Assembly (NCBI GenBank): GCA_913061265.1
Contig: CAJXVS010000002.1
Span: 248,001-312,000 of the forward strand
DNA from: an uncultured Halobacteriovorax sp.
Lineage (GTDB): Bacteria; Bdellovibrionota; Bacteriovoracia; Bacteriovoracales; Bacteriovoracaceae
Length of the DNA: 64,000 nucleotides
Direction of reading: 5' to 3'
Made by a program: the position numbers and the translations under genes. The notes below the pieces were generated by a model. The model searched no databases. It saw only the letters and a program-made list of their open reading frames with translations, and was not told the DNA's origin. The stretch's first letter is position 1. Every line of letters begins with the position of its first letter. Positions 1-64,000 of this stretch are shown here, one piece after another.

Positions 1-2
1 GG

Positions 3-260
3 AAAGAAAATAATTTAAATTTTGATAATAAGGTATTGGCCTTAAATGAAAAAAGCTATGCAGTGACTCCAGTTCTCGAAGGTGTAGATAGTGACCTTTA
101 CCTTAGGCTTCCAAGCTTTGACACACCGGAAAACTTCCTCGATTATTCAGCCGAGAATCGAAATAAATGGATTGCAGAGCAGTTTAAAAGCTCCAAGGCC
201 CTAGAGGCCATTATTGTGCTCCCTAGTGGTCAGAAGGTCCTTGTTAAAAAGAAGGACTAA
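3..260 (+). CDS. C-terminal end of a larger protein of unknown function (5' partial)
   Basis: The reading frame is open from the left edge of the window to the TAA at 258-260. The TTG at 36 is therefore probably an internal codon and this is the tail of a longer protein. I do not recognise a family. The last 50 or so residues read as a small alpha/beta module: a Phe-Asp segment, a KWIAEQF helix, then a strand and a GQKVLVKKK turn and strand. The same pattern (FIQKQF, then GRKVLFKSK) occurs near the C-terminus of the 1088-residue secreted protein at 40956-44222, so the two may be paralogous in this module. The gene ends 135 bp before the redox operon. Confidence 0.6.
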   Translation, partial: KENNLNFDNKVLALNEKSYAVTPVLEGVDSDLYLRLPSFDTPENFLDYSAENRNKWIAEQFKSSKALEAIIVLPSGQKVLVKKKD

Positions 261-306
261 GCCTTAAAATACCCTCATAAGTATTGATAATCAGGATCTA
301 TTTTTG

Positions 307-321
307 ATAGATAAAACCTAT
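307..321 (+). promoter_or_regulatory. OxyR-like half-site upstream of peroxiredoxin operon
   Basis: The bases ATAG-N7-CTAT at 307-321 match one half of the OxyR consensus (ATAGntnnnanCTAT) at all ten fixed positions. The second half expected seven bases downstream is poor. The site lies about 75 bp before the start of a thioredoxin-reductase-like/peroxiredoxin operon, where peroxide control would be sensible. Binding by OxyR is inference. Confidence 0.35.
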
Positions 322-395
322 CGTAACATTTAGACAATCGATTTCACTTATATTCAATAATAGACGAAACTAACTAAGTAAGAAGCTGAGGTTTT

Positions 396-1397
396 ATGAA
401 AACAAAAGATGATTTAAAGACAATAGTAATTGGTGGCGGCGCAGCCGGTATAATGGCGGCCTTAAGAGGTGTCTTAAATAATGAAAGAGTTATTCTTTAT
501 TTAGGCTCAGGAAAGGCCAGAAAGAAGAGCCGCGAGATGTGGGTCTCTAAAGTCGAAAACATGCCAGGCTATGAGCATTATAAAAAGGGGATTGTTAACC
601 CTAATAAAGACACACTTACTTGGATAAAAGAAAGTAAGTTTGCTGAGAACTTAGAAGTCATCAGAACTTCAGTCAAAGAAATCAAGAAGCTTGATGATGG
701 TAGCTTTGAAGTTATTGATGAAAAAGAGAATACTCAAAAGGCTTTTGCCGTTGTATTGGCCACGGGAGTGATGGACGTTCAACCTCATATTCAAGGTAGC
801 ATCGAACCAGTTCTTCCTTACGCTAATGTTCAATTGATTGATTATTGTATTCGTTGTGATGGGCATCATGTTCATGGCAAAAGAACCTCGATCATAGGGC
901 ATGGAAACGTAGCAGGGTGGATTGCGATTCTTTTAAAAGAGCGTTACGACGTTAAAGATATGGTTGTTCTCACAAATGGTGAAGAGCCTGAGTTTGATGA
1001 TGAAGTTAAAAAGCTTCATGAGGCTTATGGGGTGACTATAGAGAAATCACCTATTAAAGATATCAACGGTAATGCTAAAGAGCTCATCCTTGAAGGATAT
1101 GTTCTTGAAGATGGAACAGAGATCAAGAGTGATATCTCTTTCGTCTCTTTAGGCATGCTTGTTTATAATGAACTCGCCACTGCTATAGGAGCTGAGGTTG
1201 ACGGTAGGGGCTTTGTTAAAACGAATAGTAAAGGTGAAACAAATATTGAAGGACTTTACGCAATTGGGGATCTTCAAGCAGATACAAAGAAACAAATCTA
1301 TACGAGTTGGGATATGGCAGTAGATGCACTAGATGATATCGACAACAAAATTAGAAGAATATTAAGACAACAAACACTAGATAATTTTGGAGGATAA
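396..1397 (+). CDS. Thioredoxin-reductase-like FAD/NAD(P) oxidoreductase
   Basis: This 333-residue flavoprotein has the pyridine-nucleotide-disulfide reductase layout. An FAD dinucleotide fold lies at the N-terminus (GGGAAGIMAA, residues 13-22), a redox CIRC pair at 151-154, a second nucleotide fold (GHGNVAG), and a C-terminal FAD motif (GLYAIGDL). The CxxC is followed by DG, as in thioredoxin reductases. The stretch after the second nucleotide strand reads VLTNGEEPEF, so the HRRxxxR motif that gives NADPH preference in classical TrxB is missing and the cofactor may differ. It ends one base before the Prx-Grx gene. The obvious inference is that it passes electrons to that protein or to a thioredoxin, as a cytoplasmic enzyme. 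The ATG at 396 follows a GCTGAGG region. Confidence 0.85.
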   Translation: MKTKDDLKTIVIGGGAAGIMAALRGVLNNERVILYLGSGKARKKSREMWVSKVENMPGYEHYKKGIVNPNKDTLTWIKESKFAENLEVIRTSVKEIKKLDDGSFEVIDEKENTQKAFAVVLATGVMDVQPHIQGSIEPVLPYANVQLIDYCIRCDGHHVHGKRTSIIGHGNVAGWIAILLKERYDVKDMVVLTNGEEPEFDDEVKKLHEAYGVTIEKSPIKDINGNAKELILEGYVLEDGTEIKSDISFVSLGMLVYNELATAIGAEVDGRGFVKTNSKGETNIEGLYAIGDLQADTKKQIYTSWDMAVDALDDIDNKIRRILRQQTLDNFGG

Positions 1398-1398
1398 A

Positions 1399-2121
1399 AT
1401 GAATTTAGAAAACAAAGAGGGACAAAAGGTTCCAGAAGTAATTTTTAAAACAAGAAAAGATGGTGACTGGTTAGATGTATCGACTAAAGATCTTTTCGCA
1501 GGAAAAAAAGTAGTCGTCTTTTCATTGCCTGGCGCTTTTACGCCAACTTGTTCATCAACTCACTTACCGCGCTATAACGACCTAGCTCCAATCTTTAAAG
1601 AAAATGGAGTGGATAGTGTTATCTGCCTTTCAGTAAACGATGGTTTTGTTATGGAAGCTTGGGGCGTTGATCAAGAAGCAGAGAATATTCAATTGATTCC
1701 TGATGGAAACGGAGAATTCTCTGAAGGCATGGGGATGCTTGTTGATAAATCGGCCATTGGTTTTGGAAAAAGATCATGGCGCTATTCAATGCTGGTTAAT
1801 GATGGAGTGGTTGAAAAGCAATTCATCGAACCAGATAAGCCAGGAGATCCTTTTGAAGTAAGTGATGCTGATACAATGCTTAACTTCATCAATAAAGATG
1901 CCGTCGTAAGCGACGGGGCAACTGTCTTTACTAAAGTTGGGTGTCCTCACTGTAAAGCTGCTAAAGAGTTACTAACCGCCAAAGGAATTAAGATCACTGA
2001 AGTTCCAGGACTTAAGACTTATGCCTTAAAGGCCATGGGTGGAACGGGAACTTATCCGCTTATTTTCCTCGACGGAAAACTAATTGGCGGGAACACTGAA
2101 TTAACAGCTTTGTTAAAATAA
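1399..2121 (+). CDS. Peroxiredoxin-glutaredoxin hybrid protein
   Basis: The protein has 240 residues. The N-terminal Prx5-type peroxiredoxin domain has its peroxidatic Cys51 in GAFTPTCSSTHLP. The C-terminal glutaredoxin domain has CPHC at 182-185 and a TYPLIF cis-Pro region. Such fusions, as in Haemophilus, reduce hydroperoxides with glutathione-linked electrons. The ATG at 1399 is preferred over the TTG at 1387 because GGAGG at 1389-1393 is well spaced for it. It starts one base after the reductase stop codon, so the two form an operon. A strong hairpin terminator follows. Confidence 0.93.
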   Translation: MNLENKEGQKVPEVIFKTRKDGDWLDVSTKDLFAGKKVVVFSLPGAFTPTCSSTHLPRYNDLAPIFKENGVDSVICLSVNDGFVMEAWGVDQEAENIQLIPDGNGEFSEGMGMLVDKSAIGFGKRSWRYSMLVNDGVVEKQFIEPDKPGDPFEVSDADTMLNFINKDAVVSDGATVFTKVGCPHCKAAKELLTAKGIKITEVPGLKTYALKAMGGTGTYPLIFLDGKLIGGNTELTALLK

Positions 2122-2127
2122 TTTAAT

Positions 2128-2157
2128 AGGCCCCTTGAAAGAGGGGCTTTATTTTTT
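2128..2157. terminator. Bidirectional intrinsic terminator
   Basis: A G/C-rich stem (GGCCCCT with AGGGGCT, roughly 2129-2148) is followed by a T-rich run to 2157. It lies between the convergent Prx-Grx and K+ channel genes and overlaps the last codons of the channel gene. Confidence 0.8.
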
Positions 2158-2646
2158 ATTAATCTTCTCTTCGAGTCTTTCCATTTGATCTTTTAAAGTT
2201 TCAATGACATTTAAGAGCTCTTCCTCTTCCTCAGTAAAGTCTTCTTTCAAACCATCCACATTCTTTTTAATTAGACGCATCTTACGATCCATTTTCTTAA
2301 ACTCTCGCCCTAAAAGAGCATTGGCAAAAAGAGCGGTGTACGCAGCAAAGAGTCCCGTTCCTATGACCATAGAGAAGATACCAATGATCTTTCCTGCATC
2401 AGTCATGGGTACAATATCTCCATAGCCCACGGTTGTTACCGTAGCAAAAGAGAACCAAAGGGAGTCTAACCAGGTTGTAACGAGGTAGTTGTCATCGACT
2501 TCAACAAAGTAAAAAACACCTGAGAGCAAAATGATAAACGAATTGCCAAGGAGGGTGAGTCCTATAAATTGACTGCTTTTCATTAAAAGGAAGAAGCGCC
2601 TCATGGGCTGCTTATAAAGGTGTTCTTTATTTAAGTCTGTTATCAT
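2149..2646 (-). CDS. Two-TM potassium channel with C-terminal coiled coil
   Basis: This is a 165-residue inner-membrane protein. It has one membrane helix near residues 26-48, a pore loop with the K+ selectivity filter TVGYGD (72-77), and a second helix at about 87-112. That is the Ion_trans_2/KcsA-like arrangement. The last 50 residues are charged with a heptad-like Leu pattern (EEEEELLNVIETLKDQMERL) and probably form a tetramerising coiled coil. There is no RCK/TrkA-N domain, so gating by nucleotides or Ca2+ is not indicated. It converges on the Prx-Grx operon. Confidence 0.9.
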   Translation of the reverse strand: MITDLNKEHLYKQPMRRFFLLMKSSQFIGLTLLGNSFIILLSGVFYFVEVDDNYLVTTWLDSLWFSFATVTTVGYGDIVPMTDAGKIIGIFSMVIGTGLFAAYTALFANALLGREFKKMDRKMRLIKKNVDGLKEDFTEEEEELLNVIETLKDQMERLEEKINKK

Positions 2647-2710
2647 TTGATTATTGTAAAAGCTTTGTTATCCTTTTTTAAGCGATAAGCGTTAATACTA
2701 GGAAAAAAAT

Positions 2711-3124
2711 ATGGAATCAATTCTCTATCCCCTTTTAGGAGGAGCATTAATAGGACTCTCAAGTTCTCTAATGCTCGGAACGCTAGGGAGGATTACTGGA
2801 ATTAGTGGAATTATCGGCTTTAGCTTAGGAATTCCTAAAAAGGATGACTTTTGGCGCCTTTCTTTTATTGCGGGCCTTGTCATTGGGGGAGCTCTTCTTA
2901 TTCAAGTAAGGCCTGAACTCTTTAGCTATCAATTTAACTTCTCTCTCCCTACTTATATTATCGCAGGCGTTCTCGTTGGCTTTGGTACTCGTCTTGGAAG
3001 TGGCTGTACTTCCGGTCATGGCGTTTGCGGAATATCTCGCATGGCCAAACGAAGCCTCTTAGCGACTGTCACCTTTATCATAGCGGGCATAATCACCGTC
3101 GCTATCAAGGGAGCTCTATCGTGA
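2711..3124 (+). CDS. YeeE/YedE-family membrane protein, first half of a split pair
   Basis: This 137-residue protein has about four membrane segments. It carries the family signature GSGCTSGHGVCG (Cys99 and Cys106), which in YeeE/YedE (TsuA-type) transporters lines the path for thiosulfate or related sulfur compounds. Full-length TsuA has two such halves in one chain; here each half is a separate gene. An AGGA Shine-Dalgarno precedes ATG 2711. The stop overlaps the next start (TGATG), so the halves are probably translated together and assemble. Sulfur uptake is inferred from the family. Confidence 0.88.
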   Translation: MESILYPLLGGALIGLSSSLMLGTLGRITGISGIIGFSLGIPKKDDFWRLSFIAGLVIGGALLIQVRPELFSYQFNFSLPTYIIAGVLVGFGTRLGSGCTSGHGVCGISRMAKRSLLATVTFIIAGIITVAIKGALS

Positions 3125-3537
3125 TGAGTAACTTAGCTGCTTTGATTGCAGGACTTCTTTTTTCTCTAGGGCTTGTAATCTCGGGAATGACAGATCCCGG
3201 TAAAGTGATTGGCTTCTTAGACCTCTTTGGAGAATTTGATTATTCTTTGGCCTTTGTCATGATCGGGGCCATTGCAACTCATTCCATCATCTTTAAACTT
3301 ACTAAAGGAAAGAAGCCGCTCTTTGCGGAAAAACAATTCCTTCCAGAGAATACCACTATTGATAAAAAGCTTATCTCTGGTGCTGTTCTTTTTGGAACCG
3401 GTTGGGGGCTCGCTGGATTTTGCCCAGGACCTGCCATGGTTAATCTTGTAACAGGAGAGTTAAAAGCGGTGGTCTTTGTGCTTAGTATGTTAGGGGGAAT
3501 GATTCTTTTTAGGGTAATAGAAAAGGCACTTAAGTAA
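3124..3537 (+). CDS. YeeE/YedE-type (DUF6691-like) membrane protein, second half of pair
   Basis: The 137-residue second half of the split sulfur-transport-type pair has four predicted membrane segments and the conserved GFCPGPA loop that matches the Cys motif of the partner. I chose ATG 3124, which overlaps the upstream TGA by one base. The frame is open further upstream (to 3025), but that part only shadows the first gene. GTG 3121 is a possible alternative start. A perfect 10-bp hairpin begins inside the last codons. Confidence 0.88.
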   Translation: MSNLAALIAGLLFSLGLVISGMTDPGKVIGFLDLFGEFDYSLAFVMIGAIATHSIIFKLTKGKKPLFAEKQFLPENTTIDKKLISGAVLFGTGWGLAGFCPGPAMVNLVTGELKAVVFVLSMLGGMILFRVIEKALK

Positions 3538-3551
3538 CTCCTAAGTGCCTT
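3523..3551 (+). terminator. Hairpin after the YeeE/YedE pair
   Basis: AAGGCACTTA (3523-3532) and TAAGTGCCTT (3542-3551) form a perfect 10-bp stem whose loop holds the stop codon of the second YedE half. The following T-run is weak, so termination may be partial. It also lies at the end of the convergent MscS gene. Confidence 0.6.
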
Positions 3552-3558
3552 TGAGTTC

Positions 3559-4374
3559 TTATTGTTTAACTGGATGAGCGCCAATAACATGCACTTCTTG
3601 TTGAGGAAAAGGGAAGTTCAATCCTTTCTCATCAAAAGTCATCTTAACTTTTTCGATCACATCAAAGTGAACATTCCAAAATTCGGGAGCATTCACCCAA
3701 GCGCGAACTGTAAAGTTAACTGAGCTATCCGCTAATTCACCAACTCTTGCAAAAGGAGCTGGCTCTTTTAGGATTCTTTCATCAGCTTCGAGGATCGCCA
3801 TTAATTCATTCTGAGCTTTCTTAAGATCATCAGTATAAGCAATTCCAAAAGTCCAATCCACTCTTCTCGTCGCTTCCGTTGAGAAGTTAATCATAGGTCC
3901 ACCAGCTAGGGGACCATTTGGAATGATGATTGTCTTATTATCTGGAGTCTTCATGATAGTACAAAAGATTCCAATCTCTTTAATTGATCCAGTAAAGCCT
4001 TGAGCCTGAACAACATCTCCAACCTTAAAAGGCTTAAAGATAAGGATAAGGACACCACCAGCAAAGTTCCCTAGAGATCCTTGAAGCGCCATACCTACAG
4101 CAAGACCAGCAGCACCTAAGATGGCCACAAAACTAGTTGTCTTGACGCCTACCATTCCTAGAATGGAGATCATGAGAGCGGCTTTTAGTCCCATAGAAAC
4201 TAAGCTCTTTAAAAAAGGAGTTAGAGTAGGGTCAACATTTCTTACCTTGAGGGCCTTACCAACAAACCCAGTAATCATTTTAATAACAAATAAGCCTAAG
4301 ATTAAAACAGCGATAGCTATTAAAGCTTTCATCCCATAAGCAAGGGCAAGTTCCGTGATTTTAGTCATGTCCAT
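3559..4374 (-). CDS. mscS: Small-conductance mechanosensitive channel, MscS family
   Basis: This 271-residue protein is close in length to E. coli MscS (286). Three N-terminal membrane segments come first, the third being the Gly/Ala-rich pore helix (AILGAAGLAVGMALQGSLGN, near 86-105). A beta domain (FKVGDVVQ, TIIIPNGPL) and a mixed C-terminal domain follow. It opens under membrane tension to release solutes on hypo-osmotic shock. AAGGAAAT precedes ATG 4374. The DUF481 gene lies upstream on the same strand with a 12-bp gap, so co-transcription is likely. Confidence 0.93.
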   Translation of the reverse strand: MDMTKITELALAYGMKALIAIAVLILGLFVIKMITGFVGKALKVRNVDPTLTPFLKSLVSMGLKAALMISILGMVGVKTTSFVAILGAAGLAVGMALQGSLGNFAGGVLILIFKPFKVGDVVQAQGFTGSIKEIGIFCTIMKTPDNKTIIIPNGPLAGGPMINFSTEATRRVDWTFGIAYTDDLKKAQNELMAILEADERILKEPAPFARVGELADSSVNFTVRAWVNAPEFWNVHFDVIEKVKMTFDEKGLNFPFPQQEVHVIGAHPVKQ

Positions 4375-4386
4375 AATATTTCCTTC

Positions 4387-5079
4387 TTAGAACTTCGCGA
4401 TAAGAGAAGTTGTGTATTGATAGTCACTATTTTTTGATCCAAGAGTAGGCTCGTTATCATACTTATGAAGATAAGCTAGCTTCAGAGTAAAAGTCTTAGA
4501 TAGGCTAAAGTTCATACTTGGCTCAAAGTTAATTTGCCAATCATCACTTTCAGAAAGATTAGGAAGAGCTTCTACCCAAAGTTTGAAAAAGAGGTTCTCA
4601 TTATGTTGTCTTGTGTACTCTGTATAAAGACGAAGCTTTGATCCGTTCGTCTTTCTTCCTGAAAGATCACTTTCAAGAGTACGACGATAACCAGCTTCAG
4701 CGTGTAATTTTTGCTTGTCAGTCTTAAAGAATTTATAGATTCCACCTAAGTCATAGTTCCAACGGTAATCAAGAGAGGCGAAGAAATCCTCTTCTCTTTG
4801 ACCTGCAGTAAAGAGAGACCACTTTTCATTAAGAGCTCTTTCATAACGGGCATTGATATCGTTATTTCTTGTGTTAAGAGTGCCGTCAGCTTTCCCATAA
4901 GAATAATGCCCACCTAACTTATAAGTGTTCTTATCTTTAGCGTAAGTGTTCATTGTTTTAGAATTCCAAGTCTCTTGTTCAGTGTTTCCACCGTTTAAGA
5001 TAACTGTTAATTCTGATTCATTGCTGAACTCGGCAAAGGCCGCGCTACTAAAAAGTAGGGCGAGAACTAGATACTTCAT
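4387..5079 (-). CDS. DUF481 (YdiY-like) outer-membrane beta-barrel protein
   Basis: The protein has a clear signal peptide (MKYLVLALLFSSAAFA) followed by alternating polar/aromatic strands typical of a small outer-membrane barrel. It ends in Phe, as usual for OMP assembly. The repeats of Trp/Tyr-rich strands (YRWNYDLGGIYKFF) match the DUF481 salt-induced outer membrane family. I use ATG 5079 rather than 5100 because GAGGAG lies six bases ahead and the signal peptide begins there. It is probably co-transcribed with mscS; both may relate to osmotic stress, which is inference. Confidence 0.82.
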   Translation of the reverse strand: MKYLVLALLFSSAAFAEFSNESELTVILNGGNTEQETWNSKTMNTYAKDKNTYKLGGHYSYGKADGTLNTRNNDINARYERALNEKWSLFTAGQREEDFFASLDYRWNYDLGGIYKFFKTDKQKLHAEAGYRRTLESDLSGRKTNGSKLRLYTEYTRQHNENLFFKLWVEALPNLSESDDWQINFEPSMNFSLSKTFTLKLAYLHKYDNEPTLGSKNSDYQYTTSLIAKF

Positions 5080-5179
5080 CGTAATCTCCTCATCATTCAA
5101 TTTATTAATGCCTCTAAATACAAAAGATTAGGCCTAATGAATAGTTTTTTGGCTAACGCGTCGAAATGTAAAGTTCCCT

Positions 5180-5218
5180 CGTCATGACGGGATTACAAGG
5201 GGTTTTAACACTGTTAAA
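5180..5218. promoter_or_regulatory. Two adjacent palindromes in an intergenic region
   Basis: CGTCATGACG (5180-5189) is a perfect 10-bp palindrome. TTTAACA-C-TGTTAAA (5204-5218) is a perfect 7+1+7 palindrome 14 bases further on. They sit between the divergent start of the DUF481 gene (5079) and a small reading frame at 5228. They look like regulator-binding sites; the regulator is unknown. Confidence 0.35.
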
Positions 5219-5227
5219 GAAGACTTC

Positions 5228-5317
5228 ATGAAAATTTTACTTTTGATTTCAATTCTCTATCTTGTGGCCGCAGATATCATCGCTTGGGATAAACTAATTT
5301 TGATTATTTTTTCTTAA
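5228..5317 (+). CDS. Possible 29-residue membrane peptide
   Basis: This is a short frame encoding MKILLLISILYLVAADIIAW and nine more residues, almost entirely hydrophobic, so it would be a single membrane helix. A weak AAGAAG purine tract precedes the ATG. It overlaps the 3' end of the convergent DUF3592 gene by 14 bases. No family is recognised. It may be a real microprotein or a chance frame; the two palindromes just upstream favour some transcription here. Confidence 0.3.
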   Translation: MKILLLISILYLVAADIIAWDKLILIIFS

Positions 5318-6131
5318 GAACTTGAAAGATAAGGCTATAGATAAACATGGCCGTAAAGAAGCCTAAGACCATGGAGAGAACCAAGTTCTTATCATTCATA
5401 TAACTCTTAATCTCTTCAAGCCTTGCCCATTCTGAACTCAATCCATAGATGAATTCTTTAGAACGATTGCTAGCTTTCCCCCAAGAAAAGTGAAGGGCTG
5501 TGGAGGATCCAATCGCCAAGACAAGTGTAATAATAAAGGCGACCTTTTGATTCTTTTGAGTAAGTTGATTTAAGAGGGCCTTTTCAAAATAGATCTCTCT
5601 ACCTTTCATAGTCTCAGCATCTTCGATCTTATTTTTTAAAAATCCCTCTATGATTTTATCGATTAAGTTCTTTGATTTTAAGAATTGATAAAAGGCAATG
5701 GGAGCAAGGATCATTACTGCAGCATAAAGACTTAAGATGAAAGTTGAGTGGTGATTGAAAAAATAATAGCTCGATCCTGCAAGGCCCACTATCAAAAAGA
5801 TAAGGGGAAAGAGAAAGTGAACCTTAGACTTTAGGCGGACATATTCAGGCCCAGTATCAAGAGAGTAAACCTGAACCCTCTGACCAATGGACCAACCAAT
5901 ATCTCCTGTCCCAAAACTTGAAGGGAAGATATAGTTCTTCCCTTTGAAGGCATATTCGATAAGAGGCCGGTAGTAGGTCGAGGTTCTTCTGTTTGTGCGT
6001 GAATGATAGCGTTCAATAGCGTGGACCCGCCCGGGAAGAGTCTTAGCATTACTCGTAAAATAGAAATAATTCAGTCCTAAAAGAAGACCAAATACTAAGA
6101 AAACGGAACTAACGGCAAGAACTATGAACAT
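5304..6131 (-). CDS. DUF3592-domain membrane protein
   Basis: This 275-residue inner-membrane protein has an N-terminal helix (2-24) and a soluble beta-rich DUF3592 segment. That segment runs from LPGRVHAIERY through YRPLIEYAFKGKNY to GQRVQVYSLDTGPEYVRL, about residues 32-104. Two helices follow near 105-150, and two more lie toward the C-terminus. DUF3592 has no established function. The gene stands alone on its strand, facing away from the tmRNA gene. Confidence 0.75.
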   Translation of the reverse strand: MFIVLAVSSVFLVFGLLLGLNYFYFTSNAKTLPGRVHAIERYHSRTNRRTSTYYRPLIEYAFKGKNYIFPSSFGTGDIGWSIGQRVQVYSLDTGPEYVRLKSKVHFLFPLIFLIVGLAGSSYYFFNHHSTFILSLYAAVMILAPIAFYQFLKSKNLIDKIIEGFLKNKIEDAETMKGREIYFEKALLNQLTQKNQKVAFIITLVLAIGSSTALHFSWGKASNRSKEFIYGLSSEWARLEEIKSYMNDKNLVLSMVLGFFTAMFIYSLIFQVLKKK

Positions 6132-6255
6132 ATAACCATCTTAATAGATATCGAGAGATTCTCAAGAGCTCTTAACCCTTTGAGTCATCATAGCCCCCCC
6201 AAATATTCTATGCTATATTCATCTCTCCACTATGTGGAAACTGATTACGATTCGT

Positions 6256-6621
6256 GGGGGTGCCCTGGTTTCGACAGGATCAGTGGACGCTTAGGGTGCG
6301 TGTCTGGGTTGGTCTCTCGGCCCAGTAAAAAAGAGACCAAACATAATTGCTAACGATTCGTTCGCACCTGCAATGGCTGCCTAATAGGCAACACCATTCA
6401 TGAGGCGCTAGTGCCAATAAACAGAAACTAGCAACGCAGTTTAGCTTGCTGTCTAACTAAGCTATGAGGACGCCGGGACTCCTCGCTAAAAATTCACCAG
6501 ACGTTGTCATTTGTAAGTAAAGTGAACAGCCTTGTCTGCGGGCAAAAAACGCAGAAGACACACGTGGTGCCCTATTCAAAAACTGTCTTGGACGTGGGTT
6601 CGATTCCCACCACCTCCACCA
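6256..6621 (+). ncRNA. ssrA: Transfer-messenger RNA (tmRNA), one-piece
   Basis: The 366-nt RNA rescues stalled ribosomes together with SmpB. The 5' end GGGGGTG (6256-6262) pairs with CACCTCC (6611-6617), giving the alanine-type acceptor stem, followed by A and the encoded CCA (6619-6621). The T-arm is GTGGG-TTCGATT-CCCAC. The start matches the universal GGTTTCGACAGG signature. The tag frame lies at 6349-6384. Between it and the 3' domain are GC-rich pseudoknot-forming segments. It is not permuted. A -10-like TATATT occurs at 6214-6219 upstream. The 3' end is copied, in degenerate form, three times downstream (8076-9665). Confidence 0.97.
6349..6384 (+). other. tmRNA tag-peptide reading frame (ANDSFAPAMAA)
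   Basis: The resume codon GCT at 6349 opens a frame encoding ANDSFAPAMAA, ending at TAA (6382-6384) and immediately backed by an in-frame TAG. It starts with AND like many proteobacterial tags and ends in small/hydrophobic residues (MAA) suited to ClpXP recognition. The SFAPA centre is not the common ENYALAA form. Confidence 0.9.
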
Positions 6622-6649
6622 AAAAAACCACCCTGCGGGTGGTTTTTTT
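6621..6649 (+). terminator. Intrinsic terminator of ssrA
   Basis: ACCACCC-TGC-GGGTGGT forms a 7-bp stem (6627-6643) flanked by an A-run and a T-run to 6649. It starts directly at the tmRNA CCA end. Confidence 0.92.
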
Positions 6650-6791
6650 GCGTGGAGGTCGCAAACGAAAAGAAAGCGTTAGCGCCCGCCTGAGTGCGCG
6701 GAGCATATCCGTTAATTTAACAACTCAAACCGAAAGGGCTCCCGTTGACTTCAAAAAAGTATCACGTACCCTATATCAAAAAAGGAATTTT

Positions 6792-7388
6792 ATGATCCGA
6801 TACTTATTGTTAATTTTGCTTATGGTGTTTAGTTTTTCGATTCACGCTAGTATAGAACAAAAATCCCTTATATATGAGGCTAAGAATTTTGAAGAAGCTG
6901 AGTCCTCAAAGTCGTACTTTAGATTTGAAATGCAAAGTTCACTCTTTGGCTTTATCACGGTCAAGTTCCCAGGCTTTGCCAAGGAGTACACACTTCAGTG
7001 GAGACAAGACACTGAGAATAAAATCATTAAGGACTTGAAAATCACTATACCAGTAATGAGTATGGATACTGATAAAGAAAGCAGGACGGAAGAAATGCAG
7101 CTTGATTGCTTAGAAGTAGATAAATTCAAAGAGATTATTGTCACTATTTCTGGTGAGTATAAGTTGGCCAAAGGGGAGCACTCCGTTCAAGGGATTGCAA
7201 AAATAAGAGGAAAGAACGTGAGGCTAAACTTTAAGATATTCACAGAGGTAGAAGAAAACTCTTTTGTAGTTTCTGGGGCATTTCCTGTTCGACTCAAAGA
7301 CGTCAATATCAATAACCCCACAATTGCCAAAGGCTTTGCTTCTTTTAATGATGAGGTAAAGCTTAGCTTCAATTTTCTCGTCCCTTAA
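6792..7388 (+). CDS. Secreted YceI-like (lipocalin-fold) protein
   Basis: The protein has 198 residues with an N-terminal signal peptide (MIRYLLLILLMVFSFSIHAS). The rest is a beta-rich domain of the YceI type, with the usual mix of strands and motifs (MQSSLFGFITVKFPGF, then VQGIAKIRGK and NFKIFTEVEE). YceI proteins bind polyisoprenoids or other amphiphiles in the periplasm. The frame is open back into the tmRNA 3' end, but AAAGGA precedes ATG 6792 and the signal peptide starts there. It is the first gene of the ssrA-linked array, 170 bp after the tmRNA. Ligand unknown. Confidence 0.65.
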   Translation: MIRYLLLILLMVFSFSIHASIEQKSLIYEAKNFEEAESSKSYFRFEMQSSLFGFITVKFPGFAKEYTLQWRQDTENKIIKDLKITIPVMSMDTDKESRTEEMQLDCLEVDKFKEIIVTISGEYKLAKGEHSVQGIAKIRGKNVRLNFKIFTEVEENSFVVSGAFPVRLKDVNINNPTIAKGFASFNDEVKLSFNFLVP

Positions 7389-7472
7389 ATTCATTAGGTG
7401 ATATCGTTTTAGATTAAAGAATGTCTCAAAAGCGGTAGTGACAAATTAAATTAGACAGGATACTTCAATGTC

Positions 7473-8039
7473 ATGACTGTATCAGAAGATTTACCTCAAA
7501 ATTTACCCAAACCAATTGATGATGGAAAGGCTGACCATTTAACGGGGATGAGTCTACCTGATCTTAGCCTTTTACTGTCTAGTGGTAAAAAACTGAATAT
7601 TTCAAAACTAATAAACTGTGTGCTTTTTATTTTCCCAAAGGCTGGAAGTAGTCTTGAAGATCCCATTGATTTTGAAATTTGGGATGCTATTCCCGGAGCT
7701 AGAGGTTGTACCCCACAGTCGTGTGCATACAGAGATTTAAATAATGAGTTTAGTAAATATGGTTTTGATATTTTTGGTTTGAGTGTCCAGAAACCTGAAG
7801 TATTAAAGGAAGTTCAAGAAAGAAATCACATTCCTTTTGATTTAATTAGTGACTCGGACCTTGAGTTAACTGGAGAATTATCCTTACCGACTTTTATGTT
7901 TAAAAGTCGGGAATTGATTAAACGAATCACTTTAATCATCAAAAACGGAAAAATAAAAAAGGTTTTTTATCCCGTCTTTCCGTCTGATAAAGACGCTACG
8001 ACAACTTTAAATTATATAATCGAACATCATACGAAGTAA
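7473..8039 (+). CDS. Peroxiredoxin, AhpC/TSA (BCP-like) family
   Basis: This 188-residue cytoplasmic protein has a thioredoxin-fold redoxin domain. GARGCTPQSCAYRDL carries the peroxidatic Cys and a second Cys five residues on, the BCP/PrxQ spacing. It is followed by the usual FGLSVQKPEVLKEV and PFDLISDSDLELTG segments. It likely reduces hydroperoxides with thioredoxin. Just upstream, ATG TCA TGA (7468-7476) makes a two-codon frame whose stop overlaps the real start (ATGA). The AGGA at 7457 is better spaced for that mini-frame, hinting at translational coupling. It belongs to the ssrA-linked array, and repeat R1 follows. Confidence 0.85.
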   Translation: MTVSEDLPQNLPKPIDDGKADHLTGMSLPDLSLLLSSGKKLNISKLINCVLFIFPKAGSSLEDPIDFEIWDAIPGARGCTPQSCAYRDLNNEFSKYGFDIFGLSVQKPEVLKEVQERNHIPFDLISDSDLELTGELSLPTFMFKSRELIKRITLIIKNGKIKKVFYPVFPSDKDATTTLNYIIEHHTK

Positions 8040-8075
8040 AAACACCTGCATGAAGTTTTGGGTAGTATTTTATCC

Positions 8076-8143
8076 TTCTGTAGTTATCTTCAGAAATTAC
8101 TTAGTAAATACAGGAGGTTATGAGGTTGTCACCACCTCCACCA
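8076..8143 (+). repeat. ssrA-like repeat R1
   Basis: This copy starts TTCTGTAGTTA (8076-8086) and contains AGGAGGT. It ends CCACCTCCACCA (8132-8143), identical to the last 12 bases of tmRNA including CCA. GGAGGT can pair with ACCTCC, so the end can fold as a hairpin. Confidence 0.75.
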
Positions 8144-8250
8144 CCGTGAACAGAAACTATTTGCTGGATAAACAGCATAATTAATCTTATATAAAGCAAT
8201 TTTTCACTAATTGATATGAGAGAGTTGAAAAATCTTCTCAGGAGAATTTC

Positions 8251-8991
8251 ATGAAGTCATTTTTGATAATAGTTTTATTGTACGGGTTATGTGGGATGGT
8301 ACAAGGTGGTGAATCAAAGCTTTGCTCAAAGAAAGATAAGACGTTGTTAATGGGAATCATTAACAAAAATGACCCGAATAATTATGAACATTTTTTAAGA
8401 GTATTTAAAACCAATAAAACCGAGAAGATTGCCCCTTATTTCTACAGTTGTGAAATTCTGAAAATAGATAGTGACCAGCAATTTTATGCTATTAGAATGA
8501 AGGCAAGTTTGGATGGTGGCCCTGGAGCTATGAGGGATTTTTTAATATCATTTAATAAGCTCCTTGGTGTGTCCCATTACAGGCTTCATCGTGATACTGG
8601 TTTTCGTGAATTTGAATGTGGCGTGAGTGATTTGAAATATGAGCTCGAGGGATATTTCAAAATTGGAAAGAGTTGTTACGTAGGTGTAAAGGAAGTCAGA
8701 TCAAAGTACGGATGTGCGGGACAGGAACCTGCATTTAGGGAATCTCTTTTGTTTTTTGACAATGAGAATTATTTCACAACATCTTTTAAAGTTATGTTAA
8801 CAGACAAAAATCAAAAGTTGAGCTCTACATCTAGTAAAAATAAATGTCTGGTTAAGAAAACTTTAAGCCCATGTCACAAGACCCAAACCCAGTGTACATC
8901 TCTAAAGTTTAATTTTAATAGAAATGGGAAAAAAGATATTCGACTGCTAAAACAGGATCGTTCCGGAAGCTTGTTTATGACTACTATGTAA
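8251..8991 (+). CDS. Secreted Cys-rich protein, unknown function
   Basis: This 246-residue protein is not assigned to a family. It has a signal peptide (MKSFLIIVLLYGLCGMVQGG) and eleven Cys in the mature part, several suitably placed for disulfides. A central segment (DGGPGAMRDFLISFNKLLGV) is the most conserved-looking. The basic C-terminus ends in a KDIRLLKQDRSGSL-type tail. AGGAG is seven bases before the ATG. It is the only gene between repeats R1 and R2, that is, one cassette of the ssrA-linked array. Confidence 0.7.
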   Translation: MKSFLIIVLLYGLCGMVQGGESKLCSKKDKTLLMGIINKNDPNNYEHFLRVFKTNKTEKIAPYFYSCEILKIDSDQQFYAIRMKASLDGGPGAMRDFLISFNKLLGVSHYRLHRDTGFREFECGVSDLKYELEGYFKIGKSCYVGVKEVRSKYGCAGQEPAFRESLLFFDNENYFTTSFKVMLTDKNQKLSSTSSKNKCLVKKTLSPCHKTQTQCTSLKFNFNRNGKKDIRLLKQDRSGSLFMTTM

Positions 8992-9021
8992 TAGGGCTAA
9001 GATTTTTTAGCAACGGTAGCA

Positions 9022-9086
9022 TTCTGTAGTTACTTTCAAGATTCAATCAACAATATAAGTAGGTTAGGAGGCTTCCGCCACCTCCA
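9022..9086 (+). repeat. ssrA-like repeat R2
   Basis: It starts TTCTGTAGTTACTTTCA (9022-9038) and ends GCCACCTCCA (9077-9086). GGAGG (9067-9071) can pair with CCTCC (9081-9085). It follows the Cys-rich gene by 31 bp. Confidence 0.75.
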
Positions 9087-9163
9087 TTACCGCCAGTGCA
9101 GAGCACTATGTTCTTTGTTTAATTTTTATTTTATAATTTAAAATTCATAGTCAATGAGGTCTT

Positions 9164-9574
9164 GTGAATTATTTGTTAATACTTTTCTTGTTATGTATTT
9201 CAACAACTTTTATATCTTGTTCAACTGCAAGTAAATCCAAAAGCACAACTCTTCATTTCTCAAATTCTAAATTACCTATTCAGTTCAAAAATACACTTAC
9301 TTCATTTAGCCCAATTGCCTTTAAGAAATGCTATGTTCCATACCTTCGAAAATTTAGAAAAGGAGAGAAACAAAAGCCTCAGATGGGTCTTTTAGAATAC
9401 GCGATAACTTTTGATATGCAGGGGAGAGTGAAAACTGTAAAAACAGTTAAGAATGAAAAACTTCCTAAAAATATTGAACAATGTGTTTCAAGAGGGATTG
9501 AAGGATTAGATTTTAAGGAATCGCAATTTACGGAATTTACGATTTATTATCCAATTACATTCAACTACCGATAA
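9164..9574 (+). CDS. Lipoprotein with TonB-C/AgmX-like domain
   Basis: This 136-residue lipoprotein starts at GTG 9164, with GAGG five bases ahead. It has a hydrophobic leader and a lipobox FISC (Cys19). The C-terminal 80 residues (YAITFDMQGRVKTVKTVKNE, then a single Cys and a FTIYYPITFNY end) resemble the TonB C-terminal/AgmX-PglI fold, where a conserved FDxxGxV strand starts the domain. There is no TonB box or proline linker, so it is probably an envelope-anchored partner rather than a real TonB. It is the last cassette of the ssrA-linked array, between repeats R2 and R3. Confidence 0.65.
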   Translation: MNYLLILFLLCISTTFISCSTASKSKSTTLHFSNSKLPIQFKNTLTSFSPIAFKKCYVPYLRKFRKGEKQKPQMGLLEYAITFDMQGRVKTVKTVKNEKLPKNIEQCVSRGIEGLDFKESQFTEFTIYYPITFNYR

Positions 9575-9600
9575 GCTAATCAAACTTATGAATTGTAGTA

Positions 9601-9665
9601 ATCTGTAGTTACTTTCAAAGATCAGTTAATAAACTTAAGGAGTTACGTGGCATCCACCACCTCCA
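9601..9665 (+). repeat. ssrA-like repeat R3
   Basis: It contains TCTGTAGTTACTTTCA (9602-9617) and ends CCACCACCTCCA (9654-9665). GGAG and CTCC, with GTGG and CCAC inside, give a nested stem that mimics the acceptor and T-arm ends of tmRNA. It closes the array; the convergent LysR gene ends 35 bp later. Confidence 0.75.
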
Positions 9666-9699
9666 GCAGTCGTATTTGAAGACTGCCTTTTCTAAAGGA

Positions 9700-10584
9700 T
9701 CAAGAAAAATATTCAACTAGTTGATCAAAAACAAATCTAATTTTTCGGTTAGTTCTTAATTCTCTATGAGAAACAATCCATGTGGGAAAACTCATCCCGC
9801 TGAAAGACTTCAAGACTCTTTCTACAGACTTATCCTTGTCTCCAATATAATCAGGCATAACACCGATACCTAATCCCGCCTTTACTAGATGCCAATGCAC
9901 AAAATGACTTTCAGTCAAAATTGGAAAGTTCTCTTCGGTAAGGTTTATTCCGGACGATTTTAGACCTTCTATGTACCCTGTTAGATCACCAACACTAACA
10001 AAGTTAGCATTTGATAAATCTTTTAATGTTTTAAAAGGACCATTACTTTTTATAAATTCTTTTGTGGCATAAAAATTACCCTGAGAGTCTGAAACTTGTT
10101 TCATTATAAGGTCGGGTTGCTTAGGTTGAAAGTTCCTAACCGCAATATCAGCTTCTCTTTTTCTGAGATCAGCCGAATCATTCTTTGCAACAACTTCAAT
10201 TTTTATTCCAGGAGCGAGGCTTCGGATTTTTTTAATTACAGGAGGAAGCAAGAAAGCAGAATTCGCCTCACTCGCAGTGATCGTTACGATGCCCTCTAAA
10301 TCTTCTGACTGCCCCATTGCTGCAAAAGAAATCTTACTAGCACCTTCGGCCATGGATTTGACATGCTCTACTAGGTCTAAGCCTATAGGTGTAATTTGGA
10401 TTCCTTTTCCTGCTCGCTCAAAAAGAACCACACCAAGCTCATCTTCTAGGGCCTGAACCTGTCTTCCCAAAGTCGATTGAGTAAGGTTTAGCGCCTTGGC
10501 CGCAGCGGAGTAGCTACCTTTCTCTGCAGTTACAAGGAAGGCTTTCGCCCTATTCCAGTCAAAATTCAGTGTTTTATAGTCCAT
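9700..10584 (-). CDS. LysR-family transcriptional regulator
   Basis: This 294-residue protein has an N-terminal winged helix (FLVTAEKGSYSAAAKALNLT, then STLGRQVQALEDELGVVLFERAGKGI). A periplasmic-binding-type effector domain follows from about residue 90. I start at ATG 10584 (MDYKTLNFDW), since the further 15 residues to 10629 are unlike the family. It is divergent from a methyltransferase gene, the usual arrangement in which a LysR protein controls its neighbour. The effector cannot be read from sequence. Confidence 0.92.
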   Translation of the reverse strand: MDYKTLNFDWNRAKAFLVTAEKGSYSAAAKALNLTQSTLGRQVQALEDELGVVLFERAGKGIQITPIGLDLVEHVKSMAEGASKISFAAMGQSEDLEGIVTITASEANSAFLLPPVIKKIRSLAPGIKIEVVAKNDSADLRKREADIAVRNFQPKQPDLIMKQVSDSQGNFYATKEFIKSNGPFKTLKDLSNANFVSVGDLTGYIEGLKSSGINLTEENFPILTESHFVHWHLVKAGLGIGVMPDYIGDKDKSVERVLKSFSGMSFPTWIVSHRELRTNRKIRFVFDQLVEYFS

Positions 10585-10678
10585 AATGATAGTTGCAAAT
10601 ATGCATATAAGTTGTGTGTATTTTGGCATTTAATAATATTTAATGCAACCGTATAGTATACCTAACAAGGAGCTAATC

Positions 10679-11293
10679 ATGTCTACAGCAGCAACATTTT
10701 GGGACAAAGTATCACTTAAATACGCTAATAAGGCCGTTCCGTCTGAAGCTGTTTACGAAGAAAAGTTAAAGAGAACTCAAAAGCTTTTCAACAAAAATTC
10801 TATTGTTATGGAATTTGGTTGTGGAACAGGGACTACATCTTTGATTCATAGTCCGTTTGTAGAAGAAATTATCGCTTATGATTACTCATCAGGAATGATC
10901 GACATTGCAAACCAGAAAAAAAATGAACAACAAATAGAAAATGTTACCTTTGAAGTTAAATCAGTAGAAGAGATTCCATTTCATACTGAGACTTATGACG
11001 TGATTATGGCCCACAGTATTTTACATTTAACTCAAAATAACGATCAGGTACTAAAAAATGCTTATGACGCTTTGATGCCAGGGGGCTATCTGGTCTCCAG
11101 CTCTGGTTGTATTAAGGAGATGAATCTTTTTATTCGTGGTCTCCTTCCTTTGCTGACGTCAGTAGGGAAAGCTCCAGAGATTACAAAATTTACAGCTGAT
11201 GAACTTATAGATTTACATAAAAAGATAGGTTTTAAGGTTTATGATGCTTGGAAATACAAAAAGGGTGAGTTGTTTCTCATCGCTAAAAAGTAA
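10679..11293 (+). CDS. Class I SAM-dependent methyltransferase
   Basis: The protein has 204 residues with a Rossmann-type SAM-binding motif I (VMEFGCGTGTTSL, near 45-57). Motif II follows in AYDYSSGMIDIA, then an MAHSILHLTQ post-I region and a PGGYLVSSSG strand. Small-molecule methylation is likely; the substrate is unknown. AAGGAG precedes ATG 10679 by five bases, so the upstream in-frame part (to 10643) is rejected. It is divergent from LysR and followed after 13 bp by a VOC protein, probably one unit. Confidence 0.88.
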   Translation: MSTAATFWDKVSLKYANKAVPSEAVYEEKLKRTQKLFNKNSIVMEFGCGTGTTSLIHSPFVEEIIAYDYSSGMIDIANQKKNEQQIENVTFEVKSVEEIPFHTETYDVIMAHSILHLTQNNDQVLKNAYDALMPGGYLVSSSGCIKEMNLFIRGLLPLLTSVGKAPEITKFTADELIDLHKKIGFKVYDAWKYKKGELFLIAKK

Positions 11294-11306
11294 AGGAATA
11301 AGAGGT

Positions 11307-11663
11307 ATGAAGATAAGTTATACAGTTCTAGGAACAAATAACCTAGATGCAGGAACCACGTTTTATAATTCTCTATTTGAAGGAATGGGCTCATGCCAGA
11401 GCTTTAGAACCGACCGAATGAACTTTTGGCAATTTGAAAATTTCTCCTTTGCTTTGGCCATCCCTTTTAATGAGGAGCCTGCTACAAATGGTAATGGAAC
11501 AATGATTGGATTTGATGTTGAAACGGAAGATGAAGTAAAAAGGTTATATGCTAAGGCCATAGAGCTTGGCGGTTCATGTGATGGGGAACCTAGTGAAAAG
11601 GGGCCTAGGTTCTCTGGATATGTGAGAGATTTAGATAATAATAAATTATGTTTCTTTAAATAG
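11307..11663 (+). CDS. VOC (glyoxalase-like) family protein
   Basis: This 118-residue single VOC module starts MKISYTVLGTNNLDAGTTFY and has the usual second half (GFDVETEDEVKRLYAKAIEL, GYVRDLDNNKLCFF). Such proteins are metal-binding lyases, dioxygenases or resistance proteins. The final Glu ligand position reads as Cys-Phe-Phe rather than the common E-F/I, so metal binding is uncertain. Start ATG 11307 follows AGAGG. It is probably co-transcribed with the methyltransferase and overlaps the convergent astE end by 8 bp. Confidence 0.83.
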   Translation: MKISYTVLGTNNLDAGTTFYNSLFEGMGSCQSFRTDRMNFWQFENFSFALAIPFNEEPATNGNGTMIGFDVETEDEVKRLYAKAIELGGSCDGEPSEKGPRFSGYVRDLDNNKLCFFK

Positions 11664-12666
11664 ATCTTCCAGCAATAGCTGTAGGAACTACTACCAACCC
11701 ACTTCTCTGGCCAACCTTAACATCACCCTTTGGAAAGACGATCCTTTCATCTTCCTCAGTCGTGATATACTTTTCAACTTTATCCCCAGCAAGGACGCTT
11801 CCTTTGGGGAAGCTTGTGAAGTTCGGGGCATCGTCGGCTATATTAAAGCTATAGTCTTTCTCATGGCGAATAAGTTCTTTTTTTACTTTGAATATGACAG
11901 GACTCTTTCCTGTCATATCTAATTTCTCTTGAGAGATAAGCTTTCTTAAGACATTTTCAGCTTCAGAAAAATTCTCTCTAATATTATTACCAAATGTCTC
12001 AACCTTTCCTAACTCTAAGGTAAATGAATGAGCAGAGTGCTTGAAACTTGAGTGGTAACTAAGTGTTGTGGCTGGCCCATTATTTAGGAGGACGGCCTCA
12101 ATTCCCATTGCTGCCATGATATTGATTTGATCTTGAGAATGATCGCGGTCATGTAAGTAGGGATAGATAGCAAACCTCTTGTAAGCGGATGGCTTAATGG
12201 CGGTATGGAGATCATAGTGAACTTTTTCGGCTTCATCGTATTTTAGGAAGAAGTCACTTATAGAATCTTGGATCTCTTTACCTAGCGATGCTTCAAGATG
12301 ATCTTTAGGAAAATCCTTGTATTTATCATTAAACATACGGTTGAGGTTATCGAAAAGAAAACGCTTTGATTCCCTCATGGCCTGAACATGGCCAAAGATA
12401 ATAAGTAGTGGATGAGTCAGGACCAAGCTTCCATTGGCCAGGTCTTTAATAAGATCACTAATGATCTCTATGGGAGCTGTCTCATTGCCATGGATTCCAC
12501 AGGAGTAAATATAGGCTTTTTTCGCGGACTTTAAATTTGGAGGAGTAAACTCTAGCATTCCTCTTCTAGTGGAACTGACTTTTAGAGCATTCTCAAAGAG
12601 TTTCTCACAAGGTGAAAAGTCACTCTTTTCATTAAGTAAATATTCAATATAATTATCTAAATCCAT
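11656..12666 (-). CDS. astE: Succinylglutamate desuccinylase/aspartoacylase family protein, AstE-like
   Basis: This 336-residue zinc hydrolase matches AstE across its length. It has the zinc motif GIHGNETAPIE (near 57-67), LNRMFNDKY, HYDLHTAIKPSAYKRF with the third zinc His, and FTLELGKVETFGNN with the catalytic Glu. AstE releases succinate from N-succinylglutamate in the last step of the AST arginine pathway. No other ast gene is in the window, so pathway membership is not shown. A short C-terminal extension (PTAIAGRSI) follows the usual end. Confidence 0.88.
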   Translation of the reverse strand: MDLDNYIEYLLNEKSDFSPCEKLFENALKVSSTRRGMLEFTPPNLKSAKKAYIYSCGIHGNETAPIEIISDLIKDLANGSLVLTHPLLIIFGHVQAMRESKRFLFDNLNRMFNDKYKDFPKDHLEASLGKEIQDSISDFFLKYDEAEKVHYDLHTAIKPSAYKRFAIYPYLHDRDHSQDQINIMAAMGIEAVLLNNGPATTLSYHSSFKHSAHSFTLELGKVETFGNNIRENFSEAENVLRKLISQEKLDMTGKSPVIFKVKKELIRHEKDYSFNIADDAPNFTSFPKGSVLAGDKVEKYITTEEDERIVFPKGDVKVGQRSGLVVVPTAIAGRSI

Positions 12667-12739
12667 ATTTGTGCAAGGATAGCTTAGCTATTTTGCTATG
12701 TCCAAATTTAGTGGATACTAAAACAAAAGAAGGCTTAGA

Positions 12740-13168
12740 TTGAAAAGACTAACCGTTGATAACTTCGAAGAAACTGTAGATAAAGAGAAAGGGCTTTTTG
12801 TTATAAAATTCTTCTCTCCTACCTGCGGGCCATGCCGAACAATGGCACCGGTTTTTGAAGCTTTAGAGAAGAATAATCCTGAACTAAGCGTTTATGAAAT
12901 AGATACAATGGAGAGCCCTGATCTTGCCGATCGCTTTGATGTTAGGGGAGTTCCCTATACCGTCTATTGTGAAAAGAGGGAGGTCTTGTATGACTTTACA
13001 GGGACAACTCCACTTGGAAATCTTCAATATGTTATCAACAATATTAATGATCCTCACTTTCGAGAAACAGGTGAGTTTAAGCAACCTGAAGAGGTTAAGA
13101 GCTATACTTTTCAAGTTGTGATAGCAGTTATTGTGGTCTTGATTATTGCTGCGATAGTTTTAGTTTAG
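12740..13168 (+). CDS. Tail-anchored thioredoxin-like protein
   Basis: This 142-residue protein starts at TTG 12740 with AGAAGG six bases ahead. A thioredoxin fold occupies residues 1-105, with the classical CGPC at 29-32 and the cis-Pro in RGVPYT. A short linker leads to a single C-terminal membrane helix (VVIAVIVVLIIAAIVLV) with no residues after it. With no signal peptide, the redox domain should face the cytoplasm with the tail in the inner membrane. This is unlike periplasmic TlpA proteins, which anchor by the N-terminus. Confidence 0.85.
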   Translation: MKRLTVDNFEETVDKEKGLFVIKFFSPTCGPCRTMAPVFEALEKNNPELSVYEIDTMESPDLADRFDVRGVPYTVYCEKREVLYDFTGTTPLGNLQYVINNINDPHFRETGEFKQPEEVKSYTFQVVIAVIVVLIIAAIVLV

Positions 13169-13243
13169 CTATACGTTCACTTCAAAAATTCATAGAATAA
13201 TCTAAAGAAAGACGTTTAAATGGCTCTACTAAAGGAAAGTTTT

Positions 13244-13660
13244 ATGAATTTCTCTTCGTTGTTTTTACCCGTACTAACTCAGATTACATTAACCCTCGTT
13301 ATGTTTATTATTTTGGGTCTCAGAAAAGGCAGGGCCATTAAGGCTGGCGGAGTTGATAGAAATAAAGCGGCCTTAGATAATAGTGCATGGCCAGAAGACG
13401 TCGTTAAAGTATCCAATAATATTGCTAACCAGTTTCAATTGCCTAATTTGTTCTATGTCCTTTGTCTCTTTTTCTATATTACTAACTCTGTAAGTAGTGT
13501 GGTCTTGGTTCTTGCATGGATCTATGCTCTTTGCCGGATTGTTCATGCTTATATCCATATTAATTCAAATTATGTTCCTGCTCGTTATAGAGTCTTCTTA
13601 ATTAGCTGTGTCACCTTAATCGTTATGACGGCCTTGGCCTTTGCTAGTTTAGCTAAATGA
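13244..13660 (+). CDS. MAPEG-family membrane protein
   Basis: This 138-residue protein has four membrane helices and the MAPEG signature. It reads VSNNIANQFQLPNLFYVL, in which the conserved N..NQFE.P motif is present with Gln for Glu, followed by ARIVHAYIH-like CRIVHAYIHI. The family includes glutathione transferases of lipid substrates, but bacterial members of this type lack proven functions. ATG 13244 is chosen over 13220 for its AAGGAAAG. It follows the tail-anchored thioredoxin by 75 bp on the same strand. Confidence 0.85.
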   Translation: MNFSSLFLPVLTQITLTLVMFIILGLRKGRAIKAGGVDRNKAALDNSAWPEDVVKVSNNIANQFQLPNLFYVLCLFFYITNSVSSVVLVLAWIYALCRIVHAYIHINSNYVPARYRVFLISCVTLIVMTALAFASLAK

Positions 13661-13673
13661 TCTCTAAAGGATT

Positions 13674-13718
13674 AGGTCCCTGGCGCTTTTCAGATGAGCA
13701 AGTAACCAGGTACCCTTA
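13674..13718 (+). repeat. REP-like dispersed repeat, copy 1 (imperfect palindrome)
   Basis: GCAAGTAACCAGGTACCCTT (13698-13717) is a variant of the element at 28812 and 48471. Here GGTCCCTGG (13675-13683) upstream pairs with CCAGGTACC, giving a 9-bp stem with one mismatch. It lies 63 bp before the AdaA-AlkA start. Confidence 0.65.
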
Positions 13719-13763
13719 AAATTTCGACTATGTCCGAAAATGGCTAGTATGGAGGCTCGATCT

Positions 13764-13774
13764 GAGATAATCTC
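13764..13774. promoter_or_regulatory. Operator-like palindrome at the adaA-alkA start
   Basis: The perfect palindrome GAGATAATCTC contains GATAAT, which would serve as a -10 box placing the transcription start at or next to ATG 13781. No Shine-Dalgarno is visible, so the mRNA may be leaderless and the palindrome may be the operator for the Ada-type protein itself. Confidence 0.35.
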
Positions 13775-13780
13775 TTTTTT

Positions 13781-15223
13781 ATGGAAGAGGATATCTACTA
13801 TCAGGCCATGCTGTCGCGAGACTATAGGTTTGATGGAAAGTTTTTTATAGGGGTAAAGACGACGGGAATCTACTGTCGTCCGATCTGTCCGGCTAGGCCC
13901 TTGCGGAAGAATATTGAGTTCTATTTAAATGCTAATGAAGCTGAGAATGCTGGCTTTAGGCCTTGTATGAGGTGCCGTCCTGAGTGCGCTCCTTTTTCTC
14001 CAGGCTGGTATGGTAAGTCCGCCGTTGTTCAAAGGGCCCTTCGAGTGATCTCAATGGATGGGTACTTTGAAACTTCTGAGGATGAGTTTGCTTTGAAGTT
14101 TGGCATGTCGGCTCGGCATTTGAGGCGGCTCTTTAAAGAAGAGGTTGGGCAGACCCCAAAGCAGATTGCCAATAATAACCGATTGAACTTTTCAAGAAAG
14201 TTGATCTCTGAATCTCATTTAAAGGTGACAACTATTGCGATGACGGCGGGATTTTCTTCTATACGAAGATTTAATGATGCCTTTAAGAAAAGATTTCATA
14301 AAAGCCCTAGCGAGTTTAGAAAACTTAAGCCTAAGGATGATAATATTGGAATTACCTTTTCTTTATCCTATCGGCCGCCCTTTAATTGGGAAGAGATCTT
14401 AAAGTTCTATGCTATTCACAGAATTGCTGGTGTTGAGAAGATTACTGACTTCTCTTATGAAAGGGTCTTTAGAACTTCTCTAGATATTGGTTTTATAAAA
14501 GTAGTGAATAATGAAGCTAAGTCTCAGCTTGATTTTCAGGTCGTCACTGAAGATACGGCCAGCTTATTATCGATCACGCAAAAGCTAAGGCAGATGTTTG
14601 ATCTTGATTCTGATCCTATCATTATCGCTAATTGTTTTGAAAAGGATAAGGGCCTTAGAAAGCTTTGGGAGAAATACCCAGGGCTTCGTATTGCTAGAAG
14701 CTGGGATCCGTTTGAGCAATCAATCTGTACTATCCTGGGGCAGCTGGTTTCCTTAAAGCAGGCAAGCAGCTTGGTTGAGGAATTGATTGAAGCTTATGGA
14801 GAAGTCGTTATTCACCCCGTGACGAAGAAAGAGGTCAGACTCTTTCCGACGCCAAAGGTTCTCTCCAAAGTTGATTTAAAACGGGTTCGAACAACTCAAA
14901 AAAGAAGAGAGACGATCAAAGATTTTTCTAAGTTAGTCTTAAAGAAAAAGATCGACTTCAATCCTCTCCAAGATCTCGATGAATTAAGTGAGAAGATGCT
15001 AGAGATCAAGGGGCTTGGTCCTTGGACGGCTGATTATATTCGCCTGAGAGGACTAGGAGATACGGACGCCTTTCCTAAGTCAGATCTTATCTTGAAACGG
15101 GCCATGGAAAAGCATAAGTCTTTAGATATGGAATCTATTCGACCTTGGCGCTCCTATGTAGCCGTATATCTTTGGAAGCATTACGCGAATAAATTATCAA
15201 AAATAAAGGTGAGTAAGTCATGA
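13781..15223 (+). CDS. AdaA-AlkA fusion: methyl-phosphotriester sensor, AraC-type regulator and 3-methyladenine glycosylase
   Basis: This 480-residue protein joins the N-terminal part of Ada to AlkA. The Ada zinc site is complete (Cys32, Cys36, Cys62, Cys65); the first is the methyl acceptor from DNA phosphotriesters. AraC-type helix-turn-helix motifs follow at about 95-187 (ending SIRRFNDAFKKRFHKSPSEF). Next come AlkA_N (about 190-290) and a HhH-GPD glycosylase with the hairpin EIKGLGPWTADYI and a catalytic Asp in FPKSDLIL. It senses alkylation, activates transcription and removes alkylated bases. No Shine-Dalgarno is seen. The stop overlaps ogt (ATGA). Similar fusions exist in several phyla. 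Confidence 0.93.
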   Translation: MEEDIYYQAMLSRDYRFDGKFFIGVKTTGIYCRPICPARPLRKNIEFYLNANEAENAGFRPCMRCRPECAPFSPGWYGKSAVVQRALRVISMDGYFETSEDEFALKFGMSARHLRRLFKEEVGQTPKQIANNNRLNFSRKLISESHLKVTTIAMTAGFSSIRRFNDAFKKRFHKSPSEFRKLKPKDDNIGITFSLSYRPPFNWEEILKFYAIHRIAGVEKITDFSYERVFRTSLDIGFIKVVNNEAKSQLDFQVVTEDTASLLSITQKLRQMFDLDSDPIIIANCFEKDKGLRKLWEKYPGLRIARSWDPFEQSICTILGQLVSLKQASSLVEELIEAYGEVVIHPVTKKEVRLFPTPKVLSKVDLKRVRTTQKRRETIKDFSKLVLKKKIDFNPLQDLDELSEKMLEIKGLGPWTADYIRLRGLGDTDAFPKSDLILKRAMEKHKSLDMESIRPWRSYVAVYLWKHYANKLSKIKVSKS

Positions 15224-15699
15224 ATAGTTATATGAAGATGAAGACTCCTGTTGGAGAGCTTACCTTAATTGGATCAGACAAAGGCCTGTCAGCCCTTCTT
15301 TGGGAAGATGATAAGCCTGATAGAGTAAGGGTTAAGGCTGAGGTTGAAGATAAGGATCATCGTGTCTTAAAAGAAGCGGAGACCGAAATCCGTGAGTATT
15401 TCTTGGGAACAAGAAAACACTTTACTATAGCTCTTGATCCCATCGGAACTGACTTTCAATTGAAGGTTTGGAATGAGCTAAAGAAGATTCCTTATGGTGA
15501 GACCATCAGTTATAAAGAGCTGGCGATAAGAATAGGTAATCCTAAAGCCTCTAGAGCAGTAGGAGGAGCTAATGGTAAGAACCCTTTATCGATCATCGTT
15601 CCTTGTCACAGAGTTATTGGAGCGTCAGGAAAGTTAACAGGTTTTGCTGGCGGCGTTGATGTAAAATCAAAATTGTTAAGCTTTGAAAAGAACGCATAA
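15220..15699 (+). CDS. ogt: Methylated-DNA--protein-cysteine methyltransferase
   Basis: This 159-residue O6-methylguanine methyltransferase has its acceptor Cys129 in IVPCHRVIG, and the recognition helix (SRAVGGANGKNPL) just ahead. It removes the methyl group from O6-methylguanine onto itself in a single turnover. The start overlaps the adaA-alkA stop by four bases. The two therefore form a compact alkylation-repair operon, with sensing, base excision and direct reversal in two genes. Confidence 0.96.
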   Translation: MNSYMKMKTPVGELTLIGSDKGLSALLWEDDKPDRVRVKAEVEDKDHRVLKEAETEIREYFLGTRKHFTIALDPIGTDFQLKVWNELKKIPYGETISYKELAIRIGNPKASRAVGGANGKNPLSIIVPCHRVIGASGKLTGFAGGVDVKSKLLSFEKNA

Positions 15700-15716
15700 A
15701 ACATTCTCTTGAGTGA

Positions 15717-15757
15717 AGTAAAGAACGTTTCGTCATCCTGGCTAATGACTCTTTACT
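15717..15757 (+). other. Inverted-repeat structure after ogt
   Basis: AGTAAAGA (15717-15724) pairs with TCTTTACT (15750-15757), with an inner GTCAT/ATGAC stem (15732-15736 and 15745-15749). There is no T-run directly after, so it may be a transcript-end structure rather than an intrinsic terminator. Confidence 0.4.
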
Positions 15758-15798
15758 CATTATTCGACTTTCGAACTACTTCTAGGTAAATTAAATAA

Positions 15799-16236
15799 AT
15801 GAAAATATTAATAAAAACATTCTTTTTCTTTTGGGAAATATTCCAAAATATATTAGGCTTTTGTTTTTTTATATCATTTTACCTAAGAAAAAAAATTAAG
15901 GTGTCTTACTTTGAAAATGAACGCTATTTTATAGAGCTTAACTCTGTCGGAGCTATTAGTTTGGGGTCTTTCGTTTTTTATACAGAAAAGGATAACTCCT
16001 ATGTTCCTGTAGGCTTAGAAAATAAGAACCACGAATATGGACATTCTATTCAATCTAAAATACTCGGACCTTTTTACTTACTTACAGTAGGTCTTCTTTC
16101 AGAATCGAGGCTTGTATATGCTTTTTTCTATAAGAGGATTAAGGGCAAGCGTTGGCCTCATTATTATGATGGTTTTCCTGAAAACTGGGCGGACAAACTT
16201 GGAAAGGTAGATAAGTCTCTCCGGCCTAAAGCATAG
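15799..16236 (+). CDS. HEYGH-motif membrane protein, unknown function
   Basis: This 145-residue protein begins with a hydrophobic helix (7-29). A small beta-rich segment leads to NHEYGHSIQSKILGPFYLL, whose HExxH (His78, Glu79, His82) is a zincin-type metal site. The C-terminus ends WPHYYDGFPENWADKLG. This layout recurs in small bacterial proteins of unknown role; a peptidase activity is possible but unproven because no third ligand can be assigned with confidence. It stands alone between ogt and the LysM gene. Confidence 0.65.
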   Translation: MKILIKTFFFFWEIFQNILGFCFFISFYLRKKIKVSYFENERYFIELNSVGAISLGSFVFYTEKDNSYVPVGLENKNHEYGHSIQSKILGPFYLLTVGLLSESRLVYAFFYKRIKGKRWPHYYDGFPENWADKLGKVDKSLRPKA

Positions 16237-16495
16237 GTGGTCTAATGGCCTTCTCACTTTCAAAGTAATTTAAGCTAGTTATATTCGGATTTTTTCAGTA
16301 ACAGTTCATATTTCTTATATTAAGGGGCTTCTTTTGGCCTGAGCTAGTGCCAATTTGAAATTTTAATGAACAATTTACAAACTATTAACAAGTTAGAGCG
16401 GCACAGATATTGTAACTATAAATAGTGGAAGCTTGCGGCAAATAACATGTATTTAGCGGGTTAGCTTAGCGAGCAACAAGTTTAACGGAGGAATA

Positions 16496-17422
16496 GTGAA
16501 GAAACTCACGCTTTTAACTTTGATTCTTTTATCAGGACAAGCCTTCTCCGAAGGTTTTGGTATTCACCAAGTTAAGGAAGGAGAAACCATCTCCTCGATC
16601 TTACATAAGCTTGGGCTGTCTCCACTTTATGGAAAAGAGGGATGGACGACAAAGATATTAGAAATTAACCGTGTCACTTTGAAAAAGTCTAAAAAGCTTG
16701 AACCGGGCGATATGCTTGTGATTCCATCGCTAAAAAAAGAAGTCGCAATGACGGACGACACTATCTCGGTTAAACGCTCTGGTATTTTAAAATCTGGCGT
16801 CTTGAGCCGAAGTAGTTCCAATAAATATGACTTTCTTATTTATACTGATATTGGAAAAAAGAACTATAAAGTGGCTGAACTCGAAGGCGTCTCTAATAAT
16901 TACAATTATGGGATCGGCTTTGAGATCATTGGTCTTAAAAAATATTCTCTTCTTAATAACGAATATACTTTAAATTATGGTGCTTACGTTAATACTCAAA
17001 GGTCAGTTAGCTTAGGGAATACTGCAAGTACTTATGCGCAGTTCTCTCCAGAGGTAAACCTTTACAGTAGTGCTCTTTTTAACGCCTCTAGTTTTTCTTT
17101 TGGTCCAACCTTAGGAGTTACTGAAGAATCCGCTGTTGATAGTGATGGAACGACTCCCTTTGTTCGCCGTGATCGAAAAGTAAATATGGGACTCACTCTT
17201 AAGTATCAAGGAATTGAGAACTTACTTATAGGCATGGGTTCTTATTATTCCGTTTATAGCAAGAACCTTAATAATTTAGAGAAAAATAGTATTCTAACTT
17301 CGTATATGTCTTCTGATCTTAATCTGATAAATGACTTTAAGGTTGGCGTTTTTGGGGAAATCGAAGCTATCGATCGCCAAGATACAGCTTACGGCCTAAG
17401 ACTAACAAAGCTTTTTAAGTAA
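16496..17422 (+). CDS. LysM-domain protein with beta-barrel-like C-terminus
   Basis: The protein has 308 residues. It starts at GTG 16496 after a good GGAGG and has a signal peptide (MKKLTLLTLILLSGQAFS). A LysM domain lies at about 22-76 (HQVKEGETISSILHKLGL to LEPGDMLVIPSL), so it binds peptidoglycan. The remaining 210 residues alternate short polar/aromatic strands and look like an outer-membrane barrel. A LysM on the periplasmic side would tie the barrel to the cell wall. The next gene, a lipoprotein, begins 10 bp later, so they probably form one operon and possibly one complex. Confidence 0.75.
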   Translation: MKKLTLLTLILLSGQAFSEGFGIHQVKEGETISSILHKLGLSPLYGKEGWTTKILEINRVTLKKSKKLEPGDMLVIPSLKKEVAMTDDTISVKRSGILKSGVLSRSSSNKYDFLIYTDIGKKNYKVAELEGVSNNYNYGIGFEIIGLKKYSLLNNEYTLNYGAYVNTQRSVSLGNTASTYAQFSPEVNLYSSALFNASSFSFGPTLGVTEESAVDSDGTTPFVRRDRKVNMGLTLKYQGIENLLIGMGSYYSVYSKNLNNLEKNSILTSYMSSDLNLINDFKVGVFGEIEAIDRQDTAYGLRLTKLFK

Positions 17423-17432
17423 AGGATTAGCT

Positions 17433-18428
17433 ATGACTTCAAAACAAATTATTACTCGATCAATGCTTTGTTTTTCTTTTCTTTTTCTTGTTTCTTGTGA
17501 AGATAAGATAATTCAAGGCGTAGCTGATGGCTCAGTAATTGGACAAGGGAATGTAGAGAGTTGCTCTGCTGGAACTCTCTTTGGCGGCGTTGATGGTGTT
17601 TCGAACATAAAAGATAGCTCTGTCGTTGTAAACTGGCAGGAAGTTCCAGGAAGCCTTGGTTACTCCGTTTTTCAAAAAACAGCTACTGATCCGTTGAAGC
17701 TGGTTAAAACTATTAGCTCCGGAAATTCTTCATATAAGGTTAGTAATCTAACTCCACTTTCTGAATATAGTTTTCTGGTTAAAAGTATTGATCAAGAAGG
17801 TCTTAATGATTGTAACAAGAAGATCAGTACGGTAACGACGCTTAATAAAGAAACATTTGAGTCATGCTTAGATATTCAAACATTTTATGGCAATACCGAA
17901 CCTTCAGGGTCCTATGAGATTGACGTTGATCTAGACGGGCCAAAAGCTCCTTTTGATGTTTATTGCGAAATGGACTTTAATGGCGGTGGCTGGACTCGTC
18001 TCTTTGTTCATAAAACGGCCGGTGGACTTTTTGCTTCAAAAAATGATGCTAAAGAAAAAAACACAAATGATATTAATGCTGATCTATATTCACAACTCAC
18101 ACATTTAAGTGACTTTAAAAGAGATAGTAAATTTGAATTCTGGCTTCATTATGATGAGTTAGATGGAAACGATGGTGGTAATAGATGGACTCAGACCTCT
18201 AATCCCATTTCAGAGAGTATTGCTGGATACACAGCGATCAATGCAGATCATACATCCAGGTTTTGGGGTGGACTCGAACCTGATACTGGTAATAATACTT
18301 TAATAGATGGTTCTGTCGGTCATAGTAACTGGTTTTATGCTATTGGATCGATTCGCTATTGGCCTGGTTCAGGGACGATCCCTGGACCTAATCCAGGGGT
18401 CAAAGAAGTGATACTTTATATTCGTTAA
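17433..18428 (+). CDS. Lipoprotein with fibronectin-III and fibrinogen-like domains
   Basis: This 331-residue protein has a lipobox LVSC (Cys22). A fibronectin type III-like module follows at about 45-135 (VVNWQEVPGSLGYSVFQK, then LTPLSEYSFLVKSID). The C-terminal fibrinogen-like domain starts SCLDIQTFYG, shows the diagnostic PFDVYCEMDFNGGGWTRLF near 167-185, and ends with SIRYW and a strand. Fibrinogen-like domains bind glycans or acetylated groups, and in bacteria occur on surface adhesins. AAAGGA precedes the ATG. It is co-transcribed with the LysM protein, so a surface recognition role is a fair inference. Confidence 0.82.
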   Translation: MTSKQIITRSMLCFSFLFLVSCEDKIIQGVADGSVIGQGNVESCSAGTLFGGVDGVSNIKDSSVVVNWQEVPGSLGYSVFQKTATDPLKLVKTISSGNSSYKVSNLTPLSEYSFLVKSIDQEGLNDCNKKISTVTTLNKETFESCLDIQTFYGNTEPSGSYEIDVDLDGPKAPFDVYCEMDFNGGGWTRLFVHKTAGGLFASKNDAKEKNTNDINADLYSQLTHLSDFKRDSKFEFWLHYDELDGNDGGNRWTQTSNPISESIAGYTAINADHTSRFWGGLEPDTGNNTLIDGSVGHSNWFYAIGSIRYWPGSGTIPGPNPGVKEVILYIR

Positions 18429-18450
18429 AAGATAGACAAGTTTAAAATTC

Positions 18451-18469
18451 GAGGTGGCATCGCCACCTC
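18451..18469 (+). terminator. Hairpin after the fibrinogen-like lipoprotein gene
   Basis: GAGGTGGC (18451-18458), loop ATC, GCCACCTC (18462-18469): a perfect 8-bp stem 22 bp after the stop. The T-run is poor, so strength is uncertain. It also serves the end of the convergent gene at 18498. Confidence 0.6.
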
Positions 18470-18497
18470 AATCTATTCTTCTGAAAATTTCTAAATC

Positions 18498-18800
18498 CTA
18501 CTGAGCGCGTTTTATTCTATAAGTAAGTGAAGCACATTTCTCATGACGAATACGCCCCTTAAGTTGCTTTCTTGTCTGCCCGTCATCAGCTGAATAAGTA
18601 TCGTTGGCTCCGCCGATGGCAGAAGTTAAATTTGTTATATTAACGTTATAACCAGCATCTTCAAGTTGCTTGATTCTTTGGTTGATTGATTTCTTTCTCG
18701 TGCTGGCCTGACCTGAATCATAAAGCTCGCAGTGGATCTCAACCTTTGAAAAAGCTGAAAGAGTGAAAAGAACTGAAAATAAGATTGTAATAAGCTTCAT
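18498..18800 (-). CDS. Small secreted protein, unknown function
   Basis: This 100-residue protein has a signal peptide (MKLITILFSVLFTLSAFS). The mature part has two Cys, one near the start (VEIHCELYDSG) and one near the end (RHEKCASLTYRIKRAQ), likely to form one disulfide. It is basic and rich in Ser/Thr/Asn. CAGGAG is seven bases before ATG 18800, which excludes the longer frame from 18854. I do not recognise a family. Confidence 0.7.
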   Translation of the reverse strand: MKLITILFSVLFTLSAFSKVEIHCELYDSGQASTRKKSINQRIKQLEDAGYNVNITNLTSAIGGANDTYSADDGQTRKQLKGRIRHEKCASLTYRIKRAQ

Positions 18801-18872
18801 GTGAATCTCCTGAAAGTGAGAATAGGATTTATCAGAAGATAGGTGAAAACTCAATAAAGATAATCGAGGTCT

Positions 18873-19388
18873 TTAAGTGATATTCTTTAGGACGGTTCCG
18901 ATGAATTCATTCTTACCAGCGAGGTACATGCCTGATTTTTCATCAAACTTCTCGTTTAAGGTGAGCTTTAGTTTTTCGTACTCTTTGGCGACTTCGAGCT
19001 CCGCATTTAAATAGTCTCTGAAGTCTAGGTGGTTCTTTACGTGATTTGAGCTCTTATCAAAGATATGGATATGAGACAGGTGAGTGACTCCATCTGGGGC
19101 CAGTCTGATGAAATAGAGTCTTTCGCTAATATCAAAGTCATCTTGCCAGATCAGTCCGGCTCGCTTGAATTCGTCTTGAAAGGCCTGAATGCCATCTAAG
19201 GTATGTACTTCTACTAGGATATCAAGGGTTGGTTTGGCCGCAATGGAGTTTATGGCCGTAGAGCCTATATGGTGAACTTCAATGAGGTTGCTTCTAAGAA
19301 GGCCCGTTAAGCCTGCTTTTTCTTTTTCAAAGTACTTCTTCCATGCGGGAGAGTAGGGAACTAGTTCGATCTTTGTCTGTTTCGTCAT
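18873..19388 (-). CDS. GrpB family protein (UPF0157, nucleotidyltransferase fold)
   Basis: This 171-residue protein starts in family style (IELVPYSPAWKKYFEKEK) and carries HHIGSTAINSIAAKPTLDIL (about 39-58). In that motif the GST and PxxDIxV residues form the nucleotidyltransferase-like core. It has typical length and ends in a helical region. GrpB proteins are widespread and their reaction is not firmly established. It lies alone on the minus strand and is divergent from the S4 protein. Confidence 0.9.
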   Translation of the reverse strand: MTKQTKIELVPYSPAWKKYFEKEKAGLTGLLRSNLIEVHHIGSTAINSIAAKPTLDILVEVHTLDGIQAFQDEFKRAGLIWQDDFDISERLYFIRLAPDGVTHLSHIHIFDKSSNHVKNHLDFRDYLNAELEVAKEYEKLKLTLNEKFDEKSGMYLAGKNEFIGTVLKNIT

Positions 19389-19491
19389 TCTGACGGTTTA
19401 GCGAATGAGAATGCTTTACGCAAGAGTAAAATAATTGTTATAGGTTAGGGAGATAAAGGCTTAGATTCTAAAGGCCTAAACAGGAATTGAT

Positions 19492-19704
19492 ATGATTGAA
19501 TTTAGTTTGAAAGGTAAGGAATTCATCTCCTTATGTGATCTTTTAAAGATCGTCGGAATCTGTGAGAGTGGCGGACAGGCCAAGGCCAAGATTGCTGAGA
19601 GCCTAGTAAAGGTTGATGGCGCTATAGAGCTTAGAAAAAGATGCAAGATTAGAGAAGGGCAGGTTGCCGAGTTAGATGATCAAAAAGTGAAAGTAACTCT
19701 TTAA
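19492..19704 (+). CDS. Small S4-domain RNA-binding protein, YbcJ-like
   Basis: The 70 residues form a single S4 domain: EFISLCDLLKIVGICESGGQ, then an AKAKIAESLVKVDG turn and RKRCKIREGQVAE. This matches the YbcJ/RNA-binding S4 family, small proteins thought to bind structured RNA or ribosomes. It stands alone with a short spacer to convergent genes. Confidence 0.88.
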   Translation: MIEFSLKGKEFISLCDLLKIVGICESGGQAKAKIAESLVKVDGAIELRKRCKIREGQVAELDDQKVKVTL

Positions 19705-19766
19705 AAAAGAGGTTTTTATGAAGATTCAAAGTGATTGCGGATGGTTCAAAGCAGAACTAGAGAACT

Positions 19767-19943
19767 TCATTCACTTGCCTTTTTTAGCTCCATAATCTCT
19801 TTATCAATCTTGTCAGCTTCAGAAGAGAGCTCACTAAATTTTTCAATGTCTCCGTTTCTTTGTGCAGCAACGGCGGCTTCCATTTTGTGACGGTAGGCAG
19901 TTTCAAGTTTTTTAATAGGGTCTTTCTTAAATAATCCAAACAT
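19767..19943 (-). CDS. DUF6435-like small protein (58 residues)
   Basis: The 58-residue frame starts MFGLFKKDPIKKLETAYRHK and ends in Glu/Lys helices (DIEKFSELSSEADKIDKEI). The MFGLFKKDP start and the two-helix pattern match the small Lacal_2735/DUF6435 family, of unknown function. GGAGG lies six bases before the ATG, inside the end of the flavin-reductase gene. The stop of that gene is only two bases upstream, so the pair is an operon. Confidence 0.82.
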   Translation of the reverse strand: MFGLFKKDPIKKLETAYRHKMEAAVAAQRNGDIEKFSELSSEADKIDKEIMELKKASE

Positions 19944-19945
19944 TA

Positions 19946-20590
19946 TTAATCCTCCAGAATACTTAATGGGCTACTAGGTTTTGCGTAGGAAAACCTGTGA
20001 AGCCTTTCAGTTTTATAATAGGTGTCTAAACCTCCAACACAAACTGTGTCTGCTTTATGAATATCAACTCTTCCATCTTCTCTATAAGATTCTTCAGGAA
20101 TATAGACATCAGTGATTCTCGTAATGATAAAATGACATCCATTCTCGGGTAGCTTCTCTTCTCGAACGAACTGGAGGGCCATCTTTATATTTGACTCGGC
20201 CACAAATGGAGCCTTGAAGTCTTCTAAAATCTCTTCAGTTAAACCACAGGCCTTAAACTCACTTATCTCTTTGGGATAACGAGCACTGGTTTGATGTGCT
20301 TTAGCCATGATACTTTGATTTACATGATTTAAGGTACAGGCTTTAGTTTCACGTAGGTTGATTAATGTATCCCGAGGGACAGAATCTGGTCTTATAATTA
20401 AACCTAGAAGGGCTGGATTAGCTCCTAGATGAAAAACAGAGCTAACTATGGATAAGTTTGAATTTCCTTCCCCATTAATTGTACCAATAAGGTTACATGG
20501 CTTAAACCCGCTAAGGGAGTTGATAAATTGAACTCTTTTACGATCTGAAAATTGACTAATTTCTTCTTCACTAATTCTAATAGTTTTCAT
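19946..20590 (-). CDS. Flavin reductase-like (FMN-binding split-barrel) protein
   Basis: This 214-residue protein has the FMN-binding split-barrel signature: KPCNLIGTINGEGNSNLSIV, then SVFHLGANPALLGLIIRPDS and DTLINLRETKACTLNHV. The conserved NLSIVSS segment lines the flavin. It probably reduces or binds FMN as a cytoplasmic oxidoreductase; the partner is unknown. It is divergent from the epimerase gene at 20702 and precedes the DUF6435 gene by two bases. Confidence 0.88.
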   Translation of the reverse strand: MKTIRISEEEISQFSDRKRVQFINSLSGFKPCNLIGTINGEGNSNLSIVSSVFHLGANPALLGLIIRPDSVPRDTLINLRETKACTLNHVNQSIMAKAHQTSARYPKEISEFKACGLTEEILEDFKAPFVAESNIKMALQFVREEKLPENGCHFIITRITDVYIPEESYREDGRVDIHKADTVCVGGLDTYYKTERLHRFSYAKPSSPLSILED

Positions 20591-20701
20591 GATATCCTCT
20601 TAACGATAATAACAGAGTAATAGTTTGAAACAATAGACAGATCTTAGACGCTAAATGTTGCAGAGATTAAGTGTAGCATTCATCGAAGGGAAAACCTAAG
20701 T

Positions 20702-22045
20702 ATGACAAATATAACTATCGCCGGCGCTTCAGGGTATGTTGGAAGGCATTTACTTAAGAAAATGGGGCCCGATCTGAATATAAGAGGCTTAAGCAGAGGA
20801 AGTAAAAAAGCTGAACAAGATAATCTGACTTGGGTGAAGACTGACCTCTTTTCCTTTAAAAGTACGGAGGAGTCATTAGCCGGAACAGATATAGCCATTT
20901 ATTTAGTGCATTCCATGATGCCTTCAACGCGTTTATTTCAAGGAGATTTCCAAGATGCCGATTTACTAATCGCTGATAACTTTGCAAGGGCCTGTAAAAG
21001 AGCGGGAGTAAAACAAATTATTTATTTGGGAGGCTTATTACCTGAAGTAAATGTAAGCAAGCACTTGATGAGCCGCTTAGAAGTTGAAAAAGTCCTAAAA
21101 GCAACTGAAATACCTTTAACTATTTTAAGAGCTGGTATGATCGTTGGTGATGGAGGCTCTTCCTTTGAAATTCTCAAAAACTTGGTCTTTAACTTGCCAG
21201 GGATGATCTTACCAAAGTGGACGAAAAGTAGGACTCAGGCTTTTTTTATTGATGATCTGGTGGACATCATTGTAGCCAGTATTGAAAATAGCGATTTTGA
21301 GAATAAAACGATAGATGTTGTAAACGGAGAGTCTCTTACTTACAAAGATCTCATTCTCGAAACAACAAACTATTTTGATAAAAAGAAGATTCTCATCTCA
21401 ATGCCTATTAACTCAACAGCTTTTTCAAAGCTCTGGGTGAAAATCTTTGGTGAAACTGATTACGAGCTAGTTTCTCCCCTTATTGATAGTCTTACTTGTG
21501 ACTTGCCATTTCCAGAAGTTAGCCCCTTGATAAAGCCTTATATTAAGTATCGAACCTATAGAGACATGCTTAAAAATATTTCTACGAAAAAAAATGCAAG
21601 AAAAAAGAATAAAGAAGTTTTTACGGACAATACAGTAAGGTCTATTCAACGACTGGAAAACACTCAAAATAAATCTAGTAAGAATATAAGTGATTCCTAT
21701 ATGAGCTGGTTACCTCGGTATATGAAGTCCTTGATAGTGGCTCGAAATGAAGGAAAGCTGATTTCTTTTTATGCTTTTGGAATATCAATACCTCTTTTAA
21801 AACTTGAACATATTGAAGATAATTCAAATTTAGATCGAGAAAAATTTCATATTATAGGAGGTCTTTTATCTCATACCTCTAACACTGGCTGGCTAGAATT
21901 TAGAAGGGTCGCCAATGGCGAATTCACTCTCGCTTCGATCAATGAGTTTGTTCCATCTCTACCCTGGTATATATATAAGTATACTCAGGCACCTATCCAT
22001 GCCCACGTAATGAGATCTTTTGGGTTCTATCTGAATAAAAAATAA
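20702..22045 (+). CDS. Atypical SDR (NAD(P)-binding, NmrA/epimerase-like) with a C-terminal domain
   Basis: The protein has 447 residues. Residues 1-220 are an extended/atypical SDR with GASGYVGRHLL at the N-terminus, but the YxxxK pair is not clear. A DUF2867-like C-terminal region (about 300-447) includes GWLEFRRVANGEFTLASINE and PWYIYKYTQAPIHAHVM. The SDR plus lipid-binding-like C-terminus occurs in proteins thought to act on membrane quinones or lipids. No Shine-Dalgarno is obvious. Neighbours (alpha/beta-hydrolase, DUF2878-SDR, chalcone-isomerase-like, lipocalin) point to lipid chemistry. Confidence 0.75.
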   Translation: MTNITIAGASGYVGRHLLKKMGPDLNIRGLSRGSKKAEQDNLTWVKTDLFSFKSTEESLAGTDIAIYLVHSMMPSTRLFQGDFQDADLLIADNFARACKRAGVKQIIYLGGLLPEVNVSKHLMSRLEVEKVLKATEIPLTILRAGMIVGDGGSSFEILKNLVFNLPGMILPKWTKSRTQAFFIDDLVDIIVASIENSDFENKTIDVVNGESLTYKDLILETTNYFDKKKILISMPINSTAFSKLWVKIFGETDYELVSPLIDSLTCDLPFPEVSPLIKPYIKYRTYRDMLKNISTKKNARKKNKEVFTDNTVRSIQRLENTQNKSSKNISDSYMSWLPRYMKSLIVARNEGKLISFYAFGISIPLLKLEHIEDNSNLDREKFHIIGGLLSHTSNTGWLEFRRVANGEFTLASINEFVPSLPWYIYKYTQAPIHAHVMRSFGFYLNKK

Positions 22046-22117
22046 ATGATGATATAAAAAACATTCGTCTAGGATCTGTCTAATGATGTCTAAGTTCTAG
22101 GTATGTTAGAAGCTCCT

Positions 22118-23011
22118 ATGAAAATCTTGATCTTAATAGCCTTTATCTGCCCTTTCTCCTTAGCATTTGGTGCTGATTTTTACTCTAATTCTTTGAATGA
22201 CTATAACATTCTTAGCAAAGCTACTTGGAAGCCTATCAAGGTGAAGAGGAATTATATTCAATACGAATTGGCGAAAAATATCTCAGAGGGACCAAGGAAA
22301 TTAGAATTTAACTATACTTTTTATAGGGCTCGTAAAAAAAGACAAGGAGAATTGCTCATTCTATTTCCTACCATTTCAGGAGTGACAGTCCTTGAGAAGA
22401 CTTTGGCTAAGTACTTCTCAAATAGAGGGGTTGACGTCGTAATTCCCGTTTCGATGGTTAGAGACTTTAAGTTTAACTCCGATACAGTAAAGGCCATGGA
22501 TGAGGGGTTTTGGAGGTCTATTATACAAACGAGCTCCGTCCTAAAAGATTTGAGAAGAGTCCGTGATTATAAAAAGACTTATGTTATGGGAGGAAGTCAG
22601 GGGGGTACCCGAGCTGCTATGATCCTTGGGCGTGGTCTAAATATTGATAAAGCTTATACTTTTGTAGCTGGAGGAGATTTTGCCAAAATCTTTGCACAAA
22701 GTAAGGTCCAAAAAGTTAAAGATTTAAGGACAAATCATATGAACGCCTTAGGGTTAAGGTCAGCTGAGCTATACGAGAACTACTTGCGCGAAAACATTAA
22801 GTTTCATCCAGAAGAAAATTGCTCCAGAAGGAAATCGAAACTGAAAATGCTTATTGCTACAAGAGACTCTTCAGTGCCTACCGCTACTCAGGTCTCCTTA
22901 TGGAAGGGCTGTGGTTATCCAGAGAGGCAGAGTATCGAGACTGGGCATGTTTTGGGCGTACTTAGTATGTGGTGGTATAGAAAAAAAGCCTTAGAATACT
23001 TTAGACTTTAA
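22118..23011 (+). CDS. Secreted alpha/beta-hydrolase
   Basis: The protein has 297 residues with a signal peptide (MKILILIAFICPFSLAFGAD). The alpha/beta-hydrolase core has an ISGVTVLEKTLAKYFSNRG oxyanion region, a nucleophile elbow GGSQGG, and C-terminal Asp/His positions (ATRDSSVPTATQ and IETGHVLGVL). It probably hydrolyses an ester in the periplasm. ATG 22118 is preferred because the signal peptide starts there; ATG 22103 adds five residues. Its 3' end overlaps the convergent DUF2878-SDR gene by 21 bp. Confidence 0.8.
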   Translation: MKILILIAFICPFSLAFGADFYSNSLNDYNILSKATWKPIKVKRNYIQYELAKNISEGPRKLEFNYTFYRARKKRQGELLILFPTISGVTVLEKTLAKYFSNRGVDVVIPVSMVRDFKFNSDTVKAMDEGFWRSIIQTSSVLKDLRRVRDYKKTYVMGGSQGGTRAAMILGRGLNIDKAYTFVAGGDFAKIFAQSKVQKVKDLRTNHMNALGLRSAELYENYLRENIKFHPEENCSRRKSKLKMLIATRDSSVPTATQVSLWKGCGYPERQSIETGHVLGVLSMWWYRKKALEYFRL

Positions 23012-24370
23012 CTCCTCAACCAAACGCTTCATTTTCTTTTCGCTGGCTTTAGTGAACCAAAAAAAGTGAGTTTTTACTTTTTTTCTATCAAAATAAAGAG
23101 ACCCTGACACAATTGCTTTCTTTGTTCCCAAGAGCCAAAGGATTGTGTCGGCACCTTGAAGAGGCGTTCTTAATCGGCCTTTCATTTTCTTATCAAACTC
23201 TGGAATAGCAGAACTAACTCCTGGAGTTTCTGCCCAGCCTGGATGCATGGCAGTGATTGTTTGTTTGGGAAAATCATCTTTAAAGAAAGGTAGGAGCGTT
23301 ACTTGAGCCCTCTTTACATTGGCATATGCTTTAACTTTATCATATTTCTCGTTTTCAAAAATAGTTTTTAAATCAAGGTTCGCTAGATACATTCCACCAG
23401 ACGTTACCCATACAATGCGGGATTCATCTTTAAGCTTATTTTTCTTTTGTAGTTCTTTAATAAGGTAATAGTGGCCAAACAATTGAGAGGCGAATTGCAT
23501 CTCGATGCCTTGTTCATTTCTTTGAAAACTTGAAGGCATCCCCCCAGCATTGAGGACAATATAATCTAAAGGTTCCAGAGATTCGACTATTTTAGGTATC
23601 TCTTTCCAGTTGGCCATATCCCAGGAAACAAAACTTAACTTATCATCCTCTCTAGCAGCGGCTTCACCTTTTTCGACGTTTCTTCCTGTAATGACGACTT
23701 TCACTCCTTGCCTTACTAACTCATGAGAAGCAGCTTGCCCAATACCGGAAGTTCCCCCGGTGATTAGGGCCTTCGCATCTGGAATAAAAAGGTAGTCCTC
23801 TTCGAACTCTTTGGAATGTCTTATAAAACCACTTTTATCAAAACTGTAATATAAACTGGCATCTAGAATCTTGTTCCACATAAAACCTTCATAGAATAAT
23901 TTAATACTTAAGGGAAAGAATATTCCCCATCCAATTCCCACAGCGAGGTAATAAAGAGGGGAAAGCACTTCGATAGGGGAGATCTTTACTCCACCGTAAT
24001 AAGAAGTTATTCCCCCTAAAGCACCTATCAATGAAAGAAGAGGAACTCCTCTTTTAGAGAGGTAATTAAAGAGGTCACCATAATAGGCAATAAAGACAAA
24101 ATAGAGAGAGGTCAACCAAAGAGGGAAGTTCTCTTGAGAGTAGTTAACAAGACCTAATATTTCAAATAGGCTCTCCTGGGCAAACCCATATAAAACAAAG
24201 AAACAGAGGCTAAAGAAATAATGGCCTTTAGTAACTGAAGGCCTATAGATAATATAATTTACAACGGAGATGATAACCGCTGCAATCAAAATAGATAATT
24301 GGTATTGGTAACCAAAAGCTACGGCTAGATACCAAAATCCTTGTAGGACTATAATTTTTAAAAGCGTCAT
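22991..24370 (-). CDS. DUF2878 membrane domain fused to a short-chain dehydrogenase
   Basis: The protein has 459 residues. The first 180 contain five or six membrane helices with DUF2878 features: a PLWLTSLYFVF segment, LIGALGGITSYYGG, and GIGWGIFFPLS. Residues 200-450 are a classical SDR: GGTSGIGQAA cofactor motif, LNAGG, and a catalytic Ser in TSGGMYLAN. Tyr and Lys follow in the helix (YDKVKAYANVKRAQ). DUF2878 is usually a separate protein in lipid-modification clusters next to SDR and chalcone-isomerase-like genes, so fusion here is telling. It starts 9 bp after the chalcone-isomerase-like gene. Confidence 0.83.
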   Translation of the reverse strand: MTLLKIIVLQGFWYLAVAFGYQYQLSILIAAVIISVVNYIIYRPSVTKGHYFFSLCFFVLYGFAQESLFEILGLVNYSQENFPLWLTSLYFVFIAYYGDLFNYLSKRGVPLLSLIGALGGITSYYGGVKISPIEVLSPLYYLAVGIGWGIFFPLSIKLFYEGFMWNKILDASLYYSFDKSGFIRHSKEFEEDYLFIPDAKALITGGTSGIGQAASHELVRQGVKVVITGRNVEKGEAAAREDDKLSFVSWDMANWKEIPKIVESLEPLDYIVLNAGGMPSSFQRNEQGIEMQFASQLFGHYYLIKELQKKNKLKDESRIVWVTSGGMYLANLDLKTIFENEKYDKVKAYANVKRAQVTLLPFFKDDFPKQTITAMHPGWAETPGVSSAIPEFDKKMKGRLRTPLQGADTILWLLGTKKAIVSGSLYFDRKKVKTHFFWFTKASEKKMKRLVEELKSKVF

Positions 24371-24379
24371 AATATCTTC

Positions 24380-24850
24380 TTAGTTATTCTTGAGAAGTTT
24401 TCTTTTAATTTCTTTATCAACAGGTACTGATCCTAGCCATGGCTCAAAAACCATTGAAGCTATAATCTTATCTTCAATTTCACCTATTAGCTTTGAGTTC
24501 TTATACATACTAACCTTAGCCTTCCTTTTCTTAATGACGTAAAGGTCTCCTTCTTTTAAATCGACCACCTGATCTATGATCCAATTGTACTTTTCTTTAT
24601 GTTCAGGGTTCTTTTCAAGAATAGGCTCTAGGCCCTCGGCCCAGCCCATGATTGAGTATTTCTTTTTAACATTAGTTTTATAATCTAGATGGAGCTCTTC
24701 ATGCTCAGCCCCTTTAAAATAAGAGATCTGATAGACATCTATTTTAAAGATAGAAAACTCAGCAAGTGCTGTGCCTACAAGCTTTAGCTCCTCTGCCTTA
24801 ATAGAGGTGGAGAAGAGAACTAGAAGAAGGCTGATAAATATGTTTTTCAT
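24380..24850 (-). CDS. Secreted chalcone-isomerase-like protein
   Basis: This 156-residue protein has a signal peptide (MKNIFISLLLVLFSTSIKAE). The Chalcone_3 fold is recognisable: LKLVGTALAEFSIFKIDVYQ, YKTNVKKKYSIMGWAEGL, then KRKAKVSMYKNSKLIGEI and a FEPWLGSVPVDKEIKRKLL end. These bacterial proteins bind lipids in the periplasm rather than flavonoids. It heads an operon with the DUF2878-SDR gene and is divergent from the lipocalin gene. Confidence 0.85.
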   Translation of the reverse strand: MKNIFISLLLVLFSTSIKAEELKLVGTALAEFSIFKIDVYQISYFKGAEHEELHLDYKTNVKKKYSIMGWAEGLEPILEKNPEHKEKYNWIIDQVVDLKEGDLYVIKKRKAKVSMYKNSKLIGEIEDKIIASMVFEPWLGSVPVDKEIKRKLLKNN

Positions 24851-24961
24851 ATCTATAGCTTACCAGAGAGTTTACTCGACATGGCTTTTACATCGCCTAG
24901 ACAAGGGCTTTTTGGAGGTGAAATAATCTAAGTCCATGGTATTTCTATGAAGAGGTAAGAA

Positions 24962-25483
24962 ATGAAAAACGTTTTATTTATATTGGTATGTCTTATGAGT
25001 TTTAGCTGTGAATCAGGTAGTAAGTTTAGAAAAACAGTCGACTACGTAGAAATGGATCGTTTTATGACAAAGTGGTTTGTTATCGCAGGAAGATTAACTT
25101 CGTTTGAAGATGGTGCCCATAACGCCATTGAGTCTTACAGCTGGAACGCTGAGAAGAGCCGAATCGATATTGACTTCACAATGAGAAAAGATTCTTTTGA
25201 TGGAAAATTAAAATCGATTCCTCAAAAGGGCTGGATTGAAAATCATAAAACCAATGCCCATTGGAAGATTAGTCCCTTTTGGCCTTTGAAGTTTCACTAT
25301 CTAATCATCGATTTAGCTGAGGATTATTCTTGGACAGTAATAGGTGTTCCTAGCCAAAAGTGGGTTTGGATTATGGCAAAGGATTGGAAGATGAGTGAGG
25401 AGAAGTTAGCTATGATAATCAAGAGAGTTAAAGATATGGGCTACTCAATAAAGGACATCAAAAGAGTTCCTCAAAAATGGTAG
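24962..25483 (+). CDS. blc: Lipocalin family lipoprotein, Blc-like
   Basis: This 173-residue lipoprotein has a lipobox MSFSC (Cys16). The lipocalin SCR1 motif is a variant (MTKWFVIAG, Trp38, where GxW is usual). SYSWNAEKSRIDIDFTM and PQKGWIENHKTNAHWKISPF follow, and the Blc-type end includes IDLAEDYSWTVIGVPSQKW. It binds phospholipid or lipid-like ligands at the outer membrane. It is divergent from the chalcone-isomerase-like gene across 111 bp, with a shared regulatory region possible. Confidence 0.92.
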   Translation: MKNVLFILVCLMSFSCESGSKFRKTVDYVEMDRFMTKWFVIAGRLTSFEDGAHNAIESYSWNAEKSRIDIDFTMRKDSFDGKLKSIPQKGWIENHKTNAHWKISPFWPLKFHYLIIDLAEDYSWTVIGVPSQKWVWIMAKDWKMSEEKLAMIIKRVKDMGYSIKDIKRVPQKW

Positions 25484-25627
25484 AGTTGAGTTAACTGAGG
25501 GCTTAGCCACCAGAAAAATAGTTTAGATTACCTCCAATTTAGCCCTATTTCCTTAAATGAGCTTAGCCTGAGGCCCTAGTCTCTTTTATTTTTTTCATGT
25601 ATATTGACGCGTACCATTAGTTAGACA

Positions 25628-27430
25628 ATGAGTGAAGTTAATATGATGAAAGAACTAAAAGAAGCGATTAAGTACATGCCAGAGGACTGGCTTAGGCTAA
25701 CAACTCATAGACTTGATATTTATAATGAAGAAAGGGCCAAAGAAGAATTCCTTCAGAAGTTTGAAGAAGCTGATAAAACAAGTAAGAAAGACCTGAGTGA
25801 GCTGCCTACGGCTTTTGATTATATAAGACTCGGTCATCCACTTTCTTGTTTATTAGAGTGGGCCATCGCAAAAGAAGCCAATCTCAAAGTAGAGAGCGTG
25901 ATCTCTTTTTCTTCACAGGCAATGCCAATTCTTGCTGTCCTTAGGAAGAATAAGTTCTTAAAGCTTAAAACCCGTATAGTTTATAAAGATTCACTTCCAC
26001 AAAACTTTGATGCAGAAATTTTGAGATCTATTTATGCTTACGACTTTGAATTACTAAAGGTCGATGATCTAGAGAGTCTTTCGATTTTTGAGGGAAGCAC
26101 TCTTATTATTAATGGAGCCATCTCTAATACTGCAAATTTTAACTTAATTCTTTTTGGAAAGCTTGGTTCGGTTATTCAAGTGATGAATAATGATCCTCAG
26201 TATATCAACGAGATTCAGCACGTCAGAAGAAGAGAATCTATTGCTATGACTCCTTATGATTGCTTAAGCATCTTAAAGAAGCTTGCTGGAGAGTCTTCTG
26301 AAGAGCAGCCTTTTGTTGACTCTAAAGAACTAAATAAAACGATTCAAGATATCACTAAAAGCACTGGGCCTGCTGCTATTGGTTCTTGCGGCCTCGCTGT
26401 TCAATACGCGATTATGATGGGGTTGATTCATCATGGAAGAGATCACTTTAAGGGGCAAGATATCAAGTTTATCGTTCCCCCGAATTGCTATGGCGGGACT
26501 AATGATCAGGCCCGTCGCGTAGCTGCTTGCGCCGAGAATGTAGAGATTATTGATCTACCTGTTGATAGCGGTAAGGATATGGTTCAAGAATTAGAGAGGA
26601 TCTTAGAACAAGTCGCTAAGGAAAATAGTATTCCCTATATTATTGCTGAGATACCTACTAACCCTAGAGTTGAAATTCCAGAGTTAGAAAAATTGAGAGA
26701 GACATTAAAGAAATCAAGAAAAACGAACGATGGTGCAGATGCTATAGGTCCGGTTTTTATATTGGATCAAACCTTTTGCCCGAATGTAGAGTTCTTTGGA
26801 GAAAAAGGATTTCTAAGGGACGCGAGCACCATCTCTTATGTAAGTGGTTCTAAATTTCCAAGTGGAGGACTCTGTACTGCTGGTTATTGCGTAGCTAACG
26901 AGAGCGCTAGCCAGTATATGAGTTATATCGAAAATCACCTAGTGCTTTGTGATAATAAGGCGACTGATCTTCAAGTTAAGATCTTAACAGAGAACATGCC
27001 TTCAATGAACTCTAGGATTGCGAGTGCTTATAAGAACACTCGTAGCTTTGTTGATTTCATGGAAAAGAACTTAGATGGGGTTAAGATAAACTTTGTCACA
27101 AAAGAATTAGCTGATGCTGGCTTTACGCCTTCAGTCTTCTCTCTTGATCTTCCTACTAAGGGAGAAACACCAGAGCAACGCGAGAATTATAAACGAGATC
27201 TTAATCATAAGTTGATCAGAATGATGATCAACGCTCTTCCTGAAGAGAGTAAGCATTGTGTGAGTTATGGACAGCTTAAGGGCTGCTACTGGACAATTCC
27301 TGCTACCTCTACACAAGGAACAACGAAAGAAAGTGATAAGGATTATATTGTTCGAGTTTCAATTGCCGCTGACTTTGATTTAGAAGGTCATCAAGATGTC
27401 TTTATGAGATTCTGTACTTCGATAGATTAA
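25628..27430 (+). CDS. Large PLP-dependent Cys/Met-metabolism-type enzyme
   Basis: This 600-residue protein has a Cys/Met metabolism (aminotransferase class V-like) core in its C-terminal two thirds. IGSCGLAVQYAIMMGLIHHG near 257 forms the phosphate site, and VPPNCYGGTNDQARR follows. The probable PLP Lys409 sits in YVSGSKFPSGGL, where the family has SxTK. An N-terminal 230-residue extension is unusual compared with 390-residue cystathionine synthases. It may be a lyase acting on sulfur or hydroxy amino acids; the substrate is not visible. Alternative start: ATG 25643. Confidence 0.78.
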   Translation: MSEVNMMKELKEAIKYMPEDWLRLTTHRLDIYNEERAKEEFLQKFEEADKTSKKDLSELPTAFDYIRLGHPLSCLLEWAIAKEANLKVESVISFSSQAMPILAVLRKNKFLKLKTRIVYKDSLPQNFDAEILRSIYAYDFELLKVDDLESLSIFEGSTLIINGAISNTANFNLILFGKLGSVIQVMNNDPQYINEIQHVRRRESIAMTPYDCLSILKKLAGESSEEQPFVDSKELNKTIQDITKSTGPAAIGSCGLAVQYAIMMGLIHHGRDHFKGQDIKFIVPPNCYGGTNDQARRVAACAENVEIIDLPVDSGKDMVQELERILEQVAKENSIPYIIAEIPTNPRVEIPELEKLRETLKKSRKTNDGADAIGPVFILDQTFCPNVEFFGEKGFLRDASTISYVSGSKFPSGGLCTAGYCVANESASQYMSYIENHLVLCDNKATDLQVKILTENMPSMNSRIASAYKNTRSFVDFMEKNLDGVKINFVTKELADAGFTPSVFSLDLPTKGETPEQRENYKRDLNHKLIRMMINALPEESKHCVSYGQLKGCYWTIPATSTQGTTKESDKDYIVRVSIAADFDLEGHQDVFMRFCTSID

Positions 27431-27462
27431 ATTAATTTTTACGGGTTTAAAATGGATCTCCT

Positions 27463-27843
27463 ATGAAGCTTTTATTTATTTTCTTTCTACTGATAGGAAG
27501 CCTTAGGGCGAAAGACTATGTTCTAAAAGAATGGAAGCCTTGTCTCTCAGATAAGGACTGCCAAGTGGTAAGGGACATGGGCTGTAAGAATCAATGCCAA
27601 TCAGATGTTATCAATCCAAAGTTTAGTAAGGAGCTCAATCAAAAGATTAATAAAGATTGCGCTGACTTATTAGTCCCTCCGGTAGAATGTGCTTATGATT
27701 CGAGAGTTAAGATTCCAAGATGTATTCAAAAGAAGTGTAAGCTTATGGCAAAGCATATTTGCTGTACTTTAAAAGATCCTAAGTTGAGAAAGGCTCATTC
27801 TTGTCATATCAAAAATATGAACTGCGATGAAGTTCCTTTTTAA
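27463..27843 (+). CDS. Secreted Cys-rich small protein, unknown function
   Basis: The 126 residues start with a signal peptide (MKLLFIFFLLIGSLRAKDY). The mature part contains 13 Cys (for example CLSDKDCQVVRDMGCKNQC and CIQKKCKLMAKHICC), suggesting a disulfide-rich knot or a metal-binding protein. It has no recognised family, though the DKDC-VV pattern recalls small bacterial disulfide proteins. It follows the PLP enzyme by 32 bp on the same strand. Confidence 0.7.
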   Translation: MKLLFIFFLLIGSLRAKDYVLKEWKPCLSDKDCQVVRDMGCKNQCQSDVINPKFSKELNQKINKDCADLLVPPVECAYDSRVKIPRCIQKKCKLMAKHICCTLKDPKLRKAHSCHIKNMNCDEVPF

Positions 27844-27878
27844 CTACTCCTCCTCCTTAGTTAATGTCATTGTAGGGA

Positions 27879-28001
27879 ATGAAGAAATATATAAAGTATA
27901 TTGTTGTTATTCTTATCGCTGCTGGCGTTATCTACGTAAAGAAACAGATTGATGATCGAAATAGTGAACAGACTAAGGCTCTCGAAGAATTAGGTGATTG
28001 A
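27879..28001 (+). CDS. Possible 40-residue single-helix membrane protein
   Basis: The frame encodes MKKYIKYIVVILIAAGVIYV followed by a charged tail (KKQIDDRNSEQTKALEELGD). That is an N-terminal membrane anchor with a soluble helix. The purine tract TAGGGA lies too close to the ATG for an ideal site. It is in the gap between the Cys-rich protein and tetR. I consider it likely but unproven. Confidence 0.45.
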   Translation: MKKYIKYIVVILIAAGVIYVKKQIDDRNSEQTKALEELGD

Positions 28002-28003
28002 TT

Positions 28004-28068
28004 TACCTAATATCAGGTAGATATAGTGTTTCTTTTGATTTTGATAAAACGAACGATCGTGCTATTAT
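28004..28068 (+). promoter_or_regulatory. tetR-type promoter with operator palindromes
   Basis: TTGATA (28041-28046), 16 bp, TATTAT (28063-28068) make a good promoter whose predicted start falls at the ATG 28075, so the message may be leaderless. ACGATCGT (28053-28060) lies between the boxes, and TACCT-N6-AGGTA (28004-28019) lies upstream. Autoregulation is the natural guess. Confidence 0.45.
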
Positions 28069-28074
28069 TGACCT

Positions 28075-28659
28075 ATGAATAAGGCAAGAAATACGAAAGT
28101 CGATATATTAAATGCAGCCCTCCCTCTGGTTCGAAAGCTTGGCTTTGAATCAGTTTCCATTGCAAATCTTGCAAAGGAAGTGGGCATGTCTAAGAGTGGG
28201 CTCTTCGCTCACTTTCACTCCAAAGAAAAGATGCATGTGATGATCCTTGATCATGCCTCCGTTGATTTTACTCAAAATGTTGTGATGCCTGCGCTTAAAT
28301 CAAAGCGTGGGTTGCCTAGGCTAAAGAAGATTCTTTCTAATTGGGTTGGTTGGCTGGGGTCGAGCTCTGAGGGAGCATGTCCTTTTGTTGCTGCAAGTAT
28401 TGAGTATGATCAAAAAGAAGGGCTTGTTAAGGAGAGGTTACAATTTCATCTAGGCAGTCTTATCAAGGCCATCTCTAGATCGGTTGATCATTGTATTGAG
28501 GAAGGACATTTTGATAAAGGAAGTGATTCAAATCAAATCGCTTTTGAGATCTATTCCTTTGTCATTGGTGAGAGCATCTATAGAAAAACATTAGGTCACA
28601 AGAGTTCTAATAAGATCTTAACAGAATCTTTAAACAGGCTTTATGCCAGAAGTAAGTAA
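28075..28659 (+). CDS. TetR-family transcriptional regulator
   Basis: The protein has 194 residues. The N-terminal helix-turn-helix is standard (ILNAALPLVRKLGFESVSIA, then NLAKEVGMSKSGLFAHFHSK). The C-terminal ligand domain includes GWLGSSSEGACPFVAASIEY, typical of TetR members with a Cys/Phe pocket. No Shine-Dalgarno is visible, and the promoter suggests a leaderless start. The gene has no divergent partner; small unknown genes follow. The inducer is unknown. Confidence 0.9.
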   Translation: MNKARNTKVDILNAALPLVRKLGFESVSIANLAKEVGMSKSGLFAHFHSKEKMHVMILDHASVDFTQNVVMPALKSKRGLPRLKKILSNWVGWLGSSSEGACPFVAASIEYDQKEGLVKERLQFHLGSLIKAISRSVDHCIEEGHFDKGSDSNQIAFEIYSFVIGESIYRKTLGHKSSNKILTESLNRLYARSK

Positions 28660-28673
28660 AATGAGGAGTTTTT

Positions 28674-28781
28674 ATGTGTGAAAGAGAGTTAGTGAACAAT
28701 AGATTATTTAACGATACTTCTTTAGAATCATTGCTTAAGTACTTACTCTATAGATTTAAGAAGCTTTTTCTTGTTCGTTGA
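28674..28781 (+). CDS. Possible 35-residue small protein downstream of tetR
   Basis: The frame MCERELVNNRLFNDTSLESL is followed by LKYLLYRFKKLFLVR: an acidic/polar start and an amphipathic basic end. GAGGAG is well spaced ahead of ATG 28674. It lies 14 bp after the tetR stop. No family known; it may be a real microprotein in the tetR transcript. Confidence 0.4.
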   Translation: MCERELVNNRLFNDTSLESLLKYLLYRFKKLFLVR

Positions 28782-28783
28782 TC

Positions 28784-28802
28784 TAACCTATTAGGTATAC
28801 TT
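28784..28802. promoter_or_regulatory. Palindrome shared with 57333 (AACCTATTAGGTAT)
   Basis: AACCTA-T-TAGGTAT overlaps a TATACT -10-like box (28796-28801). The same element, as perfect ATACCTA-T-TAGGTAT, occurs at 57333-57347 ahead of another gene, and 16 of 17 bases match across ACCTATTAGGTATRCTT. It looks like an operator or shared promoter. Confidence 0.4.
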
Positions 28803-28811
28803 TTTTATTTT

Positions 28812-28833
28812 TGCAAGTGACCAGGTACCTTTT
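28812..28833 (+). repeat. Dispersed GCAAGTGACCAGGTACC repeat, copy 2
   Basis: TGCAAGTGACCAGGTACCTT is identical to the copy at 48471-48492 across more than 20 bases. Here it lies 16 bp before ATG 28849. Confidence 0.65.
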
Positions 28834-28848
28834 AGAAGGGGTTTGAGG

Positions 28849-29133
28849 ATGAGTGATAGGGCTGAGAAGATTGAAGAACTTGTTTTAGGAGTACTTTCTT
28901 TTTATGAGCCCATGTCGTTTGAATTGATACTTCTTGATATGCCTGATGAACAAATCTTAGATATTGAAGACTTTAACCGAGAAGACCTCGAGAAATGTCT
29001 TGAAGAACTCCTTAAAAAGAAAAGAATAAAAGTAACAAGCCCGAAGACGGATAAAGAAGTCTTCTGGCTCAAGGTCTTTCCCAAAAAGAGTTTCCTTCAA
29101 AGAACCCTCTCTTATTTAAAGAAGTTCACTTGA
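28849..29133 (+). CDS. Small protein of unknown function
   Basis: The protein has 94 residues, acidic in the first two thirds and basic at the end. EKIEELVLGVLSFYEPMSFE and EDFNREDLEKCLEELLKKKR have the look of a compact winged-helix fold, but no family is assigned. ATG 28849 follows AAGGGG with eight bases; a TTG at 28843 is rejected. It overlaps the next gene by four bases (TTGA), so they are coupled. The dispersed repeat and the palindrome sit directly upstream. Confidence 0.7.
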   Translation: MSDRAEKIEELVLGVLSFYEPMSFELILLDMPDEQILDIEDFNREDLEKCLEELLKKKRIKVTSPKTDKEVFWLKVFPKKSFLQRTLSYLKKFT

Positions 29134-29951
29134 AAGGTCCTCATAAATCAAAAAAAATAAAATGGGTCTTATTCATTGCTTCCCTAGCTATTCTCCTGTT
29201 TGCTCTCTTCTTTAAAGCTAGGCAAGAGTCGACAGCTACATTGGTAGATTCTTCTTACAAGTTAGATCTTGAGATTGATAAGAAGATTGAAGAGAAGGTC
29301 TTCGATCAGTTAGTTATAACTGAGGATAAAAAGGAAATACAAAAGAAAGGGAGGATTCCTGTAGGATCTGAGATCACCCCTCGAGAAATAAGGGCCCTTG
29401 TCAAAAGAACCTTTCCCATCATAGATGATAAGCTCTCTGATGATTACGAATGCCCAGTGAACAATGAAAAATACTTTTTCCCATTTGGTCAAAATGGAAA
29501 ACATTGTAGAAAAAAAATGATTAAATTTGGATTAGAGCTGTCAGTCAGTAATAGCTTCCAAGATAATGAATATTATCAGTTTCTCTTATCTATAGACTCA
29601 ATAAATTCACACCCAGGGCAGACTGTCTTTAGCATGAGATTTGAAGATCAAGGGCTCTTGAGTATGAGCTTCGTTGATCTTTATGGTTCATCGACTTGTT
29701 TTGAAATTGAGTTTAAAGATAATGCCGTATGGCTCTTTCAAACGGAAGAAGATGAAGACGCTATTAATCATGATGTTCAAACAGCGTTTAAAGGTGAGGG
29801 ACAGAGGGATGATTACCGTAAAAAGTTACATTCAGATGTCAAAGGGAAGATTCGCAAGTTAATGGTTCACCTTTGTACCGAGTTCTTAGATAAGAGGGCC
29901 TGTGCATTAGGGGAGAAAATTGATGGCTTCAATTGTGGAGAATCACTCTAG
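29130..29951 (+). CDS. Single-pass membrane protein of unknown function
   Basis: The protein has 273 residues and starts at TTG 29130, inside the stop of the previous gene. One N-terminal membrane helix (WVLFIASLAILLFALFF, 11-27) anchors a mostly charged periplasmic part with four Cys (one near CPVNNEKYFFPFGQNGKHC, two near the end). No family recognised. Translational coupling suggests it works with the upstream 94-residue protein. Confidence 0.68.
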   Translation: MKGPHKSKKIKWVLFIASLAILLFALFFKARQESTATLVDSSYKLDLEIDKKIEEKVFDQLVITEDKKEIQKKGRIPVGSEITPREIRALVKRTFPIIDDKLSDDYECPVNNEKYFFPFGQNGKHCRKKMIKFGLELSVSNSFQDNEYYQFLLSIDSINSHPGQTVFSMRFEDQGLLSMSFVDLYGSSTCFEIEFKDNAVWLFQTEEDEDAINHDVQTAFKGEGQRDDYRKKLHSDVKGKIRKLMVHLCTEFLDKRACALGEKIDGFNCGESL

Positions 29952-29977
29952 ATTCAGTAGAAACCTAAAGGAGTAAA

Positions 29978-30685
29978 ATGGATTCAATAAGAAAGAAAAG
30001 AGTATTTGATTTACTTAAAGGGATTGAAACAGGTGACCCTGAATCAGTAAAGGTTGTTAATGAAGATAAATATATTCAACATAATCCTCAAACTCTCGAA
30101 GGTGGTGAGGGTCTAGCTCAGTTGTTCAAACGTTTATCTAAGATGAACCCAAAGGTCGAGATTGTTCGATTATTTGAAGATGAAGATTATGTTTTTGGTC
30201 AGACAATATATAACTTTGACACTGAAAGAATTGGTTTTGAAGTCTTTAGATATGAAGGAGATCAAGTTGTTGAGCACTGGGATAATATTCAGCTTCGCGT
30301 TGGTGATATGATAAGTGGCTCTACTGAGATAAAAGACTTAAGCCTTACCAATAAAAATAAAGAGTTGGTTTCTCGCTTTATTAAAACAGTATTTATAGAT
30401 AAAGAGGTGGAGGCTGAGGCTTTCATCGATAAGGATTCCTTTGTTGAGCATAGTAGTTTAATGCCGATTCAAGAAAAAATAAAAATTATGGAGTATCAAA
30501 CCAATCATAGAGTGCTAGGAGAAGGGAACTTTATCTTATCTGTAACAGAGGGCGAAAATAGAGGAGAGCATACTTCATTTTACGACCTCTTTAGAGCTGA
30601 TGAGGGAAAGATTGTTGAGCATTGGGATACTACTGAAAAGGTACCTCCTCGAAGTGACTGGAAGAATGAGAATGGTAAGTTTTAG
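29978..30685 (+). CDS. Tandem SnoaL-like (NTF2-fold) protein
   Basis: The 235 residues contain two copies of a SnoaL-like module. The first (1-115) includes YIQHNPQTLEGGEGLAQLF and VFRYEGDQVVEHWDNIQ. The second (120-225) includes FVEHSSLMP and FRADEGKIVEHWDTTEKVP. The paired HN-P and EHWD motifs are those of COG4922 proteins, usually single-domain. The duplication makes a pseudo-dimer. The reaction is unknown. A good AAAGGAG precedes the ATG. Confidence 0.83.
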   Translation: MDSIRKKRVFDLLKGIETGDPESVKVVNEDKYIQHNPQTLEGGEGLAQLFKRLSKMNPKVEIVRLFEDEDYVFGQTIYNFDTERIGFEVFRYEGDQVVEHWDNIQLRVGDMISGSTEIKDLSLTNKNKELVSRFIKTVFIDKEVEAEAFIDKDSFVEHSSLMPIQEKIKIMEYQTNHRVLGEGNFILSVTEGENRGEHTSFYDLFRADEGKIVEHWDTTEKVPPRSDWKNENGKF

Positions 30686-30735
30686 CTTTTAAATCTTGAT
30701 CATTTTTATCCATAGTTCATACTCTTTGAGAGAGA

Positions 30736-32175
30736 TTGAACTTTATTGGGTTCTATGACAAAATACATACTTCTATAGCGCCTAGGACAATCACTTTGAA
30801 TGATCATGATATTGAAATTGATATTTCAAAGAACTTGGCGGAAGTTGATCACCTGATCGGTCTGTATCAAACTGATAGTAGTGGCGTTCAGCCTTTTGAT
30901 ATAAAAGAACTCCTTCTTGAGCTTCGAGATCATAATGAAGAACTCTATCTAACAACCTTAAAAAAAATCCCAAGTGAACTACTCGCGGATGTTATCGCTG
31001 AGATGCCTCCTCATCTTCAAGAAGAAGCTTCCGATCGACTAGGAGTAAAAAAACTAGCGAAGATTGCCACAGAGATGGACACCGATGATGCGGCCGACTT
31101 TCTAAAGCATATTGGAGAGAAGAATATTTCTCGTGCTGAAGATATTCTTAAGATCATCAATCCTGAAGACCAAGAGACCATTAGAAAGCTGATCTCTTAT
31201 GAAGATGATCTTGCTGGCGCATATATGCAAGCAGAGCTTTTCTCGGCCAAAGAAGATGAAATTGTTGGAGAGTCGATTAGCCGCCTCAGGCTCATGAAAA
31301 AAAATAATGAGATTCAAGGAATCAGCCAAGTCTTTATTGTTAAAGATTCAGGAGAGTTTGTATGCTCTATTGGACCTGAAGAACTTGTTTTATTAAATCC
31401 ACTTGATTCGTTTAAGACCTCTTTAGACCAAGGGGATATTAAAAAGAATGAAATTGCAGCGGATCATTTTGAAGATATAAAGAATGTTGTTGAAAAGGTT
31501 AGTGATTATAACCTTCCGGTTATTCCCGTTATAGATGAAAAAGGAGTCCTTCTCGGTAGGATCACATCTGATGATATCTATGACTTGATTGAAAACCGCG
31601 CTACTGAAGAGATCTTTGGAAAAGCTGGATTGAATGCTGAAGTGGAGCAAGCCGATAATATTGGTCAGGCCGCAAGACAACGTGCCCTATGGCTAGGGGT
31701 TAATCTTTTGACTGCTATTGCCGCTTCTGTTGTTGTGGCTTTATTTGATTCAACACTTCAGACCTATGTTTCTTTAACAATCCTAATGCCAATAGTTGCT
31801 TCTATGGGAGGCAATGCTGGAACTCAAAGTTTGACCGTGACTGTTAGGCAGCTTTCTATTGGAGAGATTGAATTAGAAGATGCTATTGATACAATAAAAA
31901 AAGAAGTGTCCTTAGCCTTGATTAACGGTCTGTTCTTCGCCATCGTGATTGGTGCCATTGCTTATTTTTGGTTTAAGATACCAGCTCTTGGCGTGGTAAT
32001 AGCGATCTCTACTATTATTAATATCTTGATCGCAGGTTTCTCAGGAGCCGTAATTCCTTATTTACTAAATAGACTAAAGATTGATCCGGCTATCGCGAGT
32101 ACGGTTATCCTTACAACAATCACAGATATTATAGGCTTCCTAAGTTTTCTTGGGTTAGCAAAACTAATGATGTAA
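30736..32175 (+). CDS. mgtE: Magnesium transporter MgtE
   Basis: This 479-residue protein has the full MgtE order. A helical N domain (to about 165) comes first, then two CBS domains (about 170-300), a plug helix, and five membrane helices with the channel motif PIVASMGGNAGTQSLTVTVR (near 352-371). It gates Mg2+ entry according to cytoplasmic Mg2+ sensed by the N and CBS parts. The start is TTG 30736 with a weak GAGAGA ahead. Confidence 0.95.
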   Translation: MNFIGFYDKIHTSIAPRTITLNDHDIEIDISKNLAEVDHLIGLYQTDSSGVQPFDIKELLLELRDHNEELYLTTLKKIPSELLADVIAEMPPHLQEEASDRLGVKKLAKIATEMDTDDAADFLKHIGEKNISRAEDILKIINPEDQETIRKLISYEDDLAGAYMQAELFSAKEDEIVGESISRLRLMKKNNEIQGISQVFIVKDSGEFVCSIGPEELVLLNPLDSFKTSLDQGDIKKNEIAADHFEDIKNVVEKVSDYNLPVIPVIDEKGVLLGRITSDDIYDLIENRATEEIFGKAGLNAEVEQADNIGQAARQRALWLGVNLLTAIAASVVVALFDSTLQTYVSLTILMPIVASMGGNAGTQSLTVTVRQLSIGEIELEDAIDTIKKEVSLALINGLFFAIVIGAIAYFWFKIPALGVVIAISTIINILIAGFSGAVIPYLLNRLKIDPAIASTVILTTITDIIGFLSFLGLAKLMM

Positions 32176-32196
32176 TCAATCTCTTATAAGGATTTT

Positions 32197-32646
32197 ATGA
32201 AATCACTACTTTTAGCATTTATTCTTTTAGCCTCTACTCAAGTTAAGGCGCATTTCTATGATTCTCCTTATGAATGTTTAAGCAGTCATACTTCAAAACG
32301 TTCTGGAAAGAAGCATACAACTCTAACTTATTTTCAACCAAGTAAGAATTGGATGATCCGTCTAAGTGGAGTTAAGAAGAACTCTTCATTTAAGGTAGCT
32401 AATCTTTATACCCCAGAGGGAAGATACGATGGGAGCTATAAAGGAGTTTACCCTGCGATTAATAAAGTTAAGTTTGGGACTTACTGGCCTTATAAGAAAA
32501 ACCGAGAAGTTAAAGTCTCTTCAAGAATAAGTAAAAGTGATTGCAGCCTTCTAAAAAGTAAGTCGGTCTTCGACCTTCCTGGTCTTGATAAACTTGAGTG
32601 TATGGACCCTAAAGGTCTTGGTACTTGTAAAGCCATCAATAGATAA
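32197..32646 (+). CDS. Small secreted protein, unknown function
   Basis: The 149 residues begin with a signal peptide (MKSLLLAFILLASTQVKAH). The mature part is basic with Tyr/Lys-rich strands (YFQPSKNWMIRLSGVKKNSS) and four Cys, two of them near the end (CMDPKGLGTC). No family recognised. It lies between mgtE and truA on the same strand. Confidence 0.7.
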   Translation: MKSLLLAFILLASTQVKAHFYDSPYECLSSHTSKRSGKKHTTLTYFQPSKNWMIRLSGVKKNSSFKVANLYTPEGRYDGSYKGVYPAINKVKFGTYWPYKKNREVKVSSRISKSDCSLLKSKSVFDLPGLDKLECMDPKGLGTCKAINR

Positions 32647-32649
32647 AGG

Positions 32650-33423
32650 GTGGAAACGGCCCCAAAATTCACTTATAAGCTAAAGATCTCTTATAAGGGA
32701 ACTCATTATTATGGATGGCAATTTCAAACCACGCATGCAGAAACAGTTCAAAACCATGTGCAAAAGGTTGTCTCAGATATAGCTAAGCATAAGGACTTCC
32801 AAGTTATAGGCGCAAGCCGGACTGATGCCGGTGTTCACGCAAGTGGACAGGTTCTCAAAGTTGTTCTTCCAAGGGAAGTAAAACCAGAGAATCTTACTAG
32901 AGGTATGAATTCGAAACTTCCTGATGATATAAAAGTGATTAGCAGTGAATTCATTCATGAGGACTTTAATGTAAATAGAGATTGTAAGAATAAAGAGTAT
33001 CATTACTACTTTACCATTGATCAAAATGAAAACGCCGCCTTCTCTGAAACTATCTACACATTTCCGGAAGAGCTTGATCTAGATAAAATGAATCAGGCCT
33101 GCTTAAAATTAATGGGTATGCATAATTTTACAAGTTTTTGCTCACCCGGTCCTAACCCTGCCTCACCCTATAGAGAACTCTTAAAGTGCTCTATTGAAAA
33201 AACAAGCTTCCTAACCTTTGAAAATGAGATCTACTTTCTAAAAGTGCAAGGAACTGGCTTTCTTCGCTATATGGTAAGGTATCTTATGGGCGCGTTATGG
33301 GATATTGGCATGGGAAGACTTTCAATTGAAGAGTTAGATCTTTCATTGAGTAGTGGTAAAATTCATGGCATACGTACAAAGGCGCCTTCTAGAGGGCTTC
33401 ATTTAATAAATATAGAATACTAG
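32650..33423 (+). CDS. truA: tRNA pseudouridine(38-40) synthase TruA
   Basis: The protein has 257 residues. The catalytic Asp59 lies in GASRTDAGVHASGQV, and the family N-terminus is KISYKGTHYYGWQFQ. Later motifs (NFTSFCSPG, VQGTGFLRYMVRYLMGAL) also match. TruA isomerises U38-U40 of the tRNA anticodon arm. The start is GTG 32650, right after AAAGG; spacing is short, so the start is a little uncertain. VF530-like protein follows at 13 bp. Confidence 0.95.
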   Translation: METAPKFTYKLKISYKGTHYYGWQFQTTHAETVQNHVQKVVSDIAKHKDFQVIGASRTDAGVHASGQVLKVVLPREVKPENLTRGMNSKLPDDIKVISSEFIHEDFNVNRDCKNKEYHYYFTIDQNENAAFSETIYTFPEELDLDKMNQACLKLMGMHNFTSFCSPGPNPASPYRELLKCSIEKTSFLTFENEIYFLKVQGTGFLRYMVRYLMGALWDIGMGRLSIEELDLSLSSGKIHGIRTKAPSRGLHLINIEY

Positions 33424-33436
33424 CGATAGGTGAAAA

Positions 33437-33697
33437 GTGAGTGATTCAGATAATTCAAGAGATCTTTTACACGGAATAACTTTAGAGATGATCTTAAGAG
33501 ATATCATTGATCTTCATGGTTATAAAGAACTCCTCTCTATGACAAAGATCAGGGCCTTTGAGCAAGAGGCAAAGCCAATCATGAAACCTATTCTTAAGTT
33601 TCTAAGAAAGACCCCATGGGCAAGAGAGAAGATTGAAAATCTCTACCTGAGAGACCTGGAAAAGATCGCTTTAATGAAAGCTAAAAGAGGAAGATAA
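33437..33697 (+). CDS. VF530-family small DNA-binding protein
   Basis: The protein has 86 residues. The match to the VF530/DUF2132 family is clear: DLLHGITLEMILRDIIDLHG, then KPILKFLRKTPWAREKIENL, with the conserved KFLRKTPWAR block. Members are small helical proteins reported to bind DNA. The start is GTG 33437. It is probably transcribed with truA. Confidence 0.9.
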   Translation: MSDSDNSRDLLHGITLEMILRDIIDLHGYKELLSMTKIRAFEQEAKPIMKPILKFLRKTPWAREKIENLYLRDLEKIALMKAKRGR

Positions 33698-33797
33698 TAC
33701 TGAAGGCATCTTACAGCTTAGGTAATACCTCCGAAAGGTTTTAACTTTAGAAATCAATATGCAGATTGCTCAGTGGTTCCTCTAGGTTAAATTGTGT

Positions 33798-36700
33798 ATG
33801 ATTTTGGCTATGGAATATTCAAACTGTGGCGTAGGCTTCCTAACATCTCTAAAAAAAGAAAAATCTCATGAAATCCTAATCTCAGGGCTTACTGCGTTGA
33901 AGAATGTAGAGCATCGAGGGGGAACTGACCGCTCTGGTCATATCGGAGATGGTGCAGGGATTATGACCAGTATTCCTTGGGAGCTTCTTGGAAAAGAGAG
34001 TGATAAGTATGCCGTAGCATGTCTCTTTGTTCCTAAGGACGAGAAGCTGTTTAATTCCTCAATTAAGATCTTTGAGAGAACCTTTGATAATTATAATCTA
34101 AAGGTTGAATCCTATAGGGAAGTTCCCATTAATGAAAAAGCTCTACAGGATTCAGTCATCGCTCGGGCGCCGCGAATCATCCAGGCCTTTATCTTAAGAC
34201 CCAAGCATTGCAGAACTCACGAGTCCTTTAATAATCTCCTTTATATGGCAAAACAAATGACCCGCTCAAAGCATAGAGAGGCGGGACACAGAGGGGAGTT
34301 CTTCTTCACCTCACTTTCAAGCCGGACTATTATCTATAAGGCCATGGCGACCTCAGCTCAACTAGAGGAGTTTTATCCAGACTTAAAAGACCCAAGATAT
34401 AAAACTCGTTTTGTTATCTTTCATAGACGCTTTAGTACTAATACTTTACCGAGTTGGGATAAGGTTCAGCCTTTTCGTTTGATTGCTCACAATGGAGAGA
34501 TTAATACTATCGAAGGGAATAAGGCAGCGGCATTCTCCAGAGAGAAATCAGCTGGGCTTGAAGTTGATCAGATCTTAACTCAAAAAGGAACTTCTGATTC
34601 AGGGAACCTAAACGGAATGGCGGAAGCCCTAAAGTATAGAAGCTCTATTCCACACCTTAATGAAATCCTTGCCATCATGATTCCTCCGGCGCGCTCTGAG
34701 AAGTCTGGCTTTTATGAATTTTGGTCTAGGGCCATGGAACCTTGGGATGGTCCTGCTCTTGTGACTTTTAGCGATGGAAAAAGAATTGGTGCTAGGCTTG
34801 ATCGAAATGGATTTCGGCCATGCAGGTGGCATAGAACTAAAGATCATTTTTATGTCTGTAGTGAAGCAGGATCCTTTGAGATTGATGCCGACAAGATCGA
34901 GCAGCAAGGAGCTCTGTACGCAGGACGCTCAGTTACTATTCATCTAATGACAGGGGAGATTCTTTTTAAGAACCCTGAAGATTCCAAATATTATCAAGAT
35001 GCCCATTTTGACGCTAGGTTGGAACCTCTTGATTATAAAACTCCTAGTATCGAGATTTCAGAAGAGAAGAGAGAGTACTATCTTTCAAAGTTTCATATAA
35101 CTAAAGAAGACTTGAAGAATGAAATCTACCCAATGATTGATGCCGCCACTGAGCCCTTTGGTTCAATGGGAGACACGGCCAGGCTTCCGGTTCTAAGTGA
35201 AGTGCATAGGTCTTTTTATGATTACTTCTTTCAAAACTTTGCTCAAGTAACTAACCCACCTCTTGATTATATAAGAGAAAGGTTTGTGACTGACTTGAGT
35301 ATGAACTTGGGCCGAACGCCCAATATCTTTGAACCAAAAGAGATGATCCCACCTCAAAAAGGGATTTGCTTGAAAGGGCCAGTTTTAAGCTTAGGGCAAC
35401 TTGAAAAATTAAAAGACTCTATCCTTAAGGTTTCTGAGCTTGATATTTGTTATGACGTAAAAAAAGGTGAAGAGGGTTTTAGAGCAAGACTCGAAGAACT
35501 TACAACTGAAGCCTTACACGTAGTTAGAAACGCTGCCAGCGTCCTTATCTTAAGTGACCGTTTAGTTAGTGAGGACCGAGCTGCTATTCCCTCTATCTTA
35601 GTTATGCGCTCAATTCAGATGGCCTTGAATAATAAAGGAATCAATTTAAGGGTTTCAATTGTTATTGATTCAGGTGAGATCAAGAATTCTCATCAACTGG
35701 CCGTCTTAATCGCTTTTGGAGCTAGCGCTGTTTGTCCCTATCTGGTCTTAGAATTAGCTAGGTCTCGAGAGAGTGAAGAAATAGAGAATTATAATATTGA
35801 TGAAAAAGAACAAAGGATCATTAAGGCTCTCGAAGGTGGTCTTTTAAAAGTAATGGCGAAGAGAGGAATCTCAGTGCTTCGCTCATATAAGGGATCCGAG
35901 CTCTTTACTATCATAGGCCTTGCAAAAGAAATCCTAAAGGGATTCTTCCCAGAGCATAAATTAACCTTTGGTGGGCTAGAAATAAAACATCTTGTTGCTG
36001 AGATCACGAAAAAATCAAGCTACTCATCAAAACATAGTGGCGCCTTGCCCAGTAACTTTATCTATAAAGAACATGCTTCAGAAAAAAAAGGAGAACGGCA
36101 CTCTCTTACTTCAAAAAGATCGAGGCTGATTCATCAGGCCTTAGACTTAGAATTCAATGATGCAAAGGCGCTTGAATTATGGAAGCAATTTAATGATGAA
36201 ATCAATGCTTACCCTTTAAATATTAGAGACCTCTTAACCTTTAAAAAAGCAGCTAAGCCTGAGAAGTTAGAGCCGGCCAGTGAGATTGTTAAAAGATTTG
36301 GCAGTGGAGCTATGAGCTTTGGTTCTATTTCGGCTGAGTCTCAAAGAGATCTTATCTTGGCCTTTAAAGAAATGGGGGGAAGATCAAACTCCGGCGAAGG
36401 GGGAGAGAATCCTTATTATTTTGAAAATGGATTAACGGCAAAGATTAAGCAAATTGCCTCAGGTCGTTTTGGTGTTTGCGCCGAGTACTTAGTTACCGGG
36501 GACGAAATTCAGATAAAGATCGCTCAAGGGGCAAAGCCTGGAGAGGGTGGTCAGTTAATGGGAATTAAGGTAGACGCTACTATAGCAAAGGCGCGCTTTT
36601 CTAATATTGGCGTAGATCTTATCTCTCCACCACCTCAGCATGATATCTATAGCATTGAAGACTTAGCCGAGCTTATCTATGAGATAAAGCAGCTCAAACC

Positions 36701-38057
36701 AAGCCTAAAAGTTAGTGTCAAATTAGTATCAGGAAAGAATATCGGGGCCATTGCCTGCGGAGTCGTAAAAGCGGGAGCTGACATTGTTCACGTCTCTGGT
36801 GGAAGTGGCGGAACTGGCGCTGCCGTCTTGATGAGCATGAAGCATACTGGACTTCCTTTTGAGATTGGACTTCTTGAAGTTCATAGAGAGCTAGTCTCTC
36901 AAGGTCTTAGAAAATTTGTGACCTTGAGAACTGACGGAGGCCTTTTAACCGGAGCCGATATTGTAAAAGCAGGTCTTCTAGGGGCGGAGGAATTTGAGTT
37001 TGGAAAACTAGCTCTTGTTTCTCAAGGCTGTATCATGGCCCGAATCTGTCATAAGAACACTTGTCCAAAAGGAATCGCAACTCAAGACCCTAAGTTTAAG
37101 GCTAAGTATTCAGGGAGAGTTGAAAGCACTGTAAAACTCTTTCATTATATCGCTCAAGATGTAAGCGCGATTGTCGCCTCCATGGGCTTTAAGAACTTTG
37201 AAGATCTTATTGGGCGTAATGATTGTTTAGTTTTTAATGAAAGATTTAAAGACGTCTACAGTGAATCTAATCTCAACCTTGATTACTTTAAGAAAGACTC
37301 CGAGCATGAAATCCACAGAGTCGCTTATACAGAAGTCGATTATAATTCTCTTAATCAAGAACTTTTAGATGAATTTAGAAAGTCGAAGGGCAAATTAAAG
37401 ACATCAAAGTTGATTCATTCAAGCCAAAGGGCCATTTGTTCAAGCCTTGCTGGAGAGATGTCTCTTCTCAAGGAAGTAAGCGCTGAAGTTAACCTAGAGG
37501 GAAGTGCTGGACAGGGATTTGCCGCTTTCACTTGTAAGGGCATGAAGATAAGTCTTTATGGTGAGGCCAACGATGGTGTCGCTAAGTCCATGAGCGGTGG
37601 AGAAGTCATTATCTCTCCTTATAAAAAGAGCCATATAGCGCCAGAATCAAATGTCCTTGTGGGGAACGCCTGTTTATACGGGGCGATTGGTGGCGAGTTC
37701 TTCCTCAATGGTCTCGCAGGGGACCGCTTTGCTGTCAGAAACTCTGGAGCTGTGGCCATGATCTTAGGTGCCGGGCTTCATGCTTGTGAGTATATGACCG
37801 GAGGAAGTGTCTTTATTTTAGGCCCAGCTTTAGAGAATATAGGCTCTGGCATGACTGGTGGAAGGCTATTCACTCTTAAGAGCAACGAGGTATTTATAAA
37901 CAAAGAATACCTCAAAGAATCGCCCATAAGTGCCCAAGATAAGAAGTTTATAGACAGCTACCTCACAAAGTTTAAATCTCTCTTTGGAAGCCCTATTAAA
38001 TATGAACTAAATGATATAAGTAAGTTCATAGGAATCAATGATCAAGGTAAGGCTTAG
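33798..38057 (+). CDS. gltB: Glutamate synthase large subunit
   Basis: This protein of about 1,419 residues has all GltB domains. An N-terminal class-II glutaminase has its nucleophile Cys in SNCGVGFL after a very short propeptide, then a central domain. The FMN-binding synthase domain contains GEGGENPYYF and SGGSGGTGAA, and the 3Fe-4S site CIMARICHKNTCPKG (near 1078). The GXGXG C-terminal domain follows. It makes glutamate from glutamine and 2-oxoglutarate. No gltD lies next to it, so the electron donor is unclear (a distant GltD or ferredoxin). Start is uncertain between TTG 33792, ATG 33798 and ATG 33810. Confidence 0.95.
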   Translation: MILAMEYSNCGVGFLTSLKKEKSHEILISGLTALKNVEHRGGTDRSGHIGDGAGIMTSIPWELLGKESDKYAVACLFVPKDEKLFNSSIKIFERTFDNYNLKVESYREVPINEKALQDSVIARAPRIIQAFILRPKHCRTHESFNNLLYMAKQMTRSKHREAGHRGEFFFTSLSSRTIIYKAMATSAQLEEFYPDLKDPRYKTRFVIFHRRFSTNTLPSWDKVQPFRLIAHNGEINTIEGNKAAAFSREKSAGLEVDQILTQKGTSDSGNLNGMAEALKYRSSIPHLNEILAIMIPPARSEKSGFYEFWSRAMEPWDGPALVTFSDGKRIGARLDRNGFRPCRWHRTKDHFYVCSEAGSFEIDADKIEQQGALYAGRSVTIHLMTGEILFKNPEDSKYYQDAHFDARLEPLDYKTPSIEISEEKREYYLSKFHITKEDLKNEIYPMIDAATEPFGSMGDTARLPVLSEVHRSFYDYFFQNFAQVTNPPLDYIRERFVTDLSMNLGRTPNIFEPKEMIPPQKGICLKGPVLSLGQLEKLKDSILKVSELDICYDVKKGEEGFRARLEELTTEALHVVRNAASVLILSDRLVSEDRAAIPSILVMRSIQMALNNKGINLRVSIVIDSGEIKNSHQLAVLIAFGASAVCPYLVLELARSRESEEIENYNIDEKEQRIIKALEGGLLKVMAKRGISVLRSYKGSELFTIIGLAKEILKGFFPEHKLTFGGLEIKHLVAEITKKSSYSSKHSGALPSNFIYKEHASEKKGERHSLTSKRSRLIHQALDLEFNDAKALELWKQFNDEINAYPLNIRDLLTFKKAAKPEKLEPASEIVKRFGSGAMSFGSISAESQRDLILAFKEMGGRSNSGEGGENPYYFENGLTAKIKQIASGRFGVCAEYLVTGDEIQIKIAQGAKPGEGGQLMGIKVDATIAKARFSNIGVDLISPPPQHDIYSIEDLAELIYEIKQLKPSLKVSVKLVSGKNIGAIACGVVKAGADIVHVSGGSGGTGAAVLMSMKHTGLPFEIGLLEVHRELVSQGLRKFVTLRTDGGLLTGADIVKAGLLGAEEFEFGKLALVSQGCIMARICHKNTCPKGIATQDPKFKAKYSGRVESTVKLFHYIAQDVSAIVASMGFKNFEDLIGRNDCLVFNERFKDVYSESNLNLDYFKKDSEHEIHRVAYTEVDYNSLNQELLDEFRKSKGKLKTSKLIHSSQRAICSSLAGEMSLLKEVSAEVNLEGSAGQGFAAFTCKGMKISLYGEANDGVAKSMSGGEVIISPYKKSHIAPESNVLVGNACLYGAIGGEFFLNGLAGDRFAVRNSGAVAMILGAGLHACEYMTGGSVFILGPALENIGSGMTGGRLFTLKSNEVFINKEYLKESPISAQDKKFIDSYLTKFKSLFGSPIKYELNDISKFIGINDQGKA

Positions 38058-38076
38058 GTCTTACTAAAGAGGAAGT

Positions 38077-38508
38077 ATGTCGATAAATGTAGAGCTTGTT
38101 AAATACGATACAAAGAAAACTAAGAAAAGAAAGAGGGCCAACCTCATCGTCGAAGAAAAGACTGAAGCAGCTGTGATTGAAAAATTAGAGAAAATTCATA
38201 AAGGCGATAAGATTGAAGCGATCTCTGAGATTGTTTGGGGCGATGTCATTGTTAAGCCTAAGACTAAGAAAGACGTTGAAGGAACTCTGCTTCAAGGTGT
38301 CGTTAAATTCTATGATGAAGAAAAAGGTTTTGGCTTTATCGATCCAGATTCTGATGAAGAGGATCTCTTCTTTCACTCAACGGCTCTTGGTGGAGAAAGA
38401 CTCTATGAGAACGACCGAGTAGAATTTGAAATGAGCATTGGTCCAAAAGGACCTATCGCTATTCATATAAAGTTCATTGAAAAAGAAAGATTCGAAGAAG
38501 AGTCTTAA
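38077..38508 (+). CDS. Cold-shock-domain protein with N-terminal extension
   Basis: The protein has 143 residues. The C-terminal half (about 72-135) is a cold-shock domain: GVVKFYDEEKGFGFIDPDSD (RNP1) and DLFFHSTAL (RNP2). The basic N-terminal 65 residues (KYDTKKTKKRKRANLIVEEK) look like an added RNA-contacting part. It probably binds single-stranded RNA. It lies 19 bp after gltB with GAGGAAG ahead of the ATG. A hairpin follows. Confidence 0.9.
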   Translation: MSINVELVKYDTKKTKKRKRANLIVEEKTEAAVIEKLEKIHKGDKIEAISEIVWGDVIVKPKTKKDVEGTLLQGVVKFYDEEKGFGFIDPDSDEEDLFFHSTALGGERLYENDRVEFEMSIGPKGPIAIHIKFIEKERFEEES

Positions 38509-38534
38509 TATAATAGTTCATTTAGTTGCTATTG

Positions 38535-38556
38535 ACCTAGCGGCAGGCTAGGTTTA
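38535..38556 (+). terminator. Hairpin after the cold-shock-domain gene
   Basis: ACCTAGC (38535-38541) pairs with GCTAGGT (38547-38553), followed by a short T-run. A modest intrinsic terminator. Confidence 0.5.
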
Positions 38557-38652
38557 AACATCGACGCTTTTTTATAGCTCTCTGTGACTTCCGCAAAGCC
38601 TTGTAATCAATCCTAGATTTAGAGTTTTTAGAAACCGTTTCCTAGGATAGTT

Positions 38653-39801
38653 ATGCTTAATATCGGTGTTATTGGTACCTCAAAGAAACCAAATGAAAGG
38701 CGTGTGCCAATTCATCCTGATCATCTACGCCGTCTTCCTGAGCCGATTCGAAAGCAGCTCATCTTTGAAGAAGGATATGGGCTTCCCTTTAATATTGAAG
38801 ATAAAGAGATCTCTGAGCTTACTTCAGGGTTTACCATGCCACGGGAAGATATATTAACAGAGCTTGGTAATGTCATTATGGCTAAGCCAGTCCTAGAAGA
38901 CTTTAAAAAACTAAAGAAAGGTGGGATCCTTTGGGGCTACCCACATTGTGTTCAAGGGCGAGAGGTCACTCAAGTGGCCATCGATAGAAAACTCACCCTT
39001 ATAGCATTTGAAGAAATGTTCGTTTGGGGGCCAAATGGAAATATTGGCCGGCATACTTTTTATAAGAATAATGAAATGGCTGGATACTGCGGTGTCCTTC
39101 ATGCTTTAGAATTAAAGGGAATTGATGGCCATTACGGTGACCAGAAGAAAGTTCTTATTTTTAGTTTCGGAGCTGTTAGTAGGGGCGCGATCTATGCTTT
39201 GAAGGCCAGAGGCTATAGAGATATAACAATTTGTATTCAAAGACCTGATCACGAAGTCAGAGAAGAAGTTCTTGATTGCCACTATATTAGAATTGAAAAA
39301 GGCGTAGGTGCTGAGCCTAGGCTTCTTGTTGTTGAGCATGATGGAATCAAGAGTCCATTTCAAGAGCTCATAGGTAAAGCCGATATCATCGTGAATGGAA
39401 GTTTTCAAGATACCAACGATCCTTTTATGTTTGTTGAAGAAGATGAAGTTCAACATTTAAAACCGAATAGCCTCATCATTGATGTGAGTTGTGATGAAGG
39501 AATGGGGTTTTCTTTCGCGAAACCAACTTCTTTTGATAAACCAACTTTTAAAGTGGGAAGCATTGATTATTATGCTGTAGATCATACCCCTTCGTATCTA
39601 TGGGAAAGTGCCTCTCGAAGCATTTCTGCAGCTTTAATTGTTTACTTAAGAACTGTCCTAGAAGGTCCAGATAGTTGGCAAAAGAATGAAACGATAAGAA
39701 GGGCTTTAGTCATAGATCAAGGAAAGATCCTTCAGCCTCAAATCTTATCTTTTCAAAATCGGCAAGCAGAGTACCCGCATACCTCTATGTCTAAACAATA
39801 A
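38653..39801 (+). CDS. Alanine dehydrogenase/PNT-family enzyme, N5-(carboxyethyl)ornithine synthase-like
   Basis: The 382 residues show the AlaDH/PNT pattern. N-terminal IGVIGTSKKPNERRVPIHPD carries the substrate Arg/Lys, LIAFEEMFVW comes next, and FSFGAVSRGAIYALKARG is the nucleotide fold. The motif set is closest to N5-(carboxyethyl)ornithine synthase, which condenses ornithine or lysine with pyruvate using NADPH, but the chain is longer than the lactococcal enzyme (about 313). The CEOS label is a best guess. CTAGGAT precedes the ATG. A clear terminator follows. Confidence 0.75.
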   Translation: MLNIGVIGTSKKPNERRVPIHPDHLRRLPEPIRKQLIFEEGYGLPFNIEDKEISELTSGFTMPREDILTELGNVIMAKPVLEDFKKLKKGGILWGYPHCVQGREVTQVAIDRKLTLIAFEEMFVWGPNGNIGRHTFYKNNEMAGYCGVLHALELKGIDGHYGDQKKVLIFSFGAVSRGAIYALKARGYRDITICIQRPDHEVREEVLDCHYIRIEKGVGAEPRLLVVEHDGIKSPFQELIGKADIIVNGSFQDTNDPFMFVEEDEVQHLKPNSLIIDVSCDEGMGFSFAKPTSFDKPTFKVGSIDYYAVDHTPSYLWESASRSISAALIVYLRTVLEGPDSWQKNETIRRALVIDQGKILQPQILSFQNRQAEYPHTSMSKQ

Positions 39802-39807
39802 TTGAAA

Positions 39808-39835
39808 AGGGCCAGATGTTCTGGCCCTATTTATA
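39808..39835. terminator. Bidirectional intrinsic terminator
   Basis: AGGGCCAGA (39808-39816), loop TGT, TCTGGCCCT (39820-39828), with T-rich and A-rich flanks. It serves the CEOS-like gene and the small convergent gene at 39839. Confidence 0.85.
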
Positions 39836-39838
39836 TAC

Positions 39839-40015
39839 TTATTTTTCTTTAGAAGAGTTCTTGTCTGTAAGAACGCTATTAATAGTCGGCTTTAGAATTC
39901 CTGCAGCCTTATCTTTTTTCTCTTGTTTGATCTTTTTCTTTTCTTTAATGCTTAGCTTTTTCTTATCTTTGTTCTGGGCCTTGTCTTTTCCACCCTTATC
40001 TTGTCCCTTCGCCAT
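39839..40015 (-). CDS. Lys-rich small protein (58 residues)
   Basis: The frame encodes MAKGQDKGGKDKAQNKDKKK, continues as a charged Lys/Glu helix (KEKKKIKQEKKDKAAGI), and ends LTDKNSSKEK. AGGAG lies six bases before ATG 40015, and a terminator lies directly after the stop. The MAKGQDKG start resembles small basic proteins found in several phyla; binding to nucleic acid is a guess. The hydrophobic reading of the opposite strand is rejected. Confidence 0.72.
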   Translation of the reverse strand: MAKGQDKGGKDKAQNKDKKKLSIKEKKKIKQEKKDKAAGILKPTINSVLTDKNSSKEK

Positions 40016-40173
40016 GTGATTCTCCTATGGATTTCGGTTTAAGTGAATTTAACACACAGGTTAACGCATCTAAGTAAAGCTTATTCGCTTACGAGCTCAA
40101 TTGCCAATGATAGCTAACTAGGCTAGTTTGCTACGCCTTGGCGCGTTTTCTTTAACTATAGTCTTCAGTCCAA

Positions 40174-40815
40174 ATGGGAGATTTTTTGAATAAGCTTATT
40201 GATGCTTCGAAATTAGATCATATAAATTCTGCTCTTGAAGAGTCTAGTTGGTTCTTTATGGAGAACTATCTTGAAGATCACTTATGTGACTCATTACGAG
40301 AGAGCTTCGTTGATAAGGAAAATCTCGCTTCTTTTTCAAAGTCAAAGATTGGCCGCGGTTCAAAAAGTAGTGAAAATAGTCTTATCCGAAATGGTTTGAT
40401 TCGCTGGATAGAGGATTGGAATCAAAATGAATCCTTAAGCGAGTTAAACAAGCACTTGATCAAAATGATGAAATCTATTGGCTCTTACTTTAGACTCCCT
40501 TTAAAAAGATTTGAAGCTCAGTTTTCTATCTATAGTAAAGGTGGCTTTTACAATCGCCACTTAGATCAACATCAGAATTCTCGCCACCGTCATATTAGTA
40601 TCTGCCTTTATTTAAATGATTGTGAAGAGGGAGGAGAACTGATCCTCTACAAAAAAGGCTCTCAATCTGAGGTCGAAAAAATTATTAAGCCTAGAAAGGG
40701 AACTCTTGTGGTCTTTATCTCTAAGGATATCCCTCATGAGGTTAAGCTTGTAGAGAGCACAAGGCATTCAATAACTTCTTGGTTCAGAGATGATGAGACC
40801 ATTCCTTTCGTTTAA
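40174..40815 (+). CDS. 2OG-Fe(II) oxygenase (prolyl-4-hydroxylase-like)
   Basis: This 213-residue protein has a double-stranded beta-helix fold. Iron ligands are His129 and Asp131 in NRHLDQHQNS and His188 in PHEVKLV. Arg197 in TRHSITSWFR should hold 2-oxoglutarate. The order and spacing fit the P4Hc/PKHD group, and the protein probably hydroxylates a protein or a small molecule. The start may be ATG 40174 or TTG 40186; GGGAGA lies between them and suits the TTG. Confidence 0.88.
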   Translation: MGDFLNKLIDASKLDHINSALEESSWFFMENYLEDHLCDSLRESFVDKENLASFSKSKIGRGSKSSENSLIRNGLIRWIEDWNQNESLSELNKHLIKMMKSIGSYFRLPLKRFEAQFSIYSKGGFYNRHLDQHQNSRHRHISICLYLNDCEEGGELILYKKGSQSEVEKIIKPRKGTLVVFISKDIPHEVKLVESTRHSITSWFRDDETIPFV

Positions 40816-40955
40816 ATTTTCTGAAATACCGCCAACTATTTAGGGCTAACATTTATCAGTTAATTCCCTTTTATATTTAAGTAACTCATTAAAATTATGG
40901 GCTAACCTGTTTCTTGATTAACGTAGTCAGGTACTTCGACCGATAATAAAGAGAG

Positions 40956-43900
40956 ATGAGAAAGACTGCCCTTTTAATATTCATGTCCTTTATAGTCACT
41001 CCAAAGCTTTGGGCCTTTCCCTCTGTCTTTTCCTATATGGATAAATCAATCAATAAAAAAGTAACTGTAAGATGTTCTGAAAAAGTCAGTTCAGTCTTAG
41101 ACCTGTCAGGGATAAGAGACATTGCTGATAATTTAAATTGCGAGAATATGTCAGCAGAAGATTATTGCGACTGTATTGAAACTAAGCATATGGGAATTCA
41201 ATCACGTAATCAGATCATTGTTCTTGAGACGGAACTAGGCTTTTTTGGAAGTGGTGAGGACTCTATTCCAGCTGGTTATTTAAAGGAACTCTCGGAGTAT
41301 CAAAGACTTCAAAAAATGTATGGGGATGGTGTTTCTTCAAACTGTTTTTCAAGGAGTTTTGAGAATGCTCAGACTACTTTGGAAAAAGAGTCTAGCCTCT
41401 TTAGTAGAAACCTAAATCCTAAGTATGAAACTAATAAAGTTCCTGCCTATGTCAATAATGAGTATATCAACAAAGCACTAAACCTCTCAAATCTTGTCGA
41501 ATATTCGAATAGTCCTGAGGAAATAAAGAATGCTGAGTCTGATGCTCGTCTAATGGTTGAAGTCGCGAAGATTGTACAAGAAAATAAGATGACGACAGAC
41601 TATAGTAAAAAAGACTTTGGAACTGGATTTTCTGATGAATATACTTCAAGCTTTTTACTTTCCGGTTTCTTTAAGGAGAGTAAAGGCGAAGAATATAATA
41701 ATTCACCACTCTATAAGACCTTACAAAAAGTATTCTTCCAAACTAATTTTGCTTTCGCTACAACCGAAAGTAGTAATGCCATCGATAATCTCATTGATGC
41801 TGCCTCACGAATAAACTTAGCGGATGCTAAAAAGTCAGATGGAAGTATCGATCATAAAATCATAACCTCACAAATGAGATCGTATGACTTTTCTTTTCCA
41901 ATGGGGGAGATGTTAAGGTCACTCTGTCATGATACCAGTAGTGACTTGATTCGTTCGAGCTATTCTTCTGATAGTAAAGGCTTCATGAGCCCTGATAAAA
42001 AACAGCACTATAAAGGAATAGGGAAGGATCTCCTTAGGGAGTACTCACCGATAGATTCAAACACAGATGAAGGCAAAAAGAAGTTCCGTGAACTTGGTCT
42101 TCTTCAAGAGAAAGTCGTTGGGAAAATGGCTGAACAGTTCAAATACCCTTTACATAAAGTTCTTTCTGAAGATGATCAATCTAAAATGGACGAGTTTATT
42201 CGTAAGAAGAAAGACTTAATGGGGAAAATGTGGTGTGGCCTTCAAAAATCTAAAGCTAATGAAGAAATTATCGAAGAATTAGTGTCATCGGATCCAAGTC
42301 TTGGTTATAAACTTTTTGAAAATCAGTTGAGATTAGAAAAACTTGAAAAAGAGAAACTGACAACCATAACAGATTTAGTAAGAGTAAGGCAGATCCAAAA
42401 TGATGCTCATTCATCACTATCATTTTTCAAAAGAGAAGTTGAAAGAGACGAAGCTGAAATAACGAAACTTAAGAAAAATATTTTAGAACTAGAGAAGTTA
42501 ATTCCTGTCGATGAAGAAGAAATTAAAAAATTATCTAAAAAAATTAAAATGAGAGAGTCGGAATGGGTAAAGAATAAAATGAACGTTACTCGCATTGATA
42601 AAGTTTTTAAAGATGCAACTAATAGAAGAAATAATCTTGAAGAGCGAGCAAATGAAAAAGAAGATGAAATCGACGTCCTTAAATTATCAAATGCAGCTGT
42701 TATTGGCGGAGTAGAGCCTGGTATTACTGATGTGAACTCTTTAATCCAGGCGACTGAACAAGTTCAATTTATAGACTCAGTAGATTCAAATGGAGATAGA
42801 ACGGTTACTGTAGAGCCAATAGATATAGGAAGTCAGTTAACTGTCTTTATGGAAGCGGATACTAAAGAGATTTCACTTGTAACTAAAGAGGATGCCTCTA
42901 TTCAATTATCTGAGATGACGAAAAGCACAATCAATAACATCGACAATATTACTTCGAATGGATTTAAAGGGGATGTCCCTGAAAAGATTTTAAACGAAGC
43001 TGCACGAACTATTGAAGGGATGATAGACGACTCATTTACGTTGTTGAAAATATCTGGAGCTGATGAGGAAGTACTAAAGAAATCTCTAGAGAGTACAAAA
43101 AAAATAAAGAGTGCTTTAGAACCTAGGGTTGGAGATCTTAAATTTCAAGAGTTGGGTGAGTATAAAAAACTGACTAGTACTAATGAAGTCCTAGAGAAAT
43201 TCGTTGAAAAGAAAAATGAAGTCGCTAGAGAGTTAAAGAATAATAATTTGCAGGCAGGTAAGGTGTTAAGCAAAGGTCCTATTACCTCACCAGCTAAAGT
43301 GACTAAAGACATACGTAAACCTTCTGCGAAAACTGTAACGGCGCCTCAAAATGATCCGATCGACCGTTTAACAAAGGTTCTAGAACAGAATATAAATCCA
43401 CAATCAGATAAAGAAAGTGACTTCGAAGCATACAAGGCTCAGAAGTCCTCAGCCGCTAATAAACAAAAAGCTAAAAAGAAGAAAGTCGCTTCTAATAAAA
43501 AGAACGATAAAGTAAAACAAGAAATTGCGAAGCTATCTTCAGAGCTAAAAACATTAAAAGAAGAAGAAAAGGTTTTATCAGTATCACGCAAGAGGATTCT
43601 TAAGGACCAAGAGAAATTAGCGCCACTTAAAAAGAAAGAAAAAAATCTTGCTGAAACGGATTCAAATTCTTTAAGACCGTCACCAAAAGAAAAGAGAGCT
43701 GGCCAATCGAAAAGGGAGCGTAAGAATCTTAATAGTGCCCTTGATTCATTTCGCTCTTTAGGTGCGGCAAAGGCAATCACAGGTCCAGCAAGCTCTGTAG
43801 CTTCGATAATCGATCGTCAGGTTGAAGGTGGAGTCATAGTAAACGGAGAGTATATTCCAAATGTCCTTTTATATAGAGGAGAGAGAAGAAACTCATACGA

Positions 43901-44222
43901 TGATACGAAGAAGAAAGAGAATGGTTTAAAGGTCTCTGGATTCAAGGGGAGCACCTTTGAAACAGTAGAGTTAATAAATAACAAAGATCAGAAAAGTGAT
44001 CTGATTCCCATTATTGCTTTAGATAACTTTGATTCCTTAAGTGAAGGCGATAAAGAGCTCTTTATTCAAAAGCAGTTTATTAAGTATAAATCTATGAAGG
44101 TTGTTATTAAGATGAATAATGGCCGCAAGGTTCTTTTTAAATCAAAGGTTTCACTATCGGCAAGACGCCAGGTTTCTAAGCTTAATGACATCTTGGATCA
44201 ATATACGACGAAAATTGATTAA
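40956..44222 (+). CDS. Large secreted coiled-coil protein, unknown function
   Basis: This 1088-residue protein has a signal peptide (MRKTALLIFMSFIVTPKLWA). A Cys-containing N-terminal domain (CSEKVSSVLDLSGIRDIADN, CENMSAEDYCDC) comes first, then a long mostly helical region. A Lys/Glu-rich coiled coil lies at about 453-580, and a second Lys-rich stretch at about 826-945. The C-terminal module (about 1015-1065) has the QF...VVIKM...GRKVLFKSK pattern seen in the partial protein at the left edge. It is likely periplasmic or secreted. No family recognised. It stands alone. Confidence 0.75.
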   Translation: MRKTALLIFMSFIVTPKLWAFPSVFSYMDKSINKKVTVRCSEKVSSVLDLSGIRDIADNLNCENMSAEDYCDCIETKHMGIQSRNQIIVLETELGFFGSGEDSIPAGYLKELSEYQRLQKMYGDGVSSNCFSRSFENAQTTLEKESSLFSRNLNPKYETNKVPAYVNNEYINKALNLSNLVEYSNSPEEIKNAESDARLMVEVAKIVQENKMTTDYSKKDFGTGFSDEYTSSFLLSGFFKESKGEEYNNSPLYKTLQKVFFQTNFAFATTESSNAIDNLIDAASRINLADAKKSDGSIDHKIITSQMRSYDFSFPMGEMLRSLCHDTSSDLIRSSYSSDSKGFMSPDKKQHYKGIGKDLLREYSPIDSNTDEGKKKFRELGLLQEKVVGKMAEQFKYPLHKVLSEDDQSKMDEFIRKKKDLMGKMWCGLQKSKANEEIIEELVSSDPSLGYKLFENQLRLEKLEKEKLTTITDLVRVRQIQNDAHSSLSFFKREVERDEAEITKLKKNILELEKLIPVDEEEIKKLSKKIKMRESEWVKNKMNVTRIDKVFKDATNRRNNLEERANEKEDEIDVLKLSNAAVIGGVEPGITDVNSLIQATEQVQFIDSVDSNGDRTVTVEPIDIGSQLTVFMEADTKEISLVTKEDASIQLSEMTKSTINNIDNITSNGFKGDVPEKILNEAARTIEGMIDDSFTLLKISGADEEVLKKSLESTKKIKSALEPRVGDLKFQELGEYKKLTSTNEVLEKFVEKKNEVARELKNNNLQAGKVLSKGPITSPAKVTKDIRKPSAKTVTAPQNDPIDRLTKVLEQNINPQSDKESDFEAYKAQKSSAANKQKAKKKKVASNKKNDKVKQEIAKLSSELKTLKEEEKVLSVSRKRILKDQEKLAPLKKKEKNLAETDSNSLRPSPKEKRAGQSKRERKNLNSALDSFRSLGAAKAITGPASSVASIIDRQVEGGVIVNGEYIPNVLLYRGERRNSYDDTKKKENGLKVSGFKGSTFETVELINNKDQKSDLIPIIALDNFDSLSEGDKELFIQKQFIKYKSMKVVIKMNNGRKVLFKSKVSLSARRQVSKLNDILDQYTTKID

Positions 44223-44347
44223 GAGAAGCCAATAATATGTAATTTTTGCCCATCTAAAGTAATCCCAAGCCAATCCATCTCATTGTCTCTATAAGAGCCC
44301 TATCTTTTAATGAAAATTTATATCTATTGATAATCAAAGGGAAAAAA

Positions 44348-44779
44348 ATGAAACTCTTAGCCGTACTTGCCTTCTTATTCACTTCTAGCGCCATGGCCTT
44401 AGATATAACTTGTGAAGGGCCAAACCTTCATTATGTTTATCAATTTGATATGCAAACAACTCTAGATCTTAGCCTAGAAGAAATACAAAACCTTGAAGAA
44501 GAAGGCCTTAGGCTTGAAGGTCAAAACCTAACAGCAATGGTTACTAATGCTGGTTTTGATTCAACTGAAGAGGTCCTCGAGCTTACAGACTTAAACCTAC
44601 ATGTTCGTAGAGTTGATAATGCTGAGTTATACGGAAAAGCTTTTCTTCACCTAGTTTATACTTCTAAGAAAGAAGCTACTGATAAGGTCTTTGCCAACAT
44701 AGTAGTAGGATACCCAGGACTTATGACTTCAAAGATTAGACTTGGTGGATTAAGACAATACGTCTCTACTTGTAAGTAA
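44348..44779 (+). CDS. Small secreted protein, unknown function
   Basis: The 143 residues start with a signal peptide (MKLLAVLAFLFTSSAMALD). The mature part is acidic, with one Cys near the start and one at the very end (YVSTCK), likely a disulfide. It has short strands (LNLHVRRVDNAELYGKAFLH). I use ATG 44348, just after AAAGGGAAA, rather than 44327. A terminator hairpin follows. No family assigned. Confidence 0.7.
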   Translation: MKLLAVLAFLFTSSAMALDITCEGPNLHYVYQFDMQTTLDLSLEEIQNLEEEGLRLEGQNLTAMVTNAGFDSTEEVLELTDLNLHVRRVDNAELYGKAFLHLVYTSKKEATDKVFANIVVGYPGLMTSKIRLGGLRQYVSTCK

Positions 44780-44792
44780 TTCTTTTTATATG

Positions 44793-44818
44793 GGGGGAAG
44801 CCAGTCTTCCCTCATTTT
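44793..44818 (+). terminator. Intrinsic terminator
   Basis: GGGGAAG pairs with CTTCCCTC (44793-44813, loop CCAGT), followed by ATTTT. Confidence 0.72.
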
Positions 44819-44961
44819 AAACCTCTCAAAAACTGTCCAAGTCGTTGACATCATTTATCTAAATAACTTCTTTTTGTTCATAACTACCTAAATTTATTAT
44901 CAAAATTTGGCACCTACTTTGCTCTTTAAAGAGGAGATTATCAATCCTTTTAGGAGCCTTT

Positions 44962-45690
44962 ATGAAGATTCAAAGCCTAGTCCTTATCCTTATGATCACT
45001 CTCTTTGCTGGTTGCAAGAAGGACGTGGAGACCGTATTCGTGGCCTCTCCTAGTGCCCCTCTTTCTGGTGAGACTCCAATCCTAGGTGATGATGAAACTG
45101 CAGCTTGTAGCGATACTATTGTCTATTTAGGATCAGATCTTATAGTTAATGGCTCTTTTGAGGAAGGACATGATTTAGGCAATAACCAATGGGGTGTTTT
45201 TGATCAAGTTGGCGCTTGGTATGCCGATCTAACTTCTAGCGATGCTGGGATTGAGATTCAAACAGGTCAAACAATTGGAGGCCTAGCCCCAAGTGATGGA
45301 AACTCTAAATTAGAATTTGATGCTCATAATAAGAATGGTTTTAGCGCAAGTGATGTTGAGGTTTATCAAACTCTCGATACTGACGCCGCTGAAGACTATA
45401 TTCTAAGCTTTGATTATTCTCCAAGAGTTCAGGGGAATGAAAGCACAAATGCTGCTGATGTTTATTGGGATGGAAATCTTATCGCCTCTTTAAACTCTGA
45501 AGTTAAAGGGTGGCAGACCTATACTCTCGTCGTAAGAGGCGCAGGAGCTGGAACACGTTTAAGCTTTAAAGGTTTTGTTGATGGAGACACACTTGGTGGC
45601 TATCTTGATAATGTTAAAGTAAAGCAGCTTAAGCCTGACGAAGAAGGGGCCAGTGAATCTGTCGTTGTTCGTAGCTGTATCTTCGAATAA
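44962..45690 (+). CDS. Lipoprotein with a carbohydrate-binding-like beta-sandwich
   Basis: This 242-residue lipoprotein has a lipobox FAGC (Cys18) and a short linker. A CBM4/9- or DUF642-like jelly-roll domain follows: LIVNGSFEEGHDLGNNQWGV at its start, then a LEFDAHN turn and YILSFDYSPRVQG, with GYLDNVKVKQL at the end. Such domains bind sugars. Its final Cys pair (ACSDTI and SCIFE) may bridge. GGAGCC precedes the ATG. Confidence 0.75.
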   Translation: MKIQSLVLILMITLFAGCKKDVETVFVASPSAPLSGETPILGDDETAACSDTIVYLGSDLIVNGSFEEGHDLGNNQWGVFDQVGAWYADLTSSDAGIEIQTGQTIGGLAPSDGNSKLEFDAHNKNGFSASDVEVYQTLDTDAAEDYILSFDYSPRVQGNESTNAADVYWDGNLIASLNSEVKGWQTYTLVVRGAGAGTRLSFKGFVDGDTLGGYLDNVKVKQLKPDEEGASESVVVRSCIFE

Positions 45691-45693
45691 AAA

Positions 45694-45882
45694 CTACAGA
45701 GCTTCGAATTTCGTCTTCATATCAGACATCCATTTCATGCCTTCTTCTTTGCTTTTATTTTTAGCTTGTTCCATAAAGGCGGCATGATCGGCCATGTAGT
45801 GACCCTGCATAAGTTTAAACCATTCATCAAAACTATCTGCAGAGAATTTCTTTTCGCATATATCACAAGACATTGTTTTCAT
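45694..45882 (-). CDS. Small Cys/His protein, zinc-finger-like
   Basis: The protein has 62 residues. CDICEKKF (Cys6 and Cys9) followed by LMQGHYMADHAAFM (two His) suggests a C2H2-type zinc site. The rest is helical and charged, with KSKEEGMKWMSDM. It ends four bases past the stop of the convergent lipoprotein gene. A hairpin lies in its promoter region. Function unknown. Confidence 0.65.
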   Translation of the reverse strand: MKTMSCDICEKKFSADSFDEWFKLMQGHYMADHAAFMEQAKNKSKEEGMKWMSDMKTKFEAL

Positions 45883-45906
45883 TTAAAGTCCTAACTAAGG
45901 TTAAAG

Positions 45907-45928
45907 ATTGATGAGCTTTATCATCAAT
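45907..45928. other. Inverted repeat in a divergent intergenic region
   Basis: ATTGATGA (45907-45914) and TCATCAAT (45921-45928) form an 8-bp stem with a 6-base loop, between the zinc-finger-like gene and the phosphatase lipoprotein. It may be an operator or transcript structure. Confidence 0.35.
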
Positions 45929-46012
45929 TGCTTATTAATATTCACAAACAGCTCCTTACTTGTCAGTATTTAAGAATAAATATTAACTTAATTTTACAAA
46001 GGATACCCTACT

Positions 46013-46549
46013 GTGAAAATGTTGTTACTGAGTGCGTTGTTTCTCTTTGGTTGTTCTCATCATGATCACGACTCACTACCTAAAGAAAGTAATGTTGAAA
46101 TTGTTGAAAACCTTCAAGGAAATCGTTGGGACAATATATACTTCTCTGGTCAACCAGCTCACGAAGACTTGAAAAAGTTAAAGGCAGCTGGTTTCTCCGC
46201 AGTCATTAATCTTCGATCTGAGAATGAAAAAGGGCATGATGAGGTTTTAGAAAGTAAGACCGTCGAGTCCTTAGGTCTTAAGTATTATAATATTCCAATG
46301 AGTATGAAGACTGAGCTTAGTGACAAGTTTCTTGATTCGATTACTTCAAAGGTTGTTGAGAATAGAAAAGAAGGAAAAGTTCTTATTCACTGCAGTTCAG
46401 GAAATAGAGTGGGGCTGTGGTTAGGTGCTCACTTGAAAAAAGATCATCAATTCTCTGACGAGAAGTCTCTAACGTTAGCAAAAGAACTTGGAATAAATAG
46501 AGACCACGTTGAAGAAAGACTAAAGTCCTATTTAAAAACAGGAAAGTAA
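46013..46549 (+). CDS. DSP/DUF442-type phosphatase lipoprotein
   Basis: The protein has 178 residues. It starts at GTG 46013, with AAAGGA eight bases ahead. It has a lipobox LFGC (Cys14), then a dual-specificity phosphatase-like domain. The loop is HCSSGNR (His126, Cys127, Arg132), a C-x4-R loop seen in DUF442/Blh-type phosphatases rather than the C-x5-R of classical PTPs. INLRSENEKGHDE carries a general-acid region. It should act in the periplasm on an unknown substrate. Confidence 0.82.
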   Translation: MKMLLLSALFLFGCSHHDHDSLPKESNVEIVENLQGNRWDNIYFSGQPAHEDLKKLKAAGFSAVINLRSENEKGHDEVLESKTVESLGLKYYNIPMSMKTELSDKFLDSITSKVVENRKEGKVLIHCSSGNRVGLWLGAHLKKDHQFSDEKSLTLAKELGINRDHVEERLKSYLKTGK

Positions 46550-46554
46550 GTCTT

Positions 46555-47475
46555 TTAAAAACGCCAAGCTAGGAGGTGACTGATCTTCTGGCCTTGACTC
46601 ATCTCTATAGTTTTAACTTCCGCTCGCTTTAAGTTTTGTAAAAGCTGATAGAACTCTATCAAGTGCGTTTTATTTGAAACTAAAGTTGTAAACCACTTAC
46701 ATTGATCTTTAACAGTAGCGCTTTCTTTAATCATCTTTTTGATAAAAGCAGTCTCTCCACCTGGGCACCAAAGTTCTGCCTTAACACCACCAAAGTTAGA
46801 ACCTTTTTCTGTGTTGATTGGCGTACTTCCTTTCTTTTCTCTATTCACATTGAGGTTCTTCACTTTTCTATCAGAAGCATCATTGGCCTCTTCTAGAGAA
46901 GCGTAAAAAGGAGGGTTACACATAGTGAAGTCAAATTTCTCATCAGGCTTAATTAAGTCTTTGAAGATATGGCTACTCGACTTTTGAAATCGGGTCTTAA
47001 TATTTTTCTTAAGAGTAGGGTTTGAGCTTAAGATCATCTTGGCATTATTAATGGCCTCAGGATTAATCTCGCTTCCCACAAATTTCCAGCCATAGATACT
47101 ATTCCCAAGAATTGGGTAGATACAACTAGTTCCAGTTCCAATGTCTAGGCCCTTTACCTTTGTTCCAACGGGAACTTCTGAATCGTCTCCTTCAGCTAAT
47201 AAATCAGCAATATAGTGGATATAATCCGCACGTCCTGGGATTGGAGGACAAAGGTGACCCTTTGGAACTGACCAATCAGCAACTTTGTAGTGATGAAGAA
47301 GCAGAGCCTGATTAAGGCAAAGAACTGCATTAGCGTCTGAATAGTCTATCCCTAGGGCTTCGTGCTGGTTCATCTTCACGAAGGCAGAAAGCTTTGGGTA
47401 GGCCATTGCTAGGGCTTCAAAGTCGTATTTTTGAGTATGTAGGTTTCTTGGGTGTAGTTTATTTTCTCGTTCCAT
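46555..47475 (-). CDS. rlmF: 23S rRNA (adenine(1618)-N6)-methyltransferase RlmF
   Basis: The RlmF features are clear. LHPRNLHTQKYDFEALAMAY is near the N-terminus, followed by CPPIPGRADYIHYIADLLAE. The SAM site is GLDIGTGTSCIYPI, and the N6-adenine catalytic motif is NPPF. It methylates A1618 of 23S rRNA. The start is placed at ATG 47475 because the E. coli protein begins a few residues before LHPRN; ATG 47502 is an alternative. The longer frame to 47598 would overlap the divergent cupin gene. Confidence 0.92.
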   Translation of the reverse strand: MERENKLHPRNLHTQKYDFEALAMAYPKLSAFVKMNQHEALGIDYSDANAVLCLNQALLLHHYKVADWSVPKGHLCPPIPGRADYIHYIADLLAEGDDSEVPVGTKVKGLDIGTGTSCIYPILGNSIYGWKFVGSEINPEAINNAKMILSSNPTLKKNIKTRFQKSSSHIFKDLIKPDEKFDFTMCNPPFYASLEEANDASDRKVKNLNVNREKKGSTPINTEKGSNFGGVKAELWCPGGETAFIKKMIKESATVKDQCKWFTTLVSNKTHLIEFYQLLQNLKRAEVKTIEMSQGQKISHLLAWRF

Positions 47476-47565
47476 GGCTAGGTTTACCCTAGGATTGGCC
47501 ATAAAGGAACGGCTAATATGGCCTTTTTCTGGCGTTCTTTTAGGTTTTATTGATAAGCTGAGCCT

Positions 47566-47925
47566 ATGAAAATTAGAAAAAAAGAAGAACTTATTCATTC
47601 AAAACCAGAAGTCGAGAACTATGCTTTTTCTTCCTCAGCTAAGATCTTTCAAACGAAGCAGCTCTTCCTCTATAGCGAAAAAATAGAGCCCGGTAAGAGG
47701 TCTTCTAAGCCTCATTATCATAAGGCTCTAGATGAAATCCTCGTGGTTACGAAAGGGGAGCTTCTAGCTTTTGAGGGAGATGAGTCAAGCCTCTTAAAAA
47801 AAGGTGACTCTGTCTGCTTCTTAGCTAATTCAGAGAAGAAGCATTACTTAGAAAACCAATCCAGTGAAGATGCGGAGTTCTTACTTTTTCGGAAAAATAT
47901 TTCTCAAGAAGATGTGGTCTACTAG
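47566..47925 (+). CDS. Cupin-domain protein
   Basis: This 119-residue single cupin has metal-type motif 1 PHYHKALDEILVVTKGEL, with His in place and Glu within EI, then KKGDSVCFLANSEKKHY as motif 2. It may bind a metal and be an isomerase, dioxygenase or sensor; the substrate is unknown. Two bases separate its stop from the GNAT gene, so they are co-transcribed. It is divergent from rlmF. Confidence 0.85.
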   Translation: MKIRKKEELIHSKPEVENYAFSSSAKIFQTKQLFLYSEKIEPGKRSSKPHYHKALDEILVVTKGELLAFEGDESSLLKKGDSVCFLANSEKKHYLENQSSEDAEFLLFRKNISQEDVVY

Positions 47926-47927
47926 CT

Positions 47928-48452
47928 ATGGAAAAGATAACTCTAAGATACTTAAAAAAATCTGATAAAAAACAATTTTTAGAAAGCCTAGAAGCTGCTT
48001 GGGGAGAGTTTCCCTACGCACATTACTGGGAAACTCTGGCGAATAAAGACTTTGATCGATATGTTGAGATCCTTCCTAGTTTTCCAAAGGGAGAACTTCT
48101 ACCGAAAGATCATGTCCCCTGTTCTTTCTTATTTGCTTTTAATGAAGATGATCAATTAGTTGGTAGGACTTCAATCCGGCATAAGCTAACAGACTTCTTA
48201 TTAGAAGCAGGAGGGCATATCGGTTATGCCGTTCTTCCCAATGAAAGGCGAAAGGGATACGCCTCGGCCATCTTCAAAGCCTCACTTGAGTATGTAAGGG
48301 TCAATCTTCCTCAAATCGAAAAAGTGCTTGTAACCTGTGATGAAGGTAATATTGGATCTGAGAAAACGATTTCTCATAATGGGGGAGTCCTTGAAAATAT
48401 AGTTCCTACTGAATCTGGAATAAATAAAAAACGGTTTTGGATAATGCTCTAA
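47928..48452 (+). CDS. GNAT-family N-acetyltransferase
   Basis: This 174-residue protein has the GNAT acetyl-CoA motif IGYAVLPNERRKGYASAIFK (GxGYxV-RxxGYA type, near 93-112). It then has VLVTCDEGNIGSEKTISHNG, in which an Asn-type helix positions CoA. The substrate is unknown. It is the second gene of the cupin unit. Confidence 0.88.
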   Translation: MEKITLRYLKKSDKKQFLESLEAAWGEFPYAHYWETLANKDFDRYVEILPSFPKGELLPKDHVPCSFLFAFNEDDQLVGRTSIRHKLTDFLLEAGGHIGYAVLPNERRKGYASAIFKASLEYVRVNLPQIEKVLVTCDEGNIGSEKTISHNGGVLENIVPTESGINKKRFWIML

Positions 48453-48470
48453 GGTTTACATGGTTCATAT

Positions 48471-48492
48471 TTGCAAGTGACCAGGTACCTTT
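48471..48492 (+). repeat. Dispersed GCAAGTGACCAGGTACC repeat, copy 3
   Basis: TTGCAAGTGACCAGGTACCT and two more T are identical to copy 2 (28812-28833). It lies 50 bp before the MFS transporter start. Confidence 0.65.
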
Positions 48493-48541
48493 ATGGGTAT
48501 AAGGTGAAGCAGGTTTTAGAGCTGTAGTCGCTAAAGGAGAT

Positions 48542-49759
48542 ATGTTGATCCAGTACAATGAAAAACGTGAATGGTTGTATGTTCTTCTTTTGGCCATGGT
48601 TCAGTTTATCCACTTAGTAGACTTTGTTATTATCATGCCTCTTGGCCCGCGTTTTATGAGTGACTTTCAAATCTCTCCTACTCAATTTGCTAGCTTAGTT
48701 TCCTCTTATAATTTTGCCGCTGGAACTTCGGCGATCCTTCTTGGCACTTTCGCTGATAAGTTCGATAGAAAGAAGCTCCTTGTTTTAATGGCCTTTGGTC
48801 TCGGGCTTGGGACTGTCCTTTGCGGAATGGCCGATAGTTTTGCAACCTTGATAACGGCTAGAATATTAGCCGGTTCTTTTGGAGGCATGGTTGGGGCTTT
48901 GATCTTGGCCATTGTGGCTGATATTGTTCCCTACGAAAGAAGAGGAAAGGCCATGGGAGTTTTGATGACGGCCTTCTCTGTAGCAAGTGTAGTTGGTCTC
49001 CCAATAGGTCTTCTCATCGCGGATACCTACGGATGGGAAACCTGTTTCTTTGTTATTTCAGGAATTGTCTTTTTGATCACTTTTATAATTGCCGTTAGTT
49101 TTCCTAATTTAACTTCAAATGAAAAGGGTATCGGTGGGTTTAAAGTCATCAAAAGGTACTATGAATTTGTCTTTGTAAAAGGTTACGGCCTCTCTTTTAT
49201 CTTTATCTTTTCAGTTTCCATGAGCATGTTCATGATCATCCCTTTTCTTGCTCCTTACGCTGTTAAGAATATGGGAATAGCTGTTGAAGAGATTAAGTAT
49301 ATGTACTTGGCCGGTGGCCTCTGCACTATCTTGACCGCGCGCTTTATTGGAGTTCTAACCGATAAGTGGGGAGCCTTAAATAGCTATGTCCTAGTTGCTG
49401 TAGTTTCGATTGCTCCCATCTTGCTTTATACAAACGCAGGCCCCATGTCCTTATTGCCTTATTTATTAATAGGATCATTCTTTATGATCATGGTTAGCGG
49501 TAGGATGATCCCTTGCATGACCTTGATTAGTGCCGTACCAAGCTCTGAGGAGCGAGGTGGTTATATGGGAGTTGTGAACTCCTTACGTGCCTTTGGTTCG
49601 GCGAGCGCTACGTTTATCGGTGGCTATATTATCAGTGAATCGGCCACGGGGCAGTTGGTTGGTTTCTCCAGAGCTGGGCTGCTTGCCATAAGTGTGACCT
49701 TACTCTCTTGCGCTCTAGGCTACTTATTGGCCAAGAAGATCTCTTTTGAGTCTAATTAA
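48542..49759 (+). CDS. MFS transporter (drug-efflux-like)
   Basis: The 405 residues form twelve membrane helices. The first half has the MFS motif between helices 2 and 3 (GTFADKFDRKKLLVLMAFGL) and LGLGTVLCGMADSFATLITA. The antiporter motif C-type region GLPIGLLIADTYGWETCFFV is consistent with DHA1-type efflux. Substrates cannot be read from sequence. AGGAG is near ATG 48542; TTG 48545 is better spaced. The dispersed repeat is upstream. Its end overlaps the convergent gene by 8 bp. Confidence 0.92.
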   Translation: MLIQYNEKREWLYVLLLAMVQFIHLVDFVIIMPLGPRFMSDFQISPTQFASLVSSYNFAAGTSAILLGTFADKFDRKKLLVLMAFGLGLGTVLCGMADSFATLITARILAGSFGGMVGALILAIVADIVPYERRGKAMGVLMTAFSVASVVGLPIGLLIADTYGWETCFFVISGIVFLITFIIAVSFPNLTSNEKGIGGFKVIKRYYEFVFVKGYGLSFIFIFSVSMSMFMIIPFLAPYAVKNMGIAVEEIKYMYLAGGLCTILTARFIGVLTDKWGALNSYVLVAVVSIAPILLYTNAGPMSLLPYLLIGSFFMIMVSGRMIPCMTLISAVPSSEERGGYMGVVNSLRAFGSASATFIGGYIISESATGQLVGFSRAGLLAISVTLLSCALGYLLAKKISFESN

Positions 49760-50984
49760 AAGAGGCCAGGTTTCCATACCAATATTGATTCTTTGAATAG
49801 AGAGAGCTGGCCTTTAACTTCTTAGAATTCGCTTTAGCTACAAAGTCATCAGTCCATTTTTTGATTTTTGCCTTTGCGCTCTCTCTTTCTTTAGATAATG
49901 AGAAATCATCTTTGTTAATCTTTCCATAAGCATCTCTAACTCTATAATCAACGCTCTTTCTCTTATAGGAGTTCACACTCTCGAGGAGGGCCTTAGAGTT
50001 CTTATAGACATACTCTAGATCCATAGAAGTTATGACAATCTTGATTAACTTATTCATCTCTCTAATCTCAGTATTAGCTTTTAGCTTAATCCTCTTAAGG
50101 TCAGATTTATCTAGGACTTTGAAATTTTGATATATAAGGGGCTCACTAAAAGACAGACACTTCAGCTCTCCCATTGCGAGTAGGTAATCTCTGTCTTGGT
50201 TAACCTTGAACCTCGAATTGTCCTTTGGAGGAGTGGTAAAATTTATTCCTTTTGCAAACTTCATAAAATTAGAAACACCTTCTTTCTTGGCCTTACGGTT
50301 AGAATTGAAATGCTTGATATGGCGTTTTTCATTCTCTGTATGGTAGCGCTTGATCTCTTTAATAAGGTAGTTGATATCATTACTTGAGAGGGCCTTAGAA
50401 CTCAGGGCCTGTAACATCACTTTCTCCGTAATCTTTAGTCTCATCTTCTCTTCGTCAGTGGCAGCGAACTTCTTCTTTGCTTCAAAGACTTTTGCATGAA
50501 TATGATTGAGGAACATCTCTTCTACAGTTCCAGGGAAAGGGTTAGCATCGTTATCAAAGTTATTGATCTGTTTGACGGACTCTGGAAATCTTTTCGTTTC
50601 TAGTAACTTCTTTCTAAAATCTCTGTTTATTTGATATTTTGCTGCTTCGTAGACTTTATAGTTAGCTTCAGTCTTTACCCGCACTTTTGCTTTCTCTTTT
50701 TTATAAAGTGAGCTCATCTCGCCCTGCTTTTTTTGCCAAGTATATTTAAAGTGCCCATACCACTCTTTGGAATTCTTAAAGTCGGTTTTTGAAGCCATTT
50801 TTTTATCCATGGCCTGGAATTGTTTTAAAGCTTTTCTAATTTGTGTCTTTTGTTTCTCTGGTAGGTTTGGGTTTTCAAGCATCTTCTTAAAGGCATCAAT
50901 TTGCTCGTTGGCCAACAACGGGCTTGATACAAAGCTTAGGCTTAGAAAAACGAAAAACAGGAACTTAGTGAGAGATCGAAGCAT
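49752..50984 (-). CDS. Secreted Lys-rich helical protein, unknown function
   Basis: The protein has 410 residues with a signal peptide (MLRSLTKFLFFVFLSLSFVS). The mature part is almost entirely charged helices rich in Lys, Asn and Glu, with one Cys, and resembles other large periplasmic unknowns of this genome. ATG 50984 is chosen because GGAGGGCT lies just ahead; a frame open from 51002 adds six residues. No family assigned. Confidence 0.72.
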   Translation of the reverse strand: MLRSLTKFLFFVFLSLSFVSSPLLANEQIDAFKKMLENPNLPEKQKTQIRKALKQFQAMDKKMASKTDFKNSKEWYGHFKYTWQKKQGEMSSLYKKEKAKVRVKTEANYKVYEAAKYQINRDFRKKLLETKRFPESVKQINNFDNDANPFPGTVEEMFLNHIHAKVFEAKKKFAATDEEKMRLKITEKVMLQALSSKALSSNDINYLIKEIKRYHTENEKRHIKHFNSNRKAKKEGVSNFMKFAKGINFTTPPKDNSRFKVNQDRDYLLAMGELKCLSFSEPLIYQNFKVLDKSDLKRIKLKANTEIREMNKLIKIVITSMDLEYVYKNSKALLESVNSYKRKSVDYRVRDAYGKINKDDFSLSKERESAKAKIKKWTDDFVAKANSKKLKASSLYSKNQYWYGNLASFN

Positions 50985-51151
50985 TAGCCCTCCAAGAGGC
51001 ATTTTAAAGAAATAGTTATGAGATTTATTATAGTTTAATTGTCAGCTAATTATAGCTGGAAGATCATTCCGTTTTTACGAAATTGTCACTCGGTGTTAGG
51101 GAAAATGACTTATTTACTGTTAGTCTTATGGAGACATAAAAGGAAGATGAT

Positions 51152-51694
51152 ATGGATGAAATGAATAAGGTATTAGATTTTTGGTTTAAGGAACTAGAAC
51201 CAAAAGATTGGTATAAAAAAGATGATGATCTAGATAAAAAGATCTTAGATAACTTCTTAGGGACTTATGAAAAAGCAGTAAGAGGAGAACTCTTTTCTTG
51301 GAGAAAAAGCATTGAGGGACGTCTCGCAGAGATCCTTGTTCTTGATCAATTTTCGCGAAATATTTTTCGAGGGGACAGGCGCGCCTTTGAATTTGATTCT
51401 CTTGCTCTAATGCTCTCACAAGAGGCGAGCCGCATGAAGGAAGCCAAAGAATTAGAAACGATAAAAAAAGCCTTCTTATACATGCCCTTTATGCATAGTG
51501 AATCTCAACTGGTGCACGAAGAGGCTGTAAAGCTTTTTTCTGAATCTGGCCTAGAAGGAAGCTTAGACTTTGAGTTTAAACATAAGGAGATCATCGATGA
51601 ATTTGGAAGGTATCCTCACCGCAATGAAATCCTAGGGAGAAGATCAACCCCTGAAGAAATTGAATTCTTAAAAGGTCCGGGGTCTTCATTTTGA
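51152..51694 (+). CDS. DUF924 family protein
   Basis: This 180-residue protein matches DUF924: VLDFWFKELEPKDWYKKDDD, GRLAEILVLDQFSRNIFRGD, then an AFEFDSLALMLSQEAS helix and FLYMPFMHSESQLVHEEAV. The conserved DQFxRNxFRG and FxPFEHxE-like motifs are present. DUF924 proteins are helical with no proven role. The next gene starts within its stop (TTGA), so the two are coupled. AAGGAAG precedes the ATG. Confidence 0.92.
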   Translation: MDEMNKVLDFWFKELEPKDWYKKDDDLDKKILDNFLGTYEKAVRGELFSWRKSIEGRLAEILVLDQFSRNIFRGDRRAFEFDSLALMLSQEASRMKEAKELETIKKAFLYMPFMHSESQLVHEEAVKLFSESGLEGSLDFEFKHKEIIDEFGRYPHRNEILGRRSTPEEIEFLKGPGSSF

Positions 51695-52506
51695 ACAATA
51701 AACCTATCAAAATAAAGAAAATGGGAAGTTTCTTAGAGTTGGGTGTTGATGGCTTTGTGAAATCAATTGATGCCAAGATTCCTCTTCAAAATTCTTGGAG
51801 TAAGGTTGTTGATAGAACCATCGAATTTTATAAAAAAGAGATAGGCCCAGAGCTTCACTCTGTTTATATAAGAGGAAGCGCAGCAAAAGCAGAGGCGGTT
51901 GAATACATCTCTGATCTTGACAGCTTTGCTGTGACAAGAATTGAAGTTGGAGATGAACCGCGCTCGATGGATGAATTTGAAAAGGGAATTAAAGAAGACT
52001 TTCCTTTTTGTAACCATGTAGAAATCTCTGTTATCTCTTTAGAGCAATTAAGAGAAACTCCGCCAAAGAGAAACCGCTCAATCTGGGAAGAACTTATCAA
52101 GACCCAATCAAGATGTGTCTTTGGTGAAGACCTCTCTGACTCTATAGAGCCTTTTCTTTTAGAAGACATGCTGGGGCATTCTCTCTATCTTGATGATGAA
52201 GTAAGAAATAAACTCCCTTCATATATCGAAGAAGATAAAGATGATCCAGAGGAGCTTAAGTCAAACTGCGTTTGGATCATGAGGCGGATTCTTCGAGGGG
52301 CCTTTGATCTTGTTATGGTTAATGAAGGCAAATTCACAAGGGACCTCTATCTTTGTTATGAGGTCGTTTCAAGAATATACCCAGACAAAGAAGCATCAAT
52401 GCGGAAGGCCCTAGATCTATCTCTTAACCCCTCACCTGAGACAAAAGAATGGATGCCCTTGGTCTTAGAGCTAAACGAGTGGATAAACTCTAAGAGAACA
52501 ACTTAA
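51691..52506 (+). CDS. Nucleotidyltransferase-domain protein
   Basis: This 271-residue protein starts at TTG 51691 inside the DUF924 stop. Residues 47-90 carry a nucleotidyltransferase site: VYIRGSAAKAEAVEYISDLD, with GS and the DLD metal pair. A helical C-terminal part follows (LKSNCVWIMRRILRGAFDLV), like aminoglycoside or MNT-type transferases. It may modify a small molecule or a protein. The substrate is unknown. Confidence 0.82.
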   Translation: MNNKPIKIKKMGSFLELGVDGFVKSIDAKIPLQNSWSKVVDRTIEFYKKEIGPELHSVYIRGSAAKAEAVEYISDLDSFAVTRIEVGDEPRSMDEFEKGIKEDFPFCNHVEISVISLEQLRETPPKRNRSIWEELIKTQSRCVFGEDLSDSIEPFLLEDMLGHSLYLDDEVRNKLPSYIEEDKDDPEELKSNCVWIMRRILRGAFDLVMVNEGKFTRDLYLCYEVVSRIYPDKEASMRKALDLSLNPSPETKEWMPLVLELNEWINSKRTT

Positions 52507-52598
52507 CTCTTTGAAATTATGTTATCAGCTTCTTGATGTAGGCCAATATTATCTCAAACTTACTTAATTATCTGTGCCGGCTGGGGTAACGTGCTGTC

Positions 52599-54461
52599 AT
52601 GCAAAAAATAACACTCTTAGTTCTTATCCTCCTCTCAACTCAGGCCTTTGGGGCGAAGTTCTTTTATAAAGATAACTTCCTCACTTATTACAGCACTCAT
52701 GATTTCTCTAAGAGAAATTCAGAAGTCTCAAGGCTCGTCATTGTTGTTCACGGCGCTCTTCGAAACGGAGATGAGTATTTCGCTGATACTGTGATCGCGG
52801 CTAAGAAGCATGGAGTAGAAAAGCGAACCATGATCGTGGCGCCACATTTTAGAAGAGAGTCTGATCAAAGGCTTAGTGGAGAGATCTATTATGGAAACCG
52901 CTGGAATACAAAATGGAAGTATGGATATAAGAGTCAAGATAGTGATTCTGTAAGCTCATTTACTTTACTTGATACGATGATCTTAGAACTTGAAGAATCA
53001 AAACTCTTTCCTAATCTAAAGACTATAGTGATCACAGGTCATAGCGCCGGCGGTCAGTTCACTCAGCGCTATGCTATTGGTTCTAAGATCAACTCAAAAG
53101 TTAAAGCAGAGGTTGAGTTTGTTCCAAGCAATCCAAGTTCATATATGTTCTTAGATGAGGCGAGATTCACTTTTAATAAAGGGAACTTTGAGCTTCAAGA
53201 AAATTTTGAAGATTGCCAAGAGTATAATCATTATATCTATGGCCCTATTGACCGGGCGAGATACCTAAGCCGTTATTCAGTTAAGTCTTTAAAGAAGATC
53301 TTCAATTCAAATAGGTTAACTTATCTCATGAGTGAAGAAGATAAAGGAACTGATAGCCTGGACCGTAGCTGTGAAGCTATGTTGCAGGGGAAGAACCGCT
53401 TTGAGCGGGCAAAGAACTTTTGGCATTACGATAAGAAGGTTTTAGGGGGAGAGAATCATAGCTTTATCTCAATTCCAAAGATCGGTCATGAGCATATTGA
53501 CGTCTATGAAAGTAAAGAGGCTGGAGAAGTAATCTTTGGTCTAAAAAAGAGAAAGCATTCAAGTTATCTCTATAATAAAATAGGTAATTCTAAAGATGTA
53601 GAGGCGAGTTCTAAAGAGCTCTATCTCTTATTAGGTGGAGCCAAGAATGAATCGGTAGGCTTTACCAAATTTCTAGAAGCCGCAGGCGGGGGAGATGTAC
53701 TCGTCATCTCTGCAAAACCAGAATTGAACCAACGCTATACACATGACCTTTGGAATATGGCAGAGACGGGCAAGGTCCCTGTCGATAGCATTGAGACCAT
53801 TTCTTTTCTAACTAAAGAAGCTGGAGATCAGGCCTTTATCATTAATAAGATTAAAAAAGCCGAAGCCATCTTTTTTACCGGAGGGGATCAGTCTCGTTAC
53901 CTTTTAAGAATTAAAGGCACGAAGGCCCATAAGGCCCTCCTTAAGAAAGTCCGTTTAGGAGTACCCATTGCTGGTACCTCAGCTGGATTAGCCGTCATGG
54001 GAGAGTATATCTTCTCTGCCTTAAAGGGCGGTCTTTCTAGTTCTTATGTGCTTAAGAACCCGCACGCTGGTGAGATCACTATTGATTCAAGCTTCTTAGG
54101 AATCGATCTCTTGAAAGGCTTAATCACAGACACGCACTATATGAATAGAAACCGAGAAGGAAGACTTCTTGGGTTTATGTTTCGTACCCAATTTGATTAT
54201 AAACTCTCTACTCTTTACGGAGTAGGAATTGATGAACAAAGCTCATTAACTATCTCTAAAGAAGGGATGGTCTCTATAGGGGGAGTTCATTTTTATAAAA
54301 AGCCTGGTGGACCCATTCCTCTGAATCAAGATGAATCCTTAAATTATGGGCCTATTTTGAAAAAGACGTTACTCCCCAAATATCAATATCCTCAGTTTAA
54401 GAATATTGAGTTTAATGAAGTAGTCAGTGTCATAGAGGGCGCCGTTAAAGAAGGACTTTAA
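52599..54461 (+). CDS. Secreted alpha/beta-hydrolase fused to a cyanophycinase-like (S51) peptidase
   Basis: This 620-residue protein has a signal peptide (MQKITLLVLILLSTQAFGAK). Residues 20-320 are an alpha/beta-hydrolase with VVHGALRNGDEYFADTVI and a nucleophile Ser149 in TGHSAGGQFT. From about 340 it is a peptidase S51/cyanophycinase domain: ELYLLLGGAKNESVGFTKFL, FFTGGDQSRYLL, then the catalytic Ser461 in IAGTSAGLAVMG. Cyanophycinase degrades beta-Asp-Arg polymers; the fused hydrolase is unusual. It is likely exported. No Shine-Dalgarno is visible. Confidence 0.83.
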   Translation: MQKITLLVLILLSTQAFGAKFFYKDNFLTYYSTHDFSKRNSEVSRLVIVVHGALRNGDEYFADTVIAAKKHGVEKRTMIVAPHFRRESDQRLSGEIYYGNRWNTKWKYGYKSQDSDSVSSFTLLDTMILELEESKLFPNLKTIVITGHSAGGQFTQRYAIGSKINSKVKAEVEFVPSNPSSYMFLDEARFTFNKGNFELQENFEDCQEYNHYIYGPIDRARYLSRYSVKSLKKIFNSNRLTYLMSEEDKGTDSLDRSCEAMLQGKNRFERAKNFWHYDKKVLGGENHSFISIPKIGHEHIDVYESKEAGEVIFGLKKRKHSSYLYNKIGNSKDVEASSKELYLLLGGAKNESVGFTKFLEAAGGGDVLVISAKPELNQRYTHDLWNMAETGKVPVDSIETISFLTKEAGDQAFIINKIKKAEAIFFTGGDQSRYLLRIKGTKAHKALLKKVRLGVPIAGTSAGLAVMGEYIFSALKGGLSSSYVLKNPHAGEITIDSSFLGIDLLKGLITDTHYMNRNREGRLLGFMFRTQFDYKLSTLYGVGIDEQSSLTISKEGMVSIGGVHFYKKPGGPIPLNQDESLNYGPILKKTLLPKYQYPQFKNIEFNEVVSVIEGAVKEGL

Positions 54462-55306
54462 AGCTTTAGGCCTTTAAAGTCTTCAAAGCTATGACGCTCA
54501 ACTAGTCTTTCGTTCTCTTCGCCCCATGAGCGGTTCACAATTCGTCCTCTCTTTACAGCAGGTCTCGATGCCACTTGAGCGGCCCAACGTTTGAGGTTCT
54601 TATAAGAGTCTACCTCTAAGAATTCTCCCGCTTCGTAGAGCTTGCCTTCAATTAAGGCGCCATACCAAGGATAGATAGCAATATCGGCGATGCTGTATTC
54701 AGATCCGGCCATAAAGTCTCGCTTTTCTAAATTCTTATCAAGGACGTCTAACTGTCTCTTAGTTTCCATCGTAAAGCGGTCAATACAATATTCAAACTTC
54801 TCTGGAGCGTAGGCATAGAAGTGGCCAAAGCCTCCTCCTAAATAAGGAGCGCTTCCCATTTGCCAGAAAAGCCAGTTCATAACTTCTGCTCTTCCTTCAG
54901 GATCTTTTGGGAGAAAAGAATTAAATTTCTCTGCAAGATAGAGAAGCATAGACCCTGATTCAAAAAGATGAATCGGCTTTTCATTTGAATTATCAACAAG
55001 AGCAGGAATCTTTGAATTAGGATTAATTCCCACAAAGCCGCTAGAGAATTGTTCTCCTTCCATAATATTAATGATGAAGGCATCGTATTCTGCTTCTTTA
55101 ATCCCAAGTTCTAGGAGCTCTTCGAACATAATGGTTATCTTAACTCCATTTGGTGTTCCTAGTGAATAAAGCTGAAAGGGATGCTTCCCTGTGGGAAGAA
55201 CCTTTTCATGAGTAGGGCCTGAGATAGGACGGTTTATATTGCCAAACTTTCCCCCATCTTTAGGGATATGTTTCCAAACTTTCGGAGGCGTATAAGTATT
55301 TGTCAT
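54458..55306 (-). CDS. yghU: Glutathione transferase-type disulfide-bond oxidoreductase YghU
   Basis: This 282-residue protein matches YghU. N-terminal [20 protein letters not shown] leads to [20 protein letters not shown], then [11 protein letters not shown] of the GST thioredoxin domain and a helical C-terminal domain with [14 protein letters not shown]. YghU reduces disulfides and organic peroxides using glutathione. The start overlaps the hxlR stop (ATGA), so the two form an operon. Divergent genes are nfsB and pirin. Confidence 0.93.
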
Positions 55307-55638
55307 TTTTGATCCTTTTTCTTTTTAAGAATGTTCATGGCGTATTTCTCGCCCCATACTTTTAAATCTTGAAGTATAGGGTCTAGAGTTCTGCCTTTCT
55401 TTGTTAAACTGTATTCTACTTTCGGGGGAACTTCCGCATAGACCTCTCTATGAATAAGCCCCGAATCTTCTAAATCTCTAAGTTGTTTGGTAAGCATTCT
55501 TTGAGTCACATCTCCAACTCGCCTTTGTAGCTCGTTAAAGCGGACCGCTCCAGGGAGAAGATGATAGAGGATCACACTCTTCCATTTTCCACCAAATACA
55601 TCAATTGCTGCCTCTACAGGGCATTTGCCACCTTTCAT
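55303..55638 (-). CDS. HxlR-family transcriptional regulator
   Basis: This 111-residue winged-helix protein has [20 protein letters not shown], in which the conserved N-terminal Cys is redox-active in relatives such as YodB and QorR. It then has [20 protein letters not shown] and a wing with [18 protein letters not shown]. It is coupled to yghU and divergent from nfsB and pirin. It plausibly represses both units until electrophiles or quinones modify it. That control is inference. Confidence 0.92.
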
Positions 55639-55730
55639 TTTTACAGTATCCTTTTTGTGCCTATATGCCTTTAATGTGCGTACTTGCTAAAAATATCCTT
55701 AAGCGTAATATACACAAAAAGGAGATTAAA

Positions 55731-56384
55731 ATGAACTTAATTAATGCACTAGAGACGAGATATTCAACGAAAGCTTTTGATTCTCATAAGATAATCCCAG
55801 AAGAGATATGGTCACAAGTTGAAGCGGCCTTAAGGCTTAGCCCTTCAAGCACAAATGCTCAACCATGGCATTTTATCATTGCTTCGACTACCGAGGGAAA
55901 GAAGAGGCTGACAAAAGGAACTGAGGGACTGTACGCCTTTAATTCGCAAAAGATCTTAGACGCTTCTCATGTGGTTTTATTTTGCTCTAGAACAGATATG
56001 GACGAAGACTTCCTTCATCATATCTTAGAAAAAGAAGATAAAGATGGGCGCTATGCAACCCCTGAACTTAAAGAGATGATGGATGGCGGGAGAAAGATGT
56101 TTGTTAACCTGCATATTAATGAATTCAAAGACCTTCCTCATTGGCTTGAAAAACAAGTCTATCTAAATATTGGTAATTCTCTTCTAAGCGCCGCTGTTCT
56201 TGGTCTTGATGCTCTTCCTATGGAAGGTATTGATATTGAAGTTCTTAATAAAGAATTTAATTTAAAAGAACAAAAGTTAACAGCAGTAGCTGCTGTGTCT
56301 TTTGGTTATAAAACAGAAGATGATTTTAATGCTAAGATCCCAAAGTCTCGACTGGAGATGACTGATCTCGTGACTAGGATATAG
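55731..56384 (+). CDS. nfsB: Oxygen-insensitive nitroreductase NfsB-like
   Basis: This protein has 217 residues, the usual NfsB length. ALETRYSTKAFDSHKIIPEE at the N-terminus and RLSPSSTNAQPWHFIIAST are the FMN-binding motifs; GLDALPMEGIDIEVLNKEFN closes the fold. It reduces nitroaromatics and quinones by two electrons. ATG 55731 follows AAAAGGAG, so the upstream frame to 55605 is rejected. Pirin follows 11 bp later. Confidence 0.93.
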   Translation: MNLINALETRYSTKAFDSHKIIPEEIWSQVEAALRLSPSSTNAQPWHFIIASTTEGKKRLTKGTEGLYAFNSQKILDASHVVLFCSRTDMDEDFLHHILEKEDKDGRYATPELKEMMDGGRKMFVNLHINEFKDLPHWLEKQVYLNIGNSLLSAAVLGLDALPMEGIDIEVLNKEFNLKEQKLTAVAAVSFGYKTEDDFNAKIPKSRLEMTDLVTRI

Positions 56385-56395
56385 AAGAGGTTTAT

Positions 56396-57259
56396 ATGAG
56401 TGATAAAAAAGTAAAATTTAGTTTTAAAGTAGGTGACCGCCACTGGGTGGGAGACGGCTTTTATGTTCATGGTCTTTTAAGACCAACGGCGGAACTGAAT
56501 GATTATATCAGTCCCTTTATCTTGATGGACTACGCTTCTCCAAAAGAGTTCTCTCCTACAAGTGAACGCCTCGGAGTAGGGGAACATCCTCATAGGGGTT
56601 TTGAAACGGTCACTCTTAGTTATCAAGGAGAGGTAGAACACCGTGATTCTTCCGGTGGTGGAGGAGTTATTAAAGAAGGTGGGGTTCAATGGATGACCGC
56701 GGGAGCTGGTGTTGTCCATGATGAGTTTCACTCTACTGAGTTTTCTAAAAAAGGCGGAGTCTTTGAGATGGTTCAGCTTTGGGTGAATCTACCAGCGAAG
56801 GATAAGATGACTAAGCCTAAGTATCAAGGTGTTGATAATGAAGAGATACCAATGATTAAAATTGGGGATAAGAGTTCTCTGAGAATAATTGCTGGAGAGT
56901 TTGATAATCAAAAAGGACCGATCTCAACCTTTAGTGAGATCAACATGTTTGATCTTTTAAGTGAAGGAGAAGAACTTAATTTCTCATTGAAAGAAGATTC
57001 AAACACTATTGTTTTAGTGATGAAAGGAGAGGCTAAAGTCGGGGATCAATCCTTTGATGATCAAAGCATCCTGATCTTTGATAAAGGTGGAGACAATTTA
57101 AAGATTCAAGCCTCTAAAGATTTTAAAGCTCTTCTTCTTAATGGTGCCGCTCTTAACGAGCCAGTTGTGGCCAGAGGTCCTTTTGTTATGAATACAGAAG
57201 GGGAAATCAAGGAGGCCATGAGGGACTATCAAAGTGGGAAAATGGGGTCACTTAGTTGA
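56396..57259 (+). CDS. Pirin family protein
   Basis: This 287-residue bicupin has the N-terminal metal site in GEHPHRGFETVTL and EHRDSSGGGGVI, then TAGAGVVHDEFHS. These are the His and Glu ligands of pirin and YhhW-type quercetinases. The C-terminal cupin is degenerate as usual. Iron-dependent oxygenase activity on flavonoids or quinone-like compounds fits its nfsB/HxlR neighbourhood. AGAGG precedes the ATG. Confidence 0.93.
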   Translation: MSDKKVKFSFKVGDRHWVGDGFYVHGLLRPTAELNDYISPFILMDYASPKEFSPTSERLGVGEHPHRGFETVTLSYQGEVEHRDSSGGGGVIKEGGVQWMTAGAGVVHDEFHSTEFSKKGGVFEMVQLWVNLPAKDKMTKPKYQGVDNEEIPMIKIGDKSSLRIIAGEFDNQKGPISTFSEINMFDLLSEGEELNFSLKEDSNTIVLVMKGEAKVGDQSFDDQSILIFDKGGDNLKIQASKDFKALLLNGAALNEPVVARGPFVMNTEGEIKEAMRDYQSGKMGSLS

Positions 57260-57332
57260 ATGATTCCAGTGATTTAGCTATGTATAAGTTATGAACACAC
57301 CTAGTAAACTCTTCAATACCTCTGATTCTTTT

Positions 57333-57347
57333 ATACCTATTAGGTAT
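57333..57347. promoter_or_regulatory. Palindrome ATACCTATTAGGTAT
   Basis: A perfect 7+1+7 palindrome overlaps a TATGCT -10-like box (57345-57350), 33 bp before ATG 57381. A nearly identical copy is at 28784-28802. Probably a regulator site. Confidence 0.4.
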
Positions 57348-57380
57348 GCTTAGGATGATTCAAATCATCAGGAGCTTATA

Positions 57381-57761
57381 ATGAAGTCATTCTTATTTCT
57401 TATTCCATTGCTTGTTAGTTTTAACAGTTTTGCAGCTAACCCTGATTATAGCTGTCTAAAAGATAGTACTTTTACTTCTTCTTATAACAGCGACGGATCA
57501 GTTAACGCTAAAGATAAAAAAGGTCATGTTAAATTTGATCTTATGGCCGGCGGAAAATATGCCTTTCTCTCTGGTGTTGGTCCAAATAATCTCACTATAG
57601 CAAAAGAATTCTTTATGGTTTTTAAATACAACCTTAGTGTAGATGAATTTATCAGTACTGATGGAAACATATGGTTAGATGTTGATTGTGAAAATGATTA
57701 TATTGATATGCATGACCCGAGTATGAATGCCAAAGATGTAGAATTTACTAAAATAAAATAA
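57381..57761 (+). CDS. Small secreted protein, unknown function
   Basis: The 126 residues begin with a signal peptide (MKSFLFLIPLLVSFNSFAA). The mature part has two Cys (YSCLKDSTF and DVDCENDY), likely bridged, and short beta strands. AGGAG is seven bases before the ATG. It ends one base before the next start, so the two are coupled. An ATACCTATTAGGTAT palindrome lies in the promoter. No family recognised. Confidence 0.7.
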   Translation: MKSFLFLIPLLVSFNSFAANPDYSCLKDSTFTSSYNSDGSVNAKDKKGHVKFDLMAGGKYAFLSGVGPNNLTIAKEFFMVFKYNLSVDEFISTDGNIWLDVDCENDYIDMHDPSMNAKDVEFTKIK

Positions 57762-57762
57762 G

Positions 57763-57945
57763 ATGTTAAGTAAGGACGACGAAGGCTCATTGATCCTAGA
57801 GAAGCTAGCTGAAGCTGACTTGATCGATGAGTTCTATAAAGCAGTTGATTCAGATGACTTTTCTAAGATTGAAGAGCTCTTAAGCCTTGCTGGTGTAAGT
57901 GATTCTTCAATAGGATCAGTTATAAAGCAATTAGTAGAATCCTAA
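57763..57945 (+). CDS. Small acidic protein, unknown function
   Basis: The 60 residues form two or three acidic helices (EGSLILEKLAEADLIDEFYK, FSKIEELLSLAGVSDSSIGS). ATG 57763 begins one base after the previous stop. It is compact enough to be a real protein, but no family is assigned. A secreted protein is encoded upstream, so the pair is transcribed together while this one stays cytoplasmic. Confidence 0.6.
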   Translation: MLSKDDEGSLILEKLAEADLIDEFYKAVDSDDFSKIEELLSLAGVSDSSIGSVIKQLVES

Positions 57946-57946
57946 A

Positions 57947-59023
57947 TTAGCCTTTAAGAGGCCTACCAATCTTTTCAAATACTTCTAAGGCCCCCTTTAT
58001 GGGACCTGAGTTCTCGTCAAAATTAATGATATGAGGAGCAAGCTGACTTGAGAAATCAAACGAGCTCTCTTTGGGCAGGATCGATGGCAGGTTATCAATG
58101 GCACAAAGATGAACTGAGTGTTCACCCTTAATAACCTCTACTAGAGGCTCTTCTAGGTTCGTGGCCCTTTCGTAAAGAGGCACCATGTTGCATTCGCTAT
58201 CAGGGTCACAGCTTACGTCACTGATCATCTTTAATTTTTTGTTTTTAGTTTTAATTAATTCTTTTGTTATAAAAGGAGCCATTGGTTTCATCGCTAAAAC
58301 ACAATTGACGAAGAGGTCATAGTTTAAGATCTCTGAAAAAGGGCCGCCTTTACTCGTCTCCGCTTGATCCCATCCAGTGACTTTCCAATCAACACTGCTT
58401 AGAAAATCAAGTGCCCCAGCGCCACTACGCCCTTTAGCGCCAATGACTATGGCCTCTCCGACAGATCCACTATGAGATTTAACAAAGTCGATAAGCTTTG
58501 ATTTATCCGAGAACTGACGAAGTCTTTTTAATTCATCTTTAGCTGCTTCTAGATCTTTGGCCGAAGAGAATAAGGCCCCAAGAGCAGCCCCGACGTAACC
58601 GGCCCAATAGCCGAAGGCATTTGTTCTTCTTCCGTTTTCATCATACATAAACTCTAGGTCTATAATCCGTCCGCCACCGAGATGAAACTTTTGCATAAGC
58701 TCCATCCAGCCTTCTTGTTCTTTATAACAATGAGCAAAGTAAATATGAGTGTGCTTAAAGGATTCAATATTCTCAGGAAGCGCTTTGAGGCCGATGATAA
58801 TGGCGGAACCTGGCGCACTCTCAACCCAAGATCCTGCGGGCTTAATTTGGCAGCCACTTTTCTTATACTCTTCAGTTGGGATGATTGAATCTTTCCAATC
58901 CTCTACGATGACTTGATGGCCTTCTTTTATTATTTGAACGCAGTCATTTGGGGTTAAGGCCCTTCTGAATTCATTTTCTTTTGATTCACTTCTTAGCCAG
59001 AATATCTTTTGATTATTGCTCAT
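57947..59023 (-). CDS. Saccharopine dehydrogenase, LYS1-like
   Basis: The 358 residues match the fungal LYS1 type. WLRSESKENEFRRALTPNDC is at the N-terminus; THIYFAHCYKEQEGWMELMQ and SDVSCDPDSECNMVPLYERA lie further on. CAIDNLPSILPKESSFDFSS near the end is the counterpart of VDHLPSLLPREAS. It interconverts saccharopine with lysine and 2-oxoglutarate using NAD. This end of the aminoadipate route is uncommon in bacteria, where it is often catabolic. Direction is not shown by the context. Confidence 0.88.
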   Translation of the reverse strand: MSNNQKIFWLRSESKENEFRRALTPNDCVQIIKEGHQVIVEDWKDSIIPTEEYKKSGCQIKPAGSWVESAPGSAIIIGLKALPENIESFKHTHIYFAHCYKEQEGWMELMQKFHLGGGRIIDLEFMYDENGRRTNAFGYWAGYVGAALGALFSSAKDLEAAKDELKRLRQFSDKSKLIDFVKSHSGSVGEAIVIGAKGRSGAGALDFLSSVDWKVTGWDQAETSKGGPFSEILNYDLFVNCVLAMKPMAPFITKELIKTKNKKLKMISDVSCDPDSECNMVPLYERATNLEEPLVEVIKGEHSVHLCAIDNLPSILPKESSFDFSSQLAPHIINFDENSGPIKGALEVFEKIGRPLKG

Positions 59024-59075
59024 GGATGTATTTTAACTTTTATAGAGGGGCTTGGGAAGTTGGTGAAAACTTCCT

Positions 59076-59501
59076 TTAAACGAGTGAGCCATTTATGCTA
59101 TCTAGATCGATCCCTTGTTTATCAAAATGCTTCGCATAAAAGATCTCTGTCGCCTGAAGACCCGCTTTCTTTACTAGAGCGCATACCTCGTCTTTTAAAG
59201 TAACGAGAAGAAAGTCAGACATATTTTCTTTAGAGATAAAAGTCTTTGGTTTTGCTTCTCCGAAAGCTGAAGCTAAGAAGCTTGCGGCAACCGAGTTTTG
59301 CGTGGCCGACTCATCAGGGGCGAGCTCTTCTGCTTGAGAAAAGTTACTTTCAGTAACAGGAAGAAACTTGAGGCCTTCTTTTTTTAGAGTAAAACCATAA
59401 GGACAATGCAAGCAGCTTGTCTTACAACAAGTCCCTCTGTTTCTTAGAAACTGAGAGGTCTTAACGTCGTGTCCGTCTTTTTGGTAGGTGAGTTCAGTCA
59501 T
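59076..59501 (-). CDS. DUF5522-type Cys-rich protein with C-terminal extension
   Basis: The protein has 141 residues. RNRGTCCKTSCLHCPYGFTL (residues 22-41) is the Cys cluster CCxxxCxHCPY of the DUF5522 family, a probable metal site. The remaining 100 residues (SEKxx-poor, with FLVTLKDEVCALVKKAGLQA) are an extension not usual in that small family. Function unknown. It is 52 bp upstream of the LYS1 gene on the same strand. Confidence 0.72.
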   Translation of the reverse strand: MTELTYQKDGHDVKTSQFLRNRGTCCKTSCLHCPYGFTLKKEGLKFLPVTESNFSQAEELAPDESATQNSVAASFLASAFGEAKPKTFISKENMSDFLLVTLKDEVCALVKKAGLQATEIFYAKHFDKQGIDLDSINGSLV

Positions 59502-59616
59502 TTCTCAAATTCTAACACAATATTATGGTTTTTAGCTTATAAATCCTTGAAATCGTGCTTTGAAAAAAAGACATAGGGAAGGCCATATTGAAGAGGAGCT
59601 GACTATAATCAGGCCT

Positions 59617-60027
59617 ATGAAAACACTCCTTCTCTTTCTTGTTTGCTTTAATTGCTTTGCCTCTGAAGTGTCTCTTAGTTTTAAGAAACTAAGAAACAAT
59701 ACAGGCCATATGCAGATCGCCTTATTTGACCGAGCTGAGGGTTTTCCTGAAGATCATTCTGGGGCCACTCCTTTTACTCTCGATTTAAGTGTAGCTCAGG
59801 AGATAGTCTTAAAAGACTTAGCCCCTGGAGAGTATGCCATTGCTGTTTATCATGATGAAAATAGTGACTTTGAAATGAATACAAATGCTCTTGGAATACC
59901 TAAAGAAGGTTTTGGCTTTAGTAATAACCCAAGAATCCTTTTTGGTGCACCAAAATATAAGAAAGTTAAATTTAGATTAAAAGAAAATGAATCTAAGAAA
60001 ATGGAAATCAAGCTCAAGCATTTCTAG
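59617..60027 (+). CDS. DUF2141 secreted protein
   Basis: The 136 residues start with a signal peptide (MKTLLLFLVCFNCFASEV). The DUF2141 pattern is clear: LRNNTGHMQIALFDRAEGFP, LAPGEYAIAVYHDENSDFEM, GIPKEGFGFSNNPRILFGAP. It is a periplasmic beta-sandwich of unknown role. A TATAAT at 59604-59609 would start the transcript at the ATG and there is no good Shine-Dalgarno, so it may be leaderless. The frame open to 59560 is rejected. Confidence 0.88.
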   Translation: MKTLLLFLVCFNCFASEVSLSFKKLRNNTGHMQIALFDRAEGFPEDHSGATPFTLDLSVAQEIVLKDLAPGEYAIAVYHDENSDFEMNTNALGIPKEGFGFSNNPRILFGAPKYKKVKFRLKENESKKMEIKLKHF

Positions 60028-60053
60028 TTTCAGGGGCAAGCGCCCCTAAACTA
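60025..60053. terminator. Bidirectional hairpin between convergent genes
   Basis: TAGTTT-AGGGGC (60025-60037) pairs with GCCCCT-AAACTA (60042-60053), with a single bulged base. There is no long T-run, but the position between two convergent genes fits. Confidence 0.6.
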
Positions 60054-60063
60054 AAACAAACCT

Positions 60064-60435
60064 TTATTCGCAAAGAACAGAACCTTTTACTGTTAAAACT
60101 TCGGTCCAATCAATAGTTGGATTTGAGCCATCATAGCGAACGCTTTCAATTCTAACTTCAGCCGTACTTGGGTGGTACTCATTATGAAAGTTAGCCTTGA
60201 AGACTGTTGTAAAATATAAGTCACGAACACCTTGATCGATCTGATCAACGACAACTTCAGTGCTTAGTTCTGTAAGCCCAAAACGGTCAATACAAGGGTA
60301 CTTCTTTAAGGCAGCTTCCATCACTTCTTCTTTTAATTCAGTGATCAGTTTTGAGTCTTTCGGGTATACAGAATCAATATTATTAGCAAAAGCTGAGCTT
60401 GCAAGTAGTAGTAGGCTAAGAGTGAATAGTTTCAT
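60064..60435 (-). CDS. Small secreted protein, unknown function
   Basis: The 123 residues have a signal peptide (MKLFTLSLLLLASSAFANNI). The mature part is acidic with two Cys (KYPCIDRFGL and GSVLCE), one near the C-terminus. Strands such as DLYFTTVFKANFH and STAEVRIESVRY suggest a small beta-rich protein. AAGGAG precedes the ATG. No family recognised. Confidence 0.7.
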   Translation of the reverse strand: MKLFTLSLLLLASSAFANNIDSVYPKDSKLITELKEEVMEAALKKYPCIDRFGLTELSTEVVVDQIDQGVRDLYFTTVFKANFHNEYHPSTAEVRIESVRYDGSNPTIDWTEVLTVKGSVLCE

Positions 60436-60585
60436 AAATTCTCCTTAAGTTTTTATCTAGTCCTTGTATTTCATGAGGCTAAAAAAGAATCAAGTTAGGA
60501 TTGTGTTACATTCCTAACATGACGAAGAATATGGTCTTTGCCGCTTCGTGTAAGATGGTGTAGTGTACCGGCAAAAGGTGATTAT

Positions 60586-61428
60586 ATGATTAATGTAGGT
60601 GTTTTAAATGAGCTTGAAGTCTGTGACGAAAATAGCTCTGGATATTACTTAAAAGCGGCAGATAGTGATGAGAAGGCCTTTATGCCTCCGTCGCTAGGGC
60701 CCAGAGAGGTTAATATTGGGGATCAATTAAAGGTCTTTATCTACCTTGATACCTCCGATTGTTTGCTCGCCACGACTAACTTTCCTAATGCCATGGTTGG
60801 ACAATTCGCCCTTATGAAAGTCGCGGAGACCACTCATTTTGGCGCTTTTATGAACTGGGGAATCACCAAAGACCTCCTTATCCCTGATACTGAACAAAAA
60901 GAGCCTATCCGTTATGGGGAAGAGCATATTGTTAGAGTCTGTATTGATGAGAGGACTGAGAAGATCTACGGAACAACTAAGCTTGGTAAGCATATTCAAA
61001 GTTCAAAGTTTGATATTGAAGAGGGTCAAGAAGTTGACCTTGTTCCGGCCCTTAAAGAAGAGCTTGGTTATAGATGTGTCATCAACAGAAAGTTCATTGG
61101 TATGATCTATCATAATGAGATCTTTAAAGAGATCATTCCAGGGAAAGTCCTAAAAGGCGTTGTTAAGAAGATTAGACAAGATGGTCTAGTGGACTGCGCT
61201 CTACAGGTCCAAGGGATTCAAAACCTCTATGATTCTAAAGACGTTATCTTAAACTACCTTAAGGAAAATGAAGGCAAGTCTGATCTTCATGATAAGAGCA
61301 AGCCCGATGACATAAAGGCGACTCTTGGCATGAGTAAGCAAACCTTTAAAAACTCCATAGGCATGCTCTATAGAGAGAAAAAGATCATAATTAAAAAAGA
61401 CGGCATTGAATTAGTTATCGAGAAATAA
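60586..61428 (+). CDS. cvfB: S1-domain RNA-binding protein, CvfB-like
   Basis: The 280 residues follow the CvfB layout of S1-type domains with a C-terminal winged helix. VNIGDQLKVFIYLDTSDCLL, FGAFMNWGITKDLLIPDTEQ (S1 core) and RVCIDERTEKIYGTTKLGKH are recognisable. The last 60 residues (DIKATLGMSKQTFKNSIGML) are the helix. CvfB proteins bind RNA and modulate virulence gene expression in Staphylococcus. ATG 60586 follows AAAGGTGAT; the frame to 60538 is rejected. YhcH begins two bases after. Confidence 0.9.
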   Translation: MINVGVLNELEVCDENSSGYYLKAADSDEKAFMPPSLGPREVNIGDQLKVFIYLDTSDCLLATTNFPNAMVGQFALMKVAETTHFGAFMNWGITKDLLIPDTEQKEPIRYGEEHIVRVCIDERTEKIYGTTKLGKHIQSSKFDIEEGQEVDLVPALKEELGYRCVINRKFIGMIYHNEIFKEIIPGKVLKGVVKKIRQDGLVDCALQVQGIQNLYDSKDVILNYLKENEGKSDLHDKSKPDDIKATLGMSKQTFKNSIGMLYREKKIIIKKDGIELVIEK

Positions 61429-61430
61429 TC

Positions 61431-61901
61431 ATGATCTTTGATCGCGTAGAGAATTTTAAAACTTATGCCCTTGGGAAATACTGGGATAAGGCCTTTGAGT
61501 TTATCCAAGCCCAGCATATAGGGACTATTGAACAAAGGTATGAGCTTGAAGATGGTATGTACGCTTCCATTGAAAGCTACGCCACTAAGCCCGCTGAGAA
61601 GACCTTGTTTGAAAGCCACCGAGAATATGTTGATATCCAGTGGACCATAAGCGGTGGAGAGACAATTTACTGGCATGACAGTTCAAAGTTAAAGATTAAA
61701 AAAGAATATAATACTGAAAGAGATATCAGCTTTTATGAAAGTCCTAGCAAGTTAGGTCTAGGGCTTCAAAATGCTCCAGGTTACTTTTGTGTCTTTTGGC
61801 CAACTGACGCCCATATGCCTCAAGTTCAATTAGATGGTGAGCTTAGAGTGAAGAAGGGAGTCGTTAAGATTCCTGTTTCTTTGTTAATGGGACAATTATG
61901 A
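61431..61901 (+). CDS. YhcH/YjgK/YiaL family protein
   Basis: This 156-residue protein shows the DUF386 beta-barrel: MYASIESYATKPAEKTLFES, HREYVDIQWTISGGE, and PGYFCVFWPTDAHMPQVQLD. The conserved FExHxxYxDIQ and F.P.DAHxP motifs hold a metal. Members are sugar anomerases or linked to sialic acid use. It overlaps the parvulin gene by 4 bp (ATGA). Confidence 0.92.
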   Translation: MIFDRVENFKTYALGKYWDKAFEFIQAQHIGTIEQRYELEDGMYASIESYATKPAEKTLFESHREYVDIQWTISGGETIYWHDSSKLKIKKEYNTERDISFYESPSKLGLGLQNAPGYFCVFWPTDAHMPQVQLDGELRVKKGVVKIPVSLLMGQL

Positions 61902-62188
61902 GTACAGACTCAAGAAGAAAATATAAGGCTCGGCATATCCTAGTTGAAGACCTTGAAGATGCTGAATACGTCCTAAATAAATTAAATGACGGGGAGGACT
62001 TCTCCTCATTGGCAACAGAGCTCTCTGAGTGTGATTCAGCAGAAAAGGGAGGCCTGCTTCCTAGTTTTAGATCAGGGCAGATGGTAGCCGAGTTTGAAAG
62101 GGCCGTGCATAACTTAGAAATTGATCAAGTCTCAGAGCCTATAAAAAGTGAACACGGCTTTCATATCATTCAGAGACTAAAGATTTAA
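61898..62188 (+). CDS. Parvulin-type peptidyl-prolyl isomerase
   Basis: This 96-residue single PpiC/rotamase domain has YKARHILVEDLEDAEYVLNK, the FSSLATELSECDSAEKGGLL motif, and a HGFHIIQRLKI end. It is close in length to E. coli PpiC (93). With no signal peptide it is cytoplasmic. It lies in the CvfB-YhcH-parvulin-GNAT run, overlapping YhcH by four bases. Confidence 0.95.
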   Translation: MSTDSRRKYKARHILVEDLEDAEYVLNKLNDGEDFSSLATELSECDSAEKGGLLPSFRSGQMVAEFERAVHNLEIDQVSEPIKSEHGFHIIQRLKI

Positions 62189-62194
62189 TCAAGC

Positions 62195-62674
62195 ATGACT
62201 ATTATACAAACCCCCAGAACTTATTTACGTAGTTTTACAATAAATGACCTAGACTCGCTTTTGATCATGATGAAAGATTCAGAAGTTATGAAGCATACAG
62301 GTTTCAAAGAAGTTCAAAGTGATGAGAAGGTGGCTTCTCTTCTTAGTAAGTGGTCTCTAAGCAAAACTGTTTGGGCCCTGGTAAAAAAAGAATCGGAAGA
62401 GGTTATAGGTTGGTTCATGTTAAAAAGAACTATTCTTGATGCTCCCGAGCTAGGCTTTATGCTTTGTAAATCAGAGTGGGGAAATGGTTACGCTACCGAA
62501 GTTTCAAAAGCATTACTTGATTATGCCTTCAATACTCTAGATGAAAAAAAGGTAATCGCCTCTTCTGATAGTGATAACCCAGCTTCAATAAAGGTTCTTA
62601 AGAAGATTGGTTTTGTTGAAACTAAAAGCTATTCAGGTGAAAAAGATACTTGTTACTTTGAGGTTTTAAAGTAA
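62195..62674 (+). CDS. GNAT-family acetyltransferase (RimJ/RimL-like)
   Basis: The 159 residues fit the Acetyltransf_3 group. TYLRSFTINDLDSLLIMMKD is the start, ELGFMLCKSEWGNGYATEVS has the acetyl-CoA motif (WGNGYATE), and ASSDSDNPASIKVLKKIGFV is the end. It acetylates a small molecule or a protein N-terminus; the substrate is unknown. It is last in the run and converges on the acyltransferase gene with one base between. Confidence 0.92.
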   Translation: MTIIQTPRTYLRSFTINDLDSLLIMMKDSEVMKHTGFKEVQSDEKVASLLSKWSLSKTVWALVKKESEEVIGWFMLKRTILDAPELGFMLCKSEWGNGYATEVSKALLDYAFNTLDEKKVIASSDSDNPASIKVLKKIGFVETKSYSGEKDTCYFEVLK

Positions 62675-62675
62675 C

Positions 62676-64000
62676 TCAGTAGCTTCCTTTAAGAAACCGG
62701 TCGATAAACTTACCTTTTATAAAATAATGATAGATCAGAACTGAAAAGAAAAGGCTACCAAGAGTGGCGAGGGGAAACTCGATGGCCCAATGGGAATCAA
62801 GCCTATTAAAGAGGATCTGTAAGAGGATGATGATAGGCAAGTGAATCAAGTAGATAAAGTATGATCCCTTCACAAAATAGCTAATGCTCTTATTTTCTTT
62901 ATTAAAATGATGCTTAAAAGTATAGATGACACCAATGACAATTGACCAAGTTGCCACAGTCGCCAAGACGGCCAGCTGCCAATCACTATGAGCTATCTTA
63001 TAGAAGTTTAAATGACTATTCACCTCAAGGTTTGATCTAAGGATGGCGAGCAGGCTTCCCACGGTTAAAAGGGAATGGGCCATGGTCTTAGAAAGGCTCT
63101 GTTCTTTGAATTTGAAGAGTTGCCAACCAAAGAAGTAAAAACTCCCATAATAAATAACGAGCGATGGTAGAGGATACATCTTAAAAGGCTGATCCACCCA
63201 ATGTGACTTCATGAGAAAGTAACTTAAAAAGGTAATGCTCATACTAAGAATAAGGATGGTCGAGTATTTCTTGAAATCAATCTTAAATATCTTTCTAACT
63301 GGTACCGTTAAAAGAGAGAGAAAGAAAAGATAGAGCAAGAACCAAAGGTGTCCCCAGTTTGGAGAGTGCCGAAACTGAGTATTCGAGCTTGGAGCAAAGA
63401 AGCTTTCTTTAAAGTGCTCTATTAAAAAAGGAATATCTAAAGCGTAGAGCTGATCAGGGACTTCCATGGCCAGCCAAGCGAGCTTTAAAGGGACGACGAT
63501 AAGGAGAAAGAAAACCAAAAGAGGGTAGAGCAGCCGCTTTGTTCTCTTTTGTAAAAAAAGTCCCTTATCTATAGTTAGAGCGGTAAAGAAGCCACTGATG
63601 GCAAAAAAGAGGGGCATTCTAAAGAGCCTTAAAAAGTTTAGTCCCTGATCTATAAGGTGAGAGTGACTTTCATCTTTTAACACCCAGAAGTATTCAATCT
63701 CCCCATAAGCGAGGCAAGCATGAAGGGGAATCCCTAAGAGCATGGCGATAGCTCTCAAATAGTCAAAATAATGATAACGCTCGTTTTTTATCATAGGGCC
63801 ACCAAGATAAAGAGGTGGATCCAAAGGATTATATTTAAGATCTCTGCTATCCAAGGCTTTATAAAAAGGGTGCTTAAAAGAATCAGGAGAGAGTAAGAAA
63901 CAAAGTTAATTCCAATCTGAATATCATTGCCGGTTAATAGGTAGGCAATACCAATAATAAATGAAGAGAGAGTAATAAAACTGCCACTAATAATATCTCG
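62676..64000 (-). CDS. Acyltransferase-3 family membrane protein (5' partial at window edge)
   Basis: The acyltransferase-3 domain starts YHYFDYLRAIAMLLGIPLHA, with catalytic-type residues (LHACLA) and ten or so membrane helices ending in YHYFIKGKF. It O-acylates sugars or glycans in the envelope (OpgC/OatA-like). A conventional start is ATG 63794, preceded by GGTGG. But the same frame is open without a stop to the right edge and encodes two further hydrophobic stretches (FITLSSFIIGIAYLL and VSYSLLILLSTLFY). The other two frames have stops there. The real N-terminus may lie outside the window. Confidence 0.85.

Follow-up and report, generated by a model that had tools for sequence, protein, structure and literature searches.

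A putative array of mobile gene cassettes behind the tmRNA gene of a marine predatory bacterium

Behind the tmRNA gene (ssrA) of an uncultured Halobacteriovorax sp. lies a short run of genes punctuated by direct repeats, and the question raised by this locus is what put the genes there. The first-pass annotation of the window (the whole stretch of DNA analysed, 64,000 nucleotides) had noted three direct repeats that end in copies of the ssrA 3' end, with single accessory genes between them. The repeats, R1, R2 and R3 (Table 1), do comprise one family and all terminate in the ssrA 3' end, but the sites are longer than was stated and include a second upstream arm repeat. Each site, here termed ATT, is 77 bp long, with two 10-bp direct repeats (TTGTAGTnAT CTGTAGTnAc) followed by ~45 bp and then by the ssrA 3' end (CACCTCCACCA). 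The att core corresponds to the ssrA 3' end at window positions 6608-6621 (CACCACCTCCACCA); R1 agrees with it over 14 nt, and the core ends of R2 (CCACCTCCATTA) and R3 (CCACCACCTCCAGCA) carry mutated last bases. An HMM trained on 58 ATT sites from other genera, with the window's genus left out, recovers R1, R2 and R3 with E-values of 4e-14, 1.3e-16 and 2e-18, against a best match of E = 0.041 when the window was shuffled 20 times, which rules out chance repeats. A genome-wide search, as the annotation had advised, finds exactly these three sites and nothing elsewhere.

Table 1. Features of the array behind ssrA and of its flanks, numbered from the first base of the window
Feature	Position	Strand	Basis or remark
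ssrA (tmRNA gene), target	6256..6621	+	ARAGORN; Rfam RF00023, 122.6 bits
Left end of unit 1, terminator-like hairpin (ACCACCC-TGC-GGGTGGT + T run)	6622..6650	+	Sequence
Unit 1 gene a, YceI-like secreted protein, 198 aa	6792..7388	+	Pfam PF04264, E 8e-11
Unit 1 gene b, redoxin / AhpC-TSA family peroxidase, 188 aa	7473..8039	+	Pfam PF08534, E 8e-15
R1, ATT closing unit 1	8067..8143	+	Core intact, CACCACCTCCACCA; repeat comparison, HMM
Unit 2 gene, secreted protein, 246 aa, family not assigned	8251..8991	+	
R2, ATT closing unit 2	9013..9089	+	Last bases decayed, CCACCTCCATTA; repeat comparison, HMM
Unit 3 gene, lipoprotein-like protein, 136 aa	9164..9574	+	Weak AgmX/PglI C-terminal-domain similarity (NCBIfam NF033768, E 4e-7, below cut-off)
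R3, terminal ATT beside LysR, common with G001	9592..9668	+	Core CCACCACCTCCAGCA; HMM, genome comparison
LysR-family regulator, right-hand chromosomal flank of array	9700..10629	-	Pfam; G001 orthologue beside ATT

All accessory genes lie on the tmRNA strand, as the annotation had it, and units 2 and 3 hold one gene each; unit 1 departs from the single-gene description by holding two (YceI-like and redoxin). The unit 2 protein has no homologue in the 128 other family genomes, so this cassette cannot be traced through it. The hairpin at the left end of unit 1 begins immediately 3' of the ssrA CCA. Terminator-like hairpins, also assessed by an MFE test, are enriched both 3' of ssrA (18/39 vs 5.2 shuffled) and 3' of ATT (27/99 vs 12.1 shuffled). 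Because many cassettes seem to bring their own terminator-like left end, it is doubtful that they draw on the ssrA promoter; promoter-like signals show no excess between 6100 and 9800.

Among 129 family genomes (an order-level search yields the identical 129), 46 contain ATT, and copy number ranges from 0 to 28 per genome. On contigs that bear both, ssrA is followed downstream by ATT in the same orientation, a linkage seen in G000, G001, G002, G004, G007, G009, G010, G022, G078, G091 (C15), G102 (C121) and G111 (C140); for the arrays G080:C3 and G091:C11 no such link to ssrA could be made. In a sample of 50 array units, each below 6 kb, the median size is 1.49 kb, one gene is present in 25 and two in 13, 73 of the 85 ORFs point with ATT (p 8e-12), and ATT follows the last stop codon at a median of 11 bp. 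No HTH or integrase gene, or remnant of one, occurs among these 85 ORFs, and a search with one motif found left arms in 0/50 units. The exact ATT pattern has 0 matches in viral contigs.

Comparison of the locus between relatives, also advised by the annotation, reveals that its content is variable, which favours the annotation's reading. In Halobacteriovorax sp. SP2999 (G001), of the same genus as the window genome, a homologous terminal ATT adjoins a LysR orthologue (93% amino acid identity), and the ssrA-to-LysR interval is 103 kb of other content, in units of 10-47 kb, vs 3 kb in the window, a 30-fold difference. The match between G001 and the window starts at the ATT beside LysR. A 1265-bp match at 93.4% between G111 and G109, which belong to two genera, starts and stops at CACCTCCACCA with unrelated flanks, and its boundaries indicate that one small unit moved precisely between genera. 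The match between G007 and G084 starts at the core, and that between G002 and G111 (99.2%) stops at the final base of ATT, with the reservation that some of ssrA falls within it and that a mis-binned contig may be involved.

The annotation had pointed out that tyrosine-recombinase elements integrate at tmRNA 3' ends, and such elements with the same ATT are indeed found in relatives. There, larger ssrA elements that carry an HTH regulator and a lambda-type tyrosine integrase have ATT as their right end: the layout in G078 is ssrA-HTH-INT-26 kb-ATT, loci L232-L237 and L251 read INT and then ATT, and at least eight loci have an ATT that ends a lambda-type-integrase element. The association is visible only in longer regions, with little to be seen within 3-kb loci around each PF00589 gene, and, counted by genome, ATT and close relatives of the integrase are only moderately associated (13/21 vs 33/108, Fisher p 0.011). 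The residues R-K-H-R-W-Y are invariant in the element integrase, and its AlphaFold model, which matches both lambda Int and Tn1549 Int, shows three strands at the N-terminus that form a domain of their own. The left-end arms of the elements, TGTGGCTA / TTTGTAGCTA, are similar to the ATT arms, TGTAGTTA.

The window array probably consists of mobile gene cassettes inserted serially at the ssrA 3' end by a lambda-type tyrosine integrase. A cassette would be 0.6-3 kb of DNA with a 77-bp half attachment site at its right end, comprised of two repeats predicted to be arm-binding sites of the integrase, then a spacer, and finally a duplicate of the 3' end of ssrA at which crossover would take place. 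When a circular cassette integrates there, ssrA would be regenerated, with a new CCA end and a new terminator from the cassette left end, and each arrival would push older cassettes away from ssrA, so that the one next to LysR should be the oldest. Autonomous relatives carry the HTH regulator and integrase directly after ssrA and the same ATT at their far end; cassettes, which have neither gene, would be mobilised in trans by this integrase family. The earlier remark that no integrase is present holds genome-wide: nothing related to the element integrase is encoded in the window genome, whose recombinases are limited to three Xer-like genes and a 113-aa C-terminal fragment. For lack of such an integrase the array must now be stranded or reliant on an incoming element, with mobilisation in trans or in the past. 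The element integrase family is likewise absent from G002, an arrayed relative (81% complete), and nothing in either genome shows present activity.

It is also conceivable, if unlikely, that the units are CIME-like leftovers of larger ssrA elements, minus integrase and cargo, that accreted in tandem at a hot spot with no cassette system behind them. The position of ATT at the right end of larger elements is consistent with this, as are the G001 units of 10-47 kb in this position and the 15 integrase-less tandem ssrA islands of Dehalococcoides that have been interpreted as CIMEs (PMC3146451). Deletion would leave ragged, varied junctions, however, whereas half of the units hold exactly one gene and close so near its stop codon, no HTH or integrase remnant or left arm was found in those below 6 kb, and one small unit was transferred precisely between genera. 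The Dehalococcoides islands are the nearest known relatives of the array: they lie in tandem downstream of ssrA, bounded by ssrA or its 3'-end repeat, some with an integration module at the left boundary and about half without, and their cargo is strain-dependent (McMurdie et al. 2011, PMC3146451). Tandem units bounded by ssrA 3'-end repeats are common to both systems. The islands use a serine recombinase (DsiB) and a 20-bp repeat with a 15-bp adjacent motif, inserting inside the T-loop, and the vcr island is about 12 kb (PMC3146451); the ATT elements, in contrast, have a lambda-type tyrosine integrase, their shared ssrA core is ~11-14 bp, with the arm-bearing 77-bp site as the conserved part, and most array units are one or two genes. 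CIMEs retain attL as well as attR of an ICE (Pavlovic et al. 2004, as cited in PMC3146451); the cassettes resemble them as att-bounded DNA without a recombinase that accumulates in tandem at a gene 3' end, but differ in having no left arm or integrase remnant and mostly one or two genes. Tyrosine-integrase islands of tRNA and tmRNA genes (Islander, PMC4383910) resemble the autonomous HTH-integrase elements, which restore the 3' end of ssrA on insertion, with a displaced copy of it at their distal boundary; the Islander abstract makes no mention of cassette arrays that lack an integrase. In G078 the integrase-bearing element lies between an intact ssrA and the displaced copy, and the window array itself has no integrase.

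Probably mistaken, too, is the supposition that another recombinase moves the cassettes, whether one of the three resident Xer-like proteins or the large serine recombinase that G001 and G083 have at ssrA. The window genome does encode only Xer-like tyrosine recombinases, and in G001 one island uses a large serine recombinase, its element abutting ssrA, while the large G001 islands contain no PF00589 protein. Paired arm repeats ~45 bp from the core are nevertheless typical of arm-binding (lambda-type) integrases; Xer and serine integrases are not known to use arm repeats. The Xer-like genes also sit in core contexts, one adjoining rnc and the others beside housekeeping genes, and the loci in which ATT ends a lambda-type-integrase element point the same way.

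Arrays of single-gene cassettes are regarded as a hallmark of integrons, and the annotation's likening of the locus to integron-like cassettes anchored at ssrA survives in the stacking, the one or two genes per unit, their co-orientation and the ssrA target. Array form, gene size, a recombination site that closely follows the stop codon, a tyrosine recombinase and a fixed anchor all fit, yet a true integron, or an attC cluster without its integrase, is hardly tenable. The sites match ssrA and are double-stranded, arm-type, right-hand att sites of lambda-Int-type elements rather than attC: RYYYAAC or GTTRRRY occurs at 0/63 and 0/63 site ends, and folding gives no hairpin on either strand (z-scores about -0.36 and -0.35). 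With the integron-integrase model TIGR02249 the element integrase reaches 37 bits, where the cut-off is 265, IntI is absent from the window genome, and no attI platform or Pc was identified. In Bacteriovorax sp. As-1, IntegronFinder detected no integron (PMC12642874). That the repeats are merely some regulatory or RNA element fixed 3' of ssrA, with nothing mobile, has next to no probability: hairpins do come after the core, but Rfam above cut-off returns tmRNA only, which rules out a known RNA element, ATT has no structure of its own, and both its copy number per genome and the ssrA-LysR interval vary widely.

To judge from its sites and genes, the lambda-type system looks like one that works as an integron does but is not one, having neither attC nor IntI, and the one- or two-gene units stacked behind the tmRNA gene look like gene capture built independently of the antibiotic-resistance integrons. 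Whether Bacteriovoracaceae evolved a second, independent cassette machinery, with a lambda-type integrase, double-stranded arm-type sites, ssrA as attI, and one-gene cassettes moved in trans within and between genera, is to our minds evenly poised. The same architecture on a different integrase and target would mean that cassette arrays can evolve repeatedly, and a double-stranded counterpart to integrons would offer a setting in which to test how a gene gains its recombination site. The locus is a gene-acquisition hot spot of marine predatory bacteria that would escape standard integron finders, and it might serve for the genetic engineering of these predators. A search of the open-access literature, outside which most subscription journals lie, found no description of such arrays.

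Within the home family the last 10-11 nt of ssrA are invariant, so tracking of the core is uninformative there. G154, which belongs to another family and was outside the HMM training, also has an ATT downstream of ssrA and on its strand, at a distance of 9.6 kb, with a type I R-M locus ahead of it. Its ATT core and its own ssrA both read CGCCTCCACCA, where the home family reads CACCTCCACCA, and the displaced core appears from this case to track the host's own ssrA sequence.

The first-pass annotation had described three direct repeats in a cassette-like array anchored at the tmRNA gene (ssrA). The array stands, but the repeat coordinates left out the first arm repeat of the pair and, in two copies, the last bases. 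Because a site model trained on 58 sites from other genera recovers all three 77-bp ATT sites, R1 to R3 (E values of 2e-18, 1.3e-16 and 4e-14 among them), while 20 shuffles of the window reach at best E 0.041 under the same model, the repeats are not chance. They are the only three ATT sites at E <= 0.001 in the whole 3.97-Mb genome.

Features of the ssrA-anchored array in the window
Feature	Position	Strand	Content	Remark
ssrA (tmRNA)	6256-6621	+		array start
unit 1	6622-8143		YceI-like gene and redoxin gene	closed by R1
unit 2	8144-9089		gene for 246-aa secreted protein, no family assigned	closed by R2
unit 3	9090-9668		gene for 136-aa lipoprotein-like protein	closed by R3
R1	8067-8143		ATT
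R2	9013-9089		ATT
R3	9592-9668		ATT
LysR gene	directly beyond array	opposite to array

The ATT consensus from 63 distinct sites is ntTGTAGTaaTcTGTAGTtatTTtnAAaat-TcantcAAtAAtttnAannAGTTAng-aggc-tnnCACCACCTCCACCA. Its arms are two 10-bp direct repeats, and its core, some 45 bp away from them, has the same sequence as the 3' end of ssrA; neither a hairpin nor an attC motif, both looked for, is present in ATT. One core base tracks the host ssrA: both ssrA and ATT end in CCACCTCCACCA in the home family, but in CCGCCTCCACCA in the complete genome G154, which belongs to a different family. Within the family, bases left of ACCTCCACCA are independent of the ssrA sequence (e.g., genomes G006 and G078), which would place the exchange point in the last ~10-11 nt of the core. 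A second att subfamily, at L102:319, L057:9585 (reverse strand) and L247:11162, has the ssrA core end with arms GGCTATTTTGGCTAC that resemble the left arms of G010/G013-type integrase elements.

ATT lies 3' of ssrA on the same strand on shared contigs of the window genome (G000), the same-genus Halobacteriovorax sp. SP2999 (G001), G002, G004, G007, G009, G010, G022, G078, G091 (C15, weak site), G102 (C121) and G111 (C140), and likewise in out-of-family G154; no contrary arrangement was seen on contigs carrying both. Two arrays, G080:C3:31813-36940 (L137) and G091:C11:140934-148306 (L138), begin without a visible ssrA or tRNA, and with the ssrA contigs ending nearby neither could be connected to ssrA; they are possibly ectopic, or very long ssrA islands split at contig ends. 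Type I restriction-modification genes lie between ssrA and ATT in G154 (L291:6584-16279), where the ATT core is that of the host's own ssrA. A 9-kb island without integrase in the same place in G022 (L055:1443-10399) is likely a defence island, judged by eye from its HTH, RhuM-like and trypsin-like protease genes and a 1157-aa protein (reverse transcriptase-like, with a nitrilase-like C-terminus). Downstream of an intact ssrA, two genomes have a second, truncated copy of its 3' part (G010:C1:14503-14664, G015:C2:710452-710611), derived from elements with a longer ssrA fragment. G001 has three full-length tmRNA genes above the Rfam cut-off (C14:895606, C24:30321, C25:4159), in an assembly with an estimated contamination of 5%.

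Sequence comparisons between genomes indicate that units move as units. G111 and G109, of different genera, share 1265 bp at 93.4% identity; the match runs from within the CACCTCCACCA of the site before the unit to just past the unit's own ATT (by a few bases), and the sequences flanking it are unrelated on either side. A G007/G084 match (78%) starts in the ATT core, and 2.9 kb shared by G002 and G111 at 99.2% stops at the last base of ATT, on a contig where part of ssrA is also common to both and which may be mis-binned. Comparison of the locus across relatives, as the first-pass annotation had proposed, found homology between the window and G001 from the terminal ATT into LysR, a methyltransferase and a glyoxalase, and wholly different content from ssrA to the terminal ATT (3 kb versus 103 kb).

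Fifty units under 6 kb have a median size of 1.49 kb; 25/50 hold one gene and 13/50 two. ORFs are co-oriented with ATT in 73/85 cases, for which the p of 8e-12 is indicative because ORF calls were mechanical and array loci are non-independent samples of species; the last ORF is on the ATT strand in 43/46. Contents include GNAT, ORF6N, methyltransferases, redoxins, a BCCT transporter, photolyase-related, AbiE-like and other defence-like genes. One two-gene cassette (L042:605-3060, L142:377-2832), encoding a 476-aa protein without Pfam match and an AstE/AspA-type desuccinylase, is protein-identical across bins from two genera. That units are decayed, CIME-like remnants is the serious alternative, against which stand the absence from these 50 of left-arm motifs (0/50) and of integrase, remnants included, or HTH (0/50), the short spacing from stop codon to ATT (median 11 bp), and the fact that one small unit was transferred precisely between genomes.

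At the left ends of units, the 34 nt past the core fold better than shuffled sequence (-4.72 versus -2.79 kcal/mol, p 6e-5), unlike a control region (p 0.48). Hairpins resembling terminators are enriched over shuffled expectation both after ssrA (18/39 versus 5.2) and after ATT (27/99 versus 12.1), so that an incoming cassette seems to supply ssrA with a new terminator. Cassettes would thereby be insulated from the ssrA promoter, in contrast to the Pc promoter of integrons.

Larger elements start, immediately after ssrA, with genes for an HTH protein (117 aa) and a tyrosine integrase (349 aa) and have ATT at the far end (in G078: ssrA, HTH, integrase, 26 kb, ATT); at L232-L237 and L251 the integrase lies ~0.04 to 16 kb upstream of ATT on the same strand. 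In G010, G100 and G110 the module is directly 3' of an ATT, so that array sites too seem to serve as insertion points for such elements. Catalytic R-K-H-R-W-Y is invariant in 18/18 integrases. The predicted structure (pLDDT 85.5, pTM 0.54) matches lambda Int and Tn1549 Int; its N-terminal domain has three strands and a helix. Arm-like repeats by the left end of these elements (TGTGGCTATTTGTGGCTA; TTTGTAGCTA) resemble the ATT arms. This integrase family would move cassettes in trans; its co-occurrence with ATT is only moderate (ATT and close integrase relatives per genome, 13/21 versus 33/108, p 0.011), and the window genome has no member, in agreement with the earlier remark that no integrase is present. 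The same end of ssrA is also used by a second class of recombinase: a 587-aa large serine recombinase directly 3' of ssrA in G001 (L039:1327-3090, on C14), followed by conjugation-type and metal-resistance genes, with a relative in G083 (L195:752-2485). A divergent third Xer-like recombinase (G000:C6:106913, L061; also L083, L088) adjoins rnc in the window genome and G002, and G015 has a related protein.

The nearest described system is that of the Dehalococcoides ssrA islands (PMC3146451). These lie in tandem, have a 20-bp ssrA repeat at their boundaries and depend on a serine recombinase for movement; about half lack an integration module. The ssrA target and tandem form are common to both, whereas the present system has a different class of recombinase, a site with arms, and units of one or two genes. 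Integrons work alike, but the present system fails both defining integron tests.

ATT occurs at E <= 0.001 in 46/129 family genomes and 26/48 genera, with the highest counts in G110 (28) and G111 (20). At E <= 1e-8, a phylum-wide search found it in 21 genomes of the family but in just 2 of the roughly 240 outside it. Viral contigs gave zero matches to the ATT pattern. An exact-pattern scan of 84,980 species matched 38 stretches, in records named mostly Bacteriovoracaceae, Halobacteriovorax, Bacteriovoracia, Oligoflexia or Bdellovibrionota. Those labelled Deltaproteobacteria (N074bin46) or Epsilonproteobacteria (B11_G4) match, in length or position, contigs from G139 and G008, which are family genomes.

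What the first reader, a model, noticed from the sequence alone, without database searches (positions are those of the whole stretch)
16496..18428. Wall-bound barrel with a fibrinogen-like lipoprotein partner
A LysM protein with a barrel-like rear and a lipoprotein with FN3 and fibrinogen-like domains (CEMDFNGGGWT) are co-transcribed 10 bp apart. Fibrinogen-like domains bind glycans or acetyl groups. A surface-recognition pair tied to peptidoglycan is plausible, possibly in prey contact.
Basis: partly seen in the sequence, partly recalled or inferred. Interest (0 to 1): 0.5.

Follow-up and report, generated by a model that had tools for sequence, protein, structure and literature searches.

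The report
Paired wall-anchor and surface-adhesin genes
Two neighbouring genes appear to encode an outer-membrane barrel that grips the cell wall and a lipid-anchored protein with a binding tip, and similar pairs with exchanged tips occur across this bacterial phylum, which suggests a little-described way of mounting adhesins on the cell.

Summary
ORF A (16496-17422) has a signal-peptide-like start, a LysM domain and a predicted 10-strand outer-membrane barrel. ORF B (17433-18428, 10 bp on) is a lipoprotein with one FN3 domain and a C-terminal fibrinogen-like domain (GGGWT family; the modelled domain superposes on fibrinogen-like structures).

The larger finding lies outside the coordinates. 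LysM-barrel proteins recur in the phylum; when a co-directional gene follows within 60 bp it encodes a lipoprotein in 35 of 37 barrel-confirmed cases, against 10 of 122 control pairs from the same loci. The partner's outer part changes: fibrinogen-like here and in one other genome, LamG in seven nearest relatives, elsewhere Big_1/Invasin_D3 repeats, cadherin-like domains, an RCC1 propeller or S74 fibre ends.

LysM + barrel + Ig-repeat + lectin is the layout of intimin/YeeJ-type inverse autotransporters, here split over two genes with the passenger lipid-anchored. Best reading: the LysM-barrel is a dedicated outer-membrane and peptidoglycan mount for a surface lipoprotein adhesin. Whether it also carries the adhesin across the membrane is open. 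Ligand and prey contact are untested. It is not a general anchor for Bdellovibrio MAT fibres.

The parts
16487..16491 (+). ribosome-binding-site-like GGAGG before the GTG start of ORF A
   Evidence: read directly from the sequence
16496..17422 (+). ORF A: LysM outer-membrane barrel protein, 308 aa, N-terminal signal-peptide-like segment
16565..16726 (+). LysM domain of ORF A (residues 24-77), with the PLYGKEG insert seen in similar form in most rows of A1
   Evidence: Pfam LysM 1.7e-5; alignment A1
16739..16813 (+). low-confidence linker between LysM and barrel (residues 82-106)
   Evidence: pLDDT below 50
16817..17419 (+). predicted 10-strand outer-membrane barrel (residues 108-308)
   Evidence: AlphaFold2; VIA-align Z 16-19 to Pla/OmpT/OpcA
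17423..17432 (+). 10-bp gap between the two ORFs; AAGGA before B starts at the last base of A's stop
17433..18428 (+). ORF B: lipoprotein, 331 aa, with FN3 and fibrinogen-like domains
17487..17498 (+). lipobox LVSC (lipid-bearing Cys22) of ORF B
   Evidence: sequence; script rule
17598..17816 (+). fibronectin type III domain (residues 56-128)
   Evidence: Pfam fn3 8e-7; VIA-align Z 12-13 to FN3 domains
17850..18425 (+). fibrinogen-like C-terminal domain (residues 140-331)
   Evidence: NCBIfam GGGWT_bact 2.9e-14; Z 13.2 to Angptl3 and 12.3 to tenascin-R fibrinogen-like domains over 169 and 179 residues
18451..18469 (+). terminator-like stem-loop after ORF B (8 pairs, weak T tail)
   Evidence: two found in the region, 2.0 expected from shuffles

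Best explanation
The two genes make one surface device. ORF A sits in the outer membrane as a 10-strand barrel and holds the peptidoglycan through its periplasmic LysM domain. ORF B is lipidated, reaches the cell surface, docks on or next to the barrel, and presents its fibrinogen-like domain on an FN3 spacer as a binding tip. ORF A is thus a dedicated, wall-tethered mount that stops a lipid-anchored adhesin from being pulled out. Related bacteria keep the mount and change the tip. Shown by computation: domains, folds (models), tight pairing, tip exchange. Inferred: surface location, physical contact between A and B, peptidoglycan binding, adhesion.
For: Pairing: 57 dereplicated LysM-barrel proteins match a barrel-only profile; where a co-directional gene follows within 60 bp it is a lipoprotein in 35 of 37, against 10 of 122 control pairs (upstream gene of 200 aa or more) from the same loci and 0 of 17 in the window (150 aa or more); with both neighbours in view, at least one is a lipoprotein in 41 of 50 against 75 of 343. 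Exported-looking non-lipoprotein controls: 0 of 28. Of 41 downstream co-directional lipoproteins next to the 73 representatives, 22 overlap the barrel gene and 34 lie within 12 bp. Barrel homology apart from LysM: 36 of 52 non-seed representatives. Tip exchange: in seven nearest relatives (G026-G029, G123-G125) the LysM-barrel is followed at 7-11 bp by a lipoprotein that matches ORF B at its start and FN3 but ends in Laminin_G_3 in 7 of 7. Of 55 neighbour lipoproteins scanned, 42 have an adhesin-, fibre- or Ig-like family over the curated cut-off: Laminin_G_3 in 23, Big_1 or Invasin_D3 in 11, Peptidase_S74 in 2, besides TIG, cadherin-like, RCC1, He_PIG, fn3. Fold: for A; for B. Between the two full-length copies the fibrinogen-like domain is better kept (150 of 193 residues) than FN3 (51 of 93). 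YeeJ shows that a LysM beside a barrel binds peptidoglycan and supports the surface level of an adhesin (PMC5595812, passages).
Against: No experiment. Of 82 members, 20 have no adjacent lipoprotein by my rule, including both same-genus relatives (L104, L105); some of the 20 are contig ends or lipoboxes my rule missed (for example L173). Of 55 neighbours scanned 13 have no such domain, and two are plainly unrelated: a cytochrome-like protein (L100) and a carbamoyltransferase (L146); neither is in the tight set. 16 of the 73 representatives do not match the barrel-only profile. The barrel is only predicted, once, from a 24-row alignment. The pair was not folded together, so contact is untested. 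The window's own partner is short and has no Big repeats. Neighbouring genes can be linked by shared regulation only.
Confidence: 0.55

Rival explanations
1. ORF A is mainly a translocator: like Slam/TXISS barrels it moves its neighbour lipoprotein across the outer membrane, and LysM only positions it.
For: [quoted passage not shown] PMC9090332, abstract start in listing). The tight barrel-lipoprotein pairing here is alike.
Against: Ten predicted strands against 14 mentioned for DUF560 proteins; LysM in place of TPR; Pfam returned only LysM for ORF A. The scanned partners show no one shared C-terminal domain.
Confidence: 0.2
2. Both proteins face the periplasm: a LysM barrel and a glycan-binding lipoprotein that tie outer membrane and wall together; no adhesion.
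For: LysM next to a barrel is a periplasmic, wall-directed module in YeeJ; lipoproteins face the periplasm by default in model Gram-negatives (general knowledge).
Against: Some related partners have 1,000 to over 1,700 aa with many Ig repeats, or end in S74 fibre tips, which is hard to fit into a periplasm and typical of surface fibres (inference).
Confidence: 0.12
3. No physical link: a small porin and a lipoprotein that happen to be co-regulated.
For: 20 of 82 barrels have no lipoprotein neighbour by my rule; both same-genus copies stand alone.
Against: 35 of 37 against 10 of 122, in several families of the phylum (f1, f3, f10, f26), with varying tips.
Confidence: 0.1

Closest known systems
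Inverse autotransporters (type Ve: intimin, invasin, YeeJ)
   Same: Signal peptide, periplasmic LysM, outer-membrane barrel; in several relatives the passenger has Big_1/Invasin_D3 repeats and a lectin-like (LamG) part; YeeJ has Invasin_D3, Big_1 and a C-type lectin end (PMC5595812 passages).
   Different: Barrel and passenger are two genes; the passenger is a lipoprotein; 10 predicted strands rather than 12 (12 recalled); only LysM is returned by Pfam for ORF A.
Slam / TXISS (DUF560) barrels with surface lipoproteins
   Same: Outer-membrane barrel encoded beside a lipoprotein.
   Different: LysM instead of TPR, 10 predicted strands instead of 14, and ORF B ends in a fibrinogen-like domain, not in the eight-strand barrel reported for structurally known cargo (PMC8406197 passages).
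Bdellovibrio MAT fibres (mosaic adhesive trimers)
   Same: Constant base with exchangeable tips; S74 ends occur in two LysM-barrel partners (L102, L121), and two LysM-barrel gene rows contain a MAT-type N-terminal domain (L161, L177).
   Different: ORF B has no S74 domain and has a lipobox; MAT domains occur in 24 of 24 genomes of the Bdellovibrio-like genus, LysM-barrel profile matches in only 15 of 24, so the barrel is not the general MAT anchor.
Fibrinogen-like (FReD) proteins: tenascin, angiopoietin-like, FIBCD1, ficolins, intelectins
   Same: GGGWT motif, profile match (tenascin 2e-8) and whole-domain fold.
   Different: Sequence similarity stops after about the first 100 of 180 positions; the rest is of a bacterial kind (WGGLE...DGSV.HSNW).
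OpcA / omptin 10-strand barrels
   Same: Best structural matches of the barrel (Z 16-19).
   Different: 12-18% identity in those rows; Pfam returned no omptin family for ORF A; a LysM domain is added in front.

Membership tests
Inverse autotransporter (type Ve) | N-terminal periplasmic LysM before the barrel | tested here: met
   Pfam LysM at 24-77; order in the model
Inverse autotransporter (type Ve) | 12-strand barrel of the intimin/invasin family | tested here: not met
   10 strands predicted; Pfam returned only LysM at E up to 10. The number 12 is recalled.
Inverse autotransporter (type Ve) | passenger C-terminal to the barrel in one polypeptide | tested here: not met
   ORF A ends with the last strand; passenger is in the next gene. 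Two apparent fusions were artefacts of masked sequence.
Inverse autotransporter (type Ve) | passenger of Big/Invasin repeats | tested here: not met
   not in ORF B; present in 11 of 55 neighbour lipoproteins of relatives
Slam/TXISS | DUF560 14-strand barrel with TPR domain | tested here: not met
   features from PMC8406197 passages
Slam/TXISS | encoded beside a lipoprotein | tested here: met
   adjacent lipoprotein gene; surface location itself not testable
Slam/TXISS | needed for surface display of the lipoprotein | not testable with these tools
   needs a deletion strain
Fibrinogen-like domain proteins | GGGWT/Fibrinogen_C sequence signature | tested here: met
Fibrinogen-like domain proteins | whole-domain fold | tested here: met
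   Z 13.2 over 169 residues (Angptl3), 12.3 over 179 (tenascin-R) on a model of mean pLDDT 71.3
Fibrinogen-like domain proteins | calcium site and acetyl-binding pocket of ficolin/FIBCD1/tachylectin | not tested
   residues not compared; sequence similarity does not reach that half
MAT fibres | S74 chaperone end (S74 subfamily) | tested here: not met
   no Peptidase_S74 in ORF B
MAT fibres | conserved ~130-aa N-terminal beta-rich domain | tested here: not met
   a home-made profile of MAT-type N-terminal domains matched 10 proteins of the loci held (E <= 1e-5), none in a locus of the window pair
Omptins | 10-strand barrel | tested here: met
   (prediction)
Omptins | catalytic Asp/His residues | not tested
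   no omptin family in the Pfam scan; residues not compared
Bacterial lipoproteins | lipobox with N-terminal hydrophobic segment | tested here: met
   LVSC, Cys22 (one search rule; sequence)

The most novel reading that the evidence does not exclude
A phylum-wide two-gene surface-display system: a LysM 10-strand barrel that both carries a lipoprotein passenger across the outer membrane and holds it to the wall, a split counterpart of inverse autotransporters in which the passenger (LamG, Ig repeats, fibrinogen-like, propeller or fibre) is exchanged freely to suit new targets, prey included.
Probability: 0.25. Interest if true: 0.8.

Novelty: new variant of a known kind. Interest (0 to 1): 0.55.

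Why it matters
How predatory and related bacteria fix large adhesins to their surface is an open point; the MAT-fibre paper says that the surface element bound by the fibres' base awaits identification (PMC10769870, passages). A defined gene pair, with a constant mount and exchangeable tips, gives a testable candidate for one such mount (not the general MAT one), and a natural source of parts for showing lipoproteins on Gram-negative cells. It would also show that the intimin plan, LysM + barrel + passenger, can be split into two genes.

Tried and rejected
General MAT anchor: rejected. In 24 genomes of the Bdellovibrio-like genus, MAT N-terminal domains occur in 24 and LysM-barrel profile matches (E <= 1e-4, some LysM-only or barrel-only) in 15.

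Fusion of barrel and passenger in one gene: two long open frames (in L117 and L168) were artefacts of masked sequence.

Naming the organism: one named-genome scan gave 7 loci, five Clostridia-labelled, one Oscillospiraceae (a short FN3 match), one uncultured proteobacterium; the tool says the window's own genome may be left out. That the phylum is Bdellovibrionota and genus g52 Bdellovibrio is inferred from protein content and the many MAT copies.

Shared N-terminal address after the lipid Cys: NP[LFM] in 14 of 58 neighbour entries and 2 of 45 other lipoproteins (p 0.006). The motif was chosen after looking, some 'others' are true partners, and the window's CEDK lacks it; not used.

Alignment A3 put FN3-only rows on the wrong domain; dropped, A4/A5 used instead. 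Foldseek on ORF B shows FN3 or FN3-like matches in its 50 listed rows; the fibrinogen-like matches come from the second look. Intimin and intelectin structures are not among the rows listed; this excludes nothing.

Rows dropped: L117 and L168 (masked), L174 (my ORF picker did not recover the barrel gene); L156-L158 were left out of the statistics. Pfam was run on 55 neighbour lipoproteins in all: first 35 that I chose, mostly tight downstream ones but with L107 (upstream), L109 (divergent) and L154 (convergent), of which 29 had an adhesin-, fibre- or Ig-like family; then, on rechecking, 20 more, many of them upstream, divergent or convergent, of which 13 had one. Not every one of the 58 neighbour entries was scanned, and some of the 55 are not cluster representatives. 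The lipobox rule is a home-made pattern; it misses some and admits some false ones (glutamate synthase in the window; a carbamoyltransferase in L146, which is among the 41 downstream lipoproteins at a gap of 360). Control pairs come from the same loci, so they are not a random genome sample. Fisher values treat clusters at 50% identity as independent, which is only roughly true.

Papers: searches (listings and abstract starts) showed nothing that describes LysM-barrel/lipoprotein pairs or bacterial GGGWT proteins; word searches in the MAT paper for LysM, barrel, lipoprotein, fibrinogen, operon and neighbour found none, and the MIDAS-adhesin paper PMC11003981 (passages) gave nothing on such pairs. 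Most subscription papers and all bioRxiv preprints are not held.

Full report
Observation. Two ORFs on the + strand, 16496-17422 and 17433-18428, are separated by 10 bp. ORF A begins with GTG behind GGAGG, carries a signal-peptide-like start and a LysM domain at residues 24-77 (Pfam 1.7e-5, above its cut-off). ORF B has a lipobox (LVSC, Cys22), an FN3 domain at 56-128 and a fibrinogen-like region; NCBIfam names the bacterial GGGWT family at 144-189 with 2.9e-14. A stem-loop follows at 18451-18469, though such motifs are as frequent in shuffles.

Structures. AlphaFold2 on a 24-row alignment gives ORF A a mean pLDDT of 82.5: LysM, a low-confidence linker at 82-106, then ten long strands over 111-307. 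Among solved structures the barrel resembles 10-strand outer-membrane barrels of the Pla/OmpT and OpcA type, with Z 16-19 over 183-190 residues (OpcA is also Foldseek's first row). For ORF B (mean pLDDT 71.3; residues 1-42 below 50) the FN3 part matches FN3 domains at Z 12-13 and residues 140-331 match the fibrinogen-like domains of Angptl3 (Z 13.2, 169 aligned) and tenascin-R (Z 12.3, 179 aligned). A profile of bacterial GGGWT domains finds tenascin at 2e-8 and FIBCD1 at 2e-7, but only over about its first 100 of 180 positions. The fold is thus fibrinogen-like; the second half is not alike in sequence, so no ligand should be inferred.

The pair in relatives. A full-length ORF B occurs in only one other of 129 genomes of the family at E <= 0.001 (G035, 68% identity), again behind ORF A (65%). 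In seven further genomes (G026-G029, G123-G125) an ORF A relative is followed at 7-11 bp by a lipoprotein that matches ORF B over its start and FN3 domain. Its end is different: Pfam gives Laminin_G_3 over the cut-off in 7 of 7. The mount and spacer are kept, the tip is exchanged. Between the window and G035 the fibrinogen-like domain is kept better (52 of 62 and 98 of 131 residues in its two parts) than FN3 (51 of 93), as expected for a working tip.

How general it is. A profile of LysM-barrel proteins matches 89 of 129 genomes of the family at E <= 1e-4 (this includes LysM-only and barrel-only proteins) and 81 of 368 genomes of the phylum at E <= 1e-15. From 80 fetched loci, five further loci, three short loci and the window I took 82 members, 73 after clustering at 50% identity. 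Barrel homology was checked apart from LysM: 36 of 52 non-seed representatives match a barrel-only profile, and 57 of the 73 are barrel-confirmed in all. Among these 57, when a co-directional gene follows within 60 bp, it encodes a lipoprotein in 35 of 37; the same measure for other genes of 200 aa or more in these loci is 10 of 122, and for genes of 150 aa or more in the window 0 of 17. With both neighbours in view, 41 of 50 have at least one lipoprotein beside them, against 75 of 343. For all 73 the tight figure is 39 of 42 against 10 of 135, and 0 of 28 for exported-looking non-lipoproteins. Of 41 downstream co-directional lipoproteins, 22 overlap the barrel gene and 34 lie within 12 bp. 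Against this, 20 of 82 members have no lipoprotein neighbour by my rule, among them both same-genus relatives of the window; a few of these are contig ends or missed lipoboxes.

What the partners are. Pfam on 55 neighbour lipoproteins found adhesin-, fibre- or Ig-like families over the curated cut-off in 42: Laminin_G_3 in 23, Big_1 or Invasin_D3 in 11, S74 fibre ends in 2 (L102, L121), and TIG, cadherin-like, He_PIG, RCC1 or FN3 in others. The first 35, mostly tight downstream neighbours, gave 29; the 20 added on rechecking, many in other orientations, gave 13. Of the 13 without such a domain two are unrelated (a cytochrome-like protein, a carbamoyltransferase). In the Bdellovibrio-like family (f3) six scanned partners (L159, L160, L162, L163, L165, L167) have 1,361 to 1,734 aa (two of them cut at the locus end) with Invasin_D3, FN3 and LamG, and a seventh (L166) has 790 aa with Invasin_D3 and LamG. 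LysM, barrel, Ig repeats and a lectin-like end is the layout of YeeJ and other inverse autotransporters (PMC5595812, passages), but there in one polypeptide.

Mechanism. The best-supported reading is a wall-tethered mount: the barrel fixed by LysM to peptidoglycan holds a lipid-anchored adhesin at the surface. Steps shown by computation are domains, modelled folds, pairing and tip exchange; steps inferred are surface location, direct contact, peptidoglycan binding and adhesion. In YeeJ, removal of LysM abolishes peptidoglycan binding and lowers the surface level, which is a precedent and not a test. A translocator in the manner of Slam/TXISS (PMC8406197, passages) is the main rival: similar gene arrangement, but no DUF560 match in the Pfam scan, fewer predicted strands, and no one domain shared by the partners.

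Relation to MAT fibres. The MAT paper states that the surface element bound by the fibre base is unidentified (PMC10769870, passages). Two loci have LysM-barrel, a ~100-aa lipoprotein and a MAT-type protein in a row on one strand (L161, L177), and in L176 a MAT-type gene diverges from the barrel gene. But MAT domains occur in 24 of 24 genomes of that genus and LysM-barrel matches in 15 of 24, so the barrel can be a dedicated mount for some fibres, not the general one. Separately, in eight loci of the window's family, proteins with two to five GGGWT motifs lie directly after long fibre-like genes. The MAT-type start is found in five of these eight (L179, L180, L185, L187, L188), and an S74 end was confirmed in the one scanned (L179). 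The fibrinogen-like domain of ORF B is 37-46% identical to domains of this group, which ties it loosely to predator surface fibres; three Clostridia-labelled sequences are as close, 43-48% over a shorter stretch.

Novelty. I know of no description of these pairs, and the paper searches named under Tried and rejected showed none. By plan it is a variant of known kinds (split inverse autotransporter; barrel-lipoprotein pair), with a mount whose barrel has no Pfam or NCBIfam family over cut-off. Prey contact is possible, not shown.

Noticed in passing
L179-L182, L185-L188 (G085, G002 twice, G030, G004, G045, G003, G047): Secreted-looking proteins of 936-1,211 aa with two to five GGGWT (fibrinogen-like) motifs lie directly after long fibre-like genes (MAT-type start in L179, L180, L185, L187, L188; S74 end in L179), in L179 two copies in tandem; possibly tips or caps of the fibres.
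   Followed up: partly
L204:7942-9819 (G000:C1, own genome): A 625-aa protein with a FecR domain and a C-terminal barrel that matches the LysM-barrel profile; open frames of about 590-660 aa with a barrel-only match occur in many genomes of the family, their front part not examined.
   Followed up: partly
L196-L198: Three Clostridia-labelled sequences align to the second part of the bacterial fibrinogen-like domain without its GGGWT part, so the domain may have two separable parts.
   Followed up: no
L203:9845-12589 (G000:C2 end, own genome): The window's genome has one Peptidase_S74 match, in a repetitive fibre-like protein cut by the contig end.
   Followed up: no
window 40956-44222: A 1,088-aa ORF with no Pfam match at E <= 0.001.
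   Followed up: no
L138:5762-10999 (G104): A LysM-barrel partner of more than 1,700 aa (cut at the locus end) with 15 He_PIG stretches and a formylglycine-enzyme-like domain, a fold used elsewhere for variable binding tips (the last remark is recalled).
   Followed up: no
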